The position numbers and the translations under genes are program-made. This document shows, in pieces, positions 1-64,000 of a stretch of DNA of 64,000 nt. The notes beneath the pieces were generated by a model, which was not told the DNA's origin, did not search any database, and saw only the letters and a list, made by a program, of their open reading frames with translations. Source of the stretch: Methanococcoides sp. LMO-2 (GTDB lineage: Archaea > Halobacteriota > Methanosarcinia > Methanosarcinales > Methanosarcinaceae); NCBI RefSeq assembly GCF_038432375.1, contig NZ_JBCAUS010000006.1, positions 372,001 to 436,000 on the forward strand, written 5' to 3'. How positions within the stretch are numbered: position 1 is the stretch's first letter; each line of letters begins with the position of its first letter.

Positions 1-258
1 CTCTGCCCATATCGCAGCAGAGGATGAGTTATCTTCCAGTTCTATCCTGAAGTCTCCCTTCGAGGTCTTCACAACATAATCTATAATAGCACCGCTTTTA
101 CCGCCCTCGTCCTTCTTGAGGATACCTATGGCAGTACCCTCCCTGTAGGGAGCTTGCGATTCATTTATAGCATCCCCCAGAGTGGAACCCGGGGGCAAAG
201 CTATCTGATGTCCATTGACCTCAACATTAATATTACTGCTCAGGACTATCGCCTCCAC
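1..258 (-). CDS. Methanogenesis marker protein 3 (N-terminal part, cut by window edge)
   Basis: The 86 visible codons run off the left edge. The reading frame begins at a GTG (258) and includes VNGHQIALPPGSTLGDAI followed by a stretch ending AAIWAE, which I recognise as the start of the UPF0288/methanogenesis marker 3 family, found only in methanogens and relatives; its biochemical role is not established. It lies 29 bp downstream of atwA on the same strand, so the two are probably co-transcribed. No clear Shine-Dalgarno precedes the GTG and no in-frame ATG exists before the atwA stop, so the start is tentative. Confidence 0.75.
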   Translation of the reverse strand, partial: MEAIVLSSNINVEVNGHQIALPPGSTLGDAINESQAPYREGTAIGILKKDEGGKSGAIIDYVVKTSKGDFRIELEDNSSSAAIWAE

Positions 259-287
259 TACATAATAGAGGGAGCTGATTTTAAAAG

Positions 288-1904
288 TTATGCTTCCTGA
301 GCAACAAGTAAACGTTCTTCTTCAGTTAATTGGGAAAGAACATCATTGGGTTCACCAACAGCCACTATCTTGGCATCCCTCATCAATGCAACGCGATCAC
401 ATGCTTCCTGCAGGAAATCCATGTCGTGTGAGACGATAACGAATGTGTCCCCCATCTCATCACGTGCCTTAAGGATGGACCTGGTAACCTCGATCTTGGT
501 GATCGGATCCATTGTGCCTGTAGGTTCGTCCATCACGATGATAGTAGGCTCTTTCATGAGAATCTGTGCAAGAGCAACCCTGTGCCTCTCACCCTCACTG
601 ATATCATCAGCCATCTTTGGAAGAATTCCCTTTGCCTTCTCTTCACTGAATCCGGTAGCAACAAGGGTCTTCACTGCTTTGCGAACTGCAAGTTCGTAAG
701 GGAGGTCTATTCCTATTGACTCTGTCAGGTTATCAATGATGCTTCTGTGAGTGTATAGTCCGTACTCCTGATGCAGGATTCCCATATATTTGGTGGCACG
801 ACCCCTGTTATCAGGACCCGGCGTGGTCATATCGACCCATTCATCGCCAACACGCACATGGATGTCACCCTTTGTAGGCTGAACAATACCCATGAGGATC
901 TCTGAGGTAGTGGTCTTTCCTGCACCACTGGTGCCTGCAATACCAAATATCTCTCCTTCCTTTACATCAAAGGATATGTCATTGACAGCATGGACGACTC
1001 CCCTGGTAACGGAGATATACTTTTTAACAAGGTTCTTGACATCGATTATAGGCTCACCAAGAGCAACGTTCTCGTTCTTCTCAATGTGAGACACCATCTT
1101 CATGAACTCAGCTGCGACCTCGTGAGGATCGCCTTCCTTGACAACAGCACCATCTTCGAGGATGATAGCCTTGTCTGCAAGCTCTTCGATAACCTCTGAC
1201 CAGTGAGAAGTAATGACCATTGTCATGTTGTAGGCCTTAACAGCCCTTTCGATAACATCATGGACAACGTCTGCAGTCCTTGGGTCAAGTGTACCTGTAG
1301 GCTCATCAGCAAGAAGCAGCATTGGGTTCCTTACAAGCTGTCTTGCAAGTACTACCCTCTGTTTTTCTCCGCCACTAAGGTCACGTGCAACGTGCATCAT
1401 ACGGTGGGATAACCTGACATCCTCAAGAAGCTCCATTGCCCTTGACATAGCATCATTACCACTGTAACCGATCTCAGTCAGAGAATTCATTACATTTACA
1501 ACTACCTGGTCATCACCATACAGTGCAAATGTACGCTGTAGCATGATAGCGATCCTCTTGGAAACGCTTCTGCGTTCATGGTCATGAAGGGACAGTGCAA
1601 CAAAGTCCGCATCAAAAGCTTTCATAGAGTCTTCTTTACAGTGGCGACATGTTTCGCCTACCTTGCTTGGAGGATCGATGTGGCCGCATTTTTCACATCT
1701 TGCCAGATGGTAAATGATAGAACCGGAGATATTCTCATATTCTTCGGCTCCCCTCAAAGCATGCATAAGGATGGTTTTTCCCGCACCACTTCGACCTAGA
1801 ATTCCAAGGACTTCACCTTCATTGATGTTAAGATTGATGTTTTTCAGAACCTTAACACCATCATAAGCTATAGTCAGGTCTTTGACCTCAATGAACAATG
1901 ACAT
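288..1904 (-). CDS. atwA: Methyl-coenzyme M reductase system, component A2 (AtwA)
   Basis: A soluble protein of 538 residues with two ABC ATPase domains and no membrane segment. Walker A motifs are GRSGAGKT (about residues 37-44) and GTSGAGKT (second half), with LSGGE and ISEGE signatures and DEPTGT Walker B segments. A four-cysteine insertion (CEKCG and CRHC, about residues 70-88) in the first domain is typical of component A2, which uses ATP in reductive activation of methyl-CoM reductase. Length fits the family. The start is an ATG preceded by GGAGG. The cluster with marker protein 3 supports the assignment. The main alternative is a generic two-domain ABC ATPase, but the insertion argues against it. 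Confidence 0.93.
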
Positions 1905-1935
1905 TTGATTTCCTCCGATATTGACTGCGCATAAG

Positions 1936-1956
1936 TATCTATTATTATATGGTGTT
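1936..1956 (-). promoter_or_regulatory. Probable atwA promoter (TATA box)
   Basis: An AT-only box reading ATATAATAAT on the minus strand (1942-1951) sits about 40-47 nt upstream of the atwA ATG, with GGAGG between them. Transcription would start near 1920, giving a short leader. The rest of 1957-2175 shows no gene that I can support. Confidence 0.45.
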
Positions 1957-2175
1957 TAATGCTACTTAACAGGTTTGTACAATCTACACAAAACCATTGT
2001 AGCAGTAATTATTTTTTCTTTTTGTACCTGAGACATTAGTAAGAATTTGTCCCCATTAGATATATCAGCATTACATAATGCAGTACATAAACATAACGCA
2101 TTGGCGCATCGGCGTTAACATTCAAAAACAATGTCAAACGATTAAATAACACGATCAGAGACAGCAAAAATAGAT

Positions 2176-2994
2176 TTAGAGAGACGCGACAATATCCAGA
2201 ACTTCCCTGATATCCCTTATCACAAAGTCCGCAGACCTTTCGAGTTTTTCGGGACGTTCATCGCCCTGCTGAAGAGTAACAACACCAATATCTGCCGCCC
2301 TTAGAGCAAGGATATCGTTCAGGCCGTCACCCACCATCAGGACCTTATCATACATTTCTTTAAGGTCAAGGATGATGCGTGCCTTTTCACGGGTAGTGGC
2401 AATATCATAGACTCTTTCCATAGGGATATCGATGCACTCCGCAAGCTGCTTAAGATTTCGCCTGCTGTCACCGGATGCGATAAAAACGGTCACACCATGC
2501 TCTTTAAGCTTATCGACGGTTTCTTTAGTATCATGGAACATGCGACCCCCGGTACTCAGAACATAGGGAACGGAATGGTCATTGCTATCAACAATGATCC
2601 CTGCGGCCACATAGAAGATCTTAGGGCAATGCTCCCTGACAACATCGACGACCTGGAGAATGTCAGCTATCCTGATATCACTATCCTTAATTATGTCATA
2701 GGCCTCTTCCACAGAAAAAGGAACACTTGCACAGCTGATGTCAATATCTATGTCATTTCCGTCAATAAAATCAATGACACGCATATTGCGGTCAACACCG
2801 AGTATCACAGCCGGCTCGGTATGAAGTACGATCAATGCACGGCCCTTACGCTGTGCCACAAGGTCAGTACTTTCCACGCCTGTGATAAGTTCCCCGCTGG
2901 CCATATCCTTTGCCACGCGATACATATGCAACAGCGTACCTGCACTATCGAAGACTACAGCAATGCTCTTTTGCATGTTCGTATGATTCATCAT
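2176..2994 (-). CDS. HAD-superfamily protein resembling the soluble part of P-type ATPases
   Basis: About 272 residues with HAD motifs: FDSAGTLL near the N-terminus (nucleophile Asp), FIASGDS in the middle (motif II), and MVGDGLNDILAL near the C-terminus (motif III/IV). The layout resembles the P and part of the N domain of P-type ATPases without membrane helices. The residue two after the nucleophile is Ala, not the usual Asp acid/base, so ordinary phosphatase chemistry is doubtful. Substrate unknown. ATG codons at 2994 and 2991 or a TTG at 3000 could start it; none has a convincing ribosome-binding site. Confidence 0.7.
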   Translation of the reverse strand: MMNHTNMQKSIAVVFDSAGTLLHMYRVAKDMASGELITGVESTDLVAQRKGRALIVLHTEPAVILGVDRNMRVIDFIDGNDIDIDISCASVPFSVEEAYDIIKDSDIRIADILQVVDVVREHCPKIFYVAAGIIVDSNDHSVPYVLSTGGRMFHDTKETVDKLKEHGVTVFIASGDSRRNLKQLAECIDIPMERVYDIATTREKARIILDLKEMYDKVLMVGDGLNDILALRAADIGVVTLQQGDERPEKLERSADFVIRDIREVLDIVASL

Positions 2995-3038
2995 AACCAA
3001 TTATTAATCTTATGTTCTTTTCCTTCAAAAAAGTGACA

Positions 3039-3824
3039 TTAACCATCACTTAATATCTTGATCTCCGACGGATCCTGTACAACTATCTCAGGGCTGCCTT
3101 TGTATTCGACCACCTTTCCGGTGACCAGTACGTGTTCACCATAGTAATAGACCTCAGGGCTCTGCGGGAACCTGTCCCAGTCATCCGACCATATTACCAC
3201 GGTAAAATAACCTTCATAAGGATCATGGAAATTAAGGAAAATGATGCCATTACCATCATTCCTTGAAGTGGTGACCACCGTGCCCTCGACCCTCACTTCC
3301 TGGCCAATATATCTGCCGGCATCAAGATAGGAAATTGTGACCAGCCCGTCCTCCCCGGAAGATGAAGCTGACCAGAGACCTACACCCATCCCCCTTGCGA
3401 GGGTTTCGGAACTGTCCAGTTGTTCCTGGTAATAGGTGTCCGGCTCATAGGCCTTTGAATATGCCAGTCCCGAAAGCACCAGCTCATTGTTCACCATGGT
3501 ATCGTTAAGCCATACATACCTCAGAAGACGGCCATACCGGTCAGTATCACTGACATCAGATTCAAGACCGACCGTCCTGCCAAGAACATTATCTACCATG
3601 TACTGCCTGGCCTCCTCATAATACGGCTCCCCTCTTTCAGGAGTGTCCACACCAATAAGACGTACCTTTTCACCGGAAGATATGACAAAGGTATCCCCGT
3701 CTATCACTTCCGTAACGTTTGCAAACGTAACAGTGTGTTCCGAAATTGCACCGTTGTTACCGATACAGCCGGAAAGGGAAAGTATGCAACATAAGAATAA
3801 CAGAATGAAAATGACCTTACGCAT
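3039..3824 (-). CDS. Thermonuclease (SNase-like) lipoprotein with C-terminal OB-like domain
   Basis: The 261-residue product starts with a signal peptide ending in a lipobox (LSLSGC), so it should be anchored outside the membrane. The SNase domain follows (about 30-150), with VIDGDTF, RLIGVDTPE and DRYGRLLRYVW, which carry the metal and catalytic Asp, Arg and Glu residues of the staphylococcal nuclease family. The last 90 residues look like an OB-fold nucleic-acid-binding domain of the kind often attached to archaeal SNases. Likely an extracellular calcium-dependent nuclease for scavenging or DNA clearance. Head-to-head with the histidine kinase gene at 4039. Confidence 0.85.
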   Translation of the reverse strand: MRKVIFILLFLCCILSLSGCIGNNGAISEHTVTFANVTEVIDGDTFVISSGEKVRLIGVDTPERGEPYYEEARQYMVDNVLGRTVGLESDVSDTDRYGRLLRYVWLNDTMVNNELVLSGLAYSKAYEPDTYYQEQLDSSETLARGMGVGLWSASSSGEDGLVTISYLDAGRYIGQEVRVEGTVVTTSRNDGNGIIFLNFHDPYEGYFTVVIWSDDWDRFPQSPEVYYYGEHVLVTGKVVEYKGSPEIVVQDPSEIKILSDG

Positions 3825-4038
3825 AGGTTGAAGTTCCCACCAAGATATTTCAAGGTATCCTGCAAAAGATACGACAAGGGTAATAGAAAAACAACTACCA
3901 TAACATTTAAGAATATTTATATGAAGTGAGGAAGTAGGGAATATTACACATTAACTAAAGGAAATACAATACCATAATTATACTACACTGGTTATTTCCG
4001 ATCGGGAAATAACTCGAAACACAGGAAGGTATCCGTAA

Positions 4039-5490
4039 TTGGAAGAAAGCGCATTACCAAAAATACTGGTCATTGATGATAATCAGAAGATACTGGAACT
4101 GATGGAGGCCTACCTGTATCCTGAATACGAGGTAATGACCGCCTACAACGGATATGAGGGCCTGGACATAATTGAGAAAGAGAACATAGACCTTGTCCTG
4201 GCAGACGTGATGATGCCTGATATCGAAGGTTACGAAGTATGCAATCTCCTGAAGAATGACCCGCGAACCCGATTCATACCTGTAATAATAGTTACAGCCC
4301 TGTCGAACAGGAAGGACCGTATAAAAGGCTTTGAGGCCGGTGCCGACGACTTCCTGACAAAGCCTGTTGACCAGCTTGAGCTCAAGACAAGAATAAGATC
4401 ACTCCTGAAGATCAAGGAACTTAATGAGAAGAACGAATCTGAGCGCAACCTTGCACGCAATTACCTGGACATAGCCGGAGTCATGCTCACGGTGTTTGAC
4501 ACAGAAGCCAAAATCCAGCTCATGAACAAGAAAGGATGCGAGATCATTGGCTGCACCGATGGCTCATTGATCGGGGAGAACTTCTATGAGACACTGGTAC
4601 CGGAAAGGTACAGGGAGATGGGAATCATCCAACATCAACAGTTCATCAGTGGGAATACAGAAGGACTGGAAAGTTTCGAAGCACCAATACTAACGCTTGA
4701 TGGAGAAGAAAGGGAGATCCTGTGGCATAACACTCCCCTGCGTGGAAGAAAAGGCGAGATCACAGGCGTCCTGTGCTCAGGTGAGGACATAACTGAAAGA
4801 AAAAGAGTAGAAGAAGCACTTATCAAAGCAGAGGAAATGCACGAAAAGGAGATACACCATCGTATCAAGAACAATCTCCAGATAATTTCAAGCCTGCTTG
4901 ACCTCGAGTCTTCCAAATTCACGGACCCGGAAGTTGTCCGGGCGTTCGAAAAAAGCAGGGACAGAGTACATTCCATAGCAATGGCCAATGAGGAGATATA
5001 CCGTTCAAAAGAGATGGGGAAGGTCAATTTCCATAATTATGTCCACGATGTTGTAGATTACCTGTATCACATGAACGAGCACCAGACTGAGTTCATAGAT
5101 ATAAATATCGAATCAGAGGACATCCTCATGAGCTTTGATGATGCGACCCACCTTGGCCTTATACTGAATGAGCTCATCATGAACAGTTTCAAATATGCTT
5201 TCCCGGACGGGAAAGGAAATATCCACATTGGATTCCACCGATCAGACAGGGAGTTTACCCTTTGCGTAGAAGACGATGGCATCGGGATCCCTGTAAAAGA
5301 TATATCCCGGAAAGACACGCTCGGACTGGAGCTGGTAGCCGAACTTGTGGAACAGATCAACGGCAGTATCCGGATTGAAGGAACTTCAGGTACAAAATAT
5401 ACAATTACTTACCAGGACCAAACTCATTCCAAAAAAGATATATCATTTGAAAATAAACCCCAATGTACCAACCAATACTGCAGTGAATGA
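4039..5490 (+). CDS. Receiver-PAS-histidine kinase hybrid (HisKA_2 type)
   Basis: A cytoplasmic 483-residue hybrid. An N-terminal receiver domain (about 8-120) carries the phospho-acceptor D56 in LADVMMPD and the conserved Lys in FLTKPVD. A PAS domain follows (about 140-260), with the usual C-terminal DITERKR tail. The HisKA_2 dimerisation helix has EIHHRIKNNLQ with the likely phosphorylated H274. An HATPase domain has the N box (LNELIMNSFKYAF) and DDGIGIP. No membrane segment. The start is a TTG with GGAAGGT upstream. Partners are not visible; only 6 nt separate it from the protease gene, implying one transcript. Receiver and kinase on one chain suggest it relays a signal from another kinase. 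Confidence 0.88.
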   Translation: MEESALPKILVIDDNQKILELMEAYLYPEYEVMTAYNGYEGLDIIEKENIDLVLADVMMPDIEGYEVCNLLKNDPRTRFIPVIIVTALSNRKDRIKGFEAGADDFLTKPVDQLELKTRIRSLLKIKELNEKNESERNLARNYLDIAGVMLTVFDTEAKIQLMNKKGCEIIGCTDGSLIGENFYETLVPERYREMGIIQHQQFISGNTEGLESFEAPILTLDGEEREILWHNTPLRGRKGEITGVLCSGEDITERKRVEEALIKAEEMHEKEIHHRIKNNLQIISSLLDLESSKFTDPEVVRAFEKSRDRVHSIAMANEEIYRSKEMGKVNFHNYVHDVVDYLYHMNEHQTEFIDINIESEDILMSFDDATHLGLILNELIMNSFKYAFPDGKGNIHIGFHRSDREFTLCVEDDGIGIPVKDISRKDTLGLELVAELVEQINGSIRIEGTSGTKYTITYQDQTHSKKDISFENKPQCTNQYCSE

Positions 5491-5496
5491 AATATT

Positions 5497-6192
5497 ATGA
5501 ACGTCAGAACAGCAGTTATCGCCGCGCTTCTCATAATCGCGATCGTTACCCCGGGATCGGCCCTGTTAGGTGAAAAGGAATATCCGAAATTCCTGGAAGA
5601 ACCATGGGACCACTCTCCCATCACAGTTTATATTGATGAACAGAACATCCCTCCCCATTATAGCCCTACATACCCGGCCACCGTAGTCAATGCTATGGAG
5701 TACTGGGAGAACGGCGGGAACGGGAAACTGAGTTACACCCCTGTTTTTGAACTTGTCAACACTAACGATGCGGATATTTACATAATGTGGGTGGAGAACA
5801 TGGAAGAGGTTACTGGTGCAGAGAAAGGCGTTGCCGGTTTTTGCAGACCCATGGTAGCAAACGGACGATATGTTCGCGCGGACATCGTAATGGAGGTAGG
5901 GGATTACAGGGGCTATTCCTGGCAGCAGTACGGTGATGCCAATATGGAACAGCTTGTCACCCATGAACTTGGACATGCTCTGGGACTTGGCCATAGCAAT
6001 GATCCCCGGGACATAATGTACCCCACGTATGAACAGCGGGAGAACATCAACCCCCTTCTTGTAGAAACAACGTATCCGCTCATCATCATAGCTGTATTGA
6101 TCGCCATCGGGATATCAGGATACCTGGGAGTAGGATGGTTACGCTACCACAAGAGAAGGCAAAAACTTGAGGACAAACTGCTGAAGAAATGA
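5497..6192 (+). CDS. Matrixin-like (M10-type) zinc metalloprotease, membrane-anchored
   Basis: The 231-residue product has an N-terminal signal sequence (about 1-24), a catalytic domain and one C-terminal membrane helix (about 190-212) followed by a basic tail. The zinc motif HELGHALGLGH (H156, E157, H160, H166) followed by DIMYP, which supplies the Met-turn, is that of metzincins. The protease domain would face outside. It directly follows the hybrid kinase gene with a 6-nt gap. The target is unknown; roles in surface-protein turnover or in generating a signal for the kinase are guesses. Confidence 0.85.
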   Translation: MNVRTAVIAALLIIAIVTPGSALLGEKEYPKFLEEPWDHSPITVYIDEQNIPPHYSPTYPATVVNAMEYWENGGNGKLSYTPVFELVNTNDADIYIMWVENMEEVTGAEKGVAGFCRPMVANGRYVRADIVMEVGDYRGYSWQQYGDANMEQLVTHELGHALGLGHSNDPRDIMYPTYEQRENINPLLVETTYPLIIIAVLIAIGISGYLGVGWLRYHKRRQKLEDKLLKK

Positions 6193-6352
6193 AAGATCCA
6201 TCCAGAAGGACAAACTCGATATGCAGAGACCTCGATAATATGAGGATGAAGGGATGGAACTTAAGAGCTGGAGCCTTTGGGTAAAAGATGAACGAAAGAA
6301 CGTTCTAAGAACATTATTTTAAATACTTTTGGAACATCCATGCGTTTTGGAC

Positions 6353-6390
6353 GACTTTGTTCGTTAAGTTCATATATAGAACGCAGAATT
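6353..6390 (+). promoter_or_regulatory. Probable promoter of aIF5A operon
   Basis: CATATATAGA at about 6371-6380 fits an archaeal TATA box, about 80 nt before the aIF5A ATG. A GGAGG element ends 6 nt before that ATG. The 264-bp gap after the protease gene holds no coding region I can support. Confidence 0.4.
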
Positions 6391-6456
6391 ATAACCACAG
6401 ATTTATCCGTTAATAAAAAACTTGACGCTTTTTTACGAGTGACAGGAGGATCATAA

Positions 6457-6840
6457 ATGAAACAGCAAGTAGAGGTTAAAGAACTTAAAGAAGGTAAGTA
6501 CGTAGTTGTAGATGATGAGCCATGTGTGATCAAGAGCATTGCAAAATCAAAGCCAGGTAAGCACGGTTCCGCAAAGGCAAGGATCGAGGCAATCGGTATC
6601 TTCGATGGCCAGAAACGTTCCATCATCAGCTCAGTTTCTGCTAAGACATACGTACCTATTGTAGAGCGCAAATCCGCACAGGTATTATCCGTCTCAGGCG
6701 ACATTGCCCAGCTCATGGACATGGAAGATTACTCCACACTTGAACTTAACATCCCTGAACAGTTCAAGGACAGGGTCGTCGAGGGTGCAGACATCACATA
6801 CATCACCGCAATGGGCAAAATGAAGATCGACCTCAGATAA
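6457..6840 (+). CDS. eif5A: Translation factor aIF5A
   Basis: 127 residues, the normal archaeal length. The hypusination loop SKPGKHGSAKAR is intact; K35 is the lysine that deoxyhypusine synthase modifies. An N-terminal SH3-like domain is followed by a C-terminal OB fold. It helps ribosomes through difficult peptide bonds. ATG start with a strong ribosome-binding site (CAGGAGGAT). Agmatinase follows after 14 nt, linking the factor to polyamine supply, and the modifying enzyme is at 30264. Confidence 0.96.
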   Translation: MKQQVEVKELKEGKYVVVDDEPCVIKSIAKSKPGKHGSAKARIEAIGIFDGQKRSIISSVSAKTYVPIVERKSAQVLSVSGDIAQLMDMEDYSTLELNIPEQFKDRVVEGADITYITAMGKMKIDLR

Positions 6841-6854
6841 GCTCAAACGATATT

Positions 6855-7724
6855 ATGTTCTACCGTCCTGGCATGGTGGATGCACTGGCAGATTATGAAT
6901 CTGCCGGATACGTCCTATTTGGAGTACCCTTTGACCGTACATCCTCATTCCGTGCCGGGAGCAGATGGGCTCCGGATGCTATGCGGAGTGCCTCTGCAAA
7001 CTTTGAAAGTTATAACGCTTTTTTTGATATTGACCTTGCCGAACTTCCCATACACGATGCAGGGAACTTCGAAGCGAGTGTCCTTGTTGACGATGTGCTC
7101 AGTGAACTATCCCTGGATGTCGACGGGATCACTGAGGACGGAAAGATCCCCATTATGATGGGAGGGGAGCACTCACTGACCCTTCCATGTGTCAAAGCCT
7201 GTGCAAAAAGGGCGCAAGGTAAGTTTGGAGTAGTGGTGTTGGATGCCCATTTTGACCTTCGCGACGAGTTTGAAGGTGTGAAGTATAACCATGCCTGCGT
7301 TTCAAGACACATACTTGACGAGGTCACCGATAACTATGTGACCATTGGTGTACGAAGCGGTCCGAAGGAAGAGTGGGATTTTGCAAAGGACAACGACATC
7401 TGTTATTACACACCGGAAGAGGTCACCAGTAAGGGAGCTGATACACTTATCGGGGAAATTAAGGAATACCTTGACTGTGACAGCATTTACCTTTCACTTG
7501 ACATGGATGCTCTTGATCCGGCATATGCACCTGCACTGGGCACACCGGAACCATTCGGTCTCAGCTCTTTAGAGGTGCGGGATATTATCAGGGGACTTGC
7601 CCCAATGTCAGCAGGTTTCGACGTGATGGAGATTACGCCGGAATACGACAGTGGCCAGACCGCTATTCTTGGTGCAAAGTTTATCCGTGAGTTCATTGCT
7701 GCACACGCAGCTTCAATGGAATGA
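6855..7724 (+). CDS. speB: Agmatinase (SpeB family)
   Basis: Ureohydrolase of 289 residues that hydrolyses agmatine to putrescine and urea. The dimanganese-site motifs are present in order: GGEHSLTLP, DAHFDLRD and SLDMDALDPAYAP. Gene position directly after aIF5A, plus arginine decarboxylase at 28758, supports agmatine rather than another guanidino substrate. Probably co-transcribed with aIF5A. A different ureohydrolase specificity cannot be excluded from sequence alone. Confidence 0.92.
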   Translation: MFYRPGMVDALADYESAGYVLFGVPFDRTSSFRAGSRWAPDAMRSASANFESYNAFFDIDLAELPIHDAGNFEASVLVDDVLSELSLDVDGITEDGKIPIMMGGEHSLTLPCVKACAKRAQGKFGVVVLDAHFDLRDEFEGVKYNHACVSRHILDEVTDNYVTIGVRSGPKEEWDFAKDNDICYYTPEEVTSKGADTLIGEIKEYLDCDSIYLSLDMDALDPAYAPALGTPEPFGLSSLEVRDIIRGLAPMSAGFDVMEITPEYDSGQTAILGAKFIREFIAAHAASME

Positions 7725-7779
7725 TCTTTCCTCATGGTTAACTTTATACACACCTCCAACAATCATATCCTCAGAGACC

Positions 7780-8430
7780 ATGACAGAGGAAATAATCGTA
7801 GTTTGCCCAATGTGTTCACCAAAGGAACCAGTGGGACATGATATTCTAAGACCAGGGCAGAACCCTGTTGTCCAGTGCCACGAATGTGGAGCAGTACACC
7901 CCACAACCATCGAAGAAAAAAAGCCCGTTAAGACCAAGGTTATCGTCAGCAAGGATGACGTTTCATTCACACTTCGTACAAACATTGACGCCGGCGAGAT
8001 GATATATATCGACGATGAGCTCATCGTGGATGATGAGGAAGCAGATGAGGTATACCCGATCATTGTGACCTCACTTGAATCAGGCGGTCGCCGTGTTGAG
8101 AGGGAAGAGATAGAGAACGTTGATGTGATATGGGGACGTGCCACCGACGAAGTAACCGCAAAGATATCAATAAAGATCCGTAACGGATCCACATCTGTTG
8201 AAAAAAGGGTTTCCGGGGAATTCGAATTCATTGTAGGCGAGAAATACAATGCTGAAAGGAAGGATTTCCAGATCACAAAGATCAAGATAAGGGGGGGAGC
8301 ATTCCAGTCCCGTAAAGGAGACAGGGTCCCCGCTAAATATATCAAACGCATATTCGCTACCGAAGTGCGTAAGAAAGGATGGGGAGAGGCTAAGACTTCA
8401 TGGAGTGCGAAGAGAAACGGAAGATACTGA
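7780..8430 (+). CDS. HVO_0476-family zinc-finger protein
   Basis: A 216-residue archaeal protein whose first 50 residues hold two CxxC pairs (CPMC and CHEC) forming a zinc ribbon, followed by an acidic mid-section and a basic C-terminus. I recognise it as the HVO_0476 family; function unknown, with nucleic acid or ribosome binding plausible. The reading frame is open further upstream, but the ATG at 7780 matches the family start. Its 3' end overlaps pcm by 31 bp, so the two genes are translationally linked. Confidence 0.8.
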
Positions 8431-9038
8431 TAAACTCACTTAAGTACAACGGGATATGCGACAAAGTCCTTGATGCGATGATGCGCGTCCCAAGACATAT
8501 TTTTGTGCCTGATGATTATCAGGAAACGGCATACATGGACATGCCGCTTCCCATCGGACATAACCAGACCATATCCGCACCACACATGGTTGCGATCATG
8601 TGTGACCTGCTGGACATCTCCGATGGGATGAAGATACTGGAAGTTGGAAGCGGATCAGGGTACAATGCCGCGGTAATGGCAGAGCTTGTGGGAGAGAAAG
8701 GCCACATATATACTGTTGAGCGCATACCCGAACTGGCTCATTTTGCAGAAGAGAATCTCAAAAAAGCAGGATACAAGAATGTCACTGTCATTCAGGATGA
8801 CGGTTCCTGCGGACTGGAGGAACATGAGCCTTACGAACGCATAAGTGTGACCTCTGCAGCCCCGGAGGTGCCACGACCACTTATTGACCAGCTGGCAACA
8901 GAAGGAATAATGGTAATTCCTGTTGGAAATGGTGAACAACAGCTTGTAGTTGTGAGAAAGGACAGCAAAGGCAATGTCAGCTACGAGGCATGGGGAGGAG
9001 TTATTTTTGTACCCCTCATTGGAAAGTACGGATATTGA
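8400..9038 (+). CDS. pcm: Protein-L-isoaspartate O-methyltransferase
   Basis: 212 residues, the usual length. The SAM-binding motif [17 protein letters not shown] and the N-terminal [16 protein letters not shown] and [16 protein letters not shown] segments are diagnostic of PCMT, which methylates isoaspartyl residues to repair aged proteins. Start ATG lies within the end of the zinc-finger gene. No unusual features. Confidence 0.95.
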
Positions 9039-9102
9039 GCATATTGTCCGGATAATATTCTTTTGAAAACTACTTCACCAAAATTAACTATTTTTGAACC
9101 TT

Positions 9103-9116
9103 AATTATATATACAC
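9103..9116 (+). promoter_or_regulatory. TATA box of PhoU-like gene
   Basis: AATTATATATAC at about 9103-9115 is followed at about 25-30 nt by the likely transcript start, giving a short leader that contains AGGTGG at 9160-9165. Confidence 0.45.
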
Positions 9117-9161
9117 TCGTCTTTTACTATATACAGATATATAGAATTGGTTTTGAGACAG

Positions 9162-10178
9162 GTGGTTTATATCGAAACTCGAAAAATACAGCAGACCGGC
9201 GGTTCCACGTACATCGTGTCCCTGCCTAAAAAGTGGGCCGAACGTGCCGGAATCACAACCGGTTCACAGGTAACGCTCCAACCACAGCAGGACGGGACCC
9301 TCAACATTGCAGCCGAAGGAGCTTCCCAGACCCAAAAAAAGAAGAACATAATTGATGTGAACGGTTGTGTTGGAGATGAACTTGTAAGACTCCTGATAGC
9401 AGCCTACATCTCGGGTTCCGACATGATCGAGCTACGGGCCAGCCGAATACAGGTTGACCAGAAGAAGATAATAAGAAGCCTCTGCCACAAGCTAATCGGT
9501 CCGGAAATAATCGAAGAGACCGCAAACTCCGTGCTGATCCAGGACCTGTTGAACCCCAGTGAGGTCTCGATCAAGAAAAGTGTAAGAAGGATGTTCCTTA
9601 TCTCAAATTCAATGCTGAATGATGCAATGCAGGCACTGAAGGACCATGACCTTGACCTTGCACTTGACGTCATCGAACGTGATGACGAAGTGGACAGGCT
9701 TTACCTGCTTATTTCAAAACAGTTCAGGACGGTACTGCGGGGAAGCCGCCTTCCGGACACCTCCGAGACCACGATAGACGAGTACCATGACCTGCGGCTT
9801 TCTGCAAGTTCACTGGAACGTATCGCAGACCATGCGCTCAAGATAGCAAAGACCGCAGCATCTCTTGACATACCCATTCCGGAAGATACCATGAAACATA
9901 TCGAAAGTTCCTGTACAGCCTCAAGTGCCATGGTAGAAGATGCCATCGATGCATTGTACAACCAGAACACTGATCTTGCCAATCAGGTGATTGCAAAGGT
10001 AGATGGTACGAAAACAAGGATCAATGAACTAAACGCATCACTTCTTGACCTTAGCTCCCCGGAAGCCATTGTTGCCCTGGGCACCGTGGCAGACAGTATC
10101 GACAGGATAGGAGAATACGGAGCAAATATTGCAGAATTTGCGATCAATCTTTCAATGGCGATGGTCCAGAGCAAATAA
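9162..10178 (+). CDS. PhoU-family regulator with AbrB-type N-terminal domain
   Basis: About 339 residues. The first 50 form an AbrB/SpoVT-like DNA-binding or dimerisation domain (TRKIQQTGGSTYIVSLPKKW), followed by two PhoU-like helical bundles. Such archaeal proteins are linked to phosphate uptake control; no pst genes are next to it. The start is a problem. TTG 9147, TTG 9153 or GTG 9162 give odd N-terminal extensions. AGGTGG (9160-9165) sits at the right distance from ATC 9171, which would give the family's usual beginning, Met-Glu-Thr-Arg-Lys. See findings. Confidence 0.85.
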   Translation: MVYIETRKIQQTGGSTYIVSLPKKWAERAGITTGSQVTLQPQQDGTLNIAAEGASQTQKKKNIIDVNGCVGDELVRLLIAAYISGSDMIELRASRIQVDQKKIIRSLCHKLIGPEIIEETANSVLIQDLLNPSEVSIKKSVRRMFLISNSMLNDAMQALKDHDLDLALDVIERDDEVDRLYLLISKQFRTVLRGSRLPDTSETTIDEYHDLRLSASSLERIADHALKIAKTAASLDIPIPEDTMKHIESSCTASSAMVEDAIDALYNQNTDLANQVIAKVDGTKTRINELNASLLDLSSPEAIVALGTVADSIDRIGEYGANIAEFAINLSMAMVQSK

Positions 10179-10301
10179 TAATATAGAGAGTAGTAGAAGA
10201 TTGCAGGACCTACTGGAATCCAGGCGATTATTTATAAGGTATAAGTAATATCAAAACATCATACATTTGATTCGAGTCACATTCTTATTCAGAGGGATTT
10301 A

Positions 10302-10937
10302 ATGGGCGTAATACGATTATTTAGGAAAAATTTTTCAGACTTTTTCAAAAAGCTGTTCAACAAAAAGAATGCCAGGATAGGAATCTACGGGCCTCCTAAT
10401 GCCGGAAAGACAACCCTTGCGAACAGGATATTAAGGGACTGGACCGGTGATGCAATGGGTTCTGTATCACACATTGCTCACGAGACACGCCGCGCAAGGC
10501 GCAGGGAAGGAGTGACAATAAAGTCCAACGGCGGCTCCATCAGCCTGGACATCATCGATACCCCGGGACTTGCAACCAAGATCGATTTCCATGAGTTCAT
10601 GGAACTGGGCATGGATGAAGCGGAGTCAAAGAGGAGAGCAAAGGAAGCTACCGAAGGCGTAATTGAAGCTGTGAAATGGCTGGAGAACCTGGACGGAGTC
10701 ATCCTTGTGATGGACGCTACAGAAGACCCATACACACAGGTCAATGTAACCGTCATAGGCAATATGGAAGCACGAAGCCTGCCATTACTGATCGTTGCCA
10801 ATAAGGTAGACCTCCCCGAGTCAGCTCCATCCACAATAAGGGATGCATTCCCACAGCACCCAATGGTAGCAATATCCGCCCTGGAAGGAAAGAACATAGA
10901 CACATTCTATGATGAGATAGCCAAGAGGTTTGGGTGA
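10302..10937 (+). CDS. Era-like GTP-binding protein (DUF2073 partner)
   Basis: A 211-residue small GTPase with G1 GPPNAGKTTL, G3 DTPGLATK and G4 NKVDLP, preceded by a short basic amphipathic N-terminus. This archaeal Era-like family is regularly found beside DUF2073, as here, where the next gene starts inside its stop codon (GTGA overlap). The KH domain of bacterial Era is absent. Role unknown; ribosome or membrane association are possibilities. Confidence 0.85.
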   Translation: MGVIRLFRKNFSDFFKKLFNKKNARIGIYGPPNAGKTTLANRILRDWTGDAMGSVSHIAHETRRARRREGVTIKSNGGSISLDIIDTPGLATKIDFHEFMELGMDEAESKRRAKEATEGVIEAVKWLENLDGVILVMDATEDPYTQVNVTVIGNMEARSLPLLIVANKVDLPESAPSTIRDAFPQHPMVAISALEGKNIDTFYDEIAKRFG

Positions 10938-11302
10938 TTGCGATGCAGGGTATTCAAATGGACCTTGTCTCAGAGGACAGGCTTGCAAAGATGCCTCCTG
11001 TTGAGAAGATCAGATTCATCATTGATGAAGTAAAAAGTGGCAAGATCCTTGTTCTTGAGAAAGGGCTTACTCCTGAGGAAGAAGCAACTCTTATCGAAAT
11101 GACCATGACACAGATCCAGCCTGATGACTTTGCAGGCATTGAGATGGAAAGTTACCCTTCACAGACAGACGGCTCATTCCTCGGAAAACTGTTCAAGAAA
11201 ACCCCGGTACGTACCCGTCTTACTGTAATTGGTCCTGCAAACAAGTTAAAGACGCTTAAAAAGGATCGAGACATGATCAGCGCACTTGTTTCAAATAAAT
11301 AA
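10934..11302 (+). CDS. DUF2073 protein
   Basis: 122 residues, recognised as DUF2073, conserved beside the Era-like GTPase in archaea. It starts with GTG overlapping the upstream TGA by 4 nt; an ATG at 10943 is an alternative. The family's function is unknown, and the fixed pairing implies it acts with the GTPase. Confidence 0.82.
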   Translation: MIAMQGIQMDLVSEDRLAKMPPVEKIRFIIDEVKSGKILVLEKGLTPEEEATLIEMTMTQIQPDDFAGIEMESYPSQTDGSFLGKLFKKTPVRTRLTVIGPANKLKTLKKDRDMISALVSNK

Positions 11303-11317
11303 GCGTGTGGTACATTA

Positions 11318-11803
11318 ATGGAAAATCTTGAAGACAGGTCCAGATCCGGCACTACATTACACTCACTTTCATCCTGTGAGATCGGAAGTGACAATGTGGA
11401 CGTGGTCTGCACTTATGGGAAGATCTCGGTCTGGTTTGGACGCCAGACCCCCGACCTGGTAGTAGGCCAGACCCTTATTGCAATTTCAAAAGTTGAAAAA
11501 TCAGCTGTTTACGAGATCGAGCTAGTCTGTGATTTTGACTCGATCACCAATTATGAGAGCAATGGCTACGTACTGGTATCATATGCGAAAGCAGATAATG
11601 GATATCGTGCCATGTTCAATGTCCCATTCCATAACAACAAAGCATTGTTCCATCTGGCAGAGAACATTATCAAGGAACTAAAGACAGATGACGTCATCCT
11701 TGATATCTACTGGAACGGGGATGATTCTGATATATCCAAACTATCAGATGAATTCAGGAAGATAGAAGGGTGGGACATAAAAGAGGTTATATACAAAGAG
11801 TAA
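11318..11803 (+). CDS. Conserved hypothetical protein (161 aa)
   Basis: I do not recognise this protein. It is soluble, mixed alpha/beta, with no signal peptide, no cysteine cluster and no obvious catalytic motif. It lies 15 nt after DUF2073 and 46 nt before hxlB, probably in the same transcript. Codon use resembles its neighbours and it keeps a long open frame, so it is likely real. Confidence 0.6.
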   Translation: MENLEDRSRSGTTLHSLSSCEIGSDNVDVVCTYGKISVWFGRQTPDLVVGQTLIAISKVEKSAVYEIELVCDFDSITNYESNGYVLVSYAKADNGYRAMFNVPFHNNKALFHLAENIIKELKTDDVILDIYWNGDDSDISKLSDEFRKIEGWDIKEVIYKE

Positions 11804-11849
11804 GGTAAGCGCTGATACTTGCCCTTGAAATGCAGGAGGAATACAATTT

Positions 11850-12461
11850 ATGAAAGATATAATATCTTCAACAGAGTGCGAACATTTGATCTCATCCATT
11901 GAACTTATGGCACACCATCTTGACAGTGTTGCCAAGAGCCTTGACAAAGAAGACATCAGACAGATGATAACATACATTATGGAAGCTGACAGCATCTTTG
12001 TAATGGGTGCAGGTCGTTCCGGCCTTGTAGGAAAAGCATTTGCAATGCGCCTGATGCACCTTGGCCTGAGGTCATATGTGGTGGGAGAATCAACCACTCC
12101 TGCAGTCCGCAAAGGCGATGTGGTAGTTGCAATATCAGGATCAGGAGAAACAAGATCCATTTCAGACCTTGGCAGGATCACAAAAGAGATCGGTGCAACA
12201 CTTATTACAGTAACATCAGATAGGGACTCAACCCTTGGCCATCTTTCCGATACCATCATGGAGATCAAGGGAAGAACAAAGAATGATATCGGAGGATATC
12301 TCGAGAGACATATGCGCGGTGAATACTCACACCTCACGCCACTGGGAACATCCTTTGAGATCTCATCACTTGTATTCCTGGATGCACTGGTAGCAGAACT
12401 TATCTCAATTACCGGAGCTTCAGAGGACGACCTGAAATCACGCCACGCCAAACTTGAGTAA
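11850..12461 (+). CDS. hxlB: 6-phospho-3-hexuloisomerase
   Basis: A 203-residue SIS-domain protein with GAGRSGLVGKAFAMRLMHLG near residue 50 and the AISGSGETRS phosphosugar site. It interconverts hexulose 6-phosphate and fructose 6-phosphate. In archaea lacking the oxidative pentose phosphate route this step, run with hexulose-phosphate synthase, makes ribulose 5-phosphate; the synthase is not in this window. GGAGG precedes the ATG. The aminotransferase follows after 12 nt. Confidence 0.9.
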   Translation: MKDIISSTECEHLISSIELMAHHLDSVAKSLDKEDIRQMITYIMEADSIFVMGAGRSGLVGKAFAMRLMHLGLRSYVVGESTTPAVRKGDVVVAISGSGETRSISDLGRITKEIGATLITVTSDRDSTLGHLSDTIMEIKGRTKNDIGGYLERHMRGEYSHLTPLGTSFEISSLVFLDALVAELISITGASEDDLKSRHAKLE

Positions 12462-12473
12462 AGAGGCCTTACC

Positions 12474-13586
12474 ATGAGTGGCAAAGAGTTTGCACAAAGG
12501 GTCCGCGATGTGGACATATCAGGCATCAGGAAGATGTTCGAAGCCGCAGGTTCAGATGCCATCAACCTGGGTCTTGGACAACCTGATTTTGATACCCCTG
12601 CACACATAAGACAGGCGGCCATCGATGCCATCAATGAGGGCTTTACAGGATATACCTACGGTTCAGGTATCGCAGAGCTCAGGGAAGCATTGAGCAACAA
12701 GTTCAGGCAGGACAATAATTTTGAGGTCAGCCCGGACGGCATCATTGTCACATCCGGAGCATCCGAAGCACTCGAAATTGCACTCGCAGCACTTGTCAAC
12801 CCGGGCGATGAAGTTATGATCTCAGACCCCGGATTCGTATCCTACAATGCACTGACCGGATTCATGGGAGGAAAAGTTGTCGGAGTCCCACTGGGCGAAG
12901 ACCTGACCATGAGACCGGAGTACGTTCTCGAGAGGATCACACCAAAAACGAAGGCCATCATCGTAAACTCCCCATGCAACCCTACCGGAGGAGTACTTTC
13001 AAAGGCCGACATGAAGGCCTATGCAGACATTGCAGATGACCACAATGTAACTCTCATTTCTGACGAGGTCTATGAGTACTTCATCTATGAAGGAGAACAC
13101 GTCAGCCCTGCTCAGTTCACTGACAATGTTATCACCATCAATGCAGTTTCAAAGACCTACTCCATGACCGGATGGCGTGTAGGTTATACTGCAGCCAACA
13201 AGGAATATACGGAGCAGATGCTCAAAGTTCACCAGTACGTGCAGGCATGTGCCAACTCAATTGCACAAAAGGCAGCGCTTGCGGCAATCACCGGACCACA
13301 GGATTCCGTATTTGAGATGCGGGATGAGTTCAAGAGGCGCCGGGACGTACTTGTAAAAGGTGTCAATGAACTTGGCATGGAATGTGAAGCACCAAAGGGT
13401 GCATTCTACATGTTCCCGAAGGTTGAGAACAGCGTGGAAGTTGCTACAAAACTGATATCCAACGGAGTAGTTGTCGTTCCGGGAACCGCCTTTGGACAGA
13501 ACGGTGACGGTTACATAAGGATCTCTTATGCCACATCCATGGAGGATATCAACAGGGCACTTGAGATCATGAAAAATGTACTTTGA
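12474..13586 (+). CDS. PLP-dependent aminotransferase, class I (aspartate aminotransferase family)
   Basis: 370 residues. Family marks include NLGLGQPDFDTP, the NSPCNPTGG loop, SDEVYEYF and the PLP lysine in AVSKTYSMTGWRVGY. Substrate cannot be read from sequence; aspartate, aromatic or branched-chain amino acids are possible. Downstream of hxlB on the same strand. Its stop codon abuts the stop codon of the convergent NOG1 gene with no spacer. Confidence 0.88.
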   Translation: MSGKEFAQRVRDVDISGIRKMFEAAGSDAINLGLGQPDFDTPAHIRQAAIDAINEGFTGYTYGSGIAELREALSNKFRQDNNFEVSPDGIIVTSGASEALEIALAALVNPGDEVMISDPGFVSYNALTGFMGGKVVGVPLGEDLTMRPEYVLERITPKTKAIIVNSPCNPTGGVLSKADMKAYADIADDHNVTLISDEVYEYFIYEGEHVSPAQFTDNVITINAVSKTYSMTGWRVGYTAANKEYTEQMLKVHQYVQACANSIAQKAALAAITGPQDSVFEMRDEFKRRRDVLVKGVNELGMECEAPKGAFYMFPKVENSVEVATKLISNGVVVVPGTAFGQNGDGYIRISYATSMEDINRALEIMKNVL

Positions 13587-14579
13587 TCAGTCAAAGATAG
13601 ACTGATCTTCTTCTTTCTCTTTTTTGTTCTCGTCGATCATTTCGACAAGCTTGTCTACAATAGAATCAATGTTCTCACCGGTTGCCGTGGACATCCTGAC
13701 ATCTACGAACTCCGGCATCTCGAACCTTTCATGGTCTGCCTTGTTTGCCACGACATAGACCGGAAGGTCAAAGTTCTGGACAACTTCATCGAGCAGACGC
13801 TTCTGCTCTGCAATTTCATACCCACAGGTCTCACTTGCATCAAGGATAAAGAGCATAACAGCATCCAGATATTTTATTGCAGTTATTGCCTGCCTCTCCA
13901 CATCATTGCGCTCGGACATCGGCCTGTCCAGAAGACCCGGAGTGTCAAGCACCTGATAACGATCATATCCCCTCATAAAGTGACCGATGAGGACACCTTT
14001 GGTGGTGAAAGGATAGGATGCAACTTCCGGTCTTGCACCGGTGACCATTGAAACGAAACTGGATTTCCCGACATTGGGGTAACCTGCCACGACAATGGTA
14101 GGTTCATCGCGCACATCAGGAAGTTTTCTTAAAAGATTGCGGGCATCGTTGAGGAAAACAAGATGTTTGCTTACAGTTGACATGACCGAAGCCATACGTC
14201 CGAATGCCTCTTTTCTTGTTGCAACGGGGTCCCTGCTCTTACGGATCTTTCCAACGTATTCCCTGGAGATCTCATGGAGCTTTTGGCTTGCCCAGTCGAC
14301 CCCGCCAAGGGCCTGACGAAGATCATCAACACCAACAACTATGTCAGTAAGCTCATAATAGAAATCAGGAAGGTCATCAAAGTTCGGGAAACGCCTGACA
14401 ATGTTGGAAAGGTTGTCTGACAGGATGTTACCCGAGGTCATGACCATTGATTCATGCGCCCTCATGGCACTGTCGTTGTCCCTTATAGTCTTGCCTGCTT
14501 TTGCACGCGTGGCTCTTCGAAATGCTTTGTCTATAAGCTCATCCGAGGTCGGGACAGTGTGGATCTTCTCAAATATCAT
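13587..14579 (-). CDS. NOG1-family GTPase
   Basis: 330 residues, normal for archaeal NOG1, which lacks the long C-terminus of the eukaryotic protein. An N-terminal helical bundle precedes the G domain with GYPNVGKSSFV, DTPGLLDRP and NKAD. NOG1 assists late assembly of the large ribosomal subunit. The start is set at ATG 14579, which has AAAGGT 7 nt upstream, rather than the in-frame codon at 14612. Convergent with the aminotransferase. Confidence 0.92.
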   Translation of the reverse strand: MIFEKIHTVPTSDELIDKAFRRATRAKAGKTIRDNDSAMRAHESMVMTSGNILSDNLSNIVRRFPNFDDLPDFYYELTDIVVGVDDLRQALGGVDWASQKLHEISREYVGKIRKSRDPVATRKEAFGRMASVMSTVSKHLVFLNDARNLLRKLPDVRDEPTIVVAGYPNVGKSSFVSMVTGARPEVASYPFTTKGVLIGHFMRGYDRYQVLDTPGLLDRPMSERNDVERQAITAIKYLDAVMLFILDASETCGYEIAEQKRLLDEVVQNFDLPVYVVANKADHERFEMPEFVDVRMSTATGENIDSIVDKLVEMIDENKKEKEEDQSIFD

Positions 14580-14677
14580 AATATTTACCTTTATAATCAG
14601 GCTCAAACTCACATAAGCTATATATTTTTGTTCCTTGGGAGAGATTTTTCATTATCATCCGTTTGAAATCCTACAAC

Positions 14678-14692
14678 ATGTATATATACTTC
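14678..14692 (+). promoter_or_regulatory. TATA box of CBS-HTH gene
   Basis: TGTATATATACTTC at about 14679-14692 lies 38-51 nt before the ATG at 14730. The spacing fits an archaeal promoter with a leader of some 10-25 nt. Confidence 0.45.
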
Positions 14693-14729
14693 TTTTGAGT
14701 TAATTTCATGAGAAGAAAACGGTGATCTC

Positions 14730-15605
14730 ATGGAACTTACACCTATTCAAAAAGAGATAATTATCGAATTGATCAACCTTCAGCGTCAGAAGGATTCAGC
14801 AGTAAAAGGCGAAGAGATCGCTGAGCTTATAGACAGGAACCCGGGTACCGTAAGGAACCAGATGCAATCCCTGAAAATGCTGGGCCTCGTAGAAGGTGTG
14901 CCAGGTCCGAAAGGCGGATACAGAGCCACAGGTGCAGCTTATGAAGCACTGAGTGTTACGAGCATGGAAAAGGAAGCTGAAGTTCCATTATACAGAAATG
15001 AGGACGTTGTCAAAGGAGCTACTGTTGCAGAGATCAGTTTTACAACGGTCAGACATCCCGAAATGTGCAATGGCAGACTGAAGGTCCTTGGAAATATCAA
15101 GGAATTCACAGGAGGAGACCTTGTACAGGTAGGACCCACACCGGTAAACCGCCTGATAGTAAGAGGAGAAGTGGTCGGACGTGACGACACTGAGAACCTG
15201 TTACTTTTCAAGATAACCGAAATGGTATCCCTGCCAAAGAAATCCATTAAGCATTACATAAAGAAAGACACTGTTTCTGTTGATGCAAATGCAACCATTC
15301 AGGAAGCTGCACGCATATTTATCACAAACAAGATCCATGGTGCCCCTGTAGAGGAACATGGAAGGATCGTGGGAATAGCAACTTTCATGGATATCGGAGA
15401 AACCCTTGCAAGTGGCAAGATCAACCTGAAAGTAAAGGACATCATGACAAAGAACGTCATCACCATTGACGGCAATGCATCCCTTAGCGATGCTGTGAAA
15501 ATGTTCGATGATCACAACATCGGCAGGCTTATCGTCACAGTGGAAGGCGTTCCAACCGGAATGATATCAAAAACAGATGTATTGCATGAACTGGTCATAT
15601 ACTGA
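14730..15605 (+). CDS. Winged-helix regulator with paired CBS domains
   Basis: 291 residues. The N-terminal 70 form a winged helix (LINLQRQKDSAVKGEEIAEL onward, with PGTVRNQMQSL as recognition helix). A middle region of about 90 residues is followed by two CBS domains (about 170-290), which in this family bind adenine nucleotides or SAM. Probably a ligand-responsive transcription factor. A second, stand-alone CBS protein is at 16141. hisE follows on the opposite strand, 7 nt away. Confidence 0.82.
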   Translation: MELTPIQKEIIIELINLQRQKDSAVKGEEIAELIDRNPGTVRNQMQSLKMLGLVEGVPGPKGGYRATGAAYEALSVTSMEKEAEVPLYRNEDVVKGATVAEISFTTVRHPEMCNGRLKVLGNIKEFTGGDLVQVGPTPVNRLIVRGEVVGRDDTENLLLFKITEMVSLPKKSIKHYIKKDTVSVDANATIQEAARIFITNKIHGAPVEEHGRIVGIATFMDIGETLASGKINLKVKDIMTKNVITIDGNASLSDAVKMFDDHNIGRLIVTVEGVPTGMISKTDVLHELVIY

Positions 15606-15612
15606 TATGACC

Positions 15613-15912
15613 TTAATGCCTTCTTTTTTTCATTTCTTCTGAGATATCCTCAAGGCTTACCCCTGTTGCCGCCAACATTACAAGAAGGTGGAACAGAAGG
15701 TCTGAGGTCTCGTAGATGATCTCTTCTTTATCATTGTCCTTGACAGCAAGAATGGTTTCCGTAGCTTCCTCACCGACCTTTTCAAGTATCTTATTGATAC
15801 CTTTTCTGTGGTCAAGAAGAGAACAAACGTATGAGCCCTCTACAGGGTTGTTCTTGCGATCAATTATAACATCGAACACTTCGTTCAGGACAGACATATC
15901 TGCATCGGTCAT
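15613..15912 (-). CDS. hisE: Phosphoribosyl-ATP pyrophosphatase
   Basis: 99 residues with the [14 protein letters not shown] motif and the flanking helices of the MazG-like HisE fold. It hydrolyses phosphoribosyl-ATP to phosphoribosyl-AMP in histidine synthesis. It stands alone; hisF is 23 kb away, as is common in methanogens where his genes are scattered. Confidence 0.93.
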
Positions 15913-16140
15913 TGGGAAAACTCCATTGTGAAATATACTTTAATTGTGAGTGTGCTCATGAAATATTTCACAAGCCATGAGATTAGGATTACTTAGCTAT
16001 TGTACTACTCCTTTAAAAAGGATTTCAATTACCCGATGCCTATTTATAGCAAATTCTTCAAATAAATATTGTAGCAGTAAATTCTGCAGGTATCGAGCGT
16101 CAAATACTGAATATTTTGGAGATAAAAGGGAGGAATGGAA

Positions 16141-16545
16141 TTGATAGCAGAAAACATGCAGGTCAAAGACGTTATGACAAGGGGAGTAGTAACAGTACCA
16201 ATGGAATCAAATGCTGTTGAAATAGCAAAGGCAATGGCTGACAACAGTGTTTCTGCCATAGTGGCCATAGAGGATAACGGTGAGACCTTTGGCGTCATAT
16301 CTGATGTGGATATCCTGCGCAAGATGAAGGACAAGAACTGGGAAATAGCTTCCGTTGAAGACATTATGTCCGATTCAGTCGAAACGATCAACCCCTCGGC
16401 TACCGTTCATGATGCTGCAGAACTGATGGCGGCAAAAAAAGTACACAGACTTATCGTTATGTCGGAAGAAACCGTAGGTGCTTCCTATAGGCCTATAGGA
16501 ATTCTCAGTGCAAGGGATATAATAAAACAGCTGTTCCAGAAATAA
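16141..16545 (+). CDS. Stand-alone CBS-domain pair protein
   Basis: About 134 residues, two CBS motifs (VKDVMTRGVVTV and VEDIMSDSVETI) and nothing else. Likely a nucleotide-binding regulatory subunit. The ribosome-binding site GGGAGG ends at 16133, only 1 nt before ATG 16135 but 7 nt before TTG 16141, so the TTG is the better start. Partner unknown. Confidence 0.78.
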   Translation: MIAENMQVKDVMTRGVVTVPMESNAVEIAKAMADNSVSAIVAIEDNGETFGVISDVDILRKMKDKNWEIASVEDIMSDSVETINPSATVHDAAELMAAKKVHRLIVMSEETVGASYRPIGILSARDIIKQLFQK

Positions 16546-16552
16546 CGGACCA

Positions 16553-16568
16553 GCTTCTTTTTTTGAAG
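16553..16568 (+). terminator. Possible oligo-T terminator
   Basis: An eight-T run (16557-16564) flanked by CTTC and GAAG lies just after the CBS gene. Archaeal termination commonly uses such T tracts. Confidence 0.35.
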
Positions 16569-16600
16569 AAAATAATGCCGTTAGGAATTAGAAGTAATGT

Positions 16601-16661
16601 GACGTTGGCTTGTAATCCTACAAAATATGACGGAATCTTTGTTGGTTTATAATCCAACGTC
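16601..16661. other. Long imperfect hairpin between convergent genes
   Basis: Positions 16601-16624 pair with 16638-16661: 24 positions with only three mismatches (609/653, 616/646, 619/643) and one G-U pair, around a 13-nt loop. Terminal arms are GACGTTGG and CCAACGTC. It sits between the CBS gene and the leuC-like gene, which converge here. No T-tract follows on either side, so it is not a simple terminator. It could be a structured 3' UTR, a small RNA or a miniature inverted-repeat relic. Confidence 0.55.
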
Positions 16662-16734
16662 CTGATTTAGTAATCAATATTCAAATATATCTGTTTTGGT
16701 CACCGCATAAAAAAAAGAGAACTGAGAGAGACTC

Positions 16735-18021
16735 TCAGATCTTTCTTGGATCAGTGATCTCACCTGTAAGTGCAGATGCTGCAGCGGTTGCAGGTGAACT
16801 GAGATATACGAATGATTCCGGACTGCCTTCACGTCCCTTGAAGTTACGGTTTGATGTGGCAAGACCTACCTCTCCATCACCGAGCAGACCGAAGGATCCA
16901 CCCATACATGGACCACAGCATGGTGACTCTACAATTGCACCTGCCTCCATGAACTGCTCCACATATCCTGCACGAAGTACCTTCATATATTCTGTCCTTG
17001 ATGCAGGAATGATAAGCAGGCGGACACCCTTTGCAACCGGTTCATCGCCCATCATTTCGGCAACGATCTTAATATCCTCGAAACGTCCGTTGGTACAGGA
17101 ACCGACGAAGACCTGGTCGACCTTTGTCCCCTCAACTTCGGATACAGGCTTCACGTTGTCAACATTGTGAGGACATGCGACCTGTGGCTCAAGATCAGAT
17201 ACATCGTAGTCATGGAACTCTGCATACTCAGCATCCTCATCGGACTTCCAGTATGTATCCAGCTTATAGTCAGGAATACGCTCCTGGAGGTATGCCTCTG
17301 TGGTCTTGTCAGGCTCAATGATACCTGCCTTCCCACCCATCTCGATAGCCATGTTGGAAATTGTCATACGTTCAGAGATAGGAAGTCCCTCGATGGTGGA
17401 ACCTGCATACTCAGCTGCCATGTACCTGGCACCCTCTGCTCCGACATCACCGATCATGTGCAGGATGAGATCTTTGGAATAGACATGTTTTGGAAGCTTG
17501 CCATTGGCCTCGAACCTGATTGTCTCAGGAACCTTGAACCAGAGCTTTCCTGATGCGAAGACAGCTGCCATGTCAGTTGATCCGACACCTGTGGAGAAAG
17601 CACCAAGGGAACCGTATGCACATGTGTGGGAGTCAGAACCCACGATAAGGTCACCTGGACGAACGTGTCCCATCTCAGGCATGACCTGGTGGCAGACACC
17701 TTCATAAACGTCGTAGTTCAGTATGTCCTGCTCCTTTGCAAACTGCCTGAGCTTGATATGGTTTGCAGATGCATTGAGGGAATCTGCAGGAACCTGATGG
17801 TCAAAAACGATCACGATCTTGCTTGGGTCCCAGACCTTTTTCTCTTCCTTGTCACGCATGATATCGTAGAAACCGTCTATTGCAAGTGGTCCGGTGATAT
17901 CGTGGGTCATTGCACGATCGATGTTCGCAAGTACAAACTCTCCTGCTTTTACCGTTTTTCCTGAAGCTTTGGAGAAGATCTTCTCTGAGATCGTCATTGG
18001 ATGATCATTACTATTGGCCAT
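16735..18021 (-). CDS. 3-isopropylmalate dehydratase / homoaconitase large subunit
   Basis: 428 residues of the aconitase-like large-subunit family. The Fe-S ligands are in GSCTNGR and CCGPCMG, and [10 protein letters not shown] and the FDHQVP segment carry substrate contacts. Methanogens have two such proteins, one for leucine and one for homocitrate in coenzyme B synthesis; I cannot tell which this is. No small subunit is adjacent. Start taken at ATG 18021; GTG 18030 or a later ATG are alternatives. Confidence 0.85.
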
Positions 18022-18075
18022 GGTAATCACTGCAATTAAGGCATACCTTATAAATAAAACAATCGATGAACATGC

Positions 18076-18801
18076 TCACTTATATAATTTAAGTGAAAAG
18101 ATGGACATTCCAGTACAATCATGCACAACAAAGGTGAGAACCCCATCTGTAAGACCCTTCCTTAAAGCATCCACCGAATCAGGAGAATATCCCGTTTCCT
18201 CGAAGTTCTCATAGATAAGTATCGTATCTTTTATCTCCGTGACATACCTGTCAACAAGGTCCCTTGCAAGAACAAGCGAATCCTCAAAAGAGATCTCATC
18301 GCCAAGACCCTCGCATTCGGAGGTCTGCAATTTACCATTCCCGATATAGAAAGGATATGTCCTGCAGATCATTGACCTGCGGGCATAGATACCACAGCGG
18401 TTGCTGCCGTCCTCCCTGATAAAGAAACAATCACCGCTACCTTTCTTTTTGAGCATCCATCCAAAAGTGTGCAGCCTTCCTTCCGGATCGATGTCGAACT
18501 CATGGAGATGTTCAAGAACAGAGGCTGAAGAATGCATATCCATTTCATCCGGGACCATTGGAACTGCAGCGTCTTCCGGACATGCAGGACAACTTTTCAG
18601 CAATTCCAGATCTGCAGATGTCAGGAAAACACGATTATCTCCGCCGGACCTTTTACAACAGTTTCCACACATCCTGCATGAAAACCCGACCTCACGTATC
18701 TGCGAGGCGATATCTTCAATAGAAATAGAACCGGCAGCTTCAAGTTCTTCCTGAAGGTCCCTGATAAGGGACTGCCGGTATTCTGAAAAATGGTCTGTCA
18801 T
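18076..18801 (-). CDS. YkgJ-family cysteine-cluster protein
   Basis: 241 residues. The N-terminal part has CRMCGNCCKR, and later cysteines in CGIYARRSMICRTYPF complete the CxxCxxCC...C...C pattern of the YkgJ family, thought to bind a metal or Fe-S cluster. Function unknown. Lies between the RCK-DHH gene and the aconitase-like gene on the same strand with short gaps, so it may share their transcript. Confidence 0.82.
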   Translation of the reverse strand: MTDHFSEYRQSLIRDLQEELEAAGSISIEDIASQIREVGFSCRMCGNCCKRSGGDNRVFLTSADLELLKSCPACPEDAAVPMVPDEMDMHSSASVLEHLHEFDIDPEGRLHTFGWMLKKKGSGDCFFIREDGSNRCGIYARRSMICRTYPFYIGNGKLQTSECEGLGDEISFEDSLVLARDLVDRYVTEIKDTILIYENFEETGYSPDSVDALRKGLTDGVLTFVVHDCTGMSIFSLKLYK

Positions 18802-18830
18802 AGAGTTTCTTTCATACTGTATTAGTAAAC

Positions 18831-20255
18831 TTATTCGACCGTCTCGTCAACACCTATTGCATTGAGGAACTTCTTGACAACTGCTTCGTTAACAAGCCTG
18901 AGAAGCGTCTGACGGTCCTTTATGTCACTGAACACACCAAGCGGGATCTGGGCCCCTGCAGCATTGGAATGACCACCTGCGGCCTCATCTCCGAATGCTC
19001 TCTTAAGCACTTCACCGAGATTGACCCTGATGTCATTGCTTCTGCCTGAAAGGAAGATCCTGTCCTCGGAAACTCCGAACACAATGGATGTTGAAACACC
19101 TTCGAGGTTGAGCAGATAATCGGCTGCCTGAGGAAGTGTATCACGGTCACGGACCACACCGACATTGGTCAGCAGGTAGCTGCCTATGACCTGACGGTTG
19201 ATGATAGCCTCACCGAGGATGTCAAGTGTCTCGATGGACATGGAAGGTCTCTCGAGCTGGTCAAGGATCTCATGGTCAGCCAGAGGATAAAGGAATGCTG
19301 CAGCTGAAAGATCTGCGGAGTCAGTATTTCTCCTGAAATCAAGGGTATCTGTCCTGATACCATAAAGCAGAGCCGTTGCCAGTTCACTCTCGATCTCGAT
19401 ATTAAGCTCCTGTAGGTACTTGGTAAGTATTGTGGCAGATGCTCCGACGTTCGGACGGATATCTACAAAATCAGCATCAATCTCAGCCTCTCCCAGAGGA
19501 TGATGATCGAGAACAATACCCAGATGTGTACCGGGAGAAAGCATATTATTAGCAGCTGGTACAGCACAGTCCACCATTGCGATATCATCGAACTCAGAGA
19601 TATCGTGCTCTTCCATCCTGTTAAGATCAATACCAAGGAGGTTTACGAATGCCTTGTTCTCCTGATGGCCTATCTCGCCATGGTACAGGATCGATGACCT
19701 TACATCAAAAGAATCCGCGATCTTCTGCAGTGCAAGAGCACTGGCAATTGCATCCGGATCCGGGTTGTCATGCACCACAATAGCAAGGTCCTTGCCGGAA
19801 ATTCCTTTGAACCATTGGGAAAGCTTGTTCCCGCGACGCAGGGACTCGGCACGTCCGAGGGACCTTGCCACCGATCTTGCAACAAGCCTTGAAGGCATAA
19901 CAACAAGATCCGCACCAAGCCCGTCCATCTCCTGCAGACTTATGGCATCAGATGCCCTTGCAACACAATAAACATCATCCAGCTCCAGCTGTGAGATGTT
20001 CCCAAGGGCCTTTTTATTAGCTTCATTATCAGAACTCAGGACAAGTATGCCGGTAAGTTCTTTCAGGTTTATGTGCTGGAATATCTCTGGATCTGAGATA
20101 TCGCCTTCAAAGGCCTCATATGCCTCTTCACGCAGCGTTTCTACCTTTTGTTTATCCCTGTCAACGATTATCAGGTCCTTGTCAAGCTCACGAAGCTCCT
20201 TTGCAACCGCAAAGCCAATACTTCCACTTCCAAGTATCATATAGGTTGGGTTCAA
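18831..20255 (-). CDS. RCK/TrkA-N domain fused to DHH-DHHA1 phosphoesterase
   Basis: 474 residues. Residues 1-120 form a Rossmann nucleotide-binding RCK domain (LGSGSIGFAVAKEL, then IIVDRD). A DHH domain follows with HDNPDPDAIASA, VDCA and LDHHPLG, and a DHHA1 domain ends in GGHSNAAGAQ. DHH-DHHA1 enzymes cleave cyclic dinucleotides or short oligonucleotides; the RCK fusion suggests a c-di-AMP or NAD-linked role, which is inference. TTG 20255 is the listed start, but a perfect AGGAGGT (20304-20310) 6 nt before an ATA at 20297 suggests a 14-residue longer protein. See findings. Confidence 0.85.
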   Translation of the reverse strand: MNPTYMILGSGSIGFAVAKELRELDKDLIIVDRDKQKVETLREEAYEAFEGDISDPEIFQHINLKELTGILVLSSDNEANKKALGNISQLELDDVYCVARASDAISLQEMDGLGADLVVMPSRLVARSVARSLGRAESLRRGNKLSQWFKGISGKDLAIVVHDNPDPDAIASALALQKIADSFDVRSSILYHGEIGHQENKAFVNLLGIDLNRMEEHDISEFDDIAMVDCAVPAANNMLSPGTHLGIVLDHHPLGEAEIDADFVDIRPNVGASATILTKYLQELNIEIESELATALLYGIRTDTLDFRRNTDSADLSAAAFLYPLADHEILDQLERPSMSIETLDILGEAIINRQVIGSYLLTNVGVVRDRDTLPQAADYLLNLEGVSTSIVFGVSEDRIFLSGRSNDIRVNLGEVLKRAFGDEAAGGHSNAAGAQIPLGVFSDIKDRQTLLRLVNEAVVKKFLNAIGVDETVE

Positions 20256-20468
20256 CCATTTCCTGACCTGAGGATCCGTTTCTTTTAAAGCGGGTATTAC
20301 AATACCTCCTGATAAGCTATAATTCTTTATCCAGTATTAAGGTTCTTTCGGTGAGACAAAAGGCGATTAAAGATCAAGATCAAAATGCCAGCCATAGCAT
20401 CCAACAGCAACATACAACATTATTGATACATCTAAATATAATGCAAACAAATGGATAACTGAGGGAAC

Positions 20469-21914
20469 ATGAAGTCGATAACATCTTCGCGAATGCTGGC
20501 GATCGATGCGAACTGCGAATACCTGGGTCTCAAAGGACTGCAACTGATGGAGAACGCAGGAGCTGCCATTGCACGTGAAGTAAAGGAACGTATCGGAACC
20601 GGCAAAGCGATCTTCATTGCAGGACGGGGAAACAACGGAGGAGATGCCTTCGTTGCTGCAAGACACCTCTCATCAGATCCGGATATAAAGGTATACATCG
20701 CACTTGTGGGTCAGGCATCCCGGATAAGGACCGATGATGCAAAACACAACTTCGACCTCCTTGGACATTGTACCATAGAAGGACTGATCGAGGTCACCGA
20801 TGCATCGCAACTTAAGGATAAAGAATGGATCGACGACTCCGACATTATCATAGATGCCCTGCTTGGGACCGGGATCAGTGGAAAACTGAGGGAACCCGAA
20901 TCCACGATCATAGACCTGATAAATGGTTCAGGCAAGCCTGTAATTGCTGTTGATGTACCATCCGGGTTCGATCCCGACGGCGGGGATATTGACAAAGCGG
21001 TGAAAGCGGATATTACCCTCACTTTTCACGAGATGAAGACCGGGCTTACCACTCCACTTGCCGCCAAATATACTTCCGAAGTAAAGGTCGTGAACATCGG
21101 CGTGTGTTCAAATGCTGAAAAGTATGTTGGCTCCGGCGACCTGAAGGTACTTCAAAGACGATTCGCGGACAGCCATAAAGGACAGTCAGGAAGGATACTG
21201 ATCATAGGCGGAGGACCGTACTCGGGTGCACCGGCACTGGCGGCCATGGCAGCATTACGCACCGGTGCGGACATTGTCACAGTCGCTGCCCCTGTCAGTG
21301 TTGCAGGGACGATCGCAGCATATTCACCTAACATAATAGTAAGACCGCTTTCATCGGATGCCCTCTGCGAAGAGGACATGGAGACGATCACCGAACTTAT
21401 TGGATCACATGATGTGGTTGTGATCGGAATGGGACTTGGAAGGGATGAAAGAACCAAGAAAGCAGTGTCATAGATGATACCCCTCTGTAAGAAAGTGGTA
21501 GTGGATGCCGACGGACTCTACGGCATAGAACTGCCTATCCCTGAAGGAACAGAGATGATAATAACACCACATTCCAGAGAGTTCAGAGCACTTGGAGGAG
21601 AAAGTGCCGATGATGTGAAGGCGTTTGCCAGCAGTAATCACCTGACCGTACTCCTAAAGGGAAAAGAAGATACCATCAGCAATGGGGAAAGGGTTGCTAT
21701 CAATGTCACAGGTAATCCCGGCATGACGGTTGGAGGTACCGGGGATGTACTTGCAGGGATCACAGGAGCACTTTTTGCAATAGCCTCGCCAGTGGAGGCG
21801 GCATGTTGTGCAGCATTCATCAATGGTGCAGCAGGGGACCTGGCCTTTGAGGACAGGGGTTACGGGCTTCTTGCAACCGATGTTATAGACCGGATCACAG
21901 ATGTGATGAAATAA
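20469..21914 (+). CDS. nnr: Bifunctional NAD(P)HX epimerase/dehydratase NnrE-NnrD with internal in-frame TAG
   Basis: If TAG 21471-21473 is read through, the product is 481 residues. Residues 1-210 are the NnrE epimerase (GRGNNGGDAFVAARHL, VDVPSGFDPDGG). Residues from about 235 are the NnrD ADP/ATP-dependent dehydratase (IIGGGPYSGAPALAAMAAL, DADGLYG, TPHSREF, GNPGMTVGGTGDVLAG). Together they repair hydrated NAD(P)H. The TAG falls at codon 335, in a variable helix inside the NnrD domain, and both sides stay in one frame with intact motifs. Pyrrolysine insertion is the likeliest reading. A stop would leave a truncated kinase-fold domain and a separate 146-residue piece starting with the ATG right after TAG. 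Confidence 0.85.
21471..21473 (+). other. In-frame TAG, candidate pyrrolysine codon
   Basis: Single amber codon within nnr at residue 335 (context GTGTCATAGATGATA). None of the complete genes checked in this window uses TAG to terminate. No frameshift accompanies it. Confidence 0.65.
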
Positions 21915-21928
21915 AGGGAGTGGTTAAA

Positions 21929-22108
21929 ATGGATACAAGCAGAAATATAGTAGTAGATATTGAAAGGAACAGGGTACGCATAGTTGTCAGCCATGGCGAG
22001 GATGAAGAGATCGTGAAGCTCTCCATTGCCGAGGCCAGAGACCTTCTGTCAAAGGTCGCAGACACTGTCGAGGACTACGAGCAGAGAAAACAGGTGCGTA
22101 TCGACTAA
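21929..22108 (+). CDS. Small conserved hypothetical protein (59 aa)
   Basis: I do not recognise a family. The acidic product is predicted as two beta strands and a helix, ending in a charged tail. ATG 21929 has GGGAGTGG just upstream; an in-frame GTG at 21920 is a weaker start. Packed between nnr (14 nt) and moaC (17 nt), so probably translated from one mRNA. Confidence 0.6.
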   Translation: MDTSRNIVVDIERNRVRIVVSHGEDEEIVKLSIAEARDLLSKVADTVEDYEQRKQVRID

Positions 22109-22125
22109 GCGGAGAGAATTATCAG

Positions 22126-22605
22126 ATGCAGGAATTCAGTCACATAAAGGATGACCGTGCGTACATGGTCGATATCAGTAACAAGGATATTGTGAGCAGG
22201 CGTGCTACAGCTTCCGGAAGTATAAGCCTTACAGGACCCACCATCGAAAGTATCAGAGGCGGGAACGTCAAAAAGGGAAATGTCCTTGCAACTGCAAGGA
22301 CCGCTGCCATATTAGCGGTCAAAAGGGTACCTGAGATGATACCCATGTGCCACCAGATACCGATCACTTCGGTGGATGTGGAGTTCGAAGTAGGGGATAC
22401 TGACGTGACTGCCAGTGTAGAGGTCAGGTCTGTGGGAAAGACAGGGGTTGAGATGGAGGCCCTTACAGGAGTTTCCGTGGCACTGCTTACGATATGGGAC
22501 ATGGTTAAATCCGCCGAGAAGGATGACACTGGAAATTATCCTTCCACTGCTATCAAAGATATTCATGTTGTAAAGAAAGTTAAGGAACAACTGACAAACC
22601 AATGA
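22126..22605 (+). CDS. moaC: Cyclic pyranopterin monophosphate synthase
   Basis: 159 residues with MIPMCHQIPIT and the C-terminal MVKSAEKDDTGNYP motif holding catalytic Lys and Asp. It makes cyclic pyranopterin monophosphate for molybdopterin (here probably for formylmethanofuran dehydrogenase). moaA is not adjacent. Confidence 0.95.
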   Translation: MQEFSHIKDDRAYMVDISNKDIVSRRATASGSISLTGPTIESIRGGNVKKGNVLATARTAAILAVKRVPEMIPMCHQIPITSVDVEFEVGDTDVTASVEVRSVGKTGVEMEALTGVSVALLTIWDMVKSAEKDDTGNYPSTAIKDIHVVKKVKEQLTNQ

Positions 22606-22689
22606 CTTTTAATGGTTCAATGTAATAGAGAGGAATTATTGTTCATAACAGTTGATCACTAATAAAAATTACATTGGAGAGGTAATTCT

Positions 22690-23538
22690 TTGAAAATCAT
22701 AGCAGGACCTGCATCACAATTGCTCGCTTCACGTGTTGCAAGAGAACTAGATATGGAGCCATCCCTTTGCGAGTTCAACCGATTCCCCGATGGAGAGGTT
22801 TACACAAGAGTAATTGAAGACATAACCGATGATGTTACCATCATCCAGAGCACACCAACTGACTCAGACCTTGTTTCACTTTTACAGCTGATAGACGCAT
22901 GTGAGGATGCACCCACCATCACCGTGGTCATACCTTACATGGGCTACGCAAGACAGGACAAGATCTTCAAATCCGGAGAGGCCATCAGTGCACGCGCCAT
23001 TGCCCGCACTATCAAAGCGGACAGGGTCATCACCATCAATATTCATGAGAAGAGCATCCTTGAGCACTTCAGTGCAGATTCCTTCGACCTTGATGCATCC
23101 CATCTTCTGGGTAACTACATCAGGTCACTCAACCTGGATAACCCGCTGATCATATCCCCTGACGCCGGAGCCATCGCACTTGCAGAGAGTGCCTCTGCAG
23201 ATGTTGGTATCGAGTACGACTATCTCGAGAAGACAAGGCTTTCCGGGGACACTGTCACCATCAAGACAAAGAACATCGATGTGACCGGCAGGGAGATCAT
23301 ACTCATTGACGACATGATCGCAACCGGTGGTACCATGGCAGAGTCCATCAAACTGTTACGCAGCCAGGGTGCAAAGGACGTCTACATCGCATGCGTTCAC
23401 CCGGTACTCACCAAGAACGGTGTCCTGAGGCTTTACAATGCAGGTGTCCATGAGGTCATTGCCACCGACACACTGGAGAAAGCACAGAGTCATATCAGTG
23501 TCGCACCTCTTATTGCAGATTTCCTGAAAAAGCTTTAA
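22690..23538 (+). CDS. prs: Ribose-phosphate pyrophosphokinase
   Basis: 282 residues, archaeal length. The PRPP loop IILIDDMIATGGTM and N-terminal NRFPDGEVYTRV are diagnostic. Makes PRPP for purines, histidine and tetrahydromethanopterin. The start is TTG 22690 behind GGAGAGG. The upstream gap (22606-22689) shows no clear TATA box to me. Confidence 0.94.
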   Translation: MKIIAGPASQLLASRVARELDMEPSLCEFNRFPDGEVYTRVIEDITDDVTIIQSTPTDSDLVSLLQLIDACEDAPTITVVIPYMGYARQDKIFKSGEAISARAIARTIKADRVITINIHEKSILEHFSADSFDLDASHLLGNYIRSLNLDNPLIISPDAGAIALAESASADVGIEYDYLEKTRLSGDTVTIKTKNIDVTGREIILIDDMIATGGTMAESIKLLRSQGAKDVYIACVHPVLTKNGVLRLYNAGVHEVIATDTLEKAQSHISVAPLIADFLKKL

Positions 23539-23565
23539 AAAGAAAACAACCCGGAGTGGTTTAAC

Positions 23566-24108
23566 ATGGTTTTACCCGAAAGATGCCCACTGGACAATGG
23601 ATTACAATGCAAGGGAAAGGAATGCCACCTCTTCCATGTTGATTGGAGGACAGGAGAGGAGAACTGTACCATAGGATACCGTTCAACTCACAAGCAAGGC
23701 AACATGTCAGATGTAGTGTTCGACAACTATGCCGAAGAGACCCGTATGCGCCTTGGGTACAAGCCAGCACCAACCCCGGTTTCAGCTCCGGAAAAGATCG
23801 TTGAAAGGGAAGACAGGCAGCCAGACATCATTGCCAAAAGCGAGCCTGTAAGACCAGAACCAGTCATCCAAAAGGAAGAACCCATTATCCTCAAACCTGA
23901 GATCCAGGAAGAAATCGTGATGGATACCGAAAATACAACGGTGATCCACTCACATGAAGCTACTGTGGCAGAACAGGAAACAGAGGTTATAACAGAGGAT
24001 AGATCCGACATCTCTGAGGAAAAGGATAATGCAGCTAAGAACAAGCTTGACAAAATGATGAGCCTTGACGACCTGCCTGAGGATTATGAGAAGGAGTTCT
24101 GGAACTGA
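23566..24108 (+). CDS. Hypothetical protein with N-terminal cysteine cluster and acidic tail
   Basis: 180 residues. The first 45 contain CPLDNGLQCKGKECHLF and a further Cys, arranged like a metal site. The remaining 130 are Glu/Pro/Ile-rich and low in complexity, probably disordered, ending in an acidic LPEDYEKEFWN. I do not know a function. It follows prs by 27 nt and has its own GGAGTGG site. Confidence 0.65.
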   Translation: MVLPERCPLDNGLQCKGKECHLFHVDWRTGEENCTIGYRSTHKQGNMSDVVFDNYAEETRMRLGYKPAPTPVSAPEKIVEREDRQPDIIAKSEPVRPEPVIQKEEPIILKPEIQEEIVMDTENTTVIHSHEATVAEQETEVITEDRSDISEEKDNAAKNKLDKMMSLDDLPEDYEKEFWN

Positions 24109-24162
24109 AAGTTCCGGAAGTCTTCGAACGATTTCAGACATGTTCATCGGAAATTCTTACAA

Positions 24163-24180
24163 ACTCTTCTTTTTTTGACT
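24163..24180 (+). terminator. Possible oligo-T terminator
   Basis: CTTCTTTTTTTGAC after the cysteine-cluster gene is a seven-T run of the type used in archaeal termination. A TATA-like TTATATAAT at 24212-24220 begins the next unit. Confidence 0.35.
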
Positions 24181-24242
24181 ATTTTACAATATTTTTCAGT
24201 TAACGCCCATCTTATATAATAGGAATACATTTTCTAAGGCAG

Positions 24243-24887
24243 ATGCAAAACGAACTTGTCAGTGAGATCTACGAGACACTTCTCGGAAAGATCGGGCACC
24301 TGCAGTGGTGGCCCGCTGACACCCCTTTTGAGGTAGTAGTCGGCACAATACTGACACAACAGACAAAGTGGACAAATGTTGAGAAGGCTATAGAAGCTCT
24401 CAAAATGTCCGATCTGATAGAGCCTGATAAACTGGCAGATGCAGATGTGGAGCATATCGAAGAGCTTGTCAGATGCTGTGGATTCTACCGCCAGAAAGCA
24501 AGGCGTCTTAAGGATATTGCAGGATTCTTTGCCACAAAAGGAATGGACAACATTTTCAGTTTACCTACAGAAGAATTGAGGAAACTTATGCTCTCCCTCA
24601 AAGGTGTAGGAAATGAAACTGCAGACAGTATTGTCCTCTATGCGGCAGATAAGCCAAAGTTCGTGATCGATGCTTACACAACACGCATCATGAAATGCAT
24701 CGAAATTGAAGGCAACTACATGCAACTTCAAAGTATTTTCGAAGCAGGACTTCCTTCAGACGTACCACTCTACAAGGAATATCATGCTTTGATAGTCGAG
24801 TATGCAAAGAATTACTGTGGAAAGAAACAATGTGAGGATTGTGCCCTCATGTACAGGTTCAGGAACAAAGAGGTGAATAATGGATAA
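24243..24887 (+). CDS. HhH-GPD DNA glycosylase, Nth/MagIII-like
   Basis: 214 residues of the endonuclease III superfamily. The helix-hairpin-helix is LKGVGNETADSI, followed by the catalytic Asp in FVIDAYTTRI. Where endonuclease III has its Schiff-base Lys (GVGxKTA), this protein has Glu, as in MagIII-type 3-methyladenine glycosylases, so a monofunctional glycosylase is likelier than an AP lyase. The C-terminal cysteines (CGKKQCEDC) are fewer than the four needed for the usual 4Fe-4S loop. Overlaps the next gene by 8 bp. Confidence 0.82.
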   Translation: MQNELVSEIYETLLGKIGHLQWWPADTPFEVVVGTILTQQTKWTNVEKAIEALKMSDLIEPDKLADADVEHIEELVRCCGFYRQKARRLKDIAGFFATKGMDNIFSLPTEELRKLMLSLKGVGNETADSIVLYAADKPKFVIDAYTTRIMKCIEIEGNYMQLQSIFEAGLPSDVPLYKEYHALIVEYAKNYCGKKQCEDCALMYRFRNKEVNNG

Positions 24888-25665
24888 AAATACCTACCTC
24901 CGGATATATGAAAGTGTGAACGATCCGGAGAACATCGAGGACCTGGCGATAAAGTTCAACGAACCCGCAGGAGTAATTGCTGCAATACTCAACCAGAAGA
25001 TAGTCTCGAAGGTCAAGAGGAAGATGCATAGCCTCCAGAGCAAGAGCAGGAATTACCTCTACCTCTGGAACAAAGGCGTGAGCATCGTTGTACTGGCAAA
25101 GAACAATGAGGTTCCGGCCACGCTCATGGCATCGGTCATCATCAAGGAGCTTGGATACTCCAAAAAATACGTCCTGAAACATCTCGATTCACTGGAAGAC
25201 AGGCGGCTTGCAAGAGAGATCACAGAAGCCATTAACGAAGATCATTTCTTTTCACCTGAAGCCCACAGGACACAGTCCGTCAGGGGCCAGATGGGAGAGG
25301 AGATCATTGAGAAATGGCTTGTCTATAAGGAGCTTGAGTTCAGCACCGAAGAGGATCTCAGGGACATGGGAATGCAGAAGACCCCGGATTTCCTGCTGGA
25401 CAAGCCGATATACGTTGATGATGTTGAGATCCTCTGGATAGAGAGCAAGGCAATGTTCGGGGATGAAAAAGAACATGCACATTACCTGAAAAAACAGTTC
25501 CAGTACTACCAGAGGGACTATGGTACAGGAATGGTCATCTACTGGTACGGCCACATTGACGGGCTGGCCATGGAAGGCAACGTAATAAGGGACCACAATT
25601 TCTACAGGGGTTCCACCCGTGAGATCAATACAGAAATTGAAAAACTTTTGAACCTGAGCCTTTAA
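24880..25665 (+). CDS. TPD-domain protein, archaeal homologue of CDIN1 (C15orf41)
   Basis: 261 residues. An N-terminal helical region is followed by a PD-(D/E)xK-like nuclease fold with the name-giving TPD in KTPDFLLDKP and ESKAMFGD, which would supply the catalytic Glu and Lys. Human CDIN1 is linked to congenital dyserythropoietic anaemia and its biochemical role is unclear. The overlap with a DNA glycosylase gene implies joint translation and a DNA-processing role, which is inference. Confidence 0.83.
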   Translation: MDKNTYLRIYESVNDPENIEDLAIKFNEPAGVIAAILNQKIVSKVKRKMHSLQSKSRNYLYLWNKGVSIVVLAKNNEVPATLMASVIIKELGYSKKYVLKHLDSLEDRRLAREITEAINEDHFFSPEAHRTQSVRGQMGEEIIEKWLVYKELEFSTEEDLRDMGMQKTPDFLLDKPIYVDDVEILWIESKAMFGDEKEHAHYLKKQFQYYQRDYGTGMVIYWYGHIDGLAMEGNVIRDHNFYRGSTREINTEIEKLLNLSL

Positions 25666-25710
25666 AGCTCAGATCACTGCCAATAAATTCATTGTTAACA
25701 AAATGAGAAC

Positions 25711-25932
25711 TCACTTCTTTTTCTCAGGAGAGATAATGCTCATCGTATGAACGTGATAGATCTCCTCGTCATCATAGGCCACAGCGCCTTCTGTAATTGA
25801 ACCGTGGGTGCCCATTACCTCGAGCATGCTGCCGACCTCATCAAGGAAAGGCTCGCGCATGTTACTCATTTCGAAGATATCGATCAGAGCACTTATACTA
25901 TTCTTTTGAGGCACATTTGTGATACGGGTCAT
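25711..25932 (-). CDS. Small hypothetical protein (73 aa)
   Basis: No family recognised. Soluble, acidic in the middle, lysine-rich at the C-terminus. It starts with ATG 25932 and stands alone between the convergent TPD gene and feoB, with neighbour-like codon use. Coding status is likely but not certain. Confidence 0.5.
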   Translation of the reverse strand: MTRITNVPQKNSISALIDIFEMSNMREPFLDEVGSMLEVMGTHGSITEGAVAYDDEEIYHVHTMSIISPEKKK

Positions 25933-26009
25933 TATAACACTGTTAATTTAGTACTATTAAAAGCTGCCGAAATAGGTCATTAAGGATATTTCAAGCAAAA
26001 TGATCCTTT

Positions 26010-27980
26010 TCAGAGCATCATACCTGCCACATTGATCAGGAAACCTGCCAGCAGTGCCAGACAAATTGTGAACATGGATATCAGTGCAGTATCCTTCCAG
26101 CCAAGCTCATGTTTTAGTATTGCAATGGTTGCAACACATGGAACATATATTGTTGTGATGACCGCAAAGGAATACATCTGTATCGGAGTCAGCACCTGGG
26201 CAAAGTTCGCAGTACCGGCAAGCACCGCCAGGATCTGCAATGCCATTTCCTTACGAAGCACACCGAATATAAGGGCAGTTGCTGCAAATGCAGGCAAGCC
26301 GAACAGACCCACTGACACCGGCTCAACAGCGTTCTCAAAGACATCCAGCACACCCACTGCATCAAGCAGTCCAAGCAGTGCACTGCCTGCCACAAGCAAC
26401 GGGAATGCCACATAGACGAACTCACGCACACGCAACCAGGTCTTCTGCAAGGTAGCCTTACGATCAGGCCTGCGCAATGGTGCCATCTCCATGATCAGGC
26501 CGGTCTTCTCACCAGGCAGCCCTTTTCCAAGGACCCATCCTGTTCCAAAGATGACCACAAGTTCAAGTACGTATATGGAGATCGCTGCCCAGTAACCCAC
26601 AAAGGTTCCCACAAGTCCCAGGATGATCACGGTCCTTGCAGAACATGGAGTTAGTGCGATCAATATCGACGCTATCCTTCTCTCACGCAGGGTGTTAAGT
26701 GCCCTGGTAGACATGATCGCAGGCACATTGCATCCCAGACCAAGGACCAGAGGGATTATTGCCCTGCCGTGAAGACCAACTTTATGAGTCCAGTTATCCA
26801 GAAGGAAGGATGCCCTTGTCAGGTATCCCGAATCCTCAAACAATGAGAGGATCACATAGAACACTGCAATATACGGTATCGCAATAGCGAACCCGGCCTC
26901 AACTCCCAGGAGGGAATAGATCACCACGTTCCTGAAGATCGGAGATGAATCTGCAAGCATCTCCTCCACAGGGAAGATAAGGTAGGTCTCGAACAGGGAA
27001 ACAATACCCTCTTCAAGAAAACCTCCAACTGAAAAAACAATGAAAAATGTGATAAGAAGAGCAGAAACAAGACCTGCGATCCCTACATACTCAGAGGTCA
27101 GAAGGGAATCGATCCTGTCCTTGAGCGTGGCCTTGCGTTCGACCTGGGTAGTCACCCTGTCAACGACATATCCTGCTTCACCATACAGGTCGCGTGCAAT
27201 GGTATCTGAGATCTGCATCTCGTGAGCTTTTTCAATCTCTTCGGTAATGGACTCGGATGTCGCAAGCAAAAGGTCTGCATCATGGGGACGACAGCTCAAT
27301 TTAACGAATTCTTCATCCCTCTCAAGTGCCCTTACCTTGATCCCATAACTTATCTCAGGGAAATCCTCATCCAGTCTCTCTATGGCACGAAGGATGTGAT
27401 TATCATAATGTACCTTACGTCTGTTCTCAGTTGAAAGCTCCTCACCAAGGGCTGAAAGAACAACCTCATCAAGCCCCAGGCCTTTGGTGGCAACTGTGGG
27501 GATCACAGGCACGCCCAGGAAATCTGAAAGTTTATCAATATCAAGTTCAAGGCCCATCTCTTTTGCAGCATCCATCTGGTTCAGGGCCACCACCATGGGA
27601 ATGTCCAGTTCAAGGAGCTGCAGCGTAAGGTAGAGGTTCCTTTCAAGACGGGTGGCATCCACGACATTTATGATAACATCAGGATACTCCCTCAATAGAT
27701 ATCTTTTTGAGACCTTCTCATCCTCAGTGGAAGCACCAAGAGAGTATATTCCCGGCAGATCCACGACATCGATCTTCTTGGAATCAACGTTGATACTGCC
27801 GTGTGTCAGTTCCACTGTTGTACCAGGGTAATTCGCAACCACCACACCGATACCGGTAAGACGTGAGAAGAATGCACTTTTTCCCACACTTGGATTGCCA
27901 ACAAAGGCAATCGTCATATCATATTTAGAAGAAACAGACCTTTCGGTAACAACTTCGCGATCTGGATTAATTTCTACCAC
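26010..27980 (-). CDS. feoB: Ferrous iron transporter FeoB
   Basis: About 656 residues. The G domain has GNPSVGKSAFF, DLPGIYSLG and NQMD; the membrane domain carries both Gate motifs (GLGCNVPAIMSTRAL and LTPCSARTVIILG). It moves Fe(II) inward. The frame is open upstream inside the regulator gene. GTG 27980 with GAGGT 10 nt before it is the best start; ATG 27917 has no good site. The gene overlaps the DtxR-FeoA gene by 14 bp, so the regulator, FeoA domain and transporter are translated together. Confidence 0.92.
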   Translation of the reverse strand: MVEINPDREVVTERSVSSKYDMTIAFVGNPSVGKSAFFSRLTGIGVVVANYPGTTVELTHGSINVDSKKIDVVDLPGIYSLGASTEDEKVSKRYLLREYPDVIINVVDATRLERNLYLTLQLLELDIPMVVALNQMDAAKEMGLELDIDKLSDFLGVPVIPTVATKGLGLDEVVLSALGEELSTENRRKVHYDNHILRAIERLDEDFPEISYGIKVRALERDEEFVKLSCRPHDADLLLATSESITEEIEKAHEMQISDTIARDLYGEAGYVVDRVTTQVERKATLKDRIDSLLTSEYVGIAGLVSALLITFFIVFSVGGFLEEGIVSLFETYLIFPVEEMLADSSPIFRNVVIYSLLGVEAGFAIAIPYIAVFYVILSLFEDSGYLTRASFLLDNWTHKVGLHGRAIIPLVLGLGCNVPAIMSTRALNTLRERRIASILIALTPCSARTVIILGLVGTFVGYWAAISIYVLELVVIFGTGWVLGKGLPGEKTGLIMEMAPLRRPDRKATLQKTWLRVREFVYVAFPLLVAGSALLGLLDAVGVLDVFENAVEPVSVGLFGLPAFAATALIFGVLRKEMALQILAVLAGTANFAQVLTPIQMYSFAVITTIYVPCVATIAILKHELGWKDTALISMFTICLALLAGFLINVAGMML

Positions 27981-28647
27981 TTCCGCGCGGATACCTCTTT
28001 CTTGCACCCAGGCGTACAAAGATCTTCTTAGCGATCTCGTTTCCAAGGGCGATCTCGGTGCCACGTGTCAGGATGGATGTGGATCCCTGTTTCTGCTTGC
28101 GCTTGATATCCACAGTTTCCCCGGCTATCAGGCCCAGGCATGTAAGACGCTCTTTGGAAGATTCAGGCAGTGTCATCATGACAACTGTCCCGCTGTCACC
28201 TTCCTTAAGATCAGACAATGCAACATAGTTCTCTTTGAAAAGGCAGCATTCATCCTCATCAACCGGATTGCAGTTGATATTATTACTGCCCATAAAACTG
28301 CACATGCTTTCCACAACAATGTCCGATACTGCATGTTCAAGCCCACAGGCTTCATTGTGAGATACCTCAGGATCGATGTCAAGGACTTCCGAGAGGAACT
28401 TCTCGATCACATGATGCTTACGTCTCAGTTTTCTTGCCTGCAGGAGGCCGTTCTTTGTCAGCCGAATCCCATGATATGGCTGGTGGTCAACAAGCCCTTC
28501 GTCCGTGAGCTTCTGGACCATTTCAGAAACTGCCGCCTGAGATACGCCAAGCTCATCGGCTACATCCTTGTTCTTAACAGAAAGCTCGCCATTATTACTA
28601 AGCGAGAGTATCGTTTCAAGATATTCTTCAATACGATCTGCAGTCAT
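27967..28647 (-). CDS. DtxR-family metal regulator fused to FeoA domain
   Basis: 226 residues: winged helix (about 1-65, ELGVSQAAVSEMVQKLTDEG), DtxR dimerisation/metal domain with a Cys-rich stretch (NCNPVDEDECCLF), then a FeoA SH3-like domain (about 150-222). Likely an iron-responsive repressor of its own operon with feoB; the FeoA part may act on FeoB instead. No separate feoA is seen. Promoter and possible operator are at 28691-28726. Confidence 0.88.
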   Translation of the reverse strand: MTADRIEEYLETILSLSNNGELSVKNKDVADELGVSQAAVSEMVQKLTDEGLVDHQPYHGIRLTKNGLLQARKLRRKHHVIEKFLSEVLDIDPEVSHNEACGLEHAVSDIVVESMCSFMGSNNINCNPVDEDECCLFKENYVALSDLKEGDSGTVVMMTLPESSKERLTCLGLIAGETVDIKRKQKQGSTSILTRGTEIALGNEIAKKIFVRLGARKRYPRGSGRN

Positions 28648-28690
28648 TTTCGTTCACACTATAATGTAATGAGTGGCTATAACCCATGAT

Positions 28691-28726
28691 TTAGATATAT
28701 AAATTTTGGTTCTGTATACCGAAAAT
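28691..28726 (-). promoter_or_regulatory. Promoter and candidate DtxR operator of the feo operon
   Basis: On the minus strand, TTTATATATC (about 28693-28703) is a TATA box about 50 nt before the regulator start. Directly upstream, 28703-28726 is an imperfect palindrome, ATTTTGG against CCGAAAAT with one extra base, overlapping the BRE position. Binding there would block TFB, consistent with autorepression by iron. Confidence 0.4.
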
Positions 28727-28757
28727 TATTTGGATTTCACAACCAGGCCATATCCCC

Positions 28758-29300
28758 TCAGATCACAAATACCATTGCAACTACAACCGTCGTCCAGAGC
28801 CCATTTTCGTCCCCCTGGGCACACTGGCAGTAGTGTGTGGTATCAAATATGTAGCCGCTCGCCTTGTAGACCTGCTCCCGCTCTTCCCAGGCAGAGTCAG
28901 CATCGAACTCGACACCAAGAGTTGTGGCGAGCATGGTTGCTGCCAGATCCTCGGCATAGATACCTGCGGTCCTCTCATCCTCCCCAAAAGAGTGGTGCTC
29001 GGAGATGTATCCGTAGTCCTTGCTCTTTACAGGAACCGCATTACCGATAGCTGCTGCGATCTGGCGCCTTGGCTCATCCGTCTGGTTCCTTGCCATGACA
29101 CAGTAGACGATCTGCCCCGGGCTTAGCTCAGCAAGCCCTTCCTCTTTTGAGACCACCTCACAGTTCGGAGGCAGTATGCTGGAAACCGTCACAAGGTTGA
29201 ACTTTTCGATCCCACCGTCACGTAATGCAAGCTCAAATGATGCCAGCCTGTCCTTGTGGACACCGGTGCCTTTTACGACAAATGCTTTTCTGGGGATCAT
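28758..29300 (-). CDS. pdaD: Pyruvoyl-dependent arginine decarboxylase
   Basis: 180 residues. The self-cleavage site VSSILPP is present; cleavage between S40 and S41 would make a beta chain and an alpha chain with an N-terminal pyruvoyl group. Converts arginine to agmatine, the substrate of agmatinase (6855) and TiaS (60942). A TATA-like box lies in the 103-bp gap upstream, shared with the divergent lipoprotein gene. Confidence 0.94.
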   Translation of the reverse strand: MIPRKAFVVKGTGVHKDRLASFELALRDGGIEKFNLVTVSSILPPNCEVVSKEEGLAELSPGQIVYCVMARNQTDEPRRQIAAAIGNAVPVKSKDYGYISEHHSFGEDERTAGIYAEDLAATMLATTLGVEFDADSAWEEREQVYKASGYIFDTTHYCQCAQGDENGLWTTVVVAMVFVI

Positions 29301-29403
29301 AGAGATGCCTATAAAAGGGAAAGATAAATATGTTTCGATAGATGTTACTGTGGAATTGGGTTAAATTTATTTAGAGATTACTACTATTAATTTTTAGAGT
29401 TTT

Positions 29404-30171
29404 ATGAGAAAAATAATGAGCTATTTAATTTTATGTTTAATTCTCTTCACCACAGTAAGTTATTCTGGTTGTTTATCAGAACAACATCAGGACAAAAGAC
29501 CTGAATTGACAGATATTGACCAACATAAGATCACAAAGATCTACATCAGGAACGGAATGAATGGGGAACTGACAATAACAGATGATAGCATTAAAATAGA
29601 AGAATTGATCGAACAGCTTGATAGCTATTCACTGGAAGAAAAAGACAATCAAGAGAATATATATGGATATCACTGTTATATCGATTTATATAAGGACTCC
29701 AACAAAATATCAAGAGTAACGATTGTAGGCTCTAAAACTATAGAAATCGATGGAATTTACTACAATGTCACTAATCCACCTGTTGATCTGGAAGCAATCG
29801 ACATGCTTGTAGATTCAATATCAGAACAGCCTCAGGAACCAGGGATCACTGAGTTGACAGACATCGACCAACATACAATCACAAATGTCTACATCAGGAA
29901 CGGATTGAGTGGAGAACTGACCACTACAAATGACAGCATCAAAATAGAAGATTTGATCGAACATCTTGATAAATATTCATTGAGAATAAAGGAGAATCAA
30001 GAGCCTATAGTTGGGCAAATTTATCTCATAGAGATCTATAGTGATTCCAATAAAATTTCAAGTATAGCTATTATAGACTCTTTCGAGATGCGAATTGATG
30101 GGGTTTACTATGATGTTATTGATCCACACATTGATCTGGTAGCAATTGAAGAACTTGTTGACTCCATGTGA
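29404..30171 (+). CDS. Lipoprotein made of two tandem copies of one domain
   Basis: 255 residues. Signal peptide with lipobox (SYSGC), then two copies of a roughly 110-residue module, each with LTDIDQH, IYIRNG or VYIRNG, GEL, DSIKIE and a DG-YY-V motif (about 35-135 and 150-250). The copies are similar at DNA level too, so the duplication is fairly recent. Visibly AT-richer than its flanks. Function unknown; probably faces the outside of the cell membrane. Confidence 0.72.
   Translation: MRKIMSYLILCLILFTTVSYSGCLSEQHQDKRPELTDIDQHKITKIYIRNGMNGELTITDDSIKIEELIEQLDSYSLEEKDNQENIYGYHCYIDLYKDSNKISRVTIVGSKTIEIDGIYYNVTNPPVDLEAIDMLVDSISEQPQEPGITELTDIDQHTITNVYIRNGLSGELTTTNDSIKIEDLIEHLDKYSLRIKENQEPIVGQIYLIEIYSDSNKISSIAIIDSFEMRIDGVYYDVIDPHIDLVAIEELVDSM
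29497..30150 (+). repeat. Intragenic tandem duplication
   Basis: Two repeat units of about 340 bp within the lipoprotein gene; 29507-29570 and 29858-29920 match closely at nucleotide level (both include ACATCAGGAACGGA). Confidence 0.65.
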
Positions 30172-30263
30172 TGCTTGATTCTTCATACAAAACCTCCTTG
30201 AAACAGACCAACATTTATATATGATTTCGGGATTCCATCACCCATACTCTACGGTGATATTTA

Positions 30264-31241
30264 ATGGTAAAAGTCAAGGACCTAAAATGGAAGCAGGACA
30301 TGCGAGTGTCTGAGCTTGTCGATTCCTACGAACACATCGGATTCCAGAGCGTTGAGCTCCAGCGGGCATCCGAAGTAATAGTGAAGATGAAAAAAGATTC
30401 TGCAAAGGTATTCCTGACATTTACATCCAACATGGTCACCTCAGGTCTGAGAGGGTTCTTTGCCCAACTTATCGAGCTGGGAATTGCAGATGTGATCGTC
30501 ACCACCGTGGGTGGCCTTGAAGAGGACATCATGAAAGCCACAGGAGAGGATTTCCAGATCGGCTCGTTCCAGACGGATGATGTGGAACTCCACGAAAAAG
30601 GCATCAACCGTGTGGGAAACCTGTTCATCAAGAACGAGAGTTACATGAACTTTGAGAGCCTCATCGAGAGGATACTCAAACAACTTTACGAAAAACAAAA
30701 ACACTGGGCCGTTTCCGAGATGCTTCGCGAAATCGGACTGATGCTAGATGACGAAAATTCCATCCTATGCCAGGCAGCAAAAAACAACGTCCCGATATTC
30801 TGTCCGGCCATCACCGACGGTGCATTCGGTTTCCACTTGTACCTGTTCCAGCAGGACCACCCTGATTTCATGGTAGATGTTGTCAAGGACTTCGGAAACA
30901 TCCTGTTCGCAAGCAGCTTCGATGATCGCAAGGGTGTCATCGCACTTGGCGGATCCATATCAAAACACCATGCCATCCTGAGCACACTCCTCAACGGAGG
31001 TGCCGAATACGCAGTATATATGACAACCGCCCACCGCACCTCGGGAAGCATGTCCGGTGCCAATACCAACGAGGCAAAGTCATGGGGGAAGGTCAAGGAC
31101 GAGAGCGATGTTGCCACTGTCATCGGAGATGTAAGTATCACATTCCCACTTGCCATGATACATGCACTTGATGAGCTGGCAGAGGACGGGATACTGGAAA
31201 GCCTGAAAAAGACAAATGAGGACAGAGGAGTGGTTGAATGA
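30264..31241 (+). CDS. dys: Deoxyhypusine synthase
   Basis: 325 residues with the NAD-binding SNMVTSGLRG and GGSISKHH segments and the active-site lysine in EAKSWGKVKD. Transfers an aminobutyl group to K35 of aIF5A. Presence of the lysine separates it from homospermidine-synthase-like relatives. Overlaps the downstream decarboxylase by 4 nt (ATGA). Confidence 0.95.
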   Translation: MVKVKDLKWKQDMRVSELVDSYEHIGFQSVELQRASEVIVKMKKDSAKVFLTFTSNMVTSGLRGFFAQLIELGIADVIVTTVGGLEEDIMKATGEDFQIGSFQTDDVELHEKGINRVGNLFIKNESYMNFESLIERILKQLYEKQKHWAVSEMLREIGLMLDDENSILCQAAKNNVPIFCPAITDGAFGFHLYLFQQDHPDFMVDVVKDFGNILFASSFDDRKGVIALGGSISKHHAILSTLLNGGAEYAVYMTTAHRTSGSMSGANTNEAKSWGKVKDESDVATVIGDVSITFPLAMIHALDELAEDGILESLKKTNEDRGVVE

Positions 31242-32290
31242 GCAACTCGAACGTCCCTTCACCAAAATTCACATTATCAAAAAAAGTGGTCCTTGAGCAG
31301 TACAACAAGGTCAGGGAGGTCGTGGACATCCCTGCCTTCAGCTCCAAGACGAACCCACGGGTCACCCCGATCATCGAGGAGAACACCGACGGCTTCCTGA
31401 GCGTGCATACGACCAATGAGCTCAAGCACATAAAGGACATGTCAAGGGTCCTTTTCCTGGCACAGGGCTGGACTCAGGAGATCGTGGAAGACCTCTACAA
31501 CAAAGGTATTCGCTGTTTTGCAGTTGACAACGAGTTCGATCTGGACATCCTGCTCTCTACCATGGAGCCCACCGACTGGAAGATCACACTACTGATCCGC
31601 CTGAAGCTCAAGGAACATTCCCTGAGGACCGAGAGATACTTCGTATTCGGAATGACCTCCGATGTCATCAATGAAAGAGTAGCTCAGCTTAAGGACGATA
31701 CACACATCGAACAGCTCGGAGTGCATTTCCACAGGAAGACCCAGAACGTCAATGAGTGGAAGATACAGCAGGACATCGAGGATGTGCTCTCAGAAGAAAC
31801 ACTTGAGGCTATCAATATCCTCAACATAGGAGGTGGACTGCCTTCTGAATATGCCAACACCAATGTCGATGTCATAGGCAGCATCTTCAGGCGTCTCAGG
31901 GAGCTTCGGGAATGGCTGCACGAGAAGGACATACAGCTCATGATAGAGCCGGGAAGGTTCATCTCGGCTCCTGCCGGGAAGCTCATCACCTACATCACAG
32001 GCGTCTATGACAACAACATCATCGTGAACGCTTCAGTCTATAACAGTGACATGGATGCGATCCTTGTCCCTGTGAAACTGAGAGTTGAAGGTGAGGTCGG
32101 CAACAATGCAGGCGAACCTTACGTTATCAAGGGATGTACACCATGCTCAATGGACCTGTTCAGGTACCGTGTGTACCTCAGGGAAGAGCCGAAGATCGGT
32201 GATGAGATCACGTTCATCAATGCGGGAGCTTACAATTTCACTTCTAACTTCTGTGACCTGGAAGAGATACCCACAGAGATAATAGAATGA
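31238..32290 (+). CDS. PLP-dependent decarboxylase, alanine-racemase fold (ornithine/carboxynorspermidine type)
   Basis: 350 residues. The PLP lysine is in SSKTNPRV, the phosphate loop in NIGGGLPSEY, the EPGRF motif is intact, and CTPCSMDLF supplies the Cys-x-x-x-Asp of amino-acid decarboxylases. The group decarboxylates ornithine, lysine, arginine, diaminopimelate or carboxynorspermidine. Fusion of its start to the dys stop argues for a polyamine substrate. Which one cannot be read from sequence. Confidence 0.85.
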   Translation: MSNSNVPSPKFTLSKKVVLEQYNKVREVVDIPAFSSKTNPRVTPIIEENTDGFLSVHTTNELKHIKDMSRVLFLAQGWTQEIVEDLYNKGIRCFAVDNEFDLDILLSTMEPTDWKITLLIRLKLKEHSLRTERYFVFGMTSDVINERVAQLKDDTHIEQLGVHFHRKTQNVNEWKIQQDIEDVLSEETLEAINILNIGGGLPSEYANTNVDVIGSIFRRLRELREWLHEKDIQLMIEPGRFISAPAGKLITYITGVYDNNIIVNASVYNSDMDAILVPVKLRVEGEVGNNAGEPYVIKGCTPCSMDLFRYRVYLREEPKIGDEITFINAGAYNFTSNFCDLEEIPTEIIE

Positions 32291-32347
32291 TGCCAAATGT
32301 TCCAGCCACATAAATTATCAGGCCGATCCATCACAAAATAACATTGC

Positions 32348-32377
32348 GACCACAAGCAGTGGTCCACTATCTTTTTT
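32348..32377 (+). terminator. Terminator after the dys operon
   Basis: GACCAC (32348-32353) and GTGGTC (32359-32364) form a 6-bp stem with a 5-nt loop, followed by a six-T run at 32372-32377. Confidence 0.55.
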
Positions 32378-32427
32378 GCCTCAGTTTTTTCGTAGTTGCA
32401 TGAAGAGCTACGCTAAAAGGAAACATG

Positions 32428-32440
32428 TTATATATAAAAG
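32428..32440 (+). promoter_or_regulatory. TATA box of LysRS gene
   Basis: TTATATATAAAAG, about 125 nt before the LysRS ATG, implies a leader of about 100 nt. That leader has a small direct-repeat texture (GATATCAAAG, GATCATTAA, GATCATAAA) but no fold I can name. Confidence 0.5.
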
Positions 32441-32564
32441 AGAACATGCAGATATTCCACAGGTCCAAAAACAGCTTTGAAGATATCAAAGTTTATACCG
32501 ATCATTAATAGAGATCATAAACCGATCTCACAAATAACTATCATAATACACATGGAGATAATCA

Positions 32565-34157
32565 ATGGCAGAGATCAAACACTGGGCAGAGGTCGTTGCT
32601 GACGAAGCCCTGGCAAATGGGACAAAACAAAAGATATCCACAGGAATTACACCCTCCGGACACATCCATATCGGAAATATGAGGGAGGTCGTGACCGCAG
32701 ATGCAGCATACAGGATGCTTGTGGAAAAAGGTGCTGAGACCGAATTCATCTACATGGCCGACAACTTCGACCCACTCCGTAAGGTCTACCCATTCCTTCC
32801 GGAAAGCTATGCAGAACACGTCGGAAAACCAATTTCCGAGATCCCATGCCCCTGTGGCGAATGTGACAACTATGCAGAGCACTTCCTCAAGCCTTTCCTT
32901 GAGGGACTTGAGAAGCTCGGGATCCACCCGGAGGTCTACCGTGCAGACCAGCTTTACAAGAGCGGAAAGTTCGTTGAGGCCATCAAGACAGCACTTATCA
33001 AAAGGGACGATATCGCTAAGATCCTCAAAGAGGTCTCAGGAAAGGATGTTGCACCTGAATGGAGTCCTTTCAACCCGATCTGCCAGGAATGCGGCAAGAT
33101 CAACACCGCCGTTGTCACAGGATTCGATGCAGATGCTGAGACAGTGGACTATGATTGTTCCTGCGGTCACAAGGGAACAGTACCAATGGCAGGAGGCGGA
33201 AAGCTTACCTGGCGTGTGGACTGGCCTGCAAAATGGAAGATGATGAATGTTACAGTCGAACCATTCGGAAAAGACCATGCATCAAGAGGCGGTTCCTATG
33301 ACACAGGAAAGAGGATCGTACGCGAGATATTCGGACACGAACCACCACAGCCTATCGTCTATGAGTGGATCATGCTCGGAAAGAAGGGAGCAATGTCATC
33401 ATCCACCGGTGTCGTGGTATCAATTTCCGACATGCTCAAGGTCGTGCCACCCGAGGTACTGCGCTACCTTATCATGCGCACAAAGCCTGAAAAACACATC
33501 AAATTCGACCCCGCACAGCCACTGCTCACCCTTGTGGACGAGTACGAGCGTCTCAATGCGAAGGAAGATCTGGAAGGTCTCGACAAGCGTGTGCTGGAGC
33601 TCTCACATGCAAAGGGTATCTGCCACACGGATATCCCGTTCAAACACATGACAACAATCTTCCAGGTGGCACACGGCGACTTCGACAAGATCATGAAGAT
33701 CGTGGAGCGTGCAGGATACGACACCAGCAACGAGAAGTGCATCAGGGAACTCTCAGCCAACGTTTCCAACTGGCTTGAGATGTATGCACCACCATTTGCA
33801 AAGTTCAGTGTAAAGGACGAGCTTCCAGAGCAGACCGCAACACTCAATGACGTGCAGAAGGCATTCCTCGGAGCATTCGCAGAGATCATTGAAGCCAGCG
33901 GAGAACTTACAGGTGAGGATTACCACAACCTTGTTTACTCCTCAAAGGAAGCAGGTTCCGATCTCCACACCAAGATCGTAGAGAAACTTGGCGCAAGCGA
34001 GGAGGAGCTGGAGATCAATCCAAAGGAAATGTTCAAGGCGATCTACACCTCAGTTCTGGGCCAGCAGTCCGGACCAAAAGCAGGATGGTTCCTGTCATCC
34101 ATTGACCAGGACTTCCTTGCAAAACGCTTCAGTGAAGCATCAACATACAGACCTTAA
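32565..34157 (+). CDS. lysS: Lysyl-tRNA synthetase, class I
   Basis: 530 residues. HIHIGNM is the HIGH motif and KGAMSSSTG the KMSKS-equivalent; the zinc-binding CGECDNY and CQECGKI cysteines are characteristic of class I LysRS. Methanosarcinales often carry both class I and class II LysRS. It charges tRNA-Lys; it is not PylS. Confidence 0.95.
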
Positions 34158-34161
34158 GAGC

Positions 34162-34827
34162 ATGACACAGGAAACGCCATCCTACACTCATTTCTCGGCA
34201 TGGGACAAGGAATATTCCCATGTCAGGTGGGGCGGTGCAGCACCGATCGAACCGATCCGCTCCCGCATCCCTGAAGGATGCCGTATCCTTGATGCAGGCT
34301 CGGGGAAAGGGCGTCACCTTCTCCCCTTATCTAATTTTTACGATTGCACCGGCATCGATGTATCCCCCACAGCACTGAAAGCCTCAGGGGAATACCTTGC
34401 AAAACGAGAACGTGAGGCACACCATGCCGTATCCTCGATCACCCATCTTCCCTTTGCGGACAACAGCTTTGAGGGAATCGTTTGCTTCGGGGTATTGCAG
34501 CACCTCATGGAAGACGAACGTGAAAGGGCTGTGGCCGAGTTCAGGCGGGTACTGAGACCCGGAGGTACTATCTTCCTGGAAGTTTTCGGGATACAGGACA
34601 TGCGATACGGAGGGGATGCCGTTGAACCCCACACATTCTTCCGACAGAGCGGCATCATCTACCACTATTTCACGAAAGAAGAAATAGAGAATCTTTTCCG
34701 GGACTTCGGGATACTGGACATCAAAGACGTGATCACAGAAAAAAAGTTCAAAGGCGAGAAACACACCCGCCACATGATAAACGGAACTATTCAACTGGCA
34801 TCAGAAATAGATGCCGAGATATGCTAA
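34162..34827 (+). CDS. SAM-dependent methyltransferase, class I
   Basis: 221 residues from ATG 34162. SAM site LDAGSGKGRHLLPLS, then GIDVSP, and VLRPGGTIFLEVFG after the core. Substrate unknown. Begins 4 nt after the LysRS stop and is likely co-transcribed. Its last 27 bp overlap the 3' end of the convergent BofA-like gene. Confidence 0.83.
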   Translation: MTQETPSYTHFSAWDKEYSHVRWGGAAPIEPIRSRIPEGCRILDAGSGKGRHLLPLSNFYDCTGIDVSPTALKASGEYLAKREREAHHAVSSITHLPFADNSFEGIVCFGVLQHLMEDERERAVAEFRRVLRPGGTIFLEVFGIQDMRYGGDAVEPHTFFRQSGIIYHYFTKEEIENLFRDFGILDIKDVITEKKFKGEKHTRHMINGTIQLASEIDAEIC

Positions 34828-35046
34828 AAGCACTATCAATACCGCTCCGACAACTCCTGCAATTGCACAGACCAATATCGTGACCCACGTGAAGGCAATT
34901 TCCAGGCCCAGTGCGAAGTTGGCGATCAGAAGAAGGACCACACCCAATACGGTGTTCACTACCATGTTCTTGACAGTCTTCAGCACCTTGTACAGAAGAA
35001 GAGCTATGATGATAGCCACCAGTACTACTACAATTTCTATTACCAT
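34801..35046 (-). CDS. BofA-family small membrane protein
   Basis: 81 residues with two or three membrane helices and the VKNMVVNTVLG...IANFALGLEI pattern seen in the pro-sigma-K inhibitor BofA family (PF07441). Archaea have no sigma-K, so the role differs and is unknown. Its stop end overlaps the methyltransferase gene by 27 bp on the other strand. Confidence 0.7.
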   Translation of the reverse strand: MVIEIVVVLVAIIIALLLYKVLKTVKNMVVNTVLGVVLLLIANFALGLEIAFTWVTILVCAIAGVVGAVLIVLLAYLGIYF

Positions 35047-35090
35047 GTTTATCTATTGAAAATAGATGTCAACGATATTTAACAGTTACT

Positions 35091-35507
35091 TCAAAAAGAT
35101 GCAAGGAACTCACGAAGAATCACTTCAAGATCTTCGGTATCAGAATACTCTTCCACACTGACATTGCCATTGGTATTTCCCAGTATCATAGCAGAGACAT
35201 TCGCATCCGGTTTATGAACACAGAGAATCGGAATGCCCTTGTGTATCGCTGAGCAGACCTCATAACCCACGCCTGTGGAGGCAAGGCTGACCTCTGCGAT
35301 CATGCACTCACTTTCCTTCAGGAAACCCATGTCACGTTCGTAGATCTGGCTCTCACTCATGAGAGATTCCGTTTCCTCCACACCATCGTGAGCCACATGC
35401 CAGCTCAGCACTTCATGGCCGTTCCTGCGAAGATAACCGCAGATGAACTGGTATACCGGAAGCATCTGCCTGCCTCCGCGGATAGAACCTGACAGGAATA
35501 TCTTCAT
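35091..35507 (-). CDS. DNPH1-like 2'-deoxynucleoside 5'-phosphate N-hydrolase
   Basis: 138 residues starting at ATG 35507. KIFLSGSIRGGRQ at the N-terminus and STGVGYEV, whose Glu would be the nucleophile, match the RCL/DNPH1 branch of the nucleoside deoxyribosyltransferase family, which splits deoxynucleotides into base and deoxyribose phosphate. It overlaps the U32 gene stop by 4 nt (ATGA). The same operon holds a MazG pyrophosphohydrolase, so nucleotide clean-up is a reasonable shared theme. Confidence 0.82.
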   Translation of the reverse strand: MKIFLSGSIRGGRQMLPVYQFICGYLRRNGHEVLSWHVAHDGVEETESLMSESQIYERDMGFLKESECMIAEVSLASTGVGYEVCSAIHKGIPILCVHKPDANVSAMILGNTNGNVSVEEYSDTEDLEVILREFLASF

Positions 35508-37942
35508 AGCACACCCCTCATGTAATGCCCTGCAGTGTATCCATCGGTGATGTCCTTGCATTTGCCGGCCTTTTTCTTCCCGTCCAGTACATTGCGATAA
35601 CGGCGTGTGACCTTTTTCACCATGGAAGCATCCATTGTCCTTGCCTCGATCCTCACCGCTGACACACCAGACCTGACAAGCTTGCCAAGATTCTCGACCA
35701 TGCATAGCTCTTTCGAGTTCAGCACATGCATCCTGCAATCATTGTCCATGAGCAGGGGGAAACAATACTCTTTCTCATCATAGAGCTCGAACTCCCCATC
35801 CTCACAAAAACGGGGACATCCGCTGCCTGAGCCGAACAGGTCTCCGACCATGCAGTAGCGTGATTCCATGACCTCCAGCCGGCCGTGGATAATACATTCC
35901 ACAGGACCGCATTGTGCGACATCCTCTACCTGCTCAAGCGACATCTCCGGGGACAATACAACAGAATCTGCACCAAGCTCCTTCATGGCTGCATAGGAAT
36001 GAAGATTGAAAACGTTCATAGGACTGTCTGCGATCACGGCCATGCCTGCTTCCTTTGCAAGCCTGAACGTACCGTAGTTTGAAACCACTGCACCATCAAC
36101 CCCAAGCTCCTTTGCAAGTTCCAGTGTCTCCTGCACCCGGCCCATGGAATCGTCAGAAACGATCTTCGGTGTGTTCACGTAGATCTTTCGACCCTCACTT
36201 CTGCACCTTTCAAAGGCTTCCTTCAGGTCCAGGGCTTCCCTTCCCCTGAAAACTTCTCCTCCGGCATAGATCACATCTGCACCGCCTTCAATGGCAGCTT
36301 CAAGCCTCTGTGGATCATCGACACTTACCACGAGCAGGGGCTTATCAACATTCACTTCTTCGCAGGTTACCTTTGGAACCTTGCATTTGCCTTTCGGGGA
36401 ACGATGCAATTTTTCTATCCTTGCAGCTTCCAGTCGTGAAACCGCCAGGTTCCTTATGTCGTTAAGGACCTTGATGGGAATGAACACATCACCTGTAACG
36501 TTCACATCCATACCTACCGGCTCAAAGACAGAATTACCAAGTTTTGAGAACTGCTGCTGGATCTGCTCTTCAGCGGTCGGCTTCTTCTGGGCAGGCTCGA
36601 CAACGTAATCTGATTTTACAGACACCGAATTGCCATCAGTGTCCTCCATTTTCAGCTTAAGTGATGAGCCTGCAATGACATCAGAACTGAGCTTCACAGC
36701 CACTTTACGAATAGGTTTTGGAGATGTGAAGGTCTTTTTCAGCAAATCCATCAGTGACCTGTCCATAGTTCTGTAGATCAAACTGCCGGAAGGGACCTCT
36801 TCAAAGAACGGGACCTCAACAACATCGCCTGCTGTGGCGGAATCGACTTCCTTTCCGTTCAGAACAATACGTGTGATGTTCTCACCTGCATCCTCCAGCC
36901 CCTCGGCACCGATACCATCGCCTAATTCCAGCTCAATTGTGAGCTCTACGATGATCCTCCTTTCTTCCTCGTTATAGCCCACAACAGAACCGGCAACCAC
37001 ACCACGATTGTATGGCTGTTCACGGCTCATCATGCCTCTTGTTGAGTCGCCTTTAAGATAAACATCAGTAAAATCCCTGTTGAAAAGTTGTTCAAGTAAA
37101 AGTGATTCTTCAGGGGATACGAAGTATGAACCAGGATCTTCCATGTATCGATCGATCAGATTCCTGTATGTGCTCACAACACCTGCCACATATTCCGGCC
37201 TTTTCATCCTGCCCTCTATCTTGAAGGACTCAACACCTGCCTCGATGAGCTGGGGCAGCATTTCTGTTGTGTTAAGGTCTTTCGGGCTCAATAAGTAAGG
37301 ACCCTCGGTCTCTACGACCTGACCGTCCATCTCAAGCTCATACATCTTCCTGCATGGCTGTGCACAATGTCCACGGTTACCGCTTCTGCCACCTATCATG
37401 CTGCTCAGGAGACATTGCCCGGAGTAGGATATGCAGAGTGCTCCGTGGATGAAGGTCTCGATCTCAACATTAGTAGCCTGTTTTATCGCCCTGATCTCCT
37501 CAAGGGACATCTCTCTTGCAAGCACGACCCTTTTGACACCCAGGTCTTCGAGAAAATGCACACCTTCGGTATTGTGGATGGTCATCTGGGTGCTTGCATG
37601 TATCGGAAGTTCAGGAACCAGTTCCTTTGCCATGCGAAGAAGGCCGATGTCCTGTACGATGACAGCGTCAGCTCCATACTCGTTCAGGGAACACAGCAGT
37701 TTCGCAGCGTTTTTTATCTGCTGGTCCTTGACCAGCGTATTTACCGTAACAAAGACCTTTACCCCACGAAGGTGAGCGTAGTCTATAGCCTCACGTATCT
37801 CCTCAAGGGTAAAATTGCCTGCATAGGCCCTGGCACCCAGAGTCTTAGCACCAAGATAAACAGCATCTGCACCGTTCTCCACAGCAGCGACGAAGGATTC
37901 CCAGTTACCTGCAGGAGCCAGAAGTTCAGGTTTTTTGTTCAT
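35504..37942 (-). CDS. Peptidase U32-family protein, double domain
   Basis: 812 residues, longer than the single-domain family (about 400-650). The N-terminal half has the TIM-barrel start (LLAPAGNWESFVAAVENGAD) and the cysteine signature HGALCISYSGQCLLSS followed by GHCAQPCRK. A second U32 barrel in the C-terminal 250 residues begins VSVDDPQRLEAAIEGGAD and has its own Cys set. U32 proteins such as TrhP and RlhA take part in RNA hydroxylation, so an RNA-modifying role is more likely than proteolysis. Starts 2 nt after the mazG stop. Confidence 0.88.
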   Translation of the reverse strand: MNKKPELLAPAGNWESFVAAVENGADAVYLGAKTLGARAYAGNFTLEEIREAIDYAHLRGVKVFVTVNTLVKDQQIKNAAKLLCSLNEYGADAVIVQDIGLLRMAKELVPELPIHASTQMTIHNTEGVHFLEDLGVKRVVLAREMSLEEIRAIKQATNVEIETFIHGALCISYSGQCLLSSMIGGRSGNRGHCAQPCRKMYELEMDGQVVETEGPYLLSPKDLNTTEMLPQLIEAGVESFKIEGRMKRPEYVAGVVSTYRNLIDRYMEDPGSYFVSPEESLLLEQLFNRDFTDVYLKGDSTRGMMSREQPYNRGVVAGSVVGYNEEERRIIVELTIELELGDGIGAEGLEDAGENITRIVLNGKEVDSATAGDVVEVPFFEEVPSGSLIYRTMDRSLMDLLKKTFTSPKPIRKVAVKLSSDVIAGSSLKLKMEDTDGNSVSVKSDYVVEPAQKKPTAEEQIQQQFSKLGNSVFEPVGMDVNVTGDVFIPIKVLNDIRNLAVSRLEAARIEKLHRSPKGKCKVPKVTCEEVNVDKPLLVVSVDDPQRLEAAIEGGADVIYAGGEVFRGREALDLKEAFERCRSEGRKIYVNTPKIVSDDSMGRVQETLELAKELGVDGAVVSNYGTFRLAKEAGMAVIADSPMNVFNLHSYAAMKELGADSVVLSPEMSLEQVEDVAQCGPVECIIHGRLEVMESRYCMVGDLFGSGSGCPRFCEDGEFELYDEKEYCFPLLMDNDCRMHVLNSKELCMVENLGKLVRSGVSAVRIEARTMDASMVKKVTRRYRNVLDGKKKAGKCKDITDGYTAGHYMRGVL

Positions 37943-37944
37943 GT

Positions 37945-38232
37945 TCAGTCAGTGCAAATGCACGGGTTCTTCCCGCATGTGGGACACACAAGCGGATACT
38001 TTTCCAGGAAAGCTTCCTCAAGGTCAATATCAAAAAGGTTAGCCAGCGCACCGATCCAGGCAAAGCAATCTGCAAGCTCTTCCCTCAGGTTCTCCATGTC
38101 CTCCCTGCGGACCGCCTCTGCCAGCTCGCCGATCTCCTCGACCAGCCAGAGGGTGGTTGCAGCTGCACCCCTGCGCTTGTCATTATGTGCGTACAGATCG
38201 TACATAAGTTTCTGGAATTCTGTGATTTCCAT
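37945..38232 (-). CDS. MazG-like nucleotide pyrophosphohydrolase with zinc-finger tail
   Basis: 95 residues. EEIGELAEAVRRED and EELADCFAWI are the metal-binding ExxE and ExxD motifs of MazG. The C-terminal CPTCGKNPCICTD forms a small zinc-binding tail. Hydrolyses nucleoside triphosphates, possibly non-canonical ones. Sits between hisF and the U32 gene in one operon. Confidence 0.88.
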   Translation of the reverse strand: MEITEFQKLMYDLYAHNDKRRGAAATTLWLVEEIGELAEAVRREDMENLREELADCFAWIGALANLFDIDLEEAFLEKYPLVCPTCGKNPCICTD

Positions 38233-38265
38233 GTTGTAAGCTCCTTGAATTTGATCAGGATTAAA

Positions 38266-39087
38266 TTAGAGCCTGACAGGAATGTTCTTTTTCTGCAGTT
38301 CTTCCTTCACATCACGCACAGTGAACTCACCGAAGTGGAAGATACTGGCTGCAAGCCCTGCATCGGCCTTTCCATCAACAAAGCCGCCATACATGTGCTC
38401 GGGTTTTCCCACACCGCCGGAAGCGATGATAGGTATCTCCAGCTCTTCTGAGAGCTTCCTTGTGATAGGAATGTCGAAGCCATCGTAGGTACCGTCGCGG
38501 TCCATACTTGTCAGCAATATCTCGCCTGATCCAAGTTCCTCGACCTTCTTCGCCCACTGGACAGCATCCAGGCCTGTGGGTTTGCGCCCACCGTAAATCA
38601 CAACCTCATACCATGCAGGAGTACCGTCCTCAAGCTCAATTATGGTCTTGTCTGGATTGTTCTCAACGTCCGGATTGCGCTTGCAATCGATTGCTGTAAC
38701 AATACACTGGGAACCAAAAATATCGGAAGCTTCCTTGATCAGCTGTGGGTTCTTCACAGCAGCAGTGTTGATGGATACCTTGTCAGCACCTGCCCTCAGG
38801 ATCTGCCTGACATCCTCAACAGAGTTTATTCCACCACCCACGGTGAGAGGGATAAAGACCTCATTAGCAGTACGCTCGATCACATCGATCATTGTTGAGC
38901 GGCCTTCGTGGGAAGCTGTAATGTCCAGGAAAACAAGTTCATCCGCTCCCTGTTCGTTGTAGCGTTTTGCGAGGTCAACAGGGTCACCTGCCTTTTTGAG
39001 ATCTACGAACTCGACACCTTTGACAACAGTGCCACCTTCTGAATCAAGGGTGACATCAAGACACGGGATAATCCTCTTTGTAAGCAT
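38266..39087 (-). CDS. hisF: Imidazole glycerol phosphate synthase, cyclase subunit
   Basis: 273 residues, (beta-alpha)8 barrel with catalytic Asp in [10 protein letters not shown] and [11 protein letters not shown]. It closes the imidazole ring in histidine synthesis with ammonia from HisH, which is not in the window. First gene of the minus-strand operon running to 35091. Confidence 0.96.
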
Positions 39088-39176
39088 AGTTTACGTAATG
39101 AATGTTCTCTAATTAAATGTTGTTGAAGGATGAGGATATATACAAAAAGAAATGCAGCCATGACCGCTCAGAACGG

Positions 39177-39186
39177 TATATTTAAA
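39177..39186 (+). promoter_or_regulatory. TATA box of the surface-protein gene
   Basis: TATATTTAAA lies 27-36 nt before ATG 39213, predicting a transcript with almost no leader. On the other strand, TGTATATATC near 39136-39145 may serve hisF. Confidence 0.45.
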
Positions 39187-39212
39187 CGCTATGAGGCACA
39201 TAAAAATGGCTA

Positions 39213-40985
39213 ATGTATTTAAAGCGTATTGCTCTTGCAGTCCTGATGCTTCTTATTTTTACCGGCATATCCTCCGCTGCAGATGAATTCCAGTACGAGG
39301 AGATCTGGGTCCATCAGGGAGTCTTCGATCTTGCAGACGGGGACCGGGCATCCGCTGAGAAATACACTGTGAAGGTCCATGAGATCAATAAGGAAGATGA
39401 AGGATATTCCGCCACACTGCTCCTGTACATTGACGGTGAGTTTCGGAAGAGCTTCTTTGCTGATGATTCGTTGAACAATGAGTACTTCCATGAAAAGGAC
39501 CTCGAGGTCAAAACACTCTCAATTAAGCCTGCGACGGTAACTCTTGAACTGTACCTCCACGAGTACGAACTTGTCTGGATACCATCAGAAAGTCAGAGGC
39601 TTGCAGTGGAAGAAACGGTGGAGACGGACAATGCCGTCATCAAGCTGCTCAATATAAGTGACGGCGTTGCGACACTGGAGGTCACGACCAATGATAAGAC
39701 CAGGGTTGACGAATACGAAATAAACGATTACAAAAAGTATTCCAATGAAATAATGGCAAGGGTCACATACATCGACATGGTCGATCAGGAGATAAATCTG
39801 CAGCTGTACCATCCCGGAAAGCCGGAATTCAAAGTGCAGGTCAACGACCTTGAAGAAGAGTATTCCCCCAACCGTCCCGCCTCTTTCGAGATATACCTGA
39901 AGAACATCGGAACGATACCTGCAAGGGGAATTACCATCACCACATCTGCAAGTAATGGCCAGATCGAACCGGAGAGTTATGAGCTTGCAATGCTTGACAC
40001 GCTCAAGATACACCGGGTACCGATCAGCCTCACATTACCTGAAACTCCGGTCGAGGAGAACATAAGGATCGATGTGAGCGTTGATGGATATGACTACCGC
40101 GGGAACAATTACCGGAATATCACAACAGCATATACAACAGTACAACCGTACATCTCCATTGGAAAGACCATCGACACTCATCTTATGGAAGAGGAAGACA
40201 GGACCAGAAGAAGGATCATCGTAGAGATGGTGGTCTACAACAATGCAAGCATTGGACATGAAGTGACAATTCACGACCCCCTGCCTTCGGCATTCAAACC
40301 TCTTGTAATAGACTCCACGGACTGGACAATATTCATCGGTGCAGGAAGATCAGAGACCATTCAATACAAAGCAATTCCCATGGTAGCCGGGACCTATGAT
40401 CTTGGACCGGCAGTTGCAAGCTGGTATTCGCAGGGTGAGACATACAGCGTCCTATCGGATGGACCGGCAGTAACCATCGATGTGGAAGGAGCATTGCTGG
40501 AGATCGAGAAGGAGGTAAGCCTCAGTGACATCCTCACCGGAGAAGAAGTTGACATGACCGTAACGATAACGAACAGCGGTACCGTTGATGTGGAAGCTTC
40601 CATGGCAGAGAAGATACCTGAAGGTTTCAGGCTCGTCAGCGGAGAAAATACATGGGAAGGGACACTTGAAGTGGGAGATAAAAAGCAACTCTCCTATACA
40701 ATGCTTGCACAGGAGGAAGTCATTATAGACCTGCCACCTGCAATTGTTTCCTACATTGATGAGGATGGTCTTGAGGGAGAATTTGAATCCAATGTTGTGA
40801 AACTCTATGTGTATTCACTTGGAACCCCTGACACGACCATCGAAAGTGAGGATATTGATACGAACAGTGAGCCGGTCTCAAGAGCTGAACACGCAACATT
40901 CCTGCTATCCTCTTTTGCTACCATAGCAGGTGTGCTTTCCATCATCCCGCTTATTGCATATTATTATATACGCAGGTCGCATTAA
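39213..40985 (+). CDS. Large secreted surface protein with tandem Ig-like/DUF11-type domains
   Basis: 590 residues. Signal peptide (about 1-22), then several beta-sandwich units; YLKNIGTIPARGITI, VYNNASIGHEVTIHDPLP and TITNSGTVDVEASMAEKIP have the look of DUF11/COG1361 repeats. A single C-terminal membrane helix (about 562-585) is followed by RRSH. Probably an envelope protein of the S-layer region. Followed after 65 nt by a small membrane protein gene. Confidence 0.78.
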   Translation: MYLKRIALAVLMLLIFTGISSAADEFQYEEIWVHQGVFDLADGDRASAEKYTVKVHEINKEDEGYSATLLLYIDGEFRKSFFADDSLNNEYFHEKDLEVKTLSIKPATVTLELYLHEYELVWIPSESQRLAVEETVETDNAVIKLLNISDGVATLEVTTNDKTRVDEYEINDYKKYSNEIMARVTYIDMVDQEINLQLYHPGKPEFKVQVNDLEEEYSPNRPASFEIYLKNIGTIPARGITITTSASNGQIEPESYELAMLDTLKIHRVPISLTLPETPVEENIRIDVSVDGYDYRGNNYRNITTAYTTVQPYISIGKTIDTHLMEEEDRTRRRIIVEMVVYNNASIGHEVTIHDPLPSAFKPLVIDSTDWTIFIGAGRSETIQYKAIPMVAGTYDLGPAVASWYSQGETYSVLSDGPAVTIDVEGALLEIEKEVSLSDILTGEEVDMTVTITNSGTVDVEASMAEKIPEGFRLVSGENTWEGTLEVGDKKQLSYTMLAQEEVIIDLPPAIVSYIDEDGLEGEFESNVVKLYVYSLGTPDTTIESEDIDTNSEPVSRAEHATFLLSSFATIAGVLSIIPLIAYYYIRRSH

Positions 40986-41050
40986 ATAAATAGAAAAGGA
41001 TGCAGCAAGCGCATATCATTAAAAGCTATTAAACTAAAGGAGGATTCAGT

Positions 41051-41365
41051 ACGGACATTGTAGGAACAGGAACAGCATTTTTGATCTTCGCCACGTTCAC
41101 TGCCATTGTACTTTACCTGCTTGTCAACTACTCTTCTTTAATGGCAACCATTGTGCTGCTGGTGGTCCCTTTGACATTAATTGTTGCTATACCTGAAACA
41201 GCAACCACTTTCCTCGCATACGAACATGCAAGGCTTGCAGGAGGTCTTGTGCCTATCAACAACTATCATCTTTTGCTGTTCATCTGGTCCACCATAATGG
41301 GAATAATACTGTATACTGAGTTCCTCACGTGGTACCTTTCAAGGAACAAGAGACCGCAAAACTAA
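41051..41365 (+). CDS. Small membrane protein with probable ACG start
   Basis: About 104 residues with three membrane segments and a basic tail (SRNKRPQN). Function unknown. The best canonical start is TTG 41081, which cuts into the first helix. Instead, a strong AAGGAGG (41037-41043) stands 7 nt before ACG 41051, which would add Asp-Ile-Val-Gly-Thr-Gly-Thr-Ala and complete the helix. Downstream of the surface-protein gene. Confidence 0.6.
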   Translation, partial: TDIVGTGTAFLIFATFTAIVLYLLVNYSSLMATIVLLVVPLTLIVAIPETATTFLAYEHARLAGGLVPINNYHLLLFIWSTIMGIILYTEFLTWYLSRNKRPQN

Positions 41366-41450
41366 GAAACAATAAAAATAAGATCACAGGCCAACGACAG
41401 ATCGTCGGCCGGTGGCTGGTTAAATGAATTAAAATAAGCGAGATGAGCTT

Positions 41451-43217
41451 TCACTCATCCAGCCTGTAGTAATATTCACCCTGTGCTTTCTGTTCCCTGT
41501 CAAGGCGGGAACCCGGTTTGTTAACCCTTGGACGTGATGTGTCCTCATCCCTTCTGAATGTGATATCAAGGTCTGAAAGGAACTTGTTCATGCCGTCCTG
41601 CATACTCGATGGAGGGTGTGCCTTACCATACATAGCAGGCTTACCTTCGAAAACGATTAGCCTTTCACTGAGCATGTCGATCATGTAAATATCGTGGTCA
41701 ACGACCATAGCGGTCTTACCGTTGTTCTCAGCGAATCTCTTGATCGCCTTTGTGGCAAGGGAACGCTGTTCAACATCAAGGTGAGCACTAGGTTCGTCAA
41801 GAATGTACAGGTCGGCATCTCTTGAGAGACATGCAGCAATTGCTACCCTCTGCAACTCACCACCACTGAGCTCGCTGAGCATCTTCTCAAAGAGAGGCTC
41901 AAGATTCAAAGGTTTGATGACCTCTGCCTGATAGTAGCTTGTATCGAACCTGCGGGTAATGCTTCTCAGGAACATCTGCACCTGCATCGGATTATCGCCC
42001 TTGATGTACTGGGGCTTGTAGGATATGGAAACGTCAATGTCCAGCTCACCCTCATCGGGTTCGATCTCTCCTGCAAGGATCTTCACGAAGGTGGATTTAC
42101 CGATACCGTTAGGACCCACGATACCTATGACCTCTCCTTCCTTCAGGGAGCCGGAATCGGTCTCCAGTGAGAAGGTGTCACCGTATTTCTTGGAGAACGC
42201 GTTATAGTCCACAAGTGTCGCTATATCTGATTCCACACGTGGAGGATGCACTTCGAAAGTGATGGCATCAGGCCTGATACGGACATTCTCCTCAGGGAGA
42301 TATCCTTTGAGGTACTGGTTGATGGCAACACGCACGCCTTTGGGATGGGTCACAACACCATACCCGGCAGGCACACCATAGGCCACCTGTACCACATCTG
42401 AGAGCATATCCAGTATGGCGAGGTCGTGCTCCACCACAAGGACTGCCTTATCGGCTGAAAGCTCCTGTATGATCTGTGAGGAATTGATACGCTGGTAGAT
42501 ATCAAGGTACGGACTGATCTCATCAAAGAAGTAGAAATCAGCATCCCTTGCAGCACAGGCTGCAATTGCAACCCTCTGCAGTTCACCACCACTGAGATCA
42601 CCGATATTACGGTCGATTATAGGTGCCAGGTCGAGCCTTTCGATAAGGTTGTCCAGTGCACCGCGCTCGTCGGTACCTTCCAGGAGATCAATTGTCTTTC
42701 CGTTGAAGGCCTTTGGGATCATGTCCACGTACTGCGGCTTCTGGGACACCTTGATCTTGCCGTCGATAACATCCTTGAAATAATCATGCATGGCGGTTCC
42801 AGAATAGTGCTCCAGGACCTTTTCCCAGTCGCCGTTCTCCCCGCCGAAGTTAGGAACAAGCGCTCCTGAGAGGATCTGGACGGACGTACTTTTACCGATA
42901 CCGTTAGGACCGAGGATACCTGTCACCCTGCCAACCTGCGGGGTGGGGAGTCCGTACAGTGCGAAGCCGTTGGGGCCATACCTGTGGGTCGGTTCGGTCA
43001 GTGCTTCCGGCAGACCGATGATCATTATAGCATCAAAAGGACATTTGTTGACACAGATACCGCAGCCTACACAGAGTTCTTCGGAAATGATAGCCTTGCC
43101 GTCGTCTCCAAAGACGATGGTCTCATCGCCGGTCCTGACCCTGGGGCAGTATTTTTCACATTCGTGGCTGCATCGCCTTGGCTGGCATCTATCCTTATTC
43201 AATATTGCAATTCGCAT
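41451..43217 (-). CDS. ABCE1 (Rli1) ribosome recycling ATPase
   Basis: 588 residues. Two N-terminal 4Fe-4S clusters (CQPRRCSHECEKYCP and CVGCGICVNKCPF), then two ABC domains with GPNGIGKST twice and LSGGELQRVAIAA twice. Splits ribosomes after termination, with aRF1 and aPelota. In an organism that reads TAG as an amino acid, termination fidelity is of interest, though nothing here differs from the family. Confidence 0.97.
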   Translation of the reverse strand: MRIAILNKDRCQPRRCSHECEKYCPRVRTGDETIVFGDDGKAIISEELCVGCGICVNKCPFDAIMIIGLPEALTEPTHRYGPNGFALYGLPTPQVGRVTGILGPNGIGKSTSVQILSGALVPNFGGENGDWEKVLEHYSGTAMHDYFKDVIDGKIKVSQKPQYVDMIPKAFNGKTIDLLEGTDERGALDNLIERLDLAPIIDRNIGDLSGGELQRVAIAACAARDADFYFFDEISPYLDIYQRINSSQIIQELSADKAVLVVEHDLAILDMLSDVVQVAYGVPAGYGVVTHPKGVRVAINQYLKGYLPEENVRIRPDAITFEVHPPRVESDIATLVDYNAFSKKYGDTFSLETDSGSLKEGEVIGIVGPNGIGKSTFVKILAGEIEPDEGELDIDVSISYKPQYIKGDNPMQVQMFLRSITRRFDTSYYQAEVIKPLNLEPLFEKMLSELSGGELQRVAIAACLSRDADLYILDEPSAHLDVEQRSLATKAIKRFAENNGKTAMVVDHDIYMIDMLSERLIVFEGKPAMYGKAHPPSSMQDGMNKFLSDLDITFRRDEDTSRPRVNKPGSRLDREQKAQGEYYYRLDE

Positions 43218-43320
43218 GGGGGATCACTGAAGTTATTTTAAGGTTATTTAATGGAATATTCAGGTCAAACTAAACCAGGTTAATCGTAAGAATATAAAAA
43301 AAGAAGTGCAATGGGCTGTG

Positions 43321-43710
43321 TCAGTTCAACAACAGCGTCCATGTCACAAGACAGAAGTCAATTACAATGAACTCGACGTAGAACCAATCCTTGGGACCGA
43401 ATTCCTTTGTATTGATCTTGATGGCAGGGAAGATCACACGCTGGGCATAGTATGCAAGCACAGCAATGATGACAATTGCGGCATACCAGGGAGTTCCAGT
43501 ACCATCTTCGAACCTATAGAAGGCACCAAATCCTGCGATCATACCAAGGAATGCAGCTACAGCGGTCTTTATTATACCCTCTACATGAGCCTGCTTACGT
43601 TCCTCAGGTGTCTTTTCCTTTATGACTACAGGTTTTGAGACAGCAGGAGCGTCAGACTTGTCCGCATTATCCTTTGTGCCACCTGACTTCTTTTTGCTTT
43701 CTTTTTTCAA
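43321..43710 (-). CDS. Small membrane protein, possibly EMC6-like
   Basis: 129 residues. A charged 40-residue N-terminus (KKESKKKSGG start) leads to three membrane helices (about 48-66, 76-94, 108-127). The layout recalls archaeal EMC6-like proteins, which would place it in membrane-protein insertion, but I cannot show this from motifs. Stands alone downstream of abce1. Confidence 0.55.
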   Translation of the reverse strand: MKKESKKKSGGTKDNADKSDAPAVSKPVVIKEKTPEERKQAHVEGIIKTAVAAFLGMIAGFGAFYRFEDGTGTPWYAAIVIIAVLAYYAQRVIFPAIKINTKEFGPKDWFYVEFIVIDFCLVTWTLLLN

Positions 43711-43800
43711 TTGGCTTCTTCTCCTGAGATAAATATGATTGGATGTTATAAACAGCAGAACCTATATAAACGTTTATTCCTGTAACAAAATTTCAGATGT

Positions 43801-44814
43801 TTACAGGAATTCATTGCTCAGGACATTGTCAACATCGTCCAGGCAGACAGCACCTCTTCCGATACTGTTCAGGTAAGAAGCGAACTTTCCGGGGCGATCA
43901 CCGCCGGGATGGTACACCAATGTCATCTCAGGATCCACTTTTTCCACCATGTCTACAAGCCCGTTGGCATCCAGATGGTCACTGATCTGCAGGGAAGGAT
44001 AGCGATAGTCCTGCCTTCCGGTCATCACATATTTGGACATGGAATGGGGCAACTTCCCCAAGTCCCACGGAGGAACGATGCAGACCGCTTCCTCATCGAA
44101 CTCGCCCAGCCCTATAAGTTCACCGGGTTCGTCCAGAAGCCTGTTGGAGAGTATCAGCGATTTCTCCTCCATTGCAATGGGCCCGTCATGACCGACCTCA
44201 CGAAGAAGTTCCACCGCCCTCTGTGCCTTGCCAAAAGCATACGCACCAAAGGCGACCTGAGGAGCAGACCAAAATGCATCCCTAAAGCCCTCGATGTCAT
44301 CCACAAAGTGACATGAAGGGTCCCCATGGTCCCCGTAGTTCGCCTCGGTTATCAACAGGTCACATTTGGGCAATGAGGAAGGATCCTTCACATCCCCTGT
44401 AACCATTATGCGTGTACCGACATCGTTCTCCCAATAGAATGCAACCGCTCCTGCGGTATGTCCTGTGGGATATGTCCTGACATCAACACCATTGATCTCA
44501 ATGGAACCGCACATGTCGACGGTCCTTCCTTTGAATTCGCGGTCATGCCTTATCTCAAGCGCCACTGCGGTCCTGTCAGTACAGACCGAGAGGTCAGAAA
44601 GCATTGCAGACTTGCCGTTATGGTCAGAATGAGCATGAGTAACAAGATACGCATCCGGTTGAGGCTGTTTCTTTGGGACACGGGTTGAATCAATAGAAAA
44701 AGTACAGATCTTCCCTTCCCCTGACCTGAACCTTACGGCAAGGTGGGGCTTGAAAGTCCCTCGCGAGTTCTTCTGGCGGCATGCCAGCACACCCATGTCG
44801 ATCAGCCTGTTCAA
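43801..44814 (-). CDS. Metallo-beta-lactamase-fold hydrolase, exonuclease-like
   Basis: About 337 residues. THAHSDHNG is the zinc motif; PTGHTAGA, VTGDVKD and a late DHLDANGL/VYHPGGDRPGKF segment resemble the beta-CASP or DNA ligase-associated exonuclease branch. Role in nucleic-acid processing is inferred. Three starts are possible; TTG 44814 has GAGGTG 4-5 nt upstream and is preferred to TTG 44844 or ATG 44796. Confidence 0.75.
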   Translation of the reverse strand: MNRLIDMGVLACRQKNSRGTFKPHLAVRFRSGEGKICTFSIDSTRVPKKQPQPDAYLVTHAHSDHNGKSAMLSDLSVCTDRTAVALEIRHDREFKGRTVDMCGSIEINGVDVRTYPTGHTAGAVAFYWENDVGTRIMVTGDVKDPSSLPKCDLLITEANYGDHGDPSCHFVDDIEGFRDAFWSAPQVAFGAYAFGKAQRAVELLREVGHDGPIAMEEKSLILSNRLLDEPGELIGLGEFDEEAVCIVPPWDLGKLPHSMSKYVMTGRQDYRYPSLQISDHLDANGLVDMVEKVDPEMTLVYHPGGDRPGKFASYLNSIGRGAVCLDDVDNVLSNEFL

Positions 44815-44941
44815 ATGACACCTCAGCTCAGGGAATGGTATCAAGCTATTTACATGTTATCAGAATGAAGAACTTGAAAAGAATAAAATGAAGGAAAAAG
44901 GGAAAAAGAGGGAATGGATATGTGGAGGAAAAAGGAAAAGC

Positions 44942-45211
44942 TCAGATGAGCTGGCTAAGCTCTGAGCGAAGCACATCGGCACTTGTTACGCCGGTGTAAC
45001 GCTTGACCTCAGCTCCGTCCTTCTCGATGATAAGTGTTGGGACAGCGTGGATACCATACTTGCCTGCAAGGGCATTGTTCTGGTCAACATCCACCATCTT
45101 GAACTCAACCTTGTCGCCCATCTCACCTTCGAGCTCCTCAAGGATCGGTTTCTGCATCTGGCAGGGTCCGCACCATGTTGCGGTAAAGTCTAATACTACT
45201 ACATTGCTCAT
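44942..45211 (-). CDS. trx: Thioredoxin
   Basis: 89 residues, shorter than bacterial thioredoxin but normal for archaeal glutaredoxin-like thioredoxins. The redox site is WCGPCQMQKP and the cis-Pro is in AVPTLII. Reduces disulfides in the cytoplasm; reductase not in this window. Single gene. Confidence 0.94.
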   Translation of the reverse strand: MSNVVVLDFTATWCGPCQMQKPILEELEGEMGDKVEFKMVDVDQNNALAGKYGIHAVPTLIIEKDGAEVKRYTGVTSADVLRSELSQLI

Positions 45212-45362
45212 TGCTAATCACCTTTGGTTTTATAAAAAGTAAATGGGTATTGTACGTTTCATACAAAACCATGCTGTTATTCTATAAATAATTTTGGTAT
45301 TCGGCAACATGAAGAAAAGAAAGACAATCAATGCCCGGATAGATAAATCGTTAGTCTACCAC

Positions 45363-46139
45363 TCATTTCTGCTTGATATTGCTATAATACATACACTCCT
45401 CAGGAGTGAAAAGCGGCATCTCTTCCGAACCCTTCACCATCTTCACAGGTGCTCCACGCATCAGAACGCACGGAATACATTCATCTGCTTCACCCATGAT
45501 GACCTGGGCAGCAGAGACCAGATTATCCGCGACCGCCTTGCGTGTGATGTGAAGTGTCTTCCCGAACAGGTCCTTTGAGCCTCTCGCATCCTCCACAGGA
45601 ACGATACCTGAGGTCCCCAGTGCCACACCCACGCACCCAAGGCGCAGGGGCTGTGTTCGGCTGTCCCCGACGATCACTCCGAGATGGCAGCAGCAGAACT
45701 CCTCCATTCCGGCACGTATCCTGGCTGCACTCTTCTGTGCGTTCTCAGGCAGGAGGACAACATGTCCCTCAGGTGCGTTGGAGCCATCAATACCTGCATT
45801 CGGGGAAAGGGTTCCCTTCGTGATGGTAAGGGCTGCCCCCGGCACACCGCCGATGATATCATCACATTCACAAAGGACAAGCTCCATTTCACGGGAATCC
45901 ACACAGTACTTTTCAGAAAGTTCCTCTGCTTCTTTGCTGGGAACCACTGTGGAAAGTTCCACCATCCTTCCTTCTGCTGTGGCCACCGCAGACTCAGCCA
46001 GCACCAGCACATCCCCATCCTGTAGGAAGATCTCATTTTCATTGAGGGAAGAGGCTAGCACTTCTACGATATCATCTCCCGGTTTGATCAGGGGAGTACG
46101 TATACCAATGACCTGCATGCAGGGAAGTTCAGAAGTCAA
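45363..46139 (-). CDS. cofE: Coenzyme F420-0:L-glutamate ligase
   Basis: About 258 residues. GIRTPLIKPGDD at the N-terminus, VVLLPENAQKSAARIR and VIVGDSRTQPLRLGCVGVALG are the CofE signatures. Adds glutamates to F420-0. Starts are ambiguous: GTG 46151, TTG 46139 (GGTGG 7 nt upstream) and ATG 46118. All place it on or just after the end of thiC. Confidence 0.92.
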   Translation of the reverse strand: MTSELPCMQVIGIRTPLIKPGDDIVEVLASSLNENEIFLQDGDVLVLAESAVATAEGRMVELSTVVPSKEAEELSEKYCVDSREMELVLCECDDIIGGVPGAALTITKGTLSPNAGIDGSNAPEGHVVLLPENAQKSAARIRAGMEEFCCCHLGVIVGDSRTQPLRLGCVGVALGTSGIVPVEDARGSKDLFGKTLHITRKAVADNLVSAAQVIMGEADECIPCVLMRGAPVKMVKGSEEMPLFTPEECMYYSNIKQK

Positions 46140-46140
46140 T

Positions 46141-47388
46141 TTAATTACCACCGGATAAATAATCGGACATTATCTTGATAGCGCAGTATTCACCGCACAT
46201 GGAACACGGGCCTGTCTGCGGGCACATTCCCTTGGGCTTGTCAGGATCAAGTGCAAGCTCCATCTGCCCGTCCCAGTCAAACTTCGCACGCCTGTCAGCA
46301 AGAAGCTTGTCCCTCTCGTTGAGGCCGTATTTCATTGAATCGCCAATATGTGCCGCGATCCTGAAAGCAATAAGCCCTTCCCTGACCTGTTCAGGTGTTG
46401 GAAGGGAAAGATGTTCTGCAGGAGTTATGTAGCAAAGATAATCAGCACCATTGCCGCTGGCGATACTTGCACCCACGGCACCGGAGATATGATCATAGCC
46501 CATACCCACATCAGTTGGCAGTGGCCCTGCTACAAAGAGCGGGAAGTTAGAACGGGAACGGTGTGCTGCGATGTGCTCAGGAATATCATTTGCCTGTACA
46601 TGGCCGCCCATGCCCTCGATAATTACCTGCACACCTGCCTCATTTGCCTGCTTTGCAAGAGCTGCGTTCCTCTCGATCTCCATCATCTGCGGGCTGTCGC
46701 AGAGGTCATGAACACAACCGCTTCGCATTGTGTTTCCAAGAGAGAGGACAACATCGTTCTTCTTCAGTATTGAAAGGACCTCTTCGAAGTTCTCAAGATA
46801 AGGGTTCTCACAGTTTTCCTTGAGCATCAGCACGCTGGTAAAGGAACCACCCTTTGAGACCATTCCCATTATACGCCCTGTGCCTTTCAATTTCTCAAGC
46901 ATCTGCTTTTCCACAGAGTGAAGCACAACAGAACTTACTCCTTCATCCACCTGCTTTTTCAGATAGGACATCATGTCATCGCCGGTAGCTTCCTTCATAC
47001 CGCATTCCACCACTGCCTGGTAGACAGGAACTGTGGTGATCGGGAGGGTAGTGTTGTCAAAGACCATCTTCCTGATGGCAGAGATATCTCCACCCATTGA
47101 AAGGTCTGTGATGGTATCCGCACCATATTTCTCTGCGATCTTTACCTTTTCCAGCTCTGCTTCGGGATCAATGCTTGCAGAAGATGTCCCGAGGTTAACG
47201 TTGATCTTGGTGGTGGCACCTTTGCCGATCGCAACAGGCGGGCAGCCTTCACGAACCATCACAACAAGACTTCCGTCAGCAACCCGTTCAAGTACAGTTT
47301 CCTCATCGAGGGACTCAACCTTTGCCACATGTTCCATTTCCGGAGTCAAAGTGCCGTTCTTTGCGTATTCTACCTGTGTGGATCTCAT
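46141..47388 (-). CDS. thiC: Phosphomethylpyrimidine synthase ThiC
   Basis: 415 residues. The radical-SAM cluster is at the C-terminus (CSMCGEYCAIK), unusual for that superfamily but normal for ThiC. Makes the thiamine pyrimidine from aminoimidazole ribotide. The 54-nt gap after metF is too short for a TPP riboswitch, so it is probably transcribed from the metF promoter. Confidence 0.95.
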   Translation of the reverse strand: MRSTQVEYAKNGTLTPEMEHVAKVESLDEETVLERVADGSLVVMVREGCPPVAIGKGATTKINVNLGTSSASIDPEAELEKVKIAEKYGADTITDLSMGGDISAIRKMVFDNTTLPITTVPVYQAVVECGMKEATGDDMMSYLKKQVDEGVSSVVLHSVEKQMLEKLKGTGRIMGMVSKGGSFTSVLMLKENCENPYLENFEEVLSILKKNDVVLSLGNTMRSGCVHDLCDSPQMMEIERNAALAKQANEAGVQVIIEGMGGHVQANDIPEHIAAHRSRSNFPLFVAGPLPTDVGMGYDHISGAVGASIASGNGADYLCYITPAEHLSLPTPEQVREGLIAFRIAAHIGDSMKYGLNERDKLLADRRAKFDWDGQMELALDPDKPKGMCPQTGPCSMCGEYCAIKIMSDYLSGGN

Positions 47389-47442
47389 GTTATTCTACTC
47401 TTGAATGTCGTTTTTGTAAATTAATTAGAAATTTATTATAAA

Positions 47443-48324
47443 TTATTGTAAAGCGGAAATTCCTGCCATTTCAAGCAGTTTCTGAGTATTGGAATTGCCC
47501 CCGATAGGCATCAGGTGGATTCCGCTGCACATCTTACGTAACTCCCGGATGCTCTCCGCAGCGATCTCAAGCCCTTCCTGAACAGGGTCTTCGGCATCCT
47601 CCATGCGGGATATCATCTCATCCCCCACCCTTATTCCCGGAACATTGCCATTCATGAAACGTGCCATCCCTGCCGAACGAAGCGGAATGATCCCTGCCAG
47701 CACCGGCACATCGGGGTCCGGGAACGAGTCCATGAACTCGCCAAAACCTTCCACATCATAGACCGCCTGGGTCTGTATGAACCGTGCACCAGCATCAATC
47801 TTCTTTTTGAGCTTGATCATCTGCATCCTGCGTGCTGCATCGGTGTTGGAGACCGCACCAACGGTGAATGACGGAGCACCTGCAAGCTCATTGCATGCCA
47901 TATCGTGTCCAGCCATCATTTTAGTGATAACTGAGAGAAGCTGTACAGAATCAAGATCATACACCGGCTTTGTACCCGCATGATCGCCTTTGGTGGGATA
48001 GTCCCCTGTCATCACGCAGAGATTCCTGATCCCAAGGGCTGATGCCGCCAGGATGTCGGATTGCAATGCCAGACGATTGCGATCACGGCAGGTGAACTGC
48101 ACTATCACCTCATGACCGGCATCCATCAGTAACTTACCCACGGCTACCGGGCTCATGCGCATTACCGCACGCTGGTTGTCCGTGATATTGATAGCATCCA
48201 CCCATCCCCTGATAATTTCTGCATCCTCAAGTACCGCCGAGATATCGGTACCCTTCGGGGGTGCCACCTCTGCGGTCACAATGAAGCGGTCTGAATTGAG
48301 CGCATCGTTGAAAGTTGATAGCAT
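47443..48324 (-). CDS. metF: Methylenetetrahydrofolate reductase (MetF-like)
   Basis: 293 residues, TIM barrel with VTAEVAPPKGTD, the TCRDRNR segment and FIQTQAVYDVEGF. Interconverts methylene- and methyl-tetrahydrofolate. Its usual partner MetV and the other folate C1 genes lie from 55062 on, same strand, beyond the 6.7-kb island. A promoter-like TTTAAAAAC lies in the 61-bp gap upstream. Confidence 0.9.
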   Translation of the reverse strand: MLSTFNDALNSDRFIVTAEVAPPKGTDISAVLEDAEIIRGWVDAINITDNQRAVMRMSPVAVGKLLMDAGHEVIVQFTCRDRNRLALQSDILAASALGIRNLCVMTGDYPTKGDHAGTKPVYDLDSVQLLSVITKMMAGHDMACNELAGAPSFTVGAVSNTDAARRMQMIKLKKKIDAGARFIQTQAVYDVEGFGEFMDSFPDPDVPVLAGIIPLRSAGMARFMNGNVPGIRVGDEMISRMEDAEDPVQEGLEIAAESIRELRKMCSGIHLMPIGGNSNTQKLLEMAGISALQ

Positions 48325-48385
48325 CGTGGGGTAAATATGTAGGTCTGGTTTTTAAATGCATCGCGACCTTGAGGAAGGTAAGGGT

Positions 48386-48568
48386 TTAACTTTTCTTATC
48401 AATAAATTGCATGAACACTATGGAAAGAACACCGCAGATGAATGTGATCCAGAGCAACGGCTGGTTATATTCTCCTTTTCCCCACCAGAGATAACCGAGA
48501 TATAATGCTGCCACCAGTGCTGTTGTGGAAAGAATGCGGAAGAGAATGTTCATTGTTTTCAGGTTCAT
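48386..48568 (-). CDS. Small two-helix membrane protein (60 aa)
   Basis: Hypothetical. Two membrane helices (about 7-27 and 36-53) and a basic tail. Similar in layout to the 65-residue protein encoded just upstream (48843-48646), so the two may be diverged copies. Function unknown. Confidence 0.55.
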   Translation of the reverse strand: MNLKTMNILFRILSTTALVAALYLGYLWWGKGEYNQPLLWITFICGVLSIVFMQFIDKKS

Positions 48569-48645
48569 AGCAGGACACCATATAAATTAACAGACAACAT
48601 TACATAAATTATCTTTGAGGATATACCCGATCAATTAAATGCCCA

Positions 48646-48843
48646 TCAGTTGCCTCTTTCAACCATATTTCTTTTAATGACCTCTTTGATCGAAGCCGCC
48701 AACAATGAAAATAGCAAGGAAATAGACAACAGCAACTGACTGGAATTGTCGTAATACCATCCCTGATAGGCATTGTAAAATGCAGTCGCCAGAGCTATTA
48801 TAATGAACAAATTGAAGAAAATATCAAGATGTTCTGTACTCAT
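48646..48843 (-). CDS. Small two-helix membrane protein (65 aa)
   Basis: Starts at ATG 48843 with GGAGAAAATAC before it; that ATG overlaps the stop of the upstream gene (ATGA), so it is translationally coupled. Two membrane helices with a WYYDNSSQ loop between them. The longer in-frame extension to 48930 runs inside the upstream gene and is not used. Could serve as partner or immunity-like protein; this is a guess. Confidence 0.58.
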   Translation of the reverse strand: MSTEHLDIFFNLFIIIALATAFYNAYQGWYYDNSSQLLLSISLLFSLLAASIKEVIKRNMVERGN

Positions 48844-49682
48844 TGTATTTTCTCCAGTATTTTCTCCATGAAAAATGCCAAAACAAGAACAAAAATAACT
48901 AATTTGATTCCCCGGGGAGATCTCGGCCATAGCATATCCATATTATAGACTTTTTCTTCAGAAGTTGATGGAAATTCCTTGTATGCTTCAGGGAAGACCT
49001 GCTTTATGTATTCTCCATATGTAATGTCAGTACCATACAACTTATTTGCAATCTCGAGCCTATCCTCATCCATTGTATAACTTTCAGATGAAAACTGGAC
49101 TGAGCTATTGGAAATGAGTTCATCGTCAGCAATTGTATTTGCTTCTGCATTTTCCAGCTCCAGAACTTCATTGTTGTACCATATTTCTGCCTTTTCGTGG
49201 ATCCTTGATACGGACCTTTCATCACCCGCAATTCCCACATAGTGACTTGTTATCCCTTCATCATCAATTCTAAAACAGTACGCTACAATGCGCCCTCCTT
49301 CCGGAACCTGAGGTACTGAATACATTATAGAACCATATGAAGCTCCATTCTCCGACGTATTCGCATAATAGCTATTGATCACATCGTTCCTTGCTTCATT
49401 TAGTTCTGTTAGCAAAATCGGGTCTGAAAAATTACGTACCAGATACACATATTCTGTGCCTTCATGTGAACGCACAATCCCATCATCCGGTGCTTCATCG
49501 GGTAGTTGATAATCCCACGTAGCATTGCCAAAAACTTCCATTACTTCTTCAGGTGTCAAAACCCTTCCTGGCAACTGCCCTTCAACAGACTCATTGCTTT
49601 GTTCTGCATTTTCTTCAATTGCCAATCCGGACCCGATCATGCCGATCACTAACAGTAATCCCAGAAATAGCTTTAGTTTCAT
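48840..49682 (-). CDS. Secreted, C-terminally anchored protein of unknown function
   Basis: 280 residues from ATG 49682 (AGAGGAT upstream). Signal peptide (about 1-21), a 220-residue acidic outer domain with many Asn-x-Ser/Thr sites, then one C-terminal helix (about 258-275) ending EKILEKIQ. No family recognised. The upstream region, including start and ribosome-binding site, resembles that of the glycine-zipper gene at 54732 although the mature proteins do not. Confidence 0.65.
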   Translation of the reverse strand: MKLKLFLGLLLVIGMIGSGLAIEENAEQSNESVEGQLPGRVLTPEEVMEVFGNATWDYQLPDEAPDDGIVRSHEGTEYVYLVRNFSDPILLTELNEARNDVINSYYANTSENGASYGSIMYSVPQVPEGGRIVAYCFRIDDEGITSHYVGIAGDERSVSRIHEKAEIWYNNEVLELENAEANTIADDELISNSSVQFSSESYTMDEDRLEIANKLYGTDITYGEYIKQVFPEAYKEFPSTSEEKVYNMDMLWPRSPRGIKLVIFVLVLAFFMEKILEKIQ

Positions 49683-50013
49683 GCAATATCCTCTTGAACC
49701 CATTGATCCGGAAACAAAGACGTAGCCATAGGAGTAAACAGTAAAACCTGAGATTATACCCTGATATGCGGATTGGCTGTTCTGTCAAGAATTCCCAAAT
49801 ATCACAACGTCTTTACAATGTCTTATTCTGTTCTAAGTGCCAAGCAGTATAAATATTTTATATCCATTTCATCAAATTGTTCTTTTTGACAACTTTGTGT
49901 TGCACAATCAACATTTTTTACATTATTTTCAACTTTAGTTAGCCAAAAAAGCATGCTCAAATAAGGATGGAGCATCCTAAGAACAGAATTAACATGCCCA
50001 TAAGACGTGCAAT
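49683..50013. other. Island intergenic region containing regulatory element C
   Basis: 331 bp without a supportable gene. Positions 49701-49800 resemble 54751-54850, and 49806-49879 is one of the three 74-bp related elements. The 49880-50013 part is AT-rich. ORFs here are shadows or lack a start site. Confidence 0.5.
49806..49879 (+). repeat. Regulatory element C (74 bp)
   Basis: Aligns without gaps to elements A (51874-51947) and B (54862-54935). Contains TATAAATA at 49848-49855 reading rightward. After it, CAAATTGT and ACAACTTTG form a hairpin with one bulge. About 125 nt upstream of the minus-strand gene at 49682. Confidence 0.6.
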
Positions 50014-50853
50014 TCAAAATCGACCCAGGCTGAGCCATGAGTCTTCTGCAACCCAGGTTGTGATGGTGATAAATTTATCAACTACAATATGTGGTTCTCG
50101 TTCGGATTCAGAACTTATGAACAGACCTTTACTTTTCCACTTAACTGAATTATAAAATTCTCCAAAAATCTTGCCACTTTGTGAGTGCTCTTTATTTTCA
50201 GTAACCGACAACATGGTGCAATTTGTAAGTACCTCTGAATTTCCCACAACAAGCACATTGTCGGAACTATCAATGAAAAACAGTCCTTCAATGTGAACAT
50301 CTTTGTTCTTGTCCCCCTTGCAACCAATCTGGTCTTCCCAGCTTTCATGGGATATCTCAAGGACACTTACAGTGAAAGAGGAGAAATTATCTGGATCGGG
50401 CAAGAGAATTTCAAGTTCATATAATTCTATTACTGTGCTCTCCATTAGCTTTCCGGTAGCCGAAAATTCTCTTGAGCCAACTGGTTTCATCTCAAGGGCA
50501 TTTATTTCCAGAACATTGGCTCTGTCATCAGCGATTATTTCAGTAATATTCCCCTCAGATTCGATAAGTATAATATTTGCTGCTCCAAACTCGCTTAAAC
50601 CAATCACATTTTGAGGATCAATACGAAGGGATGTGGAATCAATGACTGAATCGATATAGCCACTTGAAGCAGAGTAGCTACTCAAAGGAACCGGATATTT
50701 ATGAAAAGATGTATTAAATAATTCTGAAAACTTGAACTCATTGCTTGAGTGATAAGGTTCTGCAGGCAAAGTGACTAAAGCTGATATTAGACTGATGAAC
50801 AGGATCAGGCTTATTGTTATGAATATTAATTTTTTAGACGATAGCTCATACAT
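50014..50853 (-). CDS. N-terminally anchored exported protein, unknown function
   Basis: 279 residues. One N-terminal membrane helix (about 9-28) and an outer domain with several N-glycosylation-type sites and a Cys pair. No repeats or motif recognised. Starts at ATG 50853. The 268-bp gap upstream contains only a doubtful 61-codon frame. Confidence 0.6.
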   Translation of the reverse strand: MYELSSKKLIFITISLILFISLISALVTLPAEPYHSSNEFKFSELFNTSFHKYPVPLSSYSASSGYIDSVIDSTSLRIDPQNVIGLSEFGAANIILIESEGNITEIIADDRANVLEINALEMKPVGSREFSATGKLMESTVIELYELEILLPDPDNFSSFTVSVLEISHESWEDQIGCKGDKNKDVHIEGLFFIDSSDNVLVVGNSEVLTNCTMLSVTENKEHSQSGKIFGEFYNSVKWKSKGLFISSESEREPHIVVDKFITITTWVAEDSWLSLGRF

Positions 50854-51121
50854 TTGATCAGAACCTGCATCTTATCCAAACATTCTTTCCCAAAGCAAGA
50901 TCAAATTGACCTTAAATCGAATTTTAATTCACTTATCGTTTGACCTTGAACTTAATAGATGGTCCAGTATCAACGTAATATTAGAGAATGCCAGACCTTC
51001 CTTTCTCCTGTACCAGACCATGAATGAAACATGGACAACGTAACGAAGAAAGCCAGAATGAATATCCCTCACATTATCGCAATATTCCTTTTTAGTTTTT
51101 GGAGATATGACCACAAAACTA

Positions 51122-51712
51122 TCACTTCCTACTCCTTGCCGATAACAACAGCCCGATGATAAGCATTATTGAGGTAAAGCCCGGCGTTTGCTTGTTTGTC
51201 CCGGGTTCTTCCTGTGTTGTTTCATTGACTATGATCACAAGATTTCCATCTTCGTCGAAATGGGCTTCATCCCTAACGTTCTTAGCTTCCTCTTCCATCA
51301 AACCAGCCATCTTTGCCATGAAAGCATAATCAGTAACCTTTATATCATCTGGATATCGATCCCAGACATCAATAAGTTTGTTCTTATACTCTACCTTCTC
51401 CTCATCAGAAAGATCCATGCCATCAATATAGTTTAGATAGACAACCCTGCTATCATTATTCGTTCCAGCATAAGCTAAGGCACTACCACCTCCCGGCATA
51501 GCTCTTACCACAGCAGGCAAGTTCTTTTGCAACTCAAGATAATCTTCCATTTCCTGGACAGCATCTTCCCCCAATTTCTCCCTGGTTTCTTCAAGTCTTA
51601 GTTGGGCAGCATCCTCAACAAAAGTCTCATTCTCACTAACTGCTGCGCTTGCAGATGATGTAAGACACATTACCAACATGATAGCAATTAGCACTCCAAT
51701 TAGCTTATTCAT
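51122..51712 (-). CDS. Secreted protein with PGF-CTERM-like archaeosortase signal
   Basis: 196 residues: signal peptide (about 1-23), an acidic helical body, a Thr/Gln/Glu linker, then the sequence TPGFTSIMLIIGLLLSARSRK-like tail (short motif TPGF, hydrophobic helix, basic end). That tripartite tail is typical of PGF-CTERM proteins, which are cut and lipid-anchored by an archaeosortase. The body matches nothing I know. Element A lies about 160 nt upstream. Confidence 0.65.
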   Translation of the reverse strand: MNKLIGVLIAIMLVMCLTSSASAAVSENETFVEDAAQLRLEETREKLGEDAVQEMEDYLELQKNLPAVVRAMPGGGSALAYAGTNNDSRVVYLNYIDGMDLSDEEKVEYKNKLIDVWDRYPDDIKVTDYAFMAKMAGLMEEEAKNVRDEAHFDEDGNLVIIVNETTQEEPGTNKQTPGFTSIMLIIGLLLSARSRK

Positions 51713-51873
51713 TTTCTATCAATTCCTTGTCTTTCAAGTACCATAAAACACGTCTAGGTTTGCTTTTTAAGGACAATCCTGATACATCTATAATATCAAC
51801 TTCAAACCTAGCTCTGCTCCAGAAAACGGAAGTCATTCATTGCCATAAAACAAAGCTGACCCCCACTTCATCG

Positions 51874-51947
51874 AACATTTTTGCGATGTTGCAATAAATC
51901 CTAGATAAGAGATTGTATAAATATTTTCTAACCACATCATCGAACTG
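51874..51947 (+). repeat. Regulatory element A (74 bp)
   Basis: Matches element B at 58 of 74 positions with no gap. Holds AACAT-N7-ATGTT near its left end and TATAAATA at 51916-51923, about 22-30 nt before the inverted repeat core. Acts as the likely promoter of the gene at 52029. Confidence 0.65.
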
Positions 51948-51970
51948 TTTTTTCAGTTCGACGATATGGT
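51931..51970. promoter_or_regulatory. 17-bp inverted repeat at the start site of the rightward promoter
   Basis: 51931-51947 is the inverse of 51954-51970 with two mismatches; the inner 8 bp (TCGAACTG/CAGTTCGA) are perfect around six T. It lies 8-25 nt after the TATA box, where transcription should begin, so it fits an operator or a 5' hairpin. Confidence 0.55.
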
Positions 51971-52028
51971 CACAAAACTTATATCCTGTTTTTTTGCAAG
52001 ATGTTTTGTAAAATTTAGGAGGAAAAAT

Positions 52029-52451
52029 ATGATAAGAAAAATTGGATTATTACTAATAGTAATGCTTATATCGGTATCTTTTGCCGCAGCTACCGCCAGT
52101 CAGGACAACGGATATACCATCGTTCCTGTCAAGTCAGATCCTACAATCACACCAAGATGGGTTTCTGACACCATCACACAGGGAGAAACAAACTGGCATG
52201 GTGAAATAATCAGTTCATACACAACTTCACGTCACATAGACCTGAACTGGGGTGACACAAGCGATTCACTTAGGCTTATAGTGTACAGCCCGAGCAATGA
52301 AATAATCGGGACATTCTATGACAATGCAGACGGTGTCATCGATGGAAGAATTAACATTGTAATAACAAATTCAAATGGATTTGAACTCGGAACCTGGAAT
52401 AGTCAGGTTTATGGATATAGTGTCAAGGGTACAGAAGATTATTATATCTGA
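52029..52451 (+). CDS. Small secreted beta-rich protein
   Basis: 140 residues. Signal peptide (about 1-22), then a beta-rich domain with WHGEIISSYTTSRHIDLNWGD and a C-terminal YSVKGTEDYYI. Start ATG 52029 with AGGAGG 7 nt before it. No family recognised, and no anchor, so it should be released or bound to the surface. Lies 17 nt before the membrane regulator gene and is probably co-transcribed and regulated by it. Confidence 0.65.
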   Translation: MIRKIGLLLIVMLISVSFAAATASQDNGYTIVPVKSDPTITPRWVSDTITQGETNWHGEIISSYTTSRHIDLNWGDTSDSLRLIVYSPSNEIIGTFYDNADGVIDGRINIVITNSNGFELGTWNSQVYGYSVKGTEDYYI

Positions 52452-52468
52452 AAATTGTTTCCATTGTT

Positions 52469-53203
52469 ATGAGATATTTATGGATTCCATTTTTGCTTTT
52501 CATACTCATTTGCAATCCAGCTCTGGCCAGTGCAAACGAGTATGAAGTAGCTCCATACACGGGTCCTGAAAGAGGTATGTATGAAGGTGGTGGCCATGAT
52601 ATCACCTTCTCTTTTTTTGAGCTTCCATTATCTCTTCAAATCATCTACATCTCAGGATTGTTGGGAGCCCCATTAGCCCTTTACAAATTCATACCCCTCC
52701 TTTTAGGAAGGATAAGGCAAAAATGCGAGAACCCTCACAGGAATCGAATTCTTCACTACATAACCGAGAATCCCGGAAGCACAATATCTGATATTGAAAA
52801 GACTCTAGAGATGGAAAGAAGCACCGTAAGATATCATTTAAAAGTGCTTCAATTTAAAAACAAAATAACCCGATTGGAAAAAGGGAAGTTAGTGCTGCTT
52901 TTTAAGAATTCATACAAATATACGGATACAGAAAAGAAAATCATCTTCTTCCTGCGAAATGACACAGGAAAATCAATTCTAATCTCCATTCTTCATGAGC
53001 CAGGAATAACAAACCAGAATCTCACACAGACATTCGGACTGGCTAAAAGCACCGTGCATTGGCATATTGATGAGCTGCACAATGAAGGACTTGTACATTT
53101 CAAAAGCGATGGGAAATACAAAAGGTGCTTTATTAATCCGGCGATAGAGGCAGATCTGAAAAACGCCATATCGGAATCCGAACCTGCCATTTCAGCTATT
53201 TAA
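52469..53203 (+). CDS. Membrane-anchored regulator with two winged-helix domains
   Basis: 244 residues. Signal peptide, a short outer segment (about 22-55, with NEYEVAPYTGPERG), one membrane helix (about 55-78), then two winged-helix units inside (about 88-160 and 165-235; ERSTVRYHLKVLQ and AKSTVHWHIDELHNEG are recognition helices). This places a DNA-binding module at the membrane with a small external sensor. Related proteins are common in Methanosarcinales. Natural target candidates are the 74-bp elements around it. Confidence 0.75.
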   Translation: MRYLWIPFLLFILICNPALASANEYEVAPYTGPERGMYEGGGHDITFSFFELPLSLQIIYISGLLGAPLALYKFIPLLLGRIRQKCENPHRNRILHYITENPGSTISDIEKTLEMERSTVRYHLKVLQFKNKITRLEKGKLVLLFKNSYKYTDTEKKIIFFLRNDTGKSILISILHEPGITNQNLTQTFGLAKSTVHWHIDELHNEGLVHFKSDGKYKRCFINPAIEADLKNAISESEPAISAI

Positions 53204-53345
53204 TCAGCAGTTCTTGATTTTATGTTCATTTTCATTAGCATCATCTTTGATTCTGATCGTGTCTTCTAAATACAAGAACTACAAAGAATCCAATATTAGA
53301 TTTTACCGTCGTTTATTTGATTTGCCCTTTAAATAATATTTAACA

Positions 53346-53810
53346 TCAAATGTGACTGTGTTTCACAGCATTTGAACTTCCATTTCTATTTCTAATAATG
53401 AAATAGACAATTACAATCAATGCATAACCCACTGCCAGAGTAGTTCTATAGGAAAGCTCAAAACCTGACACATACGCGATTATAGTCACTGGCATATAAA
53501 GGATAAAACCTATCAATGAACTTTTCATGAACGCGATGTCACGGAGCTTTTCGGATGCATCCAAATTATCTTTGTTAAGAATATAGATTCCTGTTACAAT
53601 AAAAAATGCTAACAAGCCTGCATCCAGCCAATAGTCCACAGGACCCAAATTTTGAGCAACTATTAAATTGGGGTTACCTGTATCTGCCTGTGAAAATAGC
53701 AGGAATTTTATTTTTGAGAGGAAAAGACCATATACATAATAAAAAAAAAGTCCAAGCAAAGCCCCTGCAAATACAAGGATTTTTGCTCGCAATTGTTTTG
53801 TTGTCTTCAT
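53346..53810 (-). CDS. Four-helix membrane protein, partner of the glycine-zipper protein
   Basis: 154 residues with four membrane segments (about 11-31, 58-78, 95-115, 122-140) and short loops. No motif. The gene follows the glycine-zipper gene by 25 nt on the same strand, as an immunity or transport gene might. Confidence 0.6.
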   Translation of the reverse strand: MKTTKQLRAKILVFAGALLGLFFYYVYGLFLSKIKFLLFSQADTGNPNLIVAQNLGPVDYWLDAGLLAFFIVTGIYILNKDNLDASEKLRDIAFMKSSLIGFILYMPVTIIAYVSGFELSYRTTLAVGYALIVIVYFIIRNRNGSSNAVKHSHI

Positions 53811-53835
53811 AAGTGTACTCCTGAAAAATCAAGAC

Positions 53836-54732
53836 TTATGGATTTCCAACACTCATTGTATCCCAAAGAGTGTACGAAGCGATTCTATAATATAAAGGCA
53901 CAAATATGGGCAAATTTGTAGGAGGGAGACTGACATAACTCGATATATGAGACTCCCAATACCAGATACATCCTTCTTCATCCAGAAGAGCATCACTGGA
54001 AGTACCTCCAAGTACAAGTCCAAGAGCTGCACCTATGGCCGCACCAGGAACATTTCCAAGATATGCCCCAATTGTAGCTCCTGCAACTGCAGGTGCCAGT
54101 TGTGATATTGTATTAGACCTTGACTGCCTGATATGGTTGTGTTTAAGTTCATCTCCATTAATGTAATAATCCTGCCATACCTCACCATTATACGCAGTAT
54201 AACTTGGATGTGGGTACTTCACCCCGGTACCTTTCACAAAATTGACATCGTCCCATACATAAGAAGTTGATCTTGTCACAACCTGTTCATCCTGAAATAA
54301 AGATGGAGTTGTTTTCTGAGACAATAATTCTTTAGTTTCCCCGGGGTCCAGAGGATTATATGTTGTGAAATAACTTTCAGTGTTTTCTTCGTTGAGCGTT
54401 ACATCAACTTTGAAGTTATCAGATAATTTTGTCACATAAAATTCGAGGACCTCTTTTTCGTTAGTGGTTACATCCTCTACTTCCATTATACCTTCTGTGA
54501 AATCCTCATCTGTATTGAGAGATATAACAATATCTCCAACTTGAACAATACTTGATGTATCTGTCATTTCTATTATCTGAATATCCGGCCTGTTTTCAAT
54601 AATAACTTCATTTTCAGCATCTATGGAAGAAAATGCAGTGTTTTCTTTTGCGCTTACAGTGGGTAAACAAATTGAGCCCAATATCAGTAACGTCATGAAA
54701 ATTGTTGTTACTCTTATCCCTTTGGTTTTCAC
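53836..54732 (-). CDS. Secreted protein with glycine-zipper segment, bacteriocin-like layout
   Basis: About 298 residues. Signal peptide (about 1-30), an acidic beta-rich region (to about 130), then a segment with WDDVNFVKGTGVKYPHPSY, and a glycine-zipper helix pair with GATIGAYLGN and GAAIGAALGLVLGG (about 215-245) that could insert into membranes, and an aromatic tail. Start GTG 54732 has AGAGGT upstream and corresponds to ATG 49682; ATG 54753 is the alternative. The overall plan resembles large secreted bacteriocins, but I cannot assign a family. Confidence 0.65.
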   Translation of the reverse strand: MKTKGIRVTTIFMTLLILGSICLPTVSAKENTAFSSIDAENEVIIENRPDIQIIEMTDTSSIVQVGDIVISLNTDEDFTEGIMEVEDVTTNEKEVLEFYVTKLSDNFKVDVTLNEENTESYFTTYNPLDPGETKELLSQKTTPSLFQDEQVVTRSTSYVWDDVNFVKGTGVKYPHPSYTAYNGEVWQDYYINGDELKHNHIRQSRSNTISQLAPAVAGATIGAYLGNVPGAAIGAALGLVLGGTSSDALLDEEGCIWYWESHISSYVSLPPTNLPIFVPLYYRIASYTLWDTMSVGNP

Positions 54733-54753
54733 GAATATACCTCTTAGATTCAT

Positions 54754-55061
54754 TTACTCCAGAAGTAAAGCTACGCTTATATAGTACAAACAGCGAAGTA
54801 TAACCCTGCCTTCTGGCACGGGGCTTCAGTTATTCCGTCAAGACTGGCTGAACCCCCTACTAACATTTTTACGATGTTGCATTATGTTCTAACTAAGTTA
54901 CATTATAAATATAATCTGACCATATCATCGAACTGAAAGTGAACATTTGGATACACAGGAATCTATATTTTTCAGAAAAATAAGGTAGAAATCAGTAGAT
55001 ATCCCCAACATCTGACTTGAAGCCGAGAACAATAAGCCATATCGAATAACAAAAACAAAAC
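54754..55061. other. Island edge region with element B
   Basis: 308 bp between the island and metV. Contains a minus-strand TATA-like CTATATAAGC (54776-54785), element B (54862-54935), then AT-rich sequence with no gene I can support. Confidence 0.5.
54862..54935 (+). repeat. Regulatory element B (74 bp)
   Basis: Gapless match to element A (58/74) and C. It includes AACATTTTTACGATGTT, TATAAATA (54904-54911) and CATATCATCGAACTG at its end. No rightward gene follows it, but the minus-strand glycine-zipper gene begins about 110-130 nt to its left. Confidence 0.6.
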
Positions 55062-55676
55062 TTACTTCACCAGCCGATCCTTCGCATCCCGGACCTCATC
55101 CAGCAGATCCAGCCGTCCGATCCTCTCAAGTCGCTCGTAGATCAACTCCCAGGCGCAATCCTTCTCAGGATCAACCTCGCATTTGCCATCCATGGAACCA
55201 CCGCAGGGACCGTTGAGCAGTTCCTTGGGACACTGGGCTGTGGGACAGACGCCACCGAACTCGGCGATGGTGCACTGGCCGCACATGGCACACAGATGAT
55301 GGATAATCCTGTCTCCTGCCATGGCACCCAGAGATTCGGTGTTGTTGGCAGGATAGACATCCACGTCCACAAAGCGTGCAATGTTGGAAGTGCCGCTTCC
55401 GCACGCCATGACAAGCACTGCATCGGCATCCTTTATCTCAGGTGCAAGCTCCTCAAGGGCTTCACATGAGCGAACACTGCATGCTGCCTTTGCAACAACT
55501 CCACCGATCACGTTTATTCCGGCATCCTTAAGGTTGGATTTCATCTCGTCGACCTCAGGTTCTCCACCTACATGCTGCTTGGCAGCGCATACGCTGCAGC
55601 CTACGATAAAAATGGACTCCTTGTCCGAAAGCATGTCAAGGATCTCGCTAAAGGGTTTGGAAGATGAGATTATCAT
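55062..55676 (-). CDS. MetV-like zinc/Fe-S protein of methylene-THF reductase
   Basis: 204 residues. Rich in Cys: GCSVCAAKQHVGGEP at the N-terminus, and CAMCGQC, GGVCPTAQCPKE and GPCGGSMDGKCEVD in the second half. This is the MetV family, the electron-carrying subunit of MetVF reductases that lack FAD-NADH coupling. 7 nt downstream of folP-like gene. Its MetF partner is 6.7 kb away across the island. Confidence 0.86.
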   Translation of the reverse strand: MIISSSKPFSEILDMLSDKESIFIVGCSVCAAKQHVGGEPEVDEMKSNLKDAGINVIGGVVAKAACSVRSCEALEELAPEIKDADAVLVMACGSGTSNIARFVDVDVYPANNTESLGAMAGDRIIHHLCAMCGQCTIAEFGGVCPTAQCPKELLNGPCGGSMDGKCEVDPEKDCAWELIYERLERIGRLDLLDEVRDAKDRLVK

Positions 55677-55683
55677 GATTTCC

Positions 55684-56916
55684 TCAGATCTTGCTCAGAT
55701 AGCTGTATTCAATATCAGATTCCTGTTTCAGTGCTTCTTTGATCATCTTTGATATCAGCGGGAGGTTTCTTGCCTGGCATCCCAGCTTATCGGCAAGTTT
55801 CCTGACCTGGAGCAATGTGCCCATTACAATGACATCGGTCTTCTCGGTCTCATGGGAGACAGCATCACGTTCAAGCGCTGCATCCCCGCCGCGTGCTAGG
55901 ATCTCCTGCTTGATGATCAGGGCCTCGGTGGTTGTGATATTGCTGATCTTCAGTACACGGTTCGCGGTCTTATCCTTCATGATGACGGAACCAGTACCCG
56001 TAACACCGATATTTCGCATTGCAAGAGCTGCATCATCAGGATTTGTGATGTCAAGCACGCTGACCTCGAAGCCGTTCTCCTCCACCACAGGCTGCCTGCT
56101 GCGTATGGCGCCTGCGATCTGTACCACATCGAGAGTCTCTGCCACGTCATGGGTACGGATGATATGTGCACCCTTCTGAACAACGATGGCTGCTGCTGCC
56201 AGACTGCCGTACAGGCGCTTGGTTGCGGGTTTGTTGAGCAGGTCTCCGATGAACGATTTGCGGGAGATGGCTGCAAGGAGCGGTTTTTCGAACACTTTCA
56301 GGCGCTCGAACTGGTCGATGGTCTCAAGGTCGTAAATAGGAAGTTTTTCCGGCACCCATTTACCGATGGCAGGGTCCAGAATTAATTGGTCTGTATCGAT
56401 TCCACGTTCTTCGGAACGCACAAGGATGTCGTCAAGGGAACGCATGATGGCATCCATGCCTATGGGGTCGCCTGGAAGTTTTCCCGCAGCCATCACAACT
56501 GCCGGACAGCCGTGGTCTGCAACCACATCCAGCATACCGCCATCCTCGGCAAAGCCTGCCACATCATTGACAACGTCAGCACCTTTTTCCAGTGCCTTCT
56601 CTGCAATGTCCGAGAACACCGTGTCCACTGAGATCACAGCATCCAGGTTGTCCTTCAAAAGTTCAAGTGCAGGCAAGAGGCGGTCGCATTCTTCCTGTTT
56701 AGTGATGGGGTCGGCCAGCGGCCAGGTGGACCTTGCACCAAGGTCGATGATGGTGGCTCCATCGTCGATCATTCTCTGTGCAACATCAAGAACGGAATCC
56801 GTGTCCACCACGGATCCTTTGTAAAAAGACTCACGGCTCAGGTTTATAACACCCATTAATCGCACGGGGTGATCGTCACCTATTTTCAAGCCACATATGT
56901 CAACGTCAACAACCAT
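55684..56916 (-). CDS. Dihydropteroate synthase-like protein with C-terminal extension
   Basis: 410 residues; the first 270 form the DHPS barrel (MGVINLSRESFY, DLGARSTWP, ISVDTVF, DPAIGKW, AISRKSFIG). The last 140 are an additional domain not found in bacterial FolP. Either makes dihydropteroate for the folate pathway or acts in pterin-linked C1 transfer; gene context (folD, glyA) favours folate. ATG start. Confidence 0.83.
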   Translation of the reverse strand: MVVDVDICGLKIGDDHPVRLMGVINLSRESFYKGSVVDTDSVLDVAQRMIDDGATIIDLGARSTWPLADPITKQEECDRLLPALELLKDNLDAVISVDTVFSDIAEKALEKGADVVNDVAGFAEDGGMLDVVADHGCPAVVMAAGKLPGDPIGMDAIMRSLDDILVRSEERGIDTDQLILDPAIGKWVPEKLPIYDLETIDQFERLKVFEKPLLAAISRKSFIGDLLNKPATKRLYGSLAAAAIVVQKGAHIIRTHDVAETLDVVQIAGAIRSRQPVVEENGFEVSVLDITNPDDAALAMRNIGVTGTGSVIMKDKTANRVLKISNITTTEALIIKQEILARGGDAALERDAVSHETEKTDVIVMGTLLQVRKLADKLGCQARNLPLISKMIKEALKQESDIEYSYLSKI

Positions 56917-56989
56917 TGTATAACCAGTGATTATGAGTTTTTATCGATTATATATAATACGACTGAAAAGAAAAAAGTGCAGACTGCCT

Positions 56990-57850
56990 TTAAGCAGTCT
57001 TCTGTGCTGCCATCAGGACATGCTGCATGAGTATGGAAATGGTCATAGGACCAACTCCGCCCGGAACCGGGGTTACCAGAGCAGCTTTCTTGATGACGTT
57101 CTCAAAGTCAACGTCCCCGTAGACCTTACCGTTCTCTTCGGAGATACCAACATCAAAGATCACAGCGCCTTCTTTCACCATGTCTTCCTTGATGAGATGC
57201 TTCACACCTGTGGCAACCACAAGGATATCTGCTTCTTTAGTGAACTTTGAGGTGTCCTCGGTGAACACATGGCAGACCGAAACGGTGGCATTCCTGTTCA
57301 CAAGCATTGCAGCCATTGGCTTTCCGACCACATTGCTGTGACCCACGATAACCGCATGTTTGCCCTGTATGTCAATGTCGTATTCCTCAAGTGCACGGAT
57401 GACACCCTTTGGAGTGCATGGCACAAGTTCCTCGATACCAATGAGAAGCTGTCCCATGTTGAATGGGTGGAAACCATCCGCATCCTTTGCAGGATCGATG
57501 GCGTTCATTGCTTCCTGCTCATTGAGTTGGGCTGGAAGTGGCAGCTGCAGGAGAATACCATGGATATCCTCTCTTGCATTCAATGTGCTGATAAGGTCAA
57601 GGAGTTCTTCCTGGGTCGTGGACTCAGGAAGGGGGTGGTCCTCTGCATAAATGCCTACACGGTCACAAGCTTTGTGTTTTAACCTCACGTACATCTTTGA
57701 TGCAGGGTCATCGCCTACAAGAATGGTAGCCAGTCCGGGAGTTATGCCTTTTTCACTTTTGAGCTCTTCGACTCCGGCCTTAACCTCAGCTTCCACTTTC
57801 TTTGCAACAGCTCTTCCATCAATGATCTTGTTCTGGTCCTCGTCAGACAT
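56990..57850 (-). CDS. folD: Methylene-THF dehydrogenase/cyclohydrolase
   Basis: 286 residues. [14 protein letters not shown] has the catalytic Lys, [13 protein letters not shown] and [17 protein letters not shown] the NADP site. Provides 10-formyl-THF for PurN from methylene-THF made by GlyA. Fits the THF pathway described in Methanosarcina barkeri. Confidence 0.95.
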
Positions 57851-57873
57851 TGCAGTTCACCTTCTTATTACGT

Positions 57874-59118
57874 TTATTTCAAGTGCTCGTATATCGGGAA
57901 GCGGCTGCAGAGTTCCTGTACATCTGCATTGACTGCTTCAAGGACCTTGTCGTCATCCTTGTTGTTGAGGATGGTCTCGAAGAAATCAGCGATCTCGATC
58001 ATCTCAGCTTCCTTCATTCCACGGGTTGTTGAAGCAGGGGTTCCTGCCCTCAGTCCGCTGGTGATGAATGGACCTCTGGTCTCGAATGGAATTGTATTCT
58101 TGTTGATGACAATACCTGCCTTGCTCATAACGACCTCTGCATCCTTTCCGGTAATGTCGTACTTGTTGAGGTTGAGGAGCATCAGGTGGTTGTCGGTTCC
58201 TTCGGAGACGATATCAAAGCCTCTCTCCTGGAGTGCTGCACAGAGTGCCTTTGCGTTCTTTACGGTCTGTTCCTGATCCTGCTTGAAAGCCTCGCCCTGT
58301 GCTTCCTTGAATGCAACTGCCTTTGCAGCGATGATGTGCATGAGTGGACCGCCCTGGATTCCCGGGAAGACGGACTTGTCGATTCCCTTTGCGTACTCTT
58401 CCTTGCACATTACCATTCCACCCCTTGGACCGCGGAGGGTCTTGTGTGTGGTTGTGGTCACGAAGTCAGCGTATGGGAATGGGTTTGGATGAACACCGGC
58501 AGCTACGAGACCTGCGATGTGTGCAATATCTGCAAGCAGGTATGCTCCGACCTCGTCTGCAATATCCCTGAATGCCTTGAAATCGATGATCCTGGAGTAT
58601 GCGGAAGCACCCACAACGATCATCTGTGGCTTCTCTTCCTTTGCCATCTCCATAAGTGCCTCGTAGTCAAGCGCCTCGGTCTCTTTTGAAACACCGTATG
58701 GGACGATGTCGTAGAGCTGGCCGGAGAAACTTACAGGACTTCCGTGGGAGAGGTGACCACCGTGGGAAAGGTCCATTGACATGATCTTGTCGCCTGGCTT
58801 GAGCACGGAGAAGTAGACGGACATGTTTGCGCCTGAACCGGAGTGTGGCTGGACGTTAACGTGTTCTGCACCGAAGATCTCCTTTGCCCTCTCGATGGCA
58901 AGGTTCTCTGCAATATCAACGAATTCACAGCCGCCATAGTAGCGCTTTCCGGAGTAACCTTCTGCGTACTTGTTGGTCATGATGGAGCCCTGTGCTTCCA
59001 TGACAGCACGGCTGGTGAAGTTCTCTGAAGCAATAAGGTTCAGCTTGAAATCCTGACGCTCTGCTTCCAATTCCAATGCATTGGCAATTTCTGGGTCGAT
59101 ATCTGAAATGTAAGACAT
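57874..59118 (-). CDS. glyA: Serine hydroxymethyltransferase
   Basis: 414 residues, PLP lysine in [14 protein letters not shown], with NYGG-type [12 protein letters not shown] and [12 protein letters not shown]. Uses tetrahydrofolate here, given folD and purN beside it. 23 nt upstream of folD. Confidence 0.97.
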
Positions 59119-59163
59119 GATTTATCGTTCCTTTGATAGCTATCGTTTTAATTGATCAATTGA

Positions 59164-59772
59164 TTATGAAATAGATACTTTCCTTCCGTCGACCTTCAAC
59201 CTGTCCTCAACGAACAGCTTCACGGCCTCAGGATAGATCTTGTGTTCCTGCTCCAGAATGCGGTCTGCAAGCGTGTCCTCGGTATCTTCTTCGAGGACGG
59301 GAACAGATCTCTGGAGGATAATAGGTCCGGTATCCATGCCCTCATCGACAAAATGCACTGTGCAGCCGGCGACCTTGACACCGTAATCAAATGCCTGCTT
59401 CTGTGCATGAAGTCCCATGAAGGATGGCAGAAGTGCGGGATGGATGTTCATTATTCGGTTCCTGTAAGCCTCAATTAAGTCACTGCCAATGATACGCATG
59501 TATCCTGCAAGGACAACAAGTTCCGTATCATATTTTTCAAGCGTCTTAAGGACCTCTTTCTCATACCCCTTCTTACCGCCAAAGGCTGAAGGGTCTATGA
59601 ACACACCATCGATACCGTGATCGTTAGCTCTCTCAAGTGCGTATGCATCTCCCTTGTCACTGACAACCACTTTGATGGCAGCATCCGGAATATAGCCATT
59701 TTCGATGTTATCAATGATGGACTGCAGGTTCGAACCGCGTCCAGAGACAAGAACTGCAATATTGAGAGTCAT
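59164..59772 (-). CDS. purN: Phosphoribosylglycinamide formyltransferase
   Basis: 202 residues. NIHPALLPSFMG holds Asn and His of the active site, and DEGMDTGPII the Asp. Uses 10-formyl-THF for purine synthesis. Most methanogens use formate-dependent PurT/PurP; THF-dependent PurN explains the folate genes downstream. First gene of the glyA-folD-folP-metV run. Confidence 0.96.
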   Translation of the reverse strand: MTLNIAVLVSGRGSNLQSIIDNIENGYIPDAAIKVVVSDKGDAYALERANDHGIDGVFIDPSAFGGKKGYEKEVLKTLEKYDTELVVLAGYMRIIGSDLIEAYRNRIMNIHPALLPSFMGLHAQKQAFDYGVKVAGCTVHFVDEGMDTGPIILQRSVPVLEEDTEDTLADRILEQEHKIYPEAVKLFVEDRLKVDGRKVSIS

Positions 59773-59796
59773 TGCTCACCCATACGAGATTGCTAT

Positions 59797-59825
59797 ATAT
59801 TAGAGTTTTGGACTTATATAGCCAA
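59797..59825 (-). promoter_or_regulatory. Promoter of the purN operon
   Basis: CTATATATT near 59791-59800 and CTATATAAG near 59814-59822 on the minus strand lie 20-50 nt before the purN ATG. Confidence 0.4.
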
Positions 59826-59896
59826 AAAATCCGGGATAACGAATAATCAAAAATAATTATTCAAAGACAAAGCCTGAAAAACAAAAGGTCAAACTA

Positions 59897-60868
59897 TCAG
59901 TTTTCCCTTCTATGCCTTGCCCTTTCATTGATAAGTGTCTCAAGATCGTCCGCATCGGACAATGTGTTCAACTCTTCCCGCTCTATAAGTACAGTGTTCT
60001 CCACAGATTCATACCTGCTCTTACCTTCGATAATGAAGATAGACTGCGTTCTGATGACATCGGAGATACTGCTCATCAGGTGGGCACGCTTGAGCATTGC
60101 ACTGCTGTATTCACTAACCCCTGTAAGGAAAGTGCTGGAATAATCCTTGGATACCGCTTTGAATGGGGCCTGGTTCGTTGAAAGGACATCATAGCCAAGC
60201 GTATAGATCAGGTTCAGGATATTATCGTTGGGAGGAGTTGTCCTGTCCGGCTCTTCCTCTTTGGCGTTCTTGCCATCCATCTCTTTCTCGAAGGTTCGCA
60301 GGATATCAATGGATTTTGCCAGAGCGACATCCAGGATCTCCTCAAGATGCAACACGATGTCGATGGAAGCATCCATCTGCCCTTCTTCATATTTACTGAT
60401 GGTACGCCGGGACACACCAAGCTCGGAAGCAAGAGCTCCCAGTGACATAGATATCTCCGTTCTTGCATCCTTCAGTACGTCACCATCTATGGATACATAG
60501 AGTCCTCCGGGTGCTGCTGACACAAGCGGAGGGACATTCTCTACAAAATAATCAAAAAGTGTCTGGACGTTGACCGCAGGTATATCATACCTCATATACA
60601 CTACGCTGTCCTCAAGCATCTGGTCACGTGTCTTTGCACCAACCAGTATCGGATAACCACCAAGATACTCCGCCAGGGCTATCATCTCCCGGGCAGTTTC
60701 TTCGTTCAGACCGTCAATGTTGTATAAGACCTTACAGAATAGGAGCGTATTATCCTGACGTGCAGCGATATCGAAACTCCGAGGTCTGATATTACATCGG
60801 TTCGACACAGTGAAACCGGCAAGCTCCAATACGTCAATGATCTGATGTATCAGAATATCCTTAGTCAT
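59897..60868 (-). CDS. Putative HTH-type transcriptional regulator, archaeal MF_00584-like family
   Basis: 323 residues. The N-terminal third is nuclease-fold-like (RPRSFDIAARQDNTLLFCKV). A Cro/C1 HTH (about 128-185, LGALASELGVSRRTISKYEEG) is in the middle and a 110-residue C-terminal domain follows. ATG 60868 is preferred; the longer frame to 60892 would run into the TATA box at 60893-60901. Divergent from tiaS, with a 73-bp shared promoter region. Confidence 0.82.
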   Translation of the reverse strand: MTKDILIHQIIDVLELAGFTVSNRCNIRPRSFDIAARQDNTLLFCKVLYNIDGLNEETAREMIALAEYLGGYPILVGAKTRDQMLEDSVVYMRYDIPAVNVQTLFDYFVENVPPLVSAAPGGLYVSIDGDVLKDARTEISMSLGALASELGVSRRTISKYEEGQMDASIDIVLHLEEILDVALAKSIDILRTFEKEMDGKNAKEEEPDRTTPPNDNILNLIYTLGYDVLSTNQAPFKAVSKDYSSTFLTGVSEYSSAMLKRAHLMSSISDVIRTQSIFIIEGKSRYESVENTVLIEREELNTLSDADDLETLINERARHRREN

Positions 60869-60888
60869 GACGATAAATGATTGATTGC

Positions 60889-60925
60889 ACATCTATATAA
60901 ACCTATTTGTTAGTATATAAACGAA
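60889..60925. promoter_or_regulatory. Divergent promoters of HTH gene and tiaS
   Basis: TATA boxes ATATAA at 60893-60900 (leftward, TTTATATAG) and 60913-60921 (rightward, GTATATAAA). With a 25-nt offset both transcripts would begin at or next to the start codons, so both mRNAs may be leaderless. Confidence 0.5.
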
Positions 60926-60941
60926 CACGGGCCAGAAGAAC

Positions 60942-62243
60942 ATGATCATAGCCATAGATGATACAGATTCCAGGGAAGGAATGTGCACAACATACCTTTG
61001 TGCAGCATTGATGGATGAGCTGAAAGAGTACGGGACCGTCATAGGCAGCCCCATACTCATACGCCTCAATCCTACAATACCCTTCAAGACCCGGGGAAAT
61101 GCATCTACGGCCTTTGAGATCAAAACCGACGAACCGAAAAAGGTCATGGAACATGTGATATCAAGGGTTGAGGAACTTGCAGAGCTCCAGAGCGAGATGA
61201 CAAACCCGGGTATCGTGTTCATCCCTGACAATGATCAGGAAAGGGTAAAGGAAACCCTCCTGAACTTCTTCCTGAAAGCCGTACGTGAAGTACTGGAAAT
61301 TGAGGATGCTAAGAACCTTATCGCAGAACTAGACCTGCCATCGAAGGGACTGAAGAATGGGAGAGGTCTTATCGGCGCACTGGCTGCATGTGGAGCCATG
61401 CTCAACCCTGGCTGGGACCACACTTACGAGTACCTCGCATACAGGGAAAGGAACGCCTGGGGAAGTCCCAGGGAAGTCGATGAGGAAAGTGTAAGGAAAG
61501 CAGATCTTGAAACCTATCCGGACACATGGGATACCGTGGATTGTGCCAACGACCTCGTTGTCTGCGTCCCACATGCAGGGGACCCTGTGCTATTCGGCAT
61601 CCGCGGGAACAGCGTTGATGTGGTCACCGAAACCTCACAGATGATCGAATCCGAACCTGTGGAACGCTACATGGTCTACCGAACAGACCAGGGAACCGAC
61701 CTTCACCTGATACCTGCAGAAAAGATCGCGGATATCAGGGACATGCACTCCTACACCATCGAAGTGACAGTTGCAACCGAACCGGAGACCATCAGGGGAG
61801 GGCATACCATATTCTCCATCAGGGACGATCACGGAGATGAGATGGACTGTGCTGCCTATGAGCCGACCAAGAACTTCAGGGAGATTGTCCGCAAGTTCAT
61901 CCCCGGTGACAGGGTCGTATTTTCAGGCAGTGTGAAGAACAGTACGCTGAACATCGAAAAAATGAAGATAATATCCCTTGAGGAAAAATATGAATCCGTT
62001 AATCCCACATGCCAGGAATGTGGCAAAAGGATGAAGTCCGCAGGCAAGGGGCAGGGTTATCGCTGCAAGAAATGTGGGACCTCCGCTGCTTCAGCTGAAC
62101 TTGTGGAGGTTGAGAGGGATCTTAAGACGGGAACCTACGAGGTCCCACCCTGTGCACGCAGGCATCTTGCAATGCCCCTTGTGCGCTGTCTGGATAAGAA
62201 AGAAGACAAAGAAGGAGACGGGAAGATATTCCCGTCAAGATGA
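60942..62243 (+). CDS. tiaS: tRNA(Ile2) 2-agmatinylcytidine synthetase
   Basis: 433 residues. N-terminal ATP-binding domain starting MIIAIDDTDSREGMCT, then the FLD-like domain, an OB-fold region, and a C-terminal zinc ribbon (CQECGKR, CKKCG). It attaches agmatine to C34 of tRNA-Ile2 so that it reads AUA rather than AUG. This bears on the possible AUA start codon noted in findings. Uses agmatine from PdaD. Confidence 0.96.
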   Translation: MIIAIDDTDSREGMCTTYLCAALMDELKEYGTVIGSPILIRLNPTIPFKTRGNASTAFEIKTDEPKKVMEHVISRVEELAELQSEMTNPGIVFIPDNDQERVKETLLNFFLKAVREVLEIEDAKNLIAELDLPSKGLKNGRGLIGALAACGAMLNPGWDHTYEYLAYRERNAWGSPREVDEESVRKADLETYPDTWDTVDCANDLVVCVPHAGDPVLFGIRGNSVDVVTETSQMIESEPVERYMVYRTDQGTDLHLIPAEKIADIRDMHSYTIEVTVATEPETIRGGHTIFSIRDDHGDEMDCAAYEPTKNFREIVRKFIPGDRVVFSGSVKNSTLNIEKMKIISLEEKYESVNPTCQECGKRMKSAGKGQGYRCKKCGTSAASAELVEVERDLKTGTYEVPPCARRHLAMPLVRCLDKKEDKEGDGKIFPSR

Positions 62244-62270
62244 TCTTTCGTTATTTCATTATTGCAATTT

Positions 62271-63053
62271 TCAGTCTTCCCGAAGCTCATCAAGATCAGC
62301 TATGGGAGGAGTTGTCCTTTTGTGCATGTTAGCTCGAAGGCGTCTCAGCAGTGAAGTGATGTCCTCCATGGGAACACCGGTCCTTGCACTGACACGCTCA
62401 TGCCCTTCACCTGCAAGTATGGGTTCAAGCACCTTGTCGATGTTCTCGTATGTGACACCAAGGTCTGCCTCATCAGTCTGGCCTTCCCACAGTCCTGCAG
62501 AAGGTGCCTTGTTGAGGATACTTTCAGGAAGCCCAAGCATCTGTGACATTTCCCTCACCTCGGTCTTGTAAAGGTCACCGATAGGCTCAAGGTCAACACC
62601 ACCATCGCCGTATTTTGTGAAGTAACCAAGAAGGATCTCCGTCTTGTTGCCGGTTCCCATCACAACCCTGCCAAGCATATTGGCATAGTAATAAAGAACG
62701 GACATCCTTATCCTTGCTTTCAGGTTCCCGTCTACAGGAGCTGTGGTCTCTTCGATGTCAGGCATCGTATCCTTGTAAGTACCAAGGATGTCTGAGATAT
62801 TAACGATCTTGAAGTCGATACCCAAGCTCTTTGCAACCTCCTTTGCATCATTTATCTCAGATTCAGGGGTTGCATCTTCGGGCATGTGGATACCCATTAC
62901 ATTCTCAGCACCCAGTGCTTCAACTGTAAGGTATGCCACAAGTGCTGAATCGATCCCGCCGCTGATCCCCACAACGGCTCCCGGGATCCCTGCCTCGCCA
63001 AGCTTTATACTGATAAAATCCACAATAATGTCCTTCGCTTTTTCCATGTCCAT
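62271..63053 (-). CDS. nadE: NAD+ synthase
   Basis: About 260 residues; GISGGIDSALVAYL is the PP-loop. GTGNKTEILLGYFTKYGDGG and APSAGLWEGQTDEADLG bind deamido-NAD. Ammonia-dependent form without glutaminase domain. ATG 63053 or 63047 fits the family; the frame extends to 63107 but those residues are not conserved in kind. Convergent with tiaS. Confidence 0.94.
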   Translation of the reverse strand: MDMEKAKDIIVDFISIKLGEAGIPGAVVGISGGIDSALVAYLTVEALGAENVMGIHMPEDATPESEINDAKEVAKSLGIDFKIVNISDILGTYKDTMPDIEETTAPVDGNLKARIRMSVLYYYANMLGRVVMGTGNKTEILLGYFTKYGDGGVDLEPIGDLYKTEVREMSQMLGLPESILNKAPSAGLWEGQTDEADLGVTYENIDKVLEPILAGEGHERVSARTGVPMEDITSLLRRLRANMHKRTTPPIADLDELRED

Positions 63054-63200
63054 GATATCAAGTTCCGTTTGATGATGTGATAGGAGTACTATTATGAACA
63101 GCTCCATATTTAGATTTCATGTTCAGATACATCGCATATGACATAACCTTTAATACAGTGGTCAGAGAAATAATTCCAAATATATATTGTAGGTGCTATA

Positions 63201-64000
63201 ATGAATCTGATGCGATCCGAGATATTGGGACTTGACAAGATCCTTAAAGGTGGATTCCCTCGACCTTCTGCCATATTGATAGCGGGTCCTGCGGGTACCG
63301 GAAAGACCACAATTGCAATGCAGTCGATCTTCACCGCTTCCGAAAAGAAGGAAGTGTGCATGTATGTCACATCCCTTAACGAGCCTATTGCAATGGTCAA
63401 CAACTTCATGTCAAAGCTCAGTTTTTACAATATCTCCCTGCTGTCCACAGGCAACATGAACTACATACCTATCGGCACCGAAACACTTGACAAAGGCATC
63501 TATTCGTTCATGTGGAACCTGGAGGAATCCATCGAGAAGATAAAGCCGGACAGGATCGTCATTGACCCGATAACTGCTATTGGCAGTACTCTTGACAAGG
63601 AAGCAAAACGCAGGTTCTACTACGACCTGTTCCTTCGCATGAAAAAATGGGATGCACTTGTGATCGCAACCGGGGAGTTCACAAAAGAGGAGCTCCTGAC
63701 AAGTGACCTGAGCCATGTTTCTGACGGCGTCATCTACCTTTCCGATGACGAGGTCAACAAACGCCGGGTACGCCACCTTGAGATCCTTAAACTGAGAGGT
63801 CAGGGATACAGTACCGGCAAGCATCCATTTACAATAACAGACGAGGGTATGATCCTCCACAGGCAGGAACTGCCTGAACCGGACATACCATATTCCACCA
63901 ATCGTGTTCCAACAGGTGTTTCCGGGCTTGACACCATGACAGAGGGAGGAGTATTCGAAGGTTCAACAACGCTCATCTCCGGCAGTAGTGGTACCGGCAA
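63201..64000 (+). CDS. KaiC-like ATPase, double-domain (partial, cut by window edge)
   Basis: 267 visible residues from ATG 63201 with AGGTG upstream. First domain: GLDKILKGGFPRPSAILIAG, Walker A GPAGTGKTT, RIVIDPITAIG and a LEILKLRGQGYSTGKHPF tail. The second domain starts VPTGVSGLDTMTEGGVFEG with Walker A SGSSGTGK just at the window edge. So this is a two-KaiC-domain protein of RecA fold; such archaeal proteins act in signalling (motility, two-component systems). Function here unknown. Confidence 0.85.
   Translation, partial: MNLMRSEILGLDKILKGGFPRPSAILIAGPAGTGKTTIAMQSIFTASEKKEVCMYVTSLNEPIAMVNNFMSKLSFYNISLLSTGNMNYIPIGTETLDKGIYSFMWNLEESIEKIKPDRIVIDPITAIGSTLDKEAKRRFYYDLFLRMKKWDALVIATGEFTKEELLTSDLSHVSDGVIYLSDDEVNKRRVRHLEILKLRGQGYSTGKHPFTITDEGMILHRQELPEPDIPYSTNRVPTGVSGLDTMTEGGVFEGSTTLISGSSGTG

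Follow-up and report, generated by a model that had tools for sequence, protein, structure and literature searches.

The gene for the bifunctional NAD(P)H-hydrate epimerase/dehydratase (nnr, encoding NnrE-NnrD) of Methanococcoides sp. LMO-2 has a TAG inside its reading frame, and the locus raises the question of whether this codon ends the protein or is translated. The gene lies in a 64,000-nucleotide stretch of DNA, here called the window, which was analyzed as a whole together with the genome that it comes from (G000), assembled from stretches to 2,309,573 of 2,310,830 bases. Coordinates of the gene, its parts, and comparable genes elsewhere in the genome are given in Table 1.

Table 1. Features of the nnr locus (window positions) and of other TAG-containing genes (positions on contigs of G000)
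Feature	Position	Strand	Remarks
nnr, bifunctional NAD(P)H-hydrate epimerase/dehydratase (NnrE-NnrD)	20469..21914	+	481 residues with TAG335 as sense; terminator TAA
In-frame TAG, codon 335, predicted pyrrolysine	21471..21473	+	sole interruption of the nnr frame
NnrE (YjeF_N) domain, residues 25-192	20541..21044	+	PF03853, E 5e-42
NnrD (Carb_kinase) domain, residues 244-477, TAG inside	21198..21899	+	PF01256, E 5.5e-54, single stretch
146-residue frame from the ATG adjoining the TAG (product under re-initiation)	21474..21914	+	
fpoH, F420H2 dehydrogenase subunit H, TAG at codon 61	C4 16397-17440 (L134)	-	core energy gene
Sep-tRNA:Cys-tRNA synthase, TAG at codon 102	C5 100420-101574	+	
PKD-domain surface protein	C2 305831-307951 (L077)	+	four TAGs, no other stop
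PAS histidine kinase, 1454 residues	C3 13886-18250 (L133)	+	two in-frame TAGs (588, 1193)

With TAG335 taken as a sense codon, Pfam places both YjeF_N and Carb_kinase, each complete, in one Nnr chain, and the Carb_kinase match spans the TAG. Taken separately, the parts of Nnr before and after the TAG cover positions 2-85 and 95-241, respectively, of the Carb_kinase profile (242 positions), and an Nnr terminated at residue 335 would miss more than half of this domain. TM0922 of Thermotoga maritima (PDB 2ax3) matches the read-through product from one end to the other (E 3.6e-63). An AlphaFold2 model (mean pLDDT 88) puts residue 335 in a helix (327-339) flanked by core strands (316-319 and 342-346), where it is probably a solvent-facing position of NnrD. 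Aligned homologues have K (35), E (12), Q (6), or R (2) at this position, with M, L, I, V, S, and N occurring once each. There is one nnr match in the genome, and no second copy was found there. An earlier note on this DNA had described a frame that continues across a single TAG, a site that is variable and noncatalytic, and an ATG behind the TAG that opens a 146-residue frame; our results agree with it on all of these points.

The genome encodes the means to translate UAG. A complete pylT-S-B-C-D set is found in one cluster (contig C6, 210684-215039), and PylS, PylB, PylC, and PylD each exceed their NCBIfam equivalog cutoffs; PF21360 proved unsuitable as a probe for PylC, giving no match although the protein is present. 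The tRNA-Pyl encoded by pylT is the sole tRNA with a CUA anticodon detected in G000, where no other amber suppressor tRNA was found. Two mtmB genes carry one TAG each, and in the mtbB and mttB genes the TAG falls within a single Pfam domain. The genome also encodes one canonical-looking aRF1 with NIKS and GGQ motifs, so that termination at UAG may, presumably, compete with Pyl in principle. The pylB gene itself (C6 212051-213292, plus strand; L052) ends in TAG, and reading through would add 42 residues that are not coding-like and overlap pylC. A TAG-ended pylB is also known from M. burtonii, M. mazei, and M. acetivorans (PMC2933860).

As the earlier note had claimed, genes in the window avoid TAG as a stop: among 65 nonoverlapping open reading frames (ORFs) of at least 90 residues, 35 end in TGA and 29 in TAA, and the lone TAG is that of nnr. 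TAG makes up 18.8% of the TAA, TAG, and TGA triplets in intergenic DNA of the genome, a composition that predicts approximately 12 TAG stops for the 65 genes. Genome-wide, ORFs called with a self-trained codon score (n = 1978) end in TGA (1092), TAA (855), or TAG (31). A coding-like extension of at least 40 codons past the stop follows 22 of the 31 TAG ends versus 123 of the 1947 TAA or TGA ends (~6%; Fisher P = 2.6e-19). Because this test has a background of 5-7% for TAA and TGA, which probably stems from neighboring genes in the same frame, domain matches across the TAG were added as evidence. In three further TAG-ending ORFs (encoding a repeat protein, a response regulator, and a methyltransferase), homology or a domain match indicates that the frame goes on past the TAG, which brings the internal TAGs among the 31 ORFs to 25. 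Six more come from ORF calls in which TAG was permitted: the PKD surface protein accounts for four, and a MarR regulator gene and a helicase-like gene for one each; the last, on contig C8, is the weakest case. The genome thus has about 31 internal TAG codons; 8 belong to mtmB, mtbB, and mttB, and the remaining 23 are spread over 19 other genes. TAG is therefore depleted as a stop and frequent within conserved genes, which is one of the features expected of a Pyl code.

Six ORFs, including pylB, end at TAG with no convincing extension. At three of the six ends (C2 87412, C3 63246, and C3 218263), a second stop follows, immediately in two cases and after two codons in the third, as if read-through were tolerated.

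Fragment searches across the 11 genomes of the genus show that the TAGs are nested by age. One of these genomes corresponds to Methanococcoides vulcani in its nnr identity (86% in both collections searched), which places the window in a Methanococcoides species. Those in the genes for a biotin carboxylase subunit, a FumC-like lyase, an FrhB-like protein, and a CcmF-like protein are common to six species, and the FumC-like and CcmF-like genes have a TAG in one further species each. The TAG of Sep-tRNA:Cys-tRNA synthase (SepCysS) is found in three species (G000, G019, and G025) and that of FpoH in two (G000 and G019), and the TAGs of nnr, an indolepyruvate oxidoreductase-like gene, an aldehyde dehydrogenase gene, and a small methyltransferase gene are found in G000 only. 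On another branch of the genus, a FumC-like lyase gene of G021 (C137 40015-40524) contains a TAG that its relatives G022 and G023 lack, a possible parallel gain.

Family models span the TAG in FpoH (NF040610, 596 bits) and SepCysS (TIGR02539, 585 bits), and family matches also cross it in the biotin carboxylase, the FumC-like lyase, the aldehyde dehydrogenase, the CcmF-like protein, the response regulator, the MarR regulator, and the PKD protein. Homologues of the PKD protein, and a paralogue in the same genome that is 61% identical, have no TAG. A second SepCysS-like gene, also TAG free and 45% identical, lies at C2 826426.

A PYLIS-like RNA element downstream of the TAG was considered as a general signal and rejected. 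The 100 nucleotides past the nnr TAG (window positions 21471-21570) do fold better than shuffled sequences (z = -2.2), and no unusual fold was seen after the corresponding site in the nnr genes of relatives. Neither the 8 methyltransferase sites (P = 0.17) nor the 17 other sites (P = 0.23) differ in this respect from the coding background, which is the ground for the rejection. The strongly folded RNA downstream of the TAG in a GAF/PAS kinase gene (C3 217430 region of G000; z = -3.6) was seen in the same analysis.

The history of codon 335 was followed in 112 genomes of the Methanosarcinaceae, 110 of which have an nnr match. TAG occurs at this position in G000 only. The nearest relative compared (G019, with 94% Nnr identity) has GAG and nine other members of the genus have AAG, each one base from TAG. 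The nnr gene of G013 was rejected as a second case, as its single TAG is at another site, and one fragmentary homologue contains several stops of all kinds.

Translation could instead end at the TAG and restart at the ATG that adjoins it, yielding one piece with NnrE and part of NnrD and a second piece of 146 residues, which may reassemble. The contiguous TAGATG makes this conceivable, and the strongest hint is that codon 336 changed from Ile to Met on the G000 lineage only; with nine lineage-specific replacements in 480 codons, a change at a named neighbor has a chance of about 2%. However, Met336 is found once more among the homologues, and the ATG lacks the upstream Shine-Dalgarno-like match of at least 4 nucleotides that 54% of called ATG starts possess. 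The cut would also fall in a helix within one domain, between core strands, and in none of the 30 other TAG-ending ORFs is the TAG followed at once by a start codon, yet many of these ORFs are clearly single genes. We therefore regard re-initiation as very unlikely.

That the TAG is a recent nonsense mutation, with nnr turning into a pseudogene that yields a truncated, NnrE-only product, would fit its restriction to G000 and the lack of a duplicate in that genome. However, constraint past the TAG is not relaxed: compared with G019, G000 has a dN/dS ratio of 0.17 in the part preceding the codon and 0.13 in the part following it, and the downstream part has accumulated two replacements (one of them Ile336 to Met) and seven silent changes on the G000 lineage. 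These ratios indicate that purifying selection is still acting downstream of the TAG. The gene shows no other damage, and the interruptions in G000 relative to G019 are all TAG. Across the 305 genes (~99,000 aligned residues) that could be compared with part of the G019 genome, no internal TAA or TGA was found in G000, against three internal TAGs, of which only that of nnr is clearly inside a gene; the other two, near gene starts, may be start-calling artifacts. Decay of the gene is thus hardly probable at all. A one-base sequencing or assembly error is extremely improbable, for although the TAG comes from a single draft assembly of 14 contigs and G019 has GAG there, the same 305 genes contain no TAA or TGA errors, and other TAGs recur in related species and independent genomes, which rules out sequencing error as their general cause.

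Decoding of TAG335 as pyrrolysine, giving a full-length NnrE-NnrD protein of 481 residues, is in our judgment very probably correct, with the codon being a recent, near-neutral gain at a helix position that varies. What carries this reading is the Pyl machinery, the frame left intact around the TAG, the behavior of TAG across the genome, the codons of the sister species at this site, and the continued purifying selection; Pyl insertion at codon 335, its efficiency relative to aRF1, and an Nnr that stays active are inferences. PylB, PylC, and PylD would make Pyl, with which PylS would charge tRNA-Pyl (CUA), and the charged tRNA would read UAG in the nnr mRNA, so that Nnr would be made in full, with Pyl at a site that tolerates it. 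TAG335 would have arisen recently in the LMO-2 species by one substitution from GAG or AAG. As TAG is mainly a sense codon here, such a mutation would be nearly neutral, and the codon would persist, enlarging the set of genes that need Pyl. The proposal in the earlier note of a neutral amber codon read as Pyl, part of a proteome-wide drift, is thus strengthened by the internal TAGs of the genome and their nesting within the genus. The pyl genes, whose absence that note named as a refutation, are all present.

The evidence tips slightly in favor of a broader interpretation, in which TAG has become an effectively fixed sense codon in this Methanococcoides lineage. Pyl sites, both private and shared, would have accrued stepwise in core genes (FpoH, SepCysS, biotin carboxylase, and nnr) until growth on every substrate depended on pyrrolysine and loss of the pyl genes was no longer possible, a codon-reassignment ratchet caught at several ages in one genus. 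The presence of FpoH and SepCysS among the predicted Pyl genes suggests that Pyl may be needed whatever the substrate, with the TAG-free SepCysS-like gene to be kept in mind. Since the gains are graded within the genus (six, three, two, and one species), one can test directly in what order, and at what cost, a codon is reassigned, and nnr would be a clear and recent example of a stop becoming an everyday sense codon in a gene with a housekeeping role. For annotation the consequences are practical: under the standard code, nnr, fpoH, and about 20 other genes of G000 would be split or discarded, and loss of NADHX repair, F420H2 oxidation, or Cys-tRNA synthesis would be falsely scored.

Among known systems, TM0922 shares the two-domain NnrE-NnrD architecture but has no TAG, with Glu at the position aligned to Nnr residue 335. 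The MtmB, MtbB, and MttB methyltransferases of the same cell likewise have a single in-frame TAG read as Pyl, but in these enzymes Pyl is catalytic and conserved, whereas in Nnr the predicted Pyl site is variable and noncatalytic.

A closer likeness is Thg1, the tRNA-His guanylyltransferase, whose gene in Methanosarcina acetivorans, and in no other species, has an amber codon that can be translated as Pyl and is not needed for activity (Heinemann 2009, in PMC2933860); further neutral Pyl cases have been proposed (PMC3639795). The nnr site has features of this type: the TAG is not conserved, the position is variable and noncatalytic, and downstream constraint is kept. Both are housekeeping enzymes with a TAG in one species, a sense codon in relatives, and a residue that is not essential in Thg1 and probably not in Nnr. 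They differ in gene and genus, in that Pyl translation was reported for Thg1 and is deduced for nnr, and in the many further such sites in the G000 genome. No prior mention of these sites or of their nesting in the genus was found in the part of the literature covered; the kind of event is known, and these particular sites appear to be new.

At the scale of the genome, the nearest counterpart is the archaeal "Pyl code" that Kivenson et al. reportedly described in Science in 2025, in which TAG is said to be a sense codon in several archaea, Methanococcoides among them. TAG is reportedly rare there as a stop, with many Pyl proteins of varied functions, and G000 resembles it in its few TAG stops and its many predicted Pyl proteins. 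The present case differs from it in concerning a different species and in showing, species by species, how the gains of TAG are nested.

What the first reader, a model, noticed from the sequence alone, without database searches (positions are those of the whole stretch)
53346..54732. Possible archaeal bacteriocin-like secreted protein with a 4-TM companion
The exported 298-residue protein carries a glycine-zipper hairpin (GxxxG/GxxxA pattern, GATIGAYLGN then GAAIGAALGLVLGG), a mark of membrane-inserting peptides including bacteriocins. The next gene on the same transcript codes for a small four-helix membrane protein, as expected for an immunity protein. Similar companion patterns exist at 48840-48386: a secreted protein followed by two small two-helix membrane proteins. 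Archaeocins of methanogens are almost unknown.
Basis: inference. Interest (0 to 1): 0.7.

Follow-up and report, generated by a model that had tools for sequence, protein, structure and literature searches.

The report
Methanogen secreted toxin–immunity gene pair
A methane-producing archaeon carries a gene for a secreted protein that probably punches holes in rival cells, next to a gene for a small membrane protein that probably protects the producer; similar pairs recur in other methane-producing and related archaea, which hints at a little-known form of chemical warfare among them.

Summary
The 298-aa exported protein (53836-54732, -) has a real, conserved glycine zipper, and a 4-helix membrane gene (53346-53810) starts 25 bp after it. 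The pair is rare in its genus (toxin in 1 of 11 genomes) and lies in an AT-rich island between metV and metF. Relatives occur in Methanosarcinales, Methanomicrobiales and a family (f10) that looks like Archaeoglobaceae. In 19 of 19 loci with most of the toxin gene, a homologous companion lies within 383 bp on the same strand. In six further loci the toxin is a stub and the companion is an open frame. The companion occurs alone and in tandem, in 47 of 392 genomes against 15 for the toxin. This is the signature of a secreted toxin with a membrane immunity protein. Three sequence-unrelated hairpin families (A, B, C), each with its own small membrane partner, emerged; some sit beside the same regulator pair. 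No solved structure or known toxin family matched. Toxicity, pore formation and protection are inferred, not shown. A key 2019 survey could not be read.

The parts
53836..54732 (-). Putative secreted hairpin toxin, family A (298 aa from GTG; 305 aa if the ATG at 54753 is used)
   Evidence: homologues
54649..54732 (-). Export signal, about 28 residues ending TVSA
   Evidence: by inspection and hydropathy; same kind of leader in relatives
54364..54582 (-). N-terminal all-beta domain (mature residues about 23-95)
   Evidence: AF2 model, block pLDDT about 69-93 in this stretch
54010..54093 (-). Glycine-zipper helix or hairpin, proposed membrane-inserting part
   Evidence: helix 186-213 of the mature protein, block pLDDT about 66-70; invariant glycines; shuffle test
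53839..53985 (-). Conserved tail with LDEEGCIWYW and YTLWDxxSVGNP motifs
   Evidence: alignments
53346..53810 (-). Four-helix membrane companion, putative immunity protein
52029..52451 (+). Small secreted protein (c7) that pairs with the regulator; ORF reaches back to 51966
52469..53203 (+). Membrane-anchored regulator with two winged helix-turn-helix domains (c5), beside toxin genes in several genomes
48646..48843 (-). Two-helix membrane protein, putative orphan immunity gene of hairpin family C
   Evidence: 36% identity to L101:4647-4835, E 6e-14 in a small local comparison; no family C gene in this genome
48386..48568 (-). Second two-helix membrane protein of the same kind

Best explanation
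The pair is an archaeocin with its immunity gene. The 298-aa protein is exported by the general secretion route (inferred from its leader). Its beta domain probably binds a target or keeps the toxin part safe until release (inferred). Its C-terminal part, built around a conserved glycine-zipper helix or hairpin, inserts into the membrane of related archaea, oligomerises and makes it leaky (inferred). The 4-helix companion stays in the producer's own membrane and blocks insertion or the pore, as the small membrane immunity proteins of pore-forming colicins do (analogy, recalled). The pair spreads by horizontal transfer (inferred from patchiness and base composition) and sits in a variable island; elsewhere companion genes outlive their toxins (shown by genome comparison).
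For: Companion next to the toxin in 19 of 19 loci with most of the toxin, same strand, at most 383 bp away, downstream in 16 and upstream in 3. Six loci keep only a toxin stub and an open companion frame. Companion in 47 of 392 genomes and toxin in 15 of 392, all 15 also holding the companion; the companion also forms tandem sets, e.g. three in a row in G144. Toxin and companion distances correlate (Mantel r 0.68, 0 of 10000 permutations, n=16). Conserved glycine zipper. Patchy occurrence: 1 of 11 genomes of the genus. Island GC 0.38 against 0.51-0.53 for flanking genes, in a metV-metF interval of 0.2-21 kb across the genus. Two further secreted hairpin families each have their own small membrane partner: 14 of 14 and 10 of 10 copies examined, against 21 of 113 other predicted secreted genes in the same loci. 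A tested archaeal toxin, SSV9 B310, has the same layout: about 300 aa, signal peptide, then a small 3-TM gene (PMC8628083, passages).
Against: No activity data. The C-terminal half is poorly modelled (pLDDT mostly under 50) and no fold or family match supports a pore former. In three loci the protein goes on for some 250 more residues with dockerin-like motifs (recognised by eye; a Pfam scan of one of them gave no dockerin), which would also suit a surface protein. In SSV9 the toxin itself, not the small membrane gene, protected cells (PMC8628083, passages). One locus (L076) has an intact toxin and a companion split into two frames. Some broken toxins come from metagenome assemblies, where errors occur.
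Confidence: 0.74

Rival explanations
1. The secreted protein is a surface or envelope protein that uses a glycine-zipper helix as membrane anchor, and the 4-helix protein helps place or hold it. The two always sit together because they form one complex, not because one protects against the other.
For: Glycine zippers are common in envelope proteins (Pfam Gly-zipper_Omp and related hits below cut-off). Three relatives carry extra C-terminal domains with dockerin-like motifs. Fixed gene order fits a complex.
Against: Companion genes persist alone, in tandem and beside toxin stubs. Occurrence is patchy in a variable island. The same gene plan recurs with unrelated secreted proteins and other small membrane proteins.
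Confidence: 0.15
2. It is a toxin, but the 4-helix protein is not the immunity factor: it helps export, processing or display, and immunity lies in the toxin precursor itself, as in halocin C8 and as reported for SSV9 B310.
For: Precedents with a small membrane gene next to the toxin but self-protection by the toxin gene (PMC8628083, passages). The N-terminal domain is conserved and could be a protective pro-part.
Against: Orphan companions, tandem companions and companions beside stubs are hard to explain for an export helper.
Confidence: 0.1
3. The secreted protein is a signal or sensor, for example a peptide-like signal read by the nearby membrane regulator, and the 4-helix protein is part of that circuit.
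For: A membrane winged-helix regulator lies within 2.3 kb of the toxin in 5 of 19 loci.
Against: 14 of 19 loci have no such regulator within 2.3 kb of the toxin (some of these contigs are short). The regulator's secreted partner is found in 115 of 392 genomes, mostly without the toxin.
Confidence: 0.04

Closest known systems
SSV9 B310-C108 (Sulfolobus spindle-shaped virus toxin pair)
   Same: Archaeal; about 300-aa protein with a signal peptide, followed directly by a small multi-helix membrane gene; inhibits relatives; companion type follows toxin type (PMC8628083, passages).
   Different: No detectable sequence similarity for the annotated B252 part or C108. Virus-borne, no transmembrane segment in the toxin, and the toxin itself gave protection.
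Pore-forming colicins with 3-4 helix immunity proteins (recalled)
   Same: Released pore former paired with a small membrane immunity protein.
   Different: Bacterial, plasmid-borne, no cleaved leader, larger, helical pore domain (all recalled); no family hit.
Class II bacteriocins (Pfam Bacteriocin_IIc; E492 microcins)
   Same: Glycine-rich membrane helix; paired immunity gene.
   Different: Far longer protein, apparent Sec-type leader and not a double-glycine leader; only chance-level hits (E 0.24; E 0.068 for one relative).
Halocin C8 and related archaeocins
   Same: Archaeal secreted antimicrobial proteins.
   Different: Halocin C8 is a cysteine-rich peptide (recalled) whose precursor also provides immunity (passage in PMC8628083). 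No NCBIfam hit here, one cysteine, separate companion gene.
Polymorphic toxin systems
   Same: Orphan and tandem immunity genes; exchangeable cassettes in a hotspot.
   Different: No constant delivery domain with swapped C-termini: both halves of the protein are conserved together. Apparent shared N-termini were signal peptides only.

Membership tests
Bacteriocin/archaeocin with dedicated immunity gene | Exported protein with a membrane-active segment | tested here: inconclusive
   Leader by inspection and conserved glycine zipper; membrane activity not tested
Bacteriocin/archaeocin with dedicated immunity gene | Immunity gene always with the toxin, and able to persist without it | tested here: met
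   19 of 19 plus 6 of 6 stub loci; 47 against 15 of 392 genomes
Bacteriocin/archaeocin with dedicated immunity gene | Kills or inhibits related cells; companion protects | not testable with these tools
   needs an assay
Class IIc bacteriocin (PF10439) | Profile match and double-glycine leader | tested here: not met
   11.9 bits against cut-off 27.1; no double-glycine leader seen by inspection
Glycine-zipper envelope proteins (PF13488, PF13441, PF13436) | Score above the gathering cut-off | tested here: not met
   23.3 of 25, 21.4 of 28.9, 19.1 of 27 bits
SSV9 B310 toxin family | Sequence homology of toxin or companion | tested here: not met
   No convincing profile or single-sequence match; best E 0.014 without filters against a very small set; the start of B310 before the annotated B252 was not included
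SSV9 B310 toxin family | Two-gene layout: ~300-aa secreted protein plus small membrane gene | tested here: met
Halocin C8 | Cysteine-rich toxin cut from a precursor that also gives immunity | tested here: not met
   the motif cysteine of the window protein is absent in some relatives; no NCBIfam hit
Polymorphic toxin systems | Constant N-terminal delivery part with exchangeable C-terminal toxin domains | tested here: not met
Candidate archaeocin families of Makarova et al. 2019 | Listed in that survey | not testable with these tools
   paper not held

The most novel reading that the evidence does not exclude
Methanogens and related archaea own a whole class of exported hairpin toxins. At least three sequence-unrelated families (A, glycine zipper; B, 'GSLDV' type; C, 'VDLPSTAP' type) each have a private small membrane immunity protein (4-helix, 2-helix, another 2-helix). 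They are swapped as cassettes in island hotspots such as metV-metF and are in part controlled by a shared membrane-anchored regulator with a secreted sensor partner.
Probability: 0.5. Interest if true: 0.85.

Novelty: new variant of a known kind. Interest (0 to 1): 0.68.

Why it matters
The archaeocins described in the passages I read come from haloarchaea and Sulfolobales. A defined two-gene unit in methanogens, with relatives in Methanosarcina (named in two record titles), makes methanogen-methanogen antagonism directly testable in a genetic host. The companion families give a way to read which toxins a lineage has met, and the unit could help explain strain turnover in sediments and digesters.

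Tried and rejected
Signal-peptide trap: early matches of the toxin's N-terminus to other secreted proteins (L039, L047) suggested swapped C-termini; iteration showed that only the leader is shared, so that idea was dropped.

Two weak hits (L004, L005) were read and dropped: lipoprotein-like leader matches, no toxin features.

Phage, plasmid and viral-contig searches for the toxin gave nothing; nor did family B in plasmids and families B and C in viral contigs. These single-query or pattern searches do not exclude distant relatives in bacteria. The scan of 84,980 species genomes with two strict peptide patterns returned eight confirmed loci, all titled as archaea.

Fold searches of both models gave no match below E 0.27 (toxin) and 1.1 (companion). 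Sequence search of solved structures gave only chance hits. Profile comparison of families A, B and C found no homology among them.

The regulator's secreted partner was considered as a marker for toxin loci and rejected as such: 115 of 392 genomes have it. A rough enrichment figure for the regulator printed rests on an assumed background and is not used.

Full report
What is there. The window holds a 298-residue exported protein (53836-54732, minus strand, GTG start; 305 residues if the upstream ATG is used) and, 25 bp further on, a 154-residue membrane protein (53346-53810). The first has a leader ending TVSA, a conserved beta-rich stretch, and a glycine zipper at about residues 214-241. Six GxxxG/A pairs in 32 residues were seen, against a mean of 1.2 in shuffles and 0 of 5000 shuffles reaching six. 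The zipper glycines are invariant among the nine full-length proteins of A1. The AF2 model of the mature protein, from nine aligned rows, gives a confident all-beta N-terminal domain, a helix over the zipper, and an unreliable tail (mean pLDDT 53). The companion model is confident and has four long helices (mean pLDDT 86). Neither model matched a solved structure, and no Pfam, NCBIfam or PHROGs model passed for the pair; PADLOC gave no match for either protein.

Who else has it. In the genus the toxin is found in 1 of 11 genomes (G000-G010). In the class, 12 of 237 genomes match the C-terminal half. In a sample of the phylum, 15 of 392 match the profile. A scan of named species genomes gave eight loci, all archaeal: two Methanosarcina, a Methanosarcinaceae and a Methanosarcinales archaeon, two records titled only Euryarchaeota archaeon, a Methanomicrobiales archaeon and a Methanoculleus.

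The companion test. I collected 19 loci that hold most of the toxin gene. All 19 have a homologue of the 4-helix gene on the same strand within 383 bp: 16 downstream, 3 upstream (the three, L040-L042, are the ones with extra C-terminal domains). Several of these companions were in the alignment behind the profile, so part of this count is circular; the first detection used only the window's own protein. Six more loci keep only a stub of the toxin (L043, L044, L081, L082, L156, L198) and all six keep an open companion frame of 127-159 residues. L038 and L059 have frame breaks in the toxin and an open companion; L034 has lost the start of the toxin frame. The opposite case, toxin open and companion split, was seen once (L076). 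The toxin gene is about twice as long as the companion and several genomes are metagenome assemblies, so some of this asymmetry could come from errors.

The companion alone. It occurs in 47 of 392 genomes, including all 15 toxin genomes. It forms tandem sets, for example three in a row in G144 and three upstream of the toxin in G145. Toxin and companion sequence distances correlate across 16 of the 19 loci (Mantel r 0.68, 0 of 10000 permutations; L038, L042 and L076 were left out of this test). That is expected both for co-transfer and for shared descent, and does not by itself prove matching specificity.

The island. Between metV and metF the interval is 6.7 kb here, and 0.2, 0.9, 1.9, 3.7, 6.3, 6.8, 13.3, 15.1 and 21.4 kb in the nine other genus genomes where both genes lie on one contig (coordinates; in G009 they are on different contigs). 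metV itself is present in two copies in G005 and G006 and in four in G009. GC is 0.38 in the island and 0.51-0.53 in the flanking genes.

Two more families. Looking at what stands beside companions and in sister islands gave two more exported proteins with a hydrophobic segment before the C-terminus: family B (L046:9804-10538, L039:3642-4358; 16 of 111 genomes of the family) and family C (L101:3766-4575, L148:4225-5058; 10 of 111). With a mechanical rule (same strand, at most 110 residues, at least one hydrophobic segment, within 450 bp downstream), 14 of 14 family B and 10 of 10 family C copies have a small membrane gene next. Of 113 other predicted secreted genes in the same loci, 21 do; with a stricter rule the numbers are 14 of 14, 9 of 10 and 11 of 113. 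I examined 14 B copies and 10 C copies, not every match. Families A, B and C show no sequence homology to one another by profile comparison.

The regulator. A membrane protein with two winged helix-turn-helix domains (52469-53203) and a small secreted partner (52029-52451) stand between the pair and the rest of the island. The regulator lies within 2.3 kb of toxin A in 5 of 19 loci (window, L033, L034, L055, L076), with the secreted partner in four of these. It also stands next to family B in L046, L192 and L198 and to family C in L101 and L203. In most other genomes it must regulate something else (115 of 392 have the secreted partner).

How it most likely works. Shown here: linkage, loss asymmetry, orphan companions, conserved zipper, island residence. 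Inferred: export, membrane insertion, killing of relatives, protection by the companion. The closest tested case is the toxin pair of Sulfolobus spindle-shaped virus 9, a ~300-residue secreted toxin followed by a 3-helix gene (PMC8628083, passages). There is no convincing homology, and there the toxin itself protected the producer, which is the main caution for calling our companion the immunity factor.

Literature. Searches listed no paper whose title or abstract start describes archaeocins of methanogens with this architecture. PMC12893001 was seen as abstract and outline. PMC12352652, PMC4609331, PMC10105419 and PMC8628083 were seen as passages, and PMC8416519 as passages and section 14; it states that regulators of arCOG02808 lie near archaeocin genes. 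Whether our regulator is in that arCOG was not tested. The survey most likely to list these families, Makarova et al. 2019, is not held, so I do not claim that they are unpublished.

Verdict.

Noticed in passing
window 47443-55676 and L096-L107: The metV-metF interval is a hotspot of exported and membrane proteins in the genus, from 0.2 to 21 kb, with metV (and in places a piece of the gene before it) duplicated two to four times in G005, G006 and G009.
   Followed up: partly
L096:6659-12848, L097:5853-12040, L101:15044 to L102:2146: Beside the same regulator pair, three sister genomes carry an operon of a small secreted protein, a large exported protein, two ABC-type permease-like proteins, another exported protein and an ATPase-like protein; it could be an export or self-protection cassette.
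   Followed up: no
window 52029-53203: Regulator plus secreted partner pair; the secreted partner is found in 115 of 392 genomes of the phylum, up to ten copies per genome, sometimes as the end of longer proteins (e.g. L164:4499-5389).
   Followed up: partly
L103: Four metV copies, each followed by exported proteins of one large family, suggest tandem amplification of the island unit.
   Followed up: no
L040, L041, L042: Three toxin relatives run on for about 250 residues with repeated DDWNPWNDxDS motifs that look like dockerin repeats by eye; their companions lie upstream of the toxin.
   Followed up: no
L198:4338-6119: One locus stacks a family B toxin and its 60-aa partner, a 41-residue C-terminal remnant of family A, and an open 4-helix companion.
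   Followed up: yes
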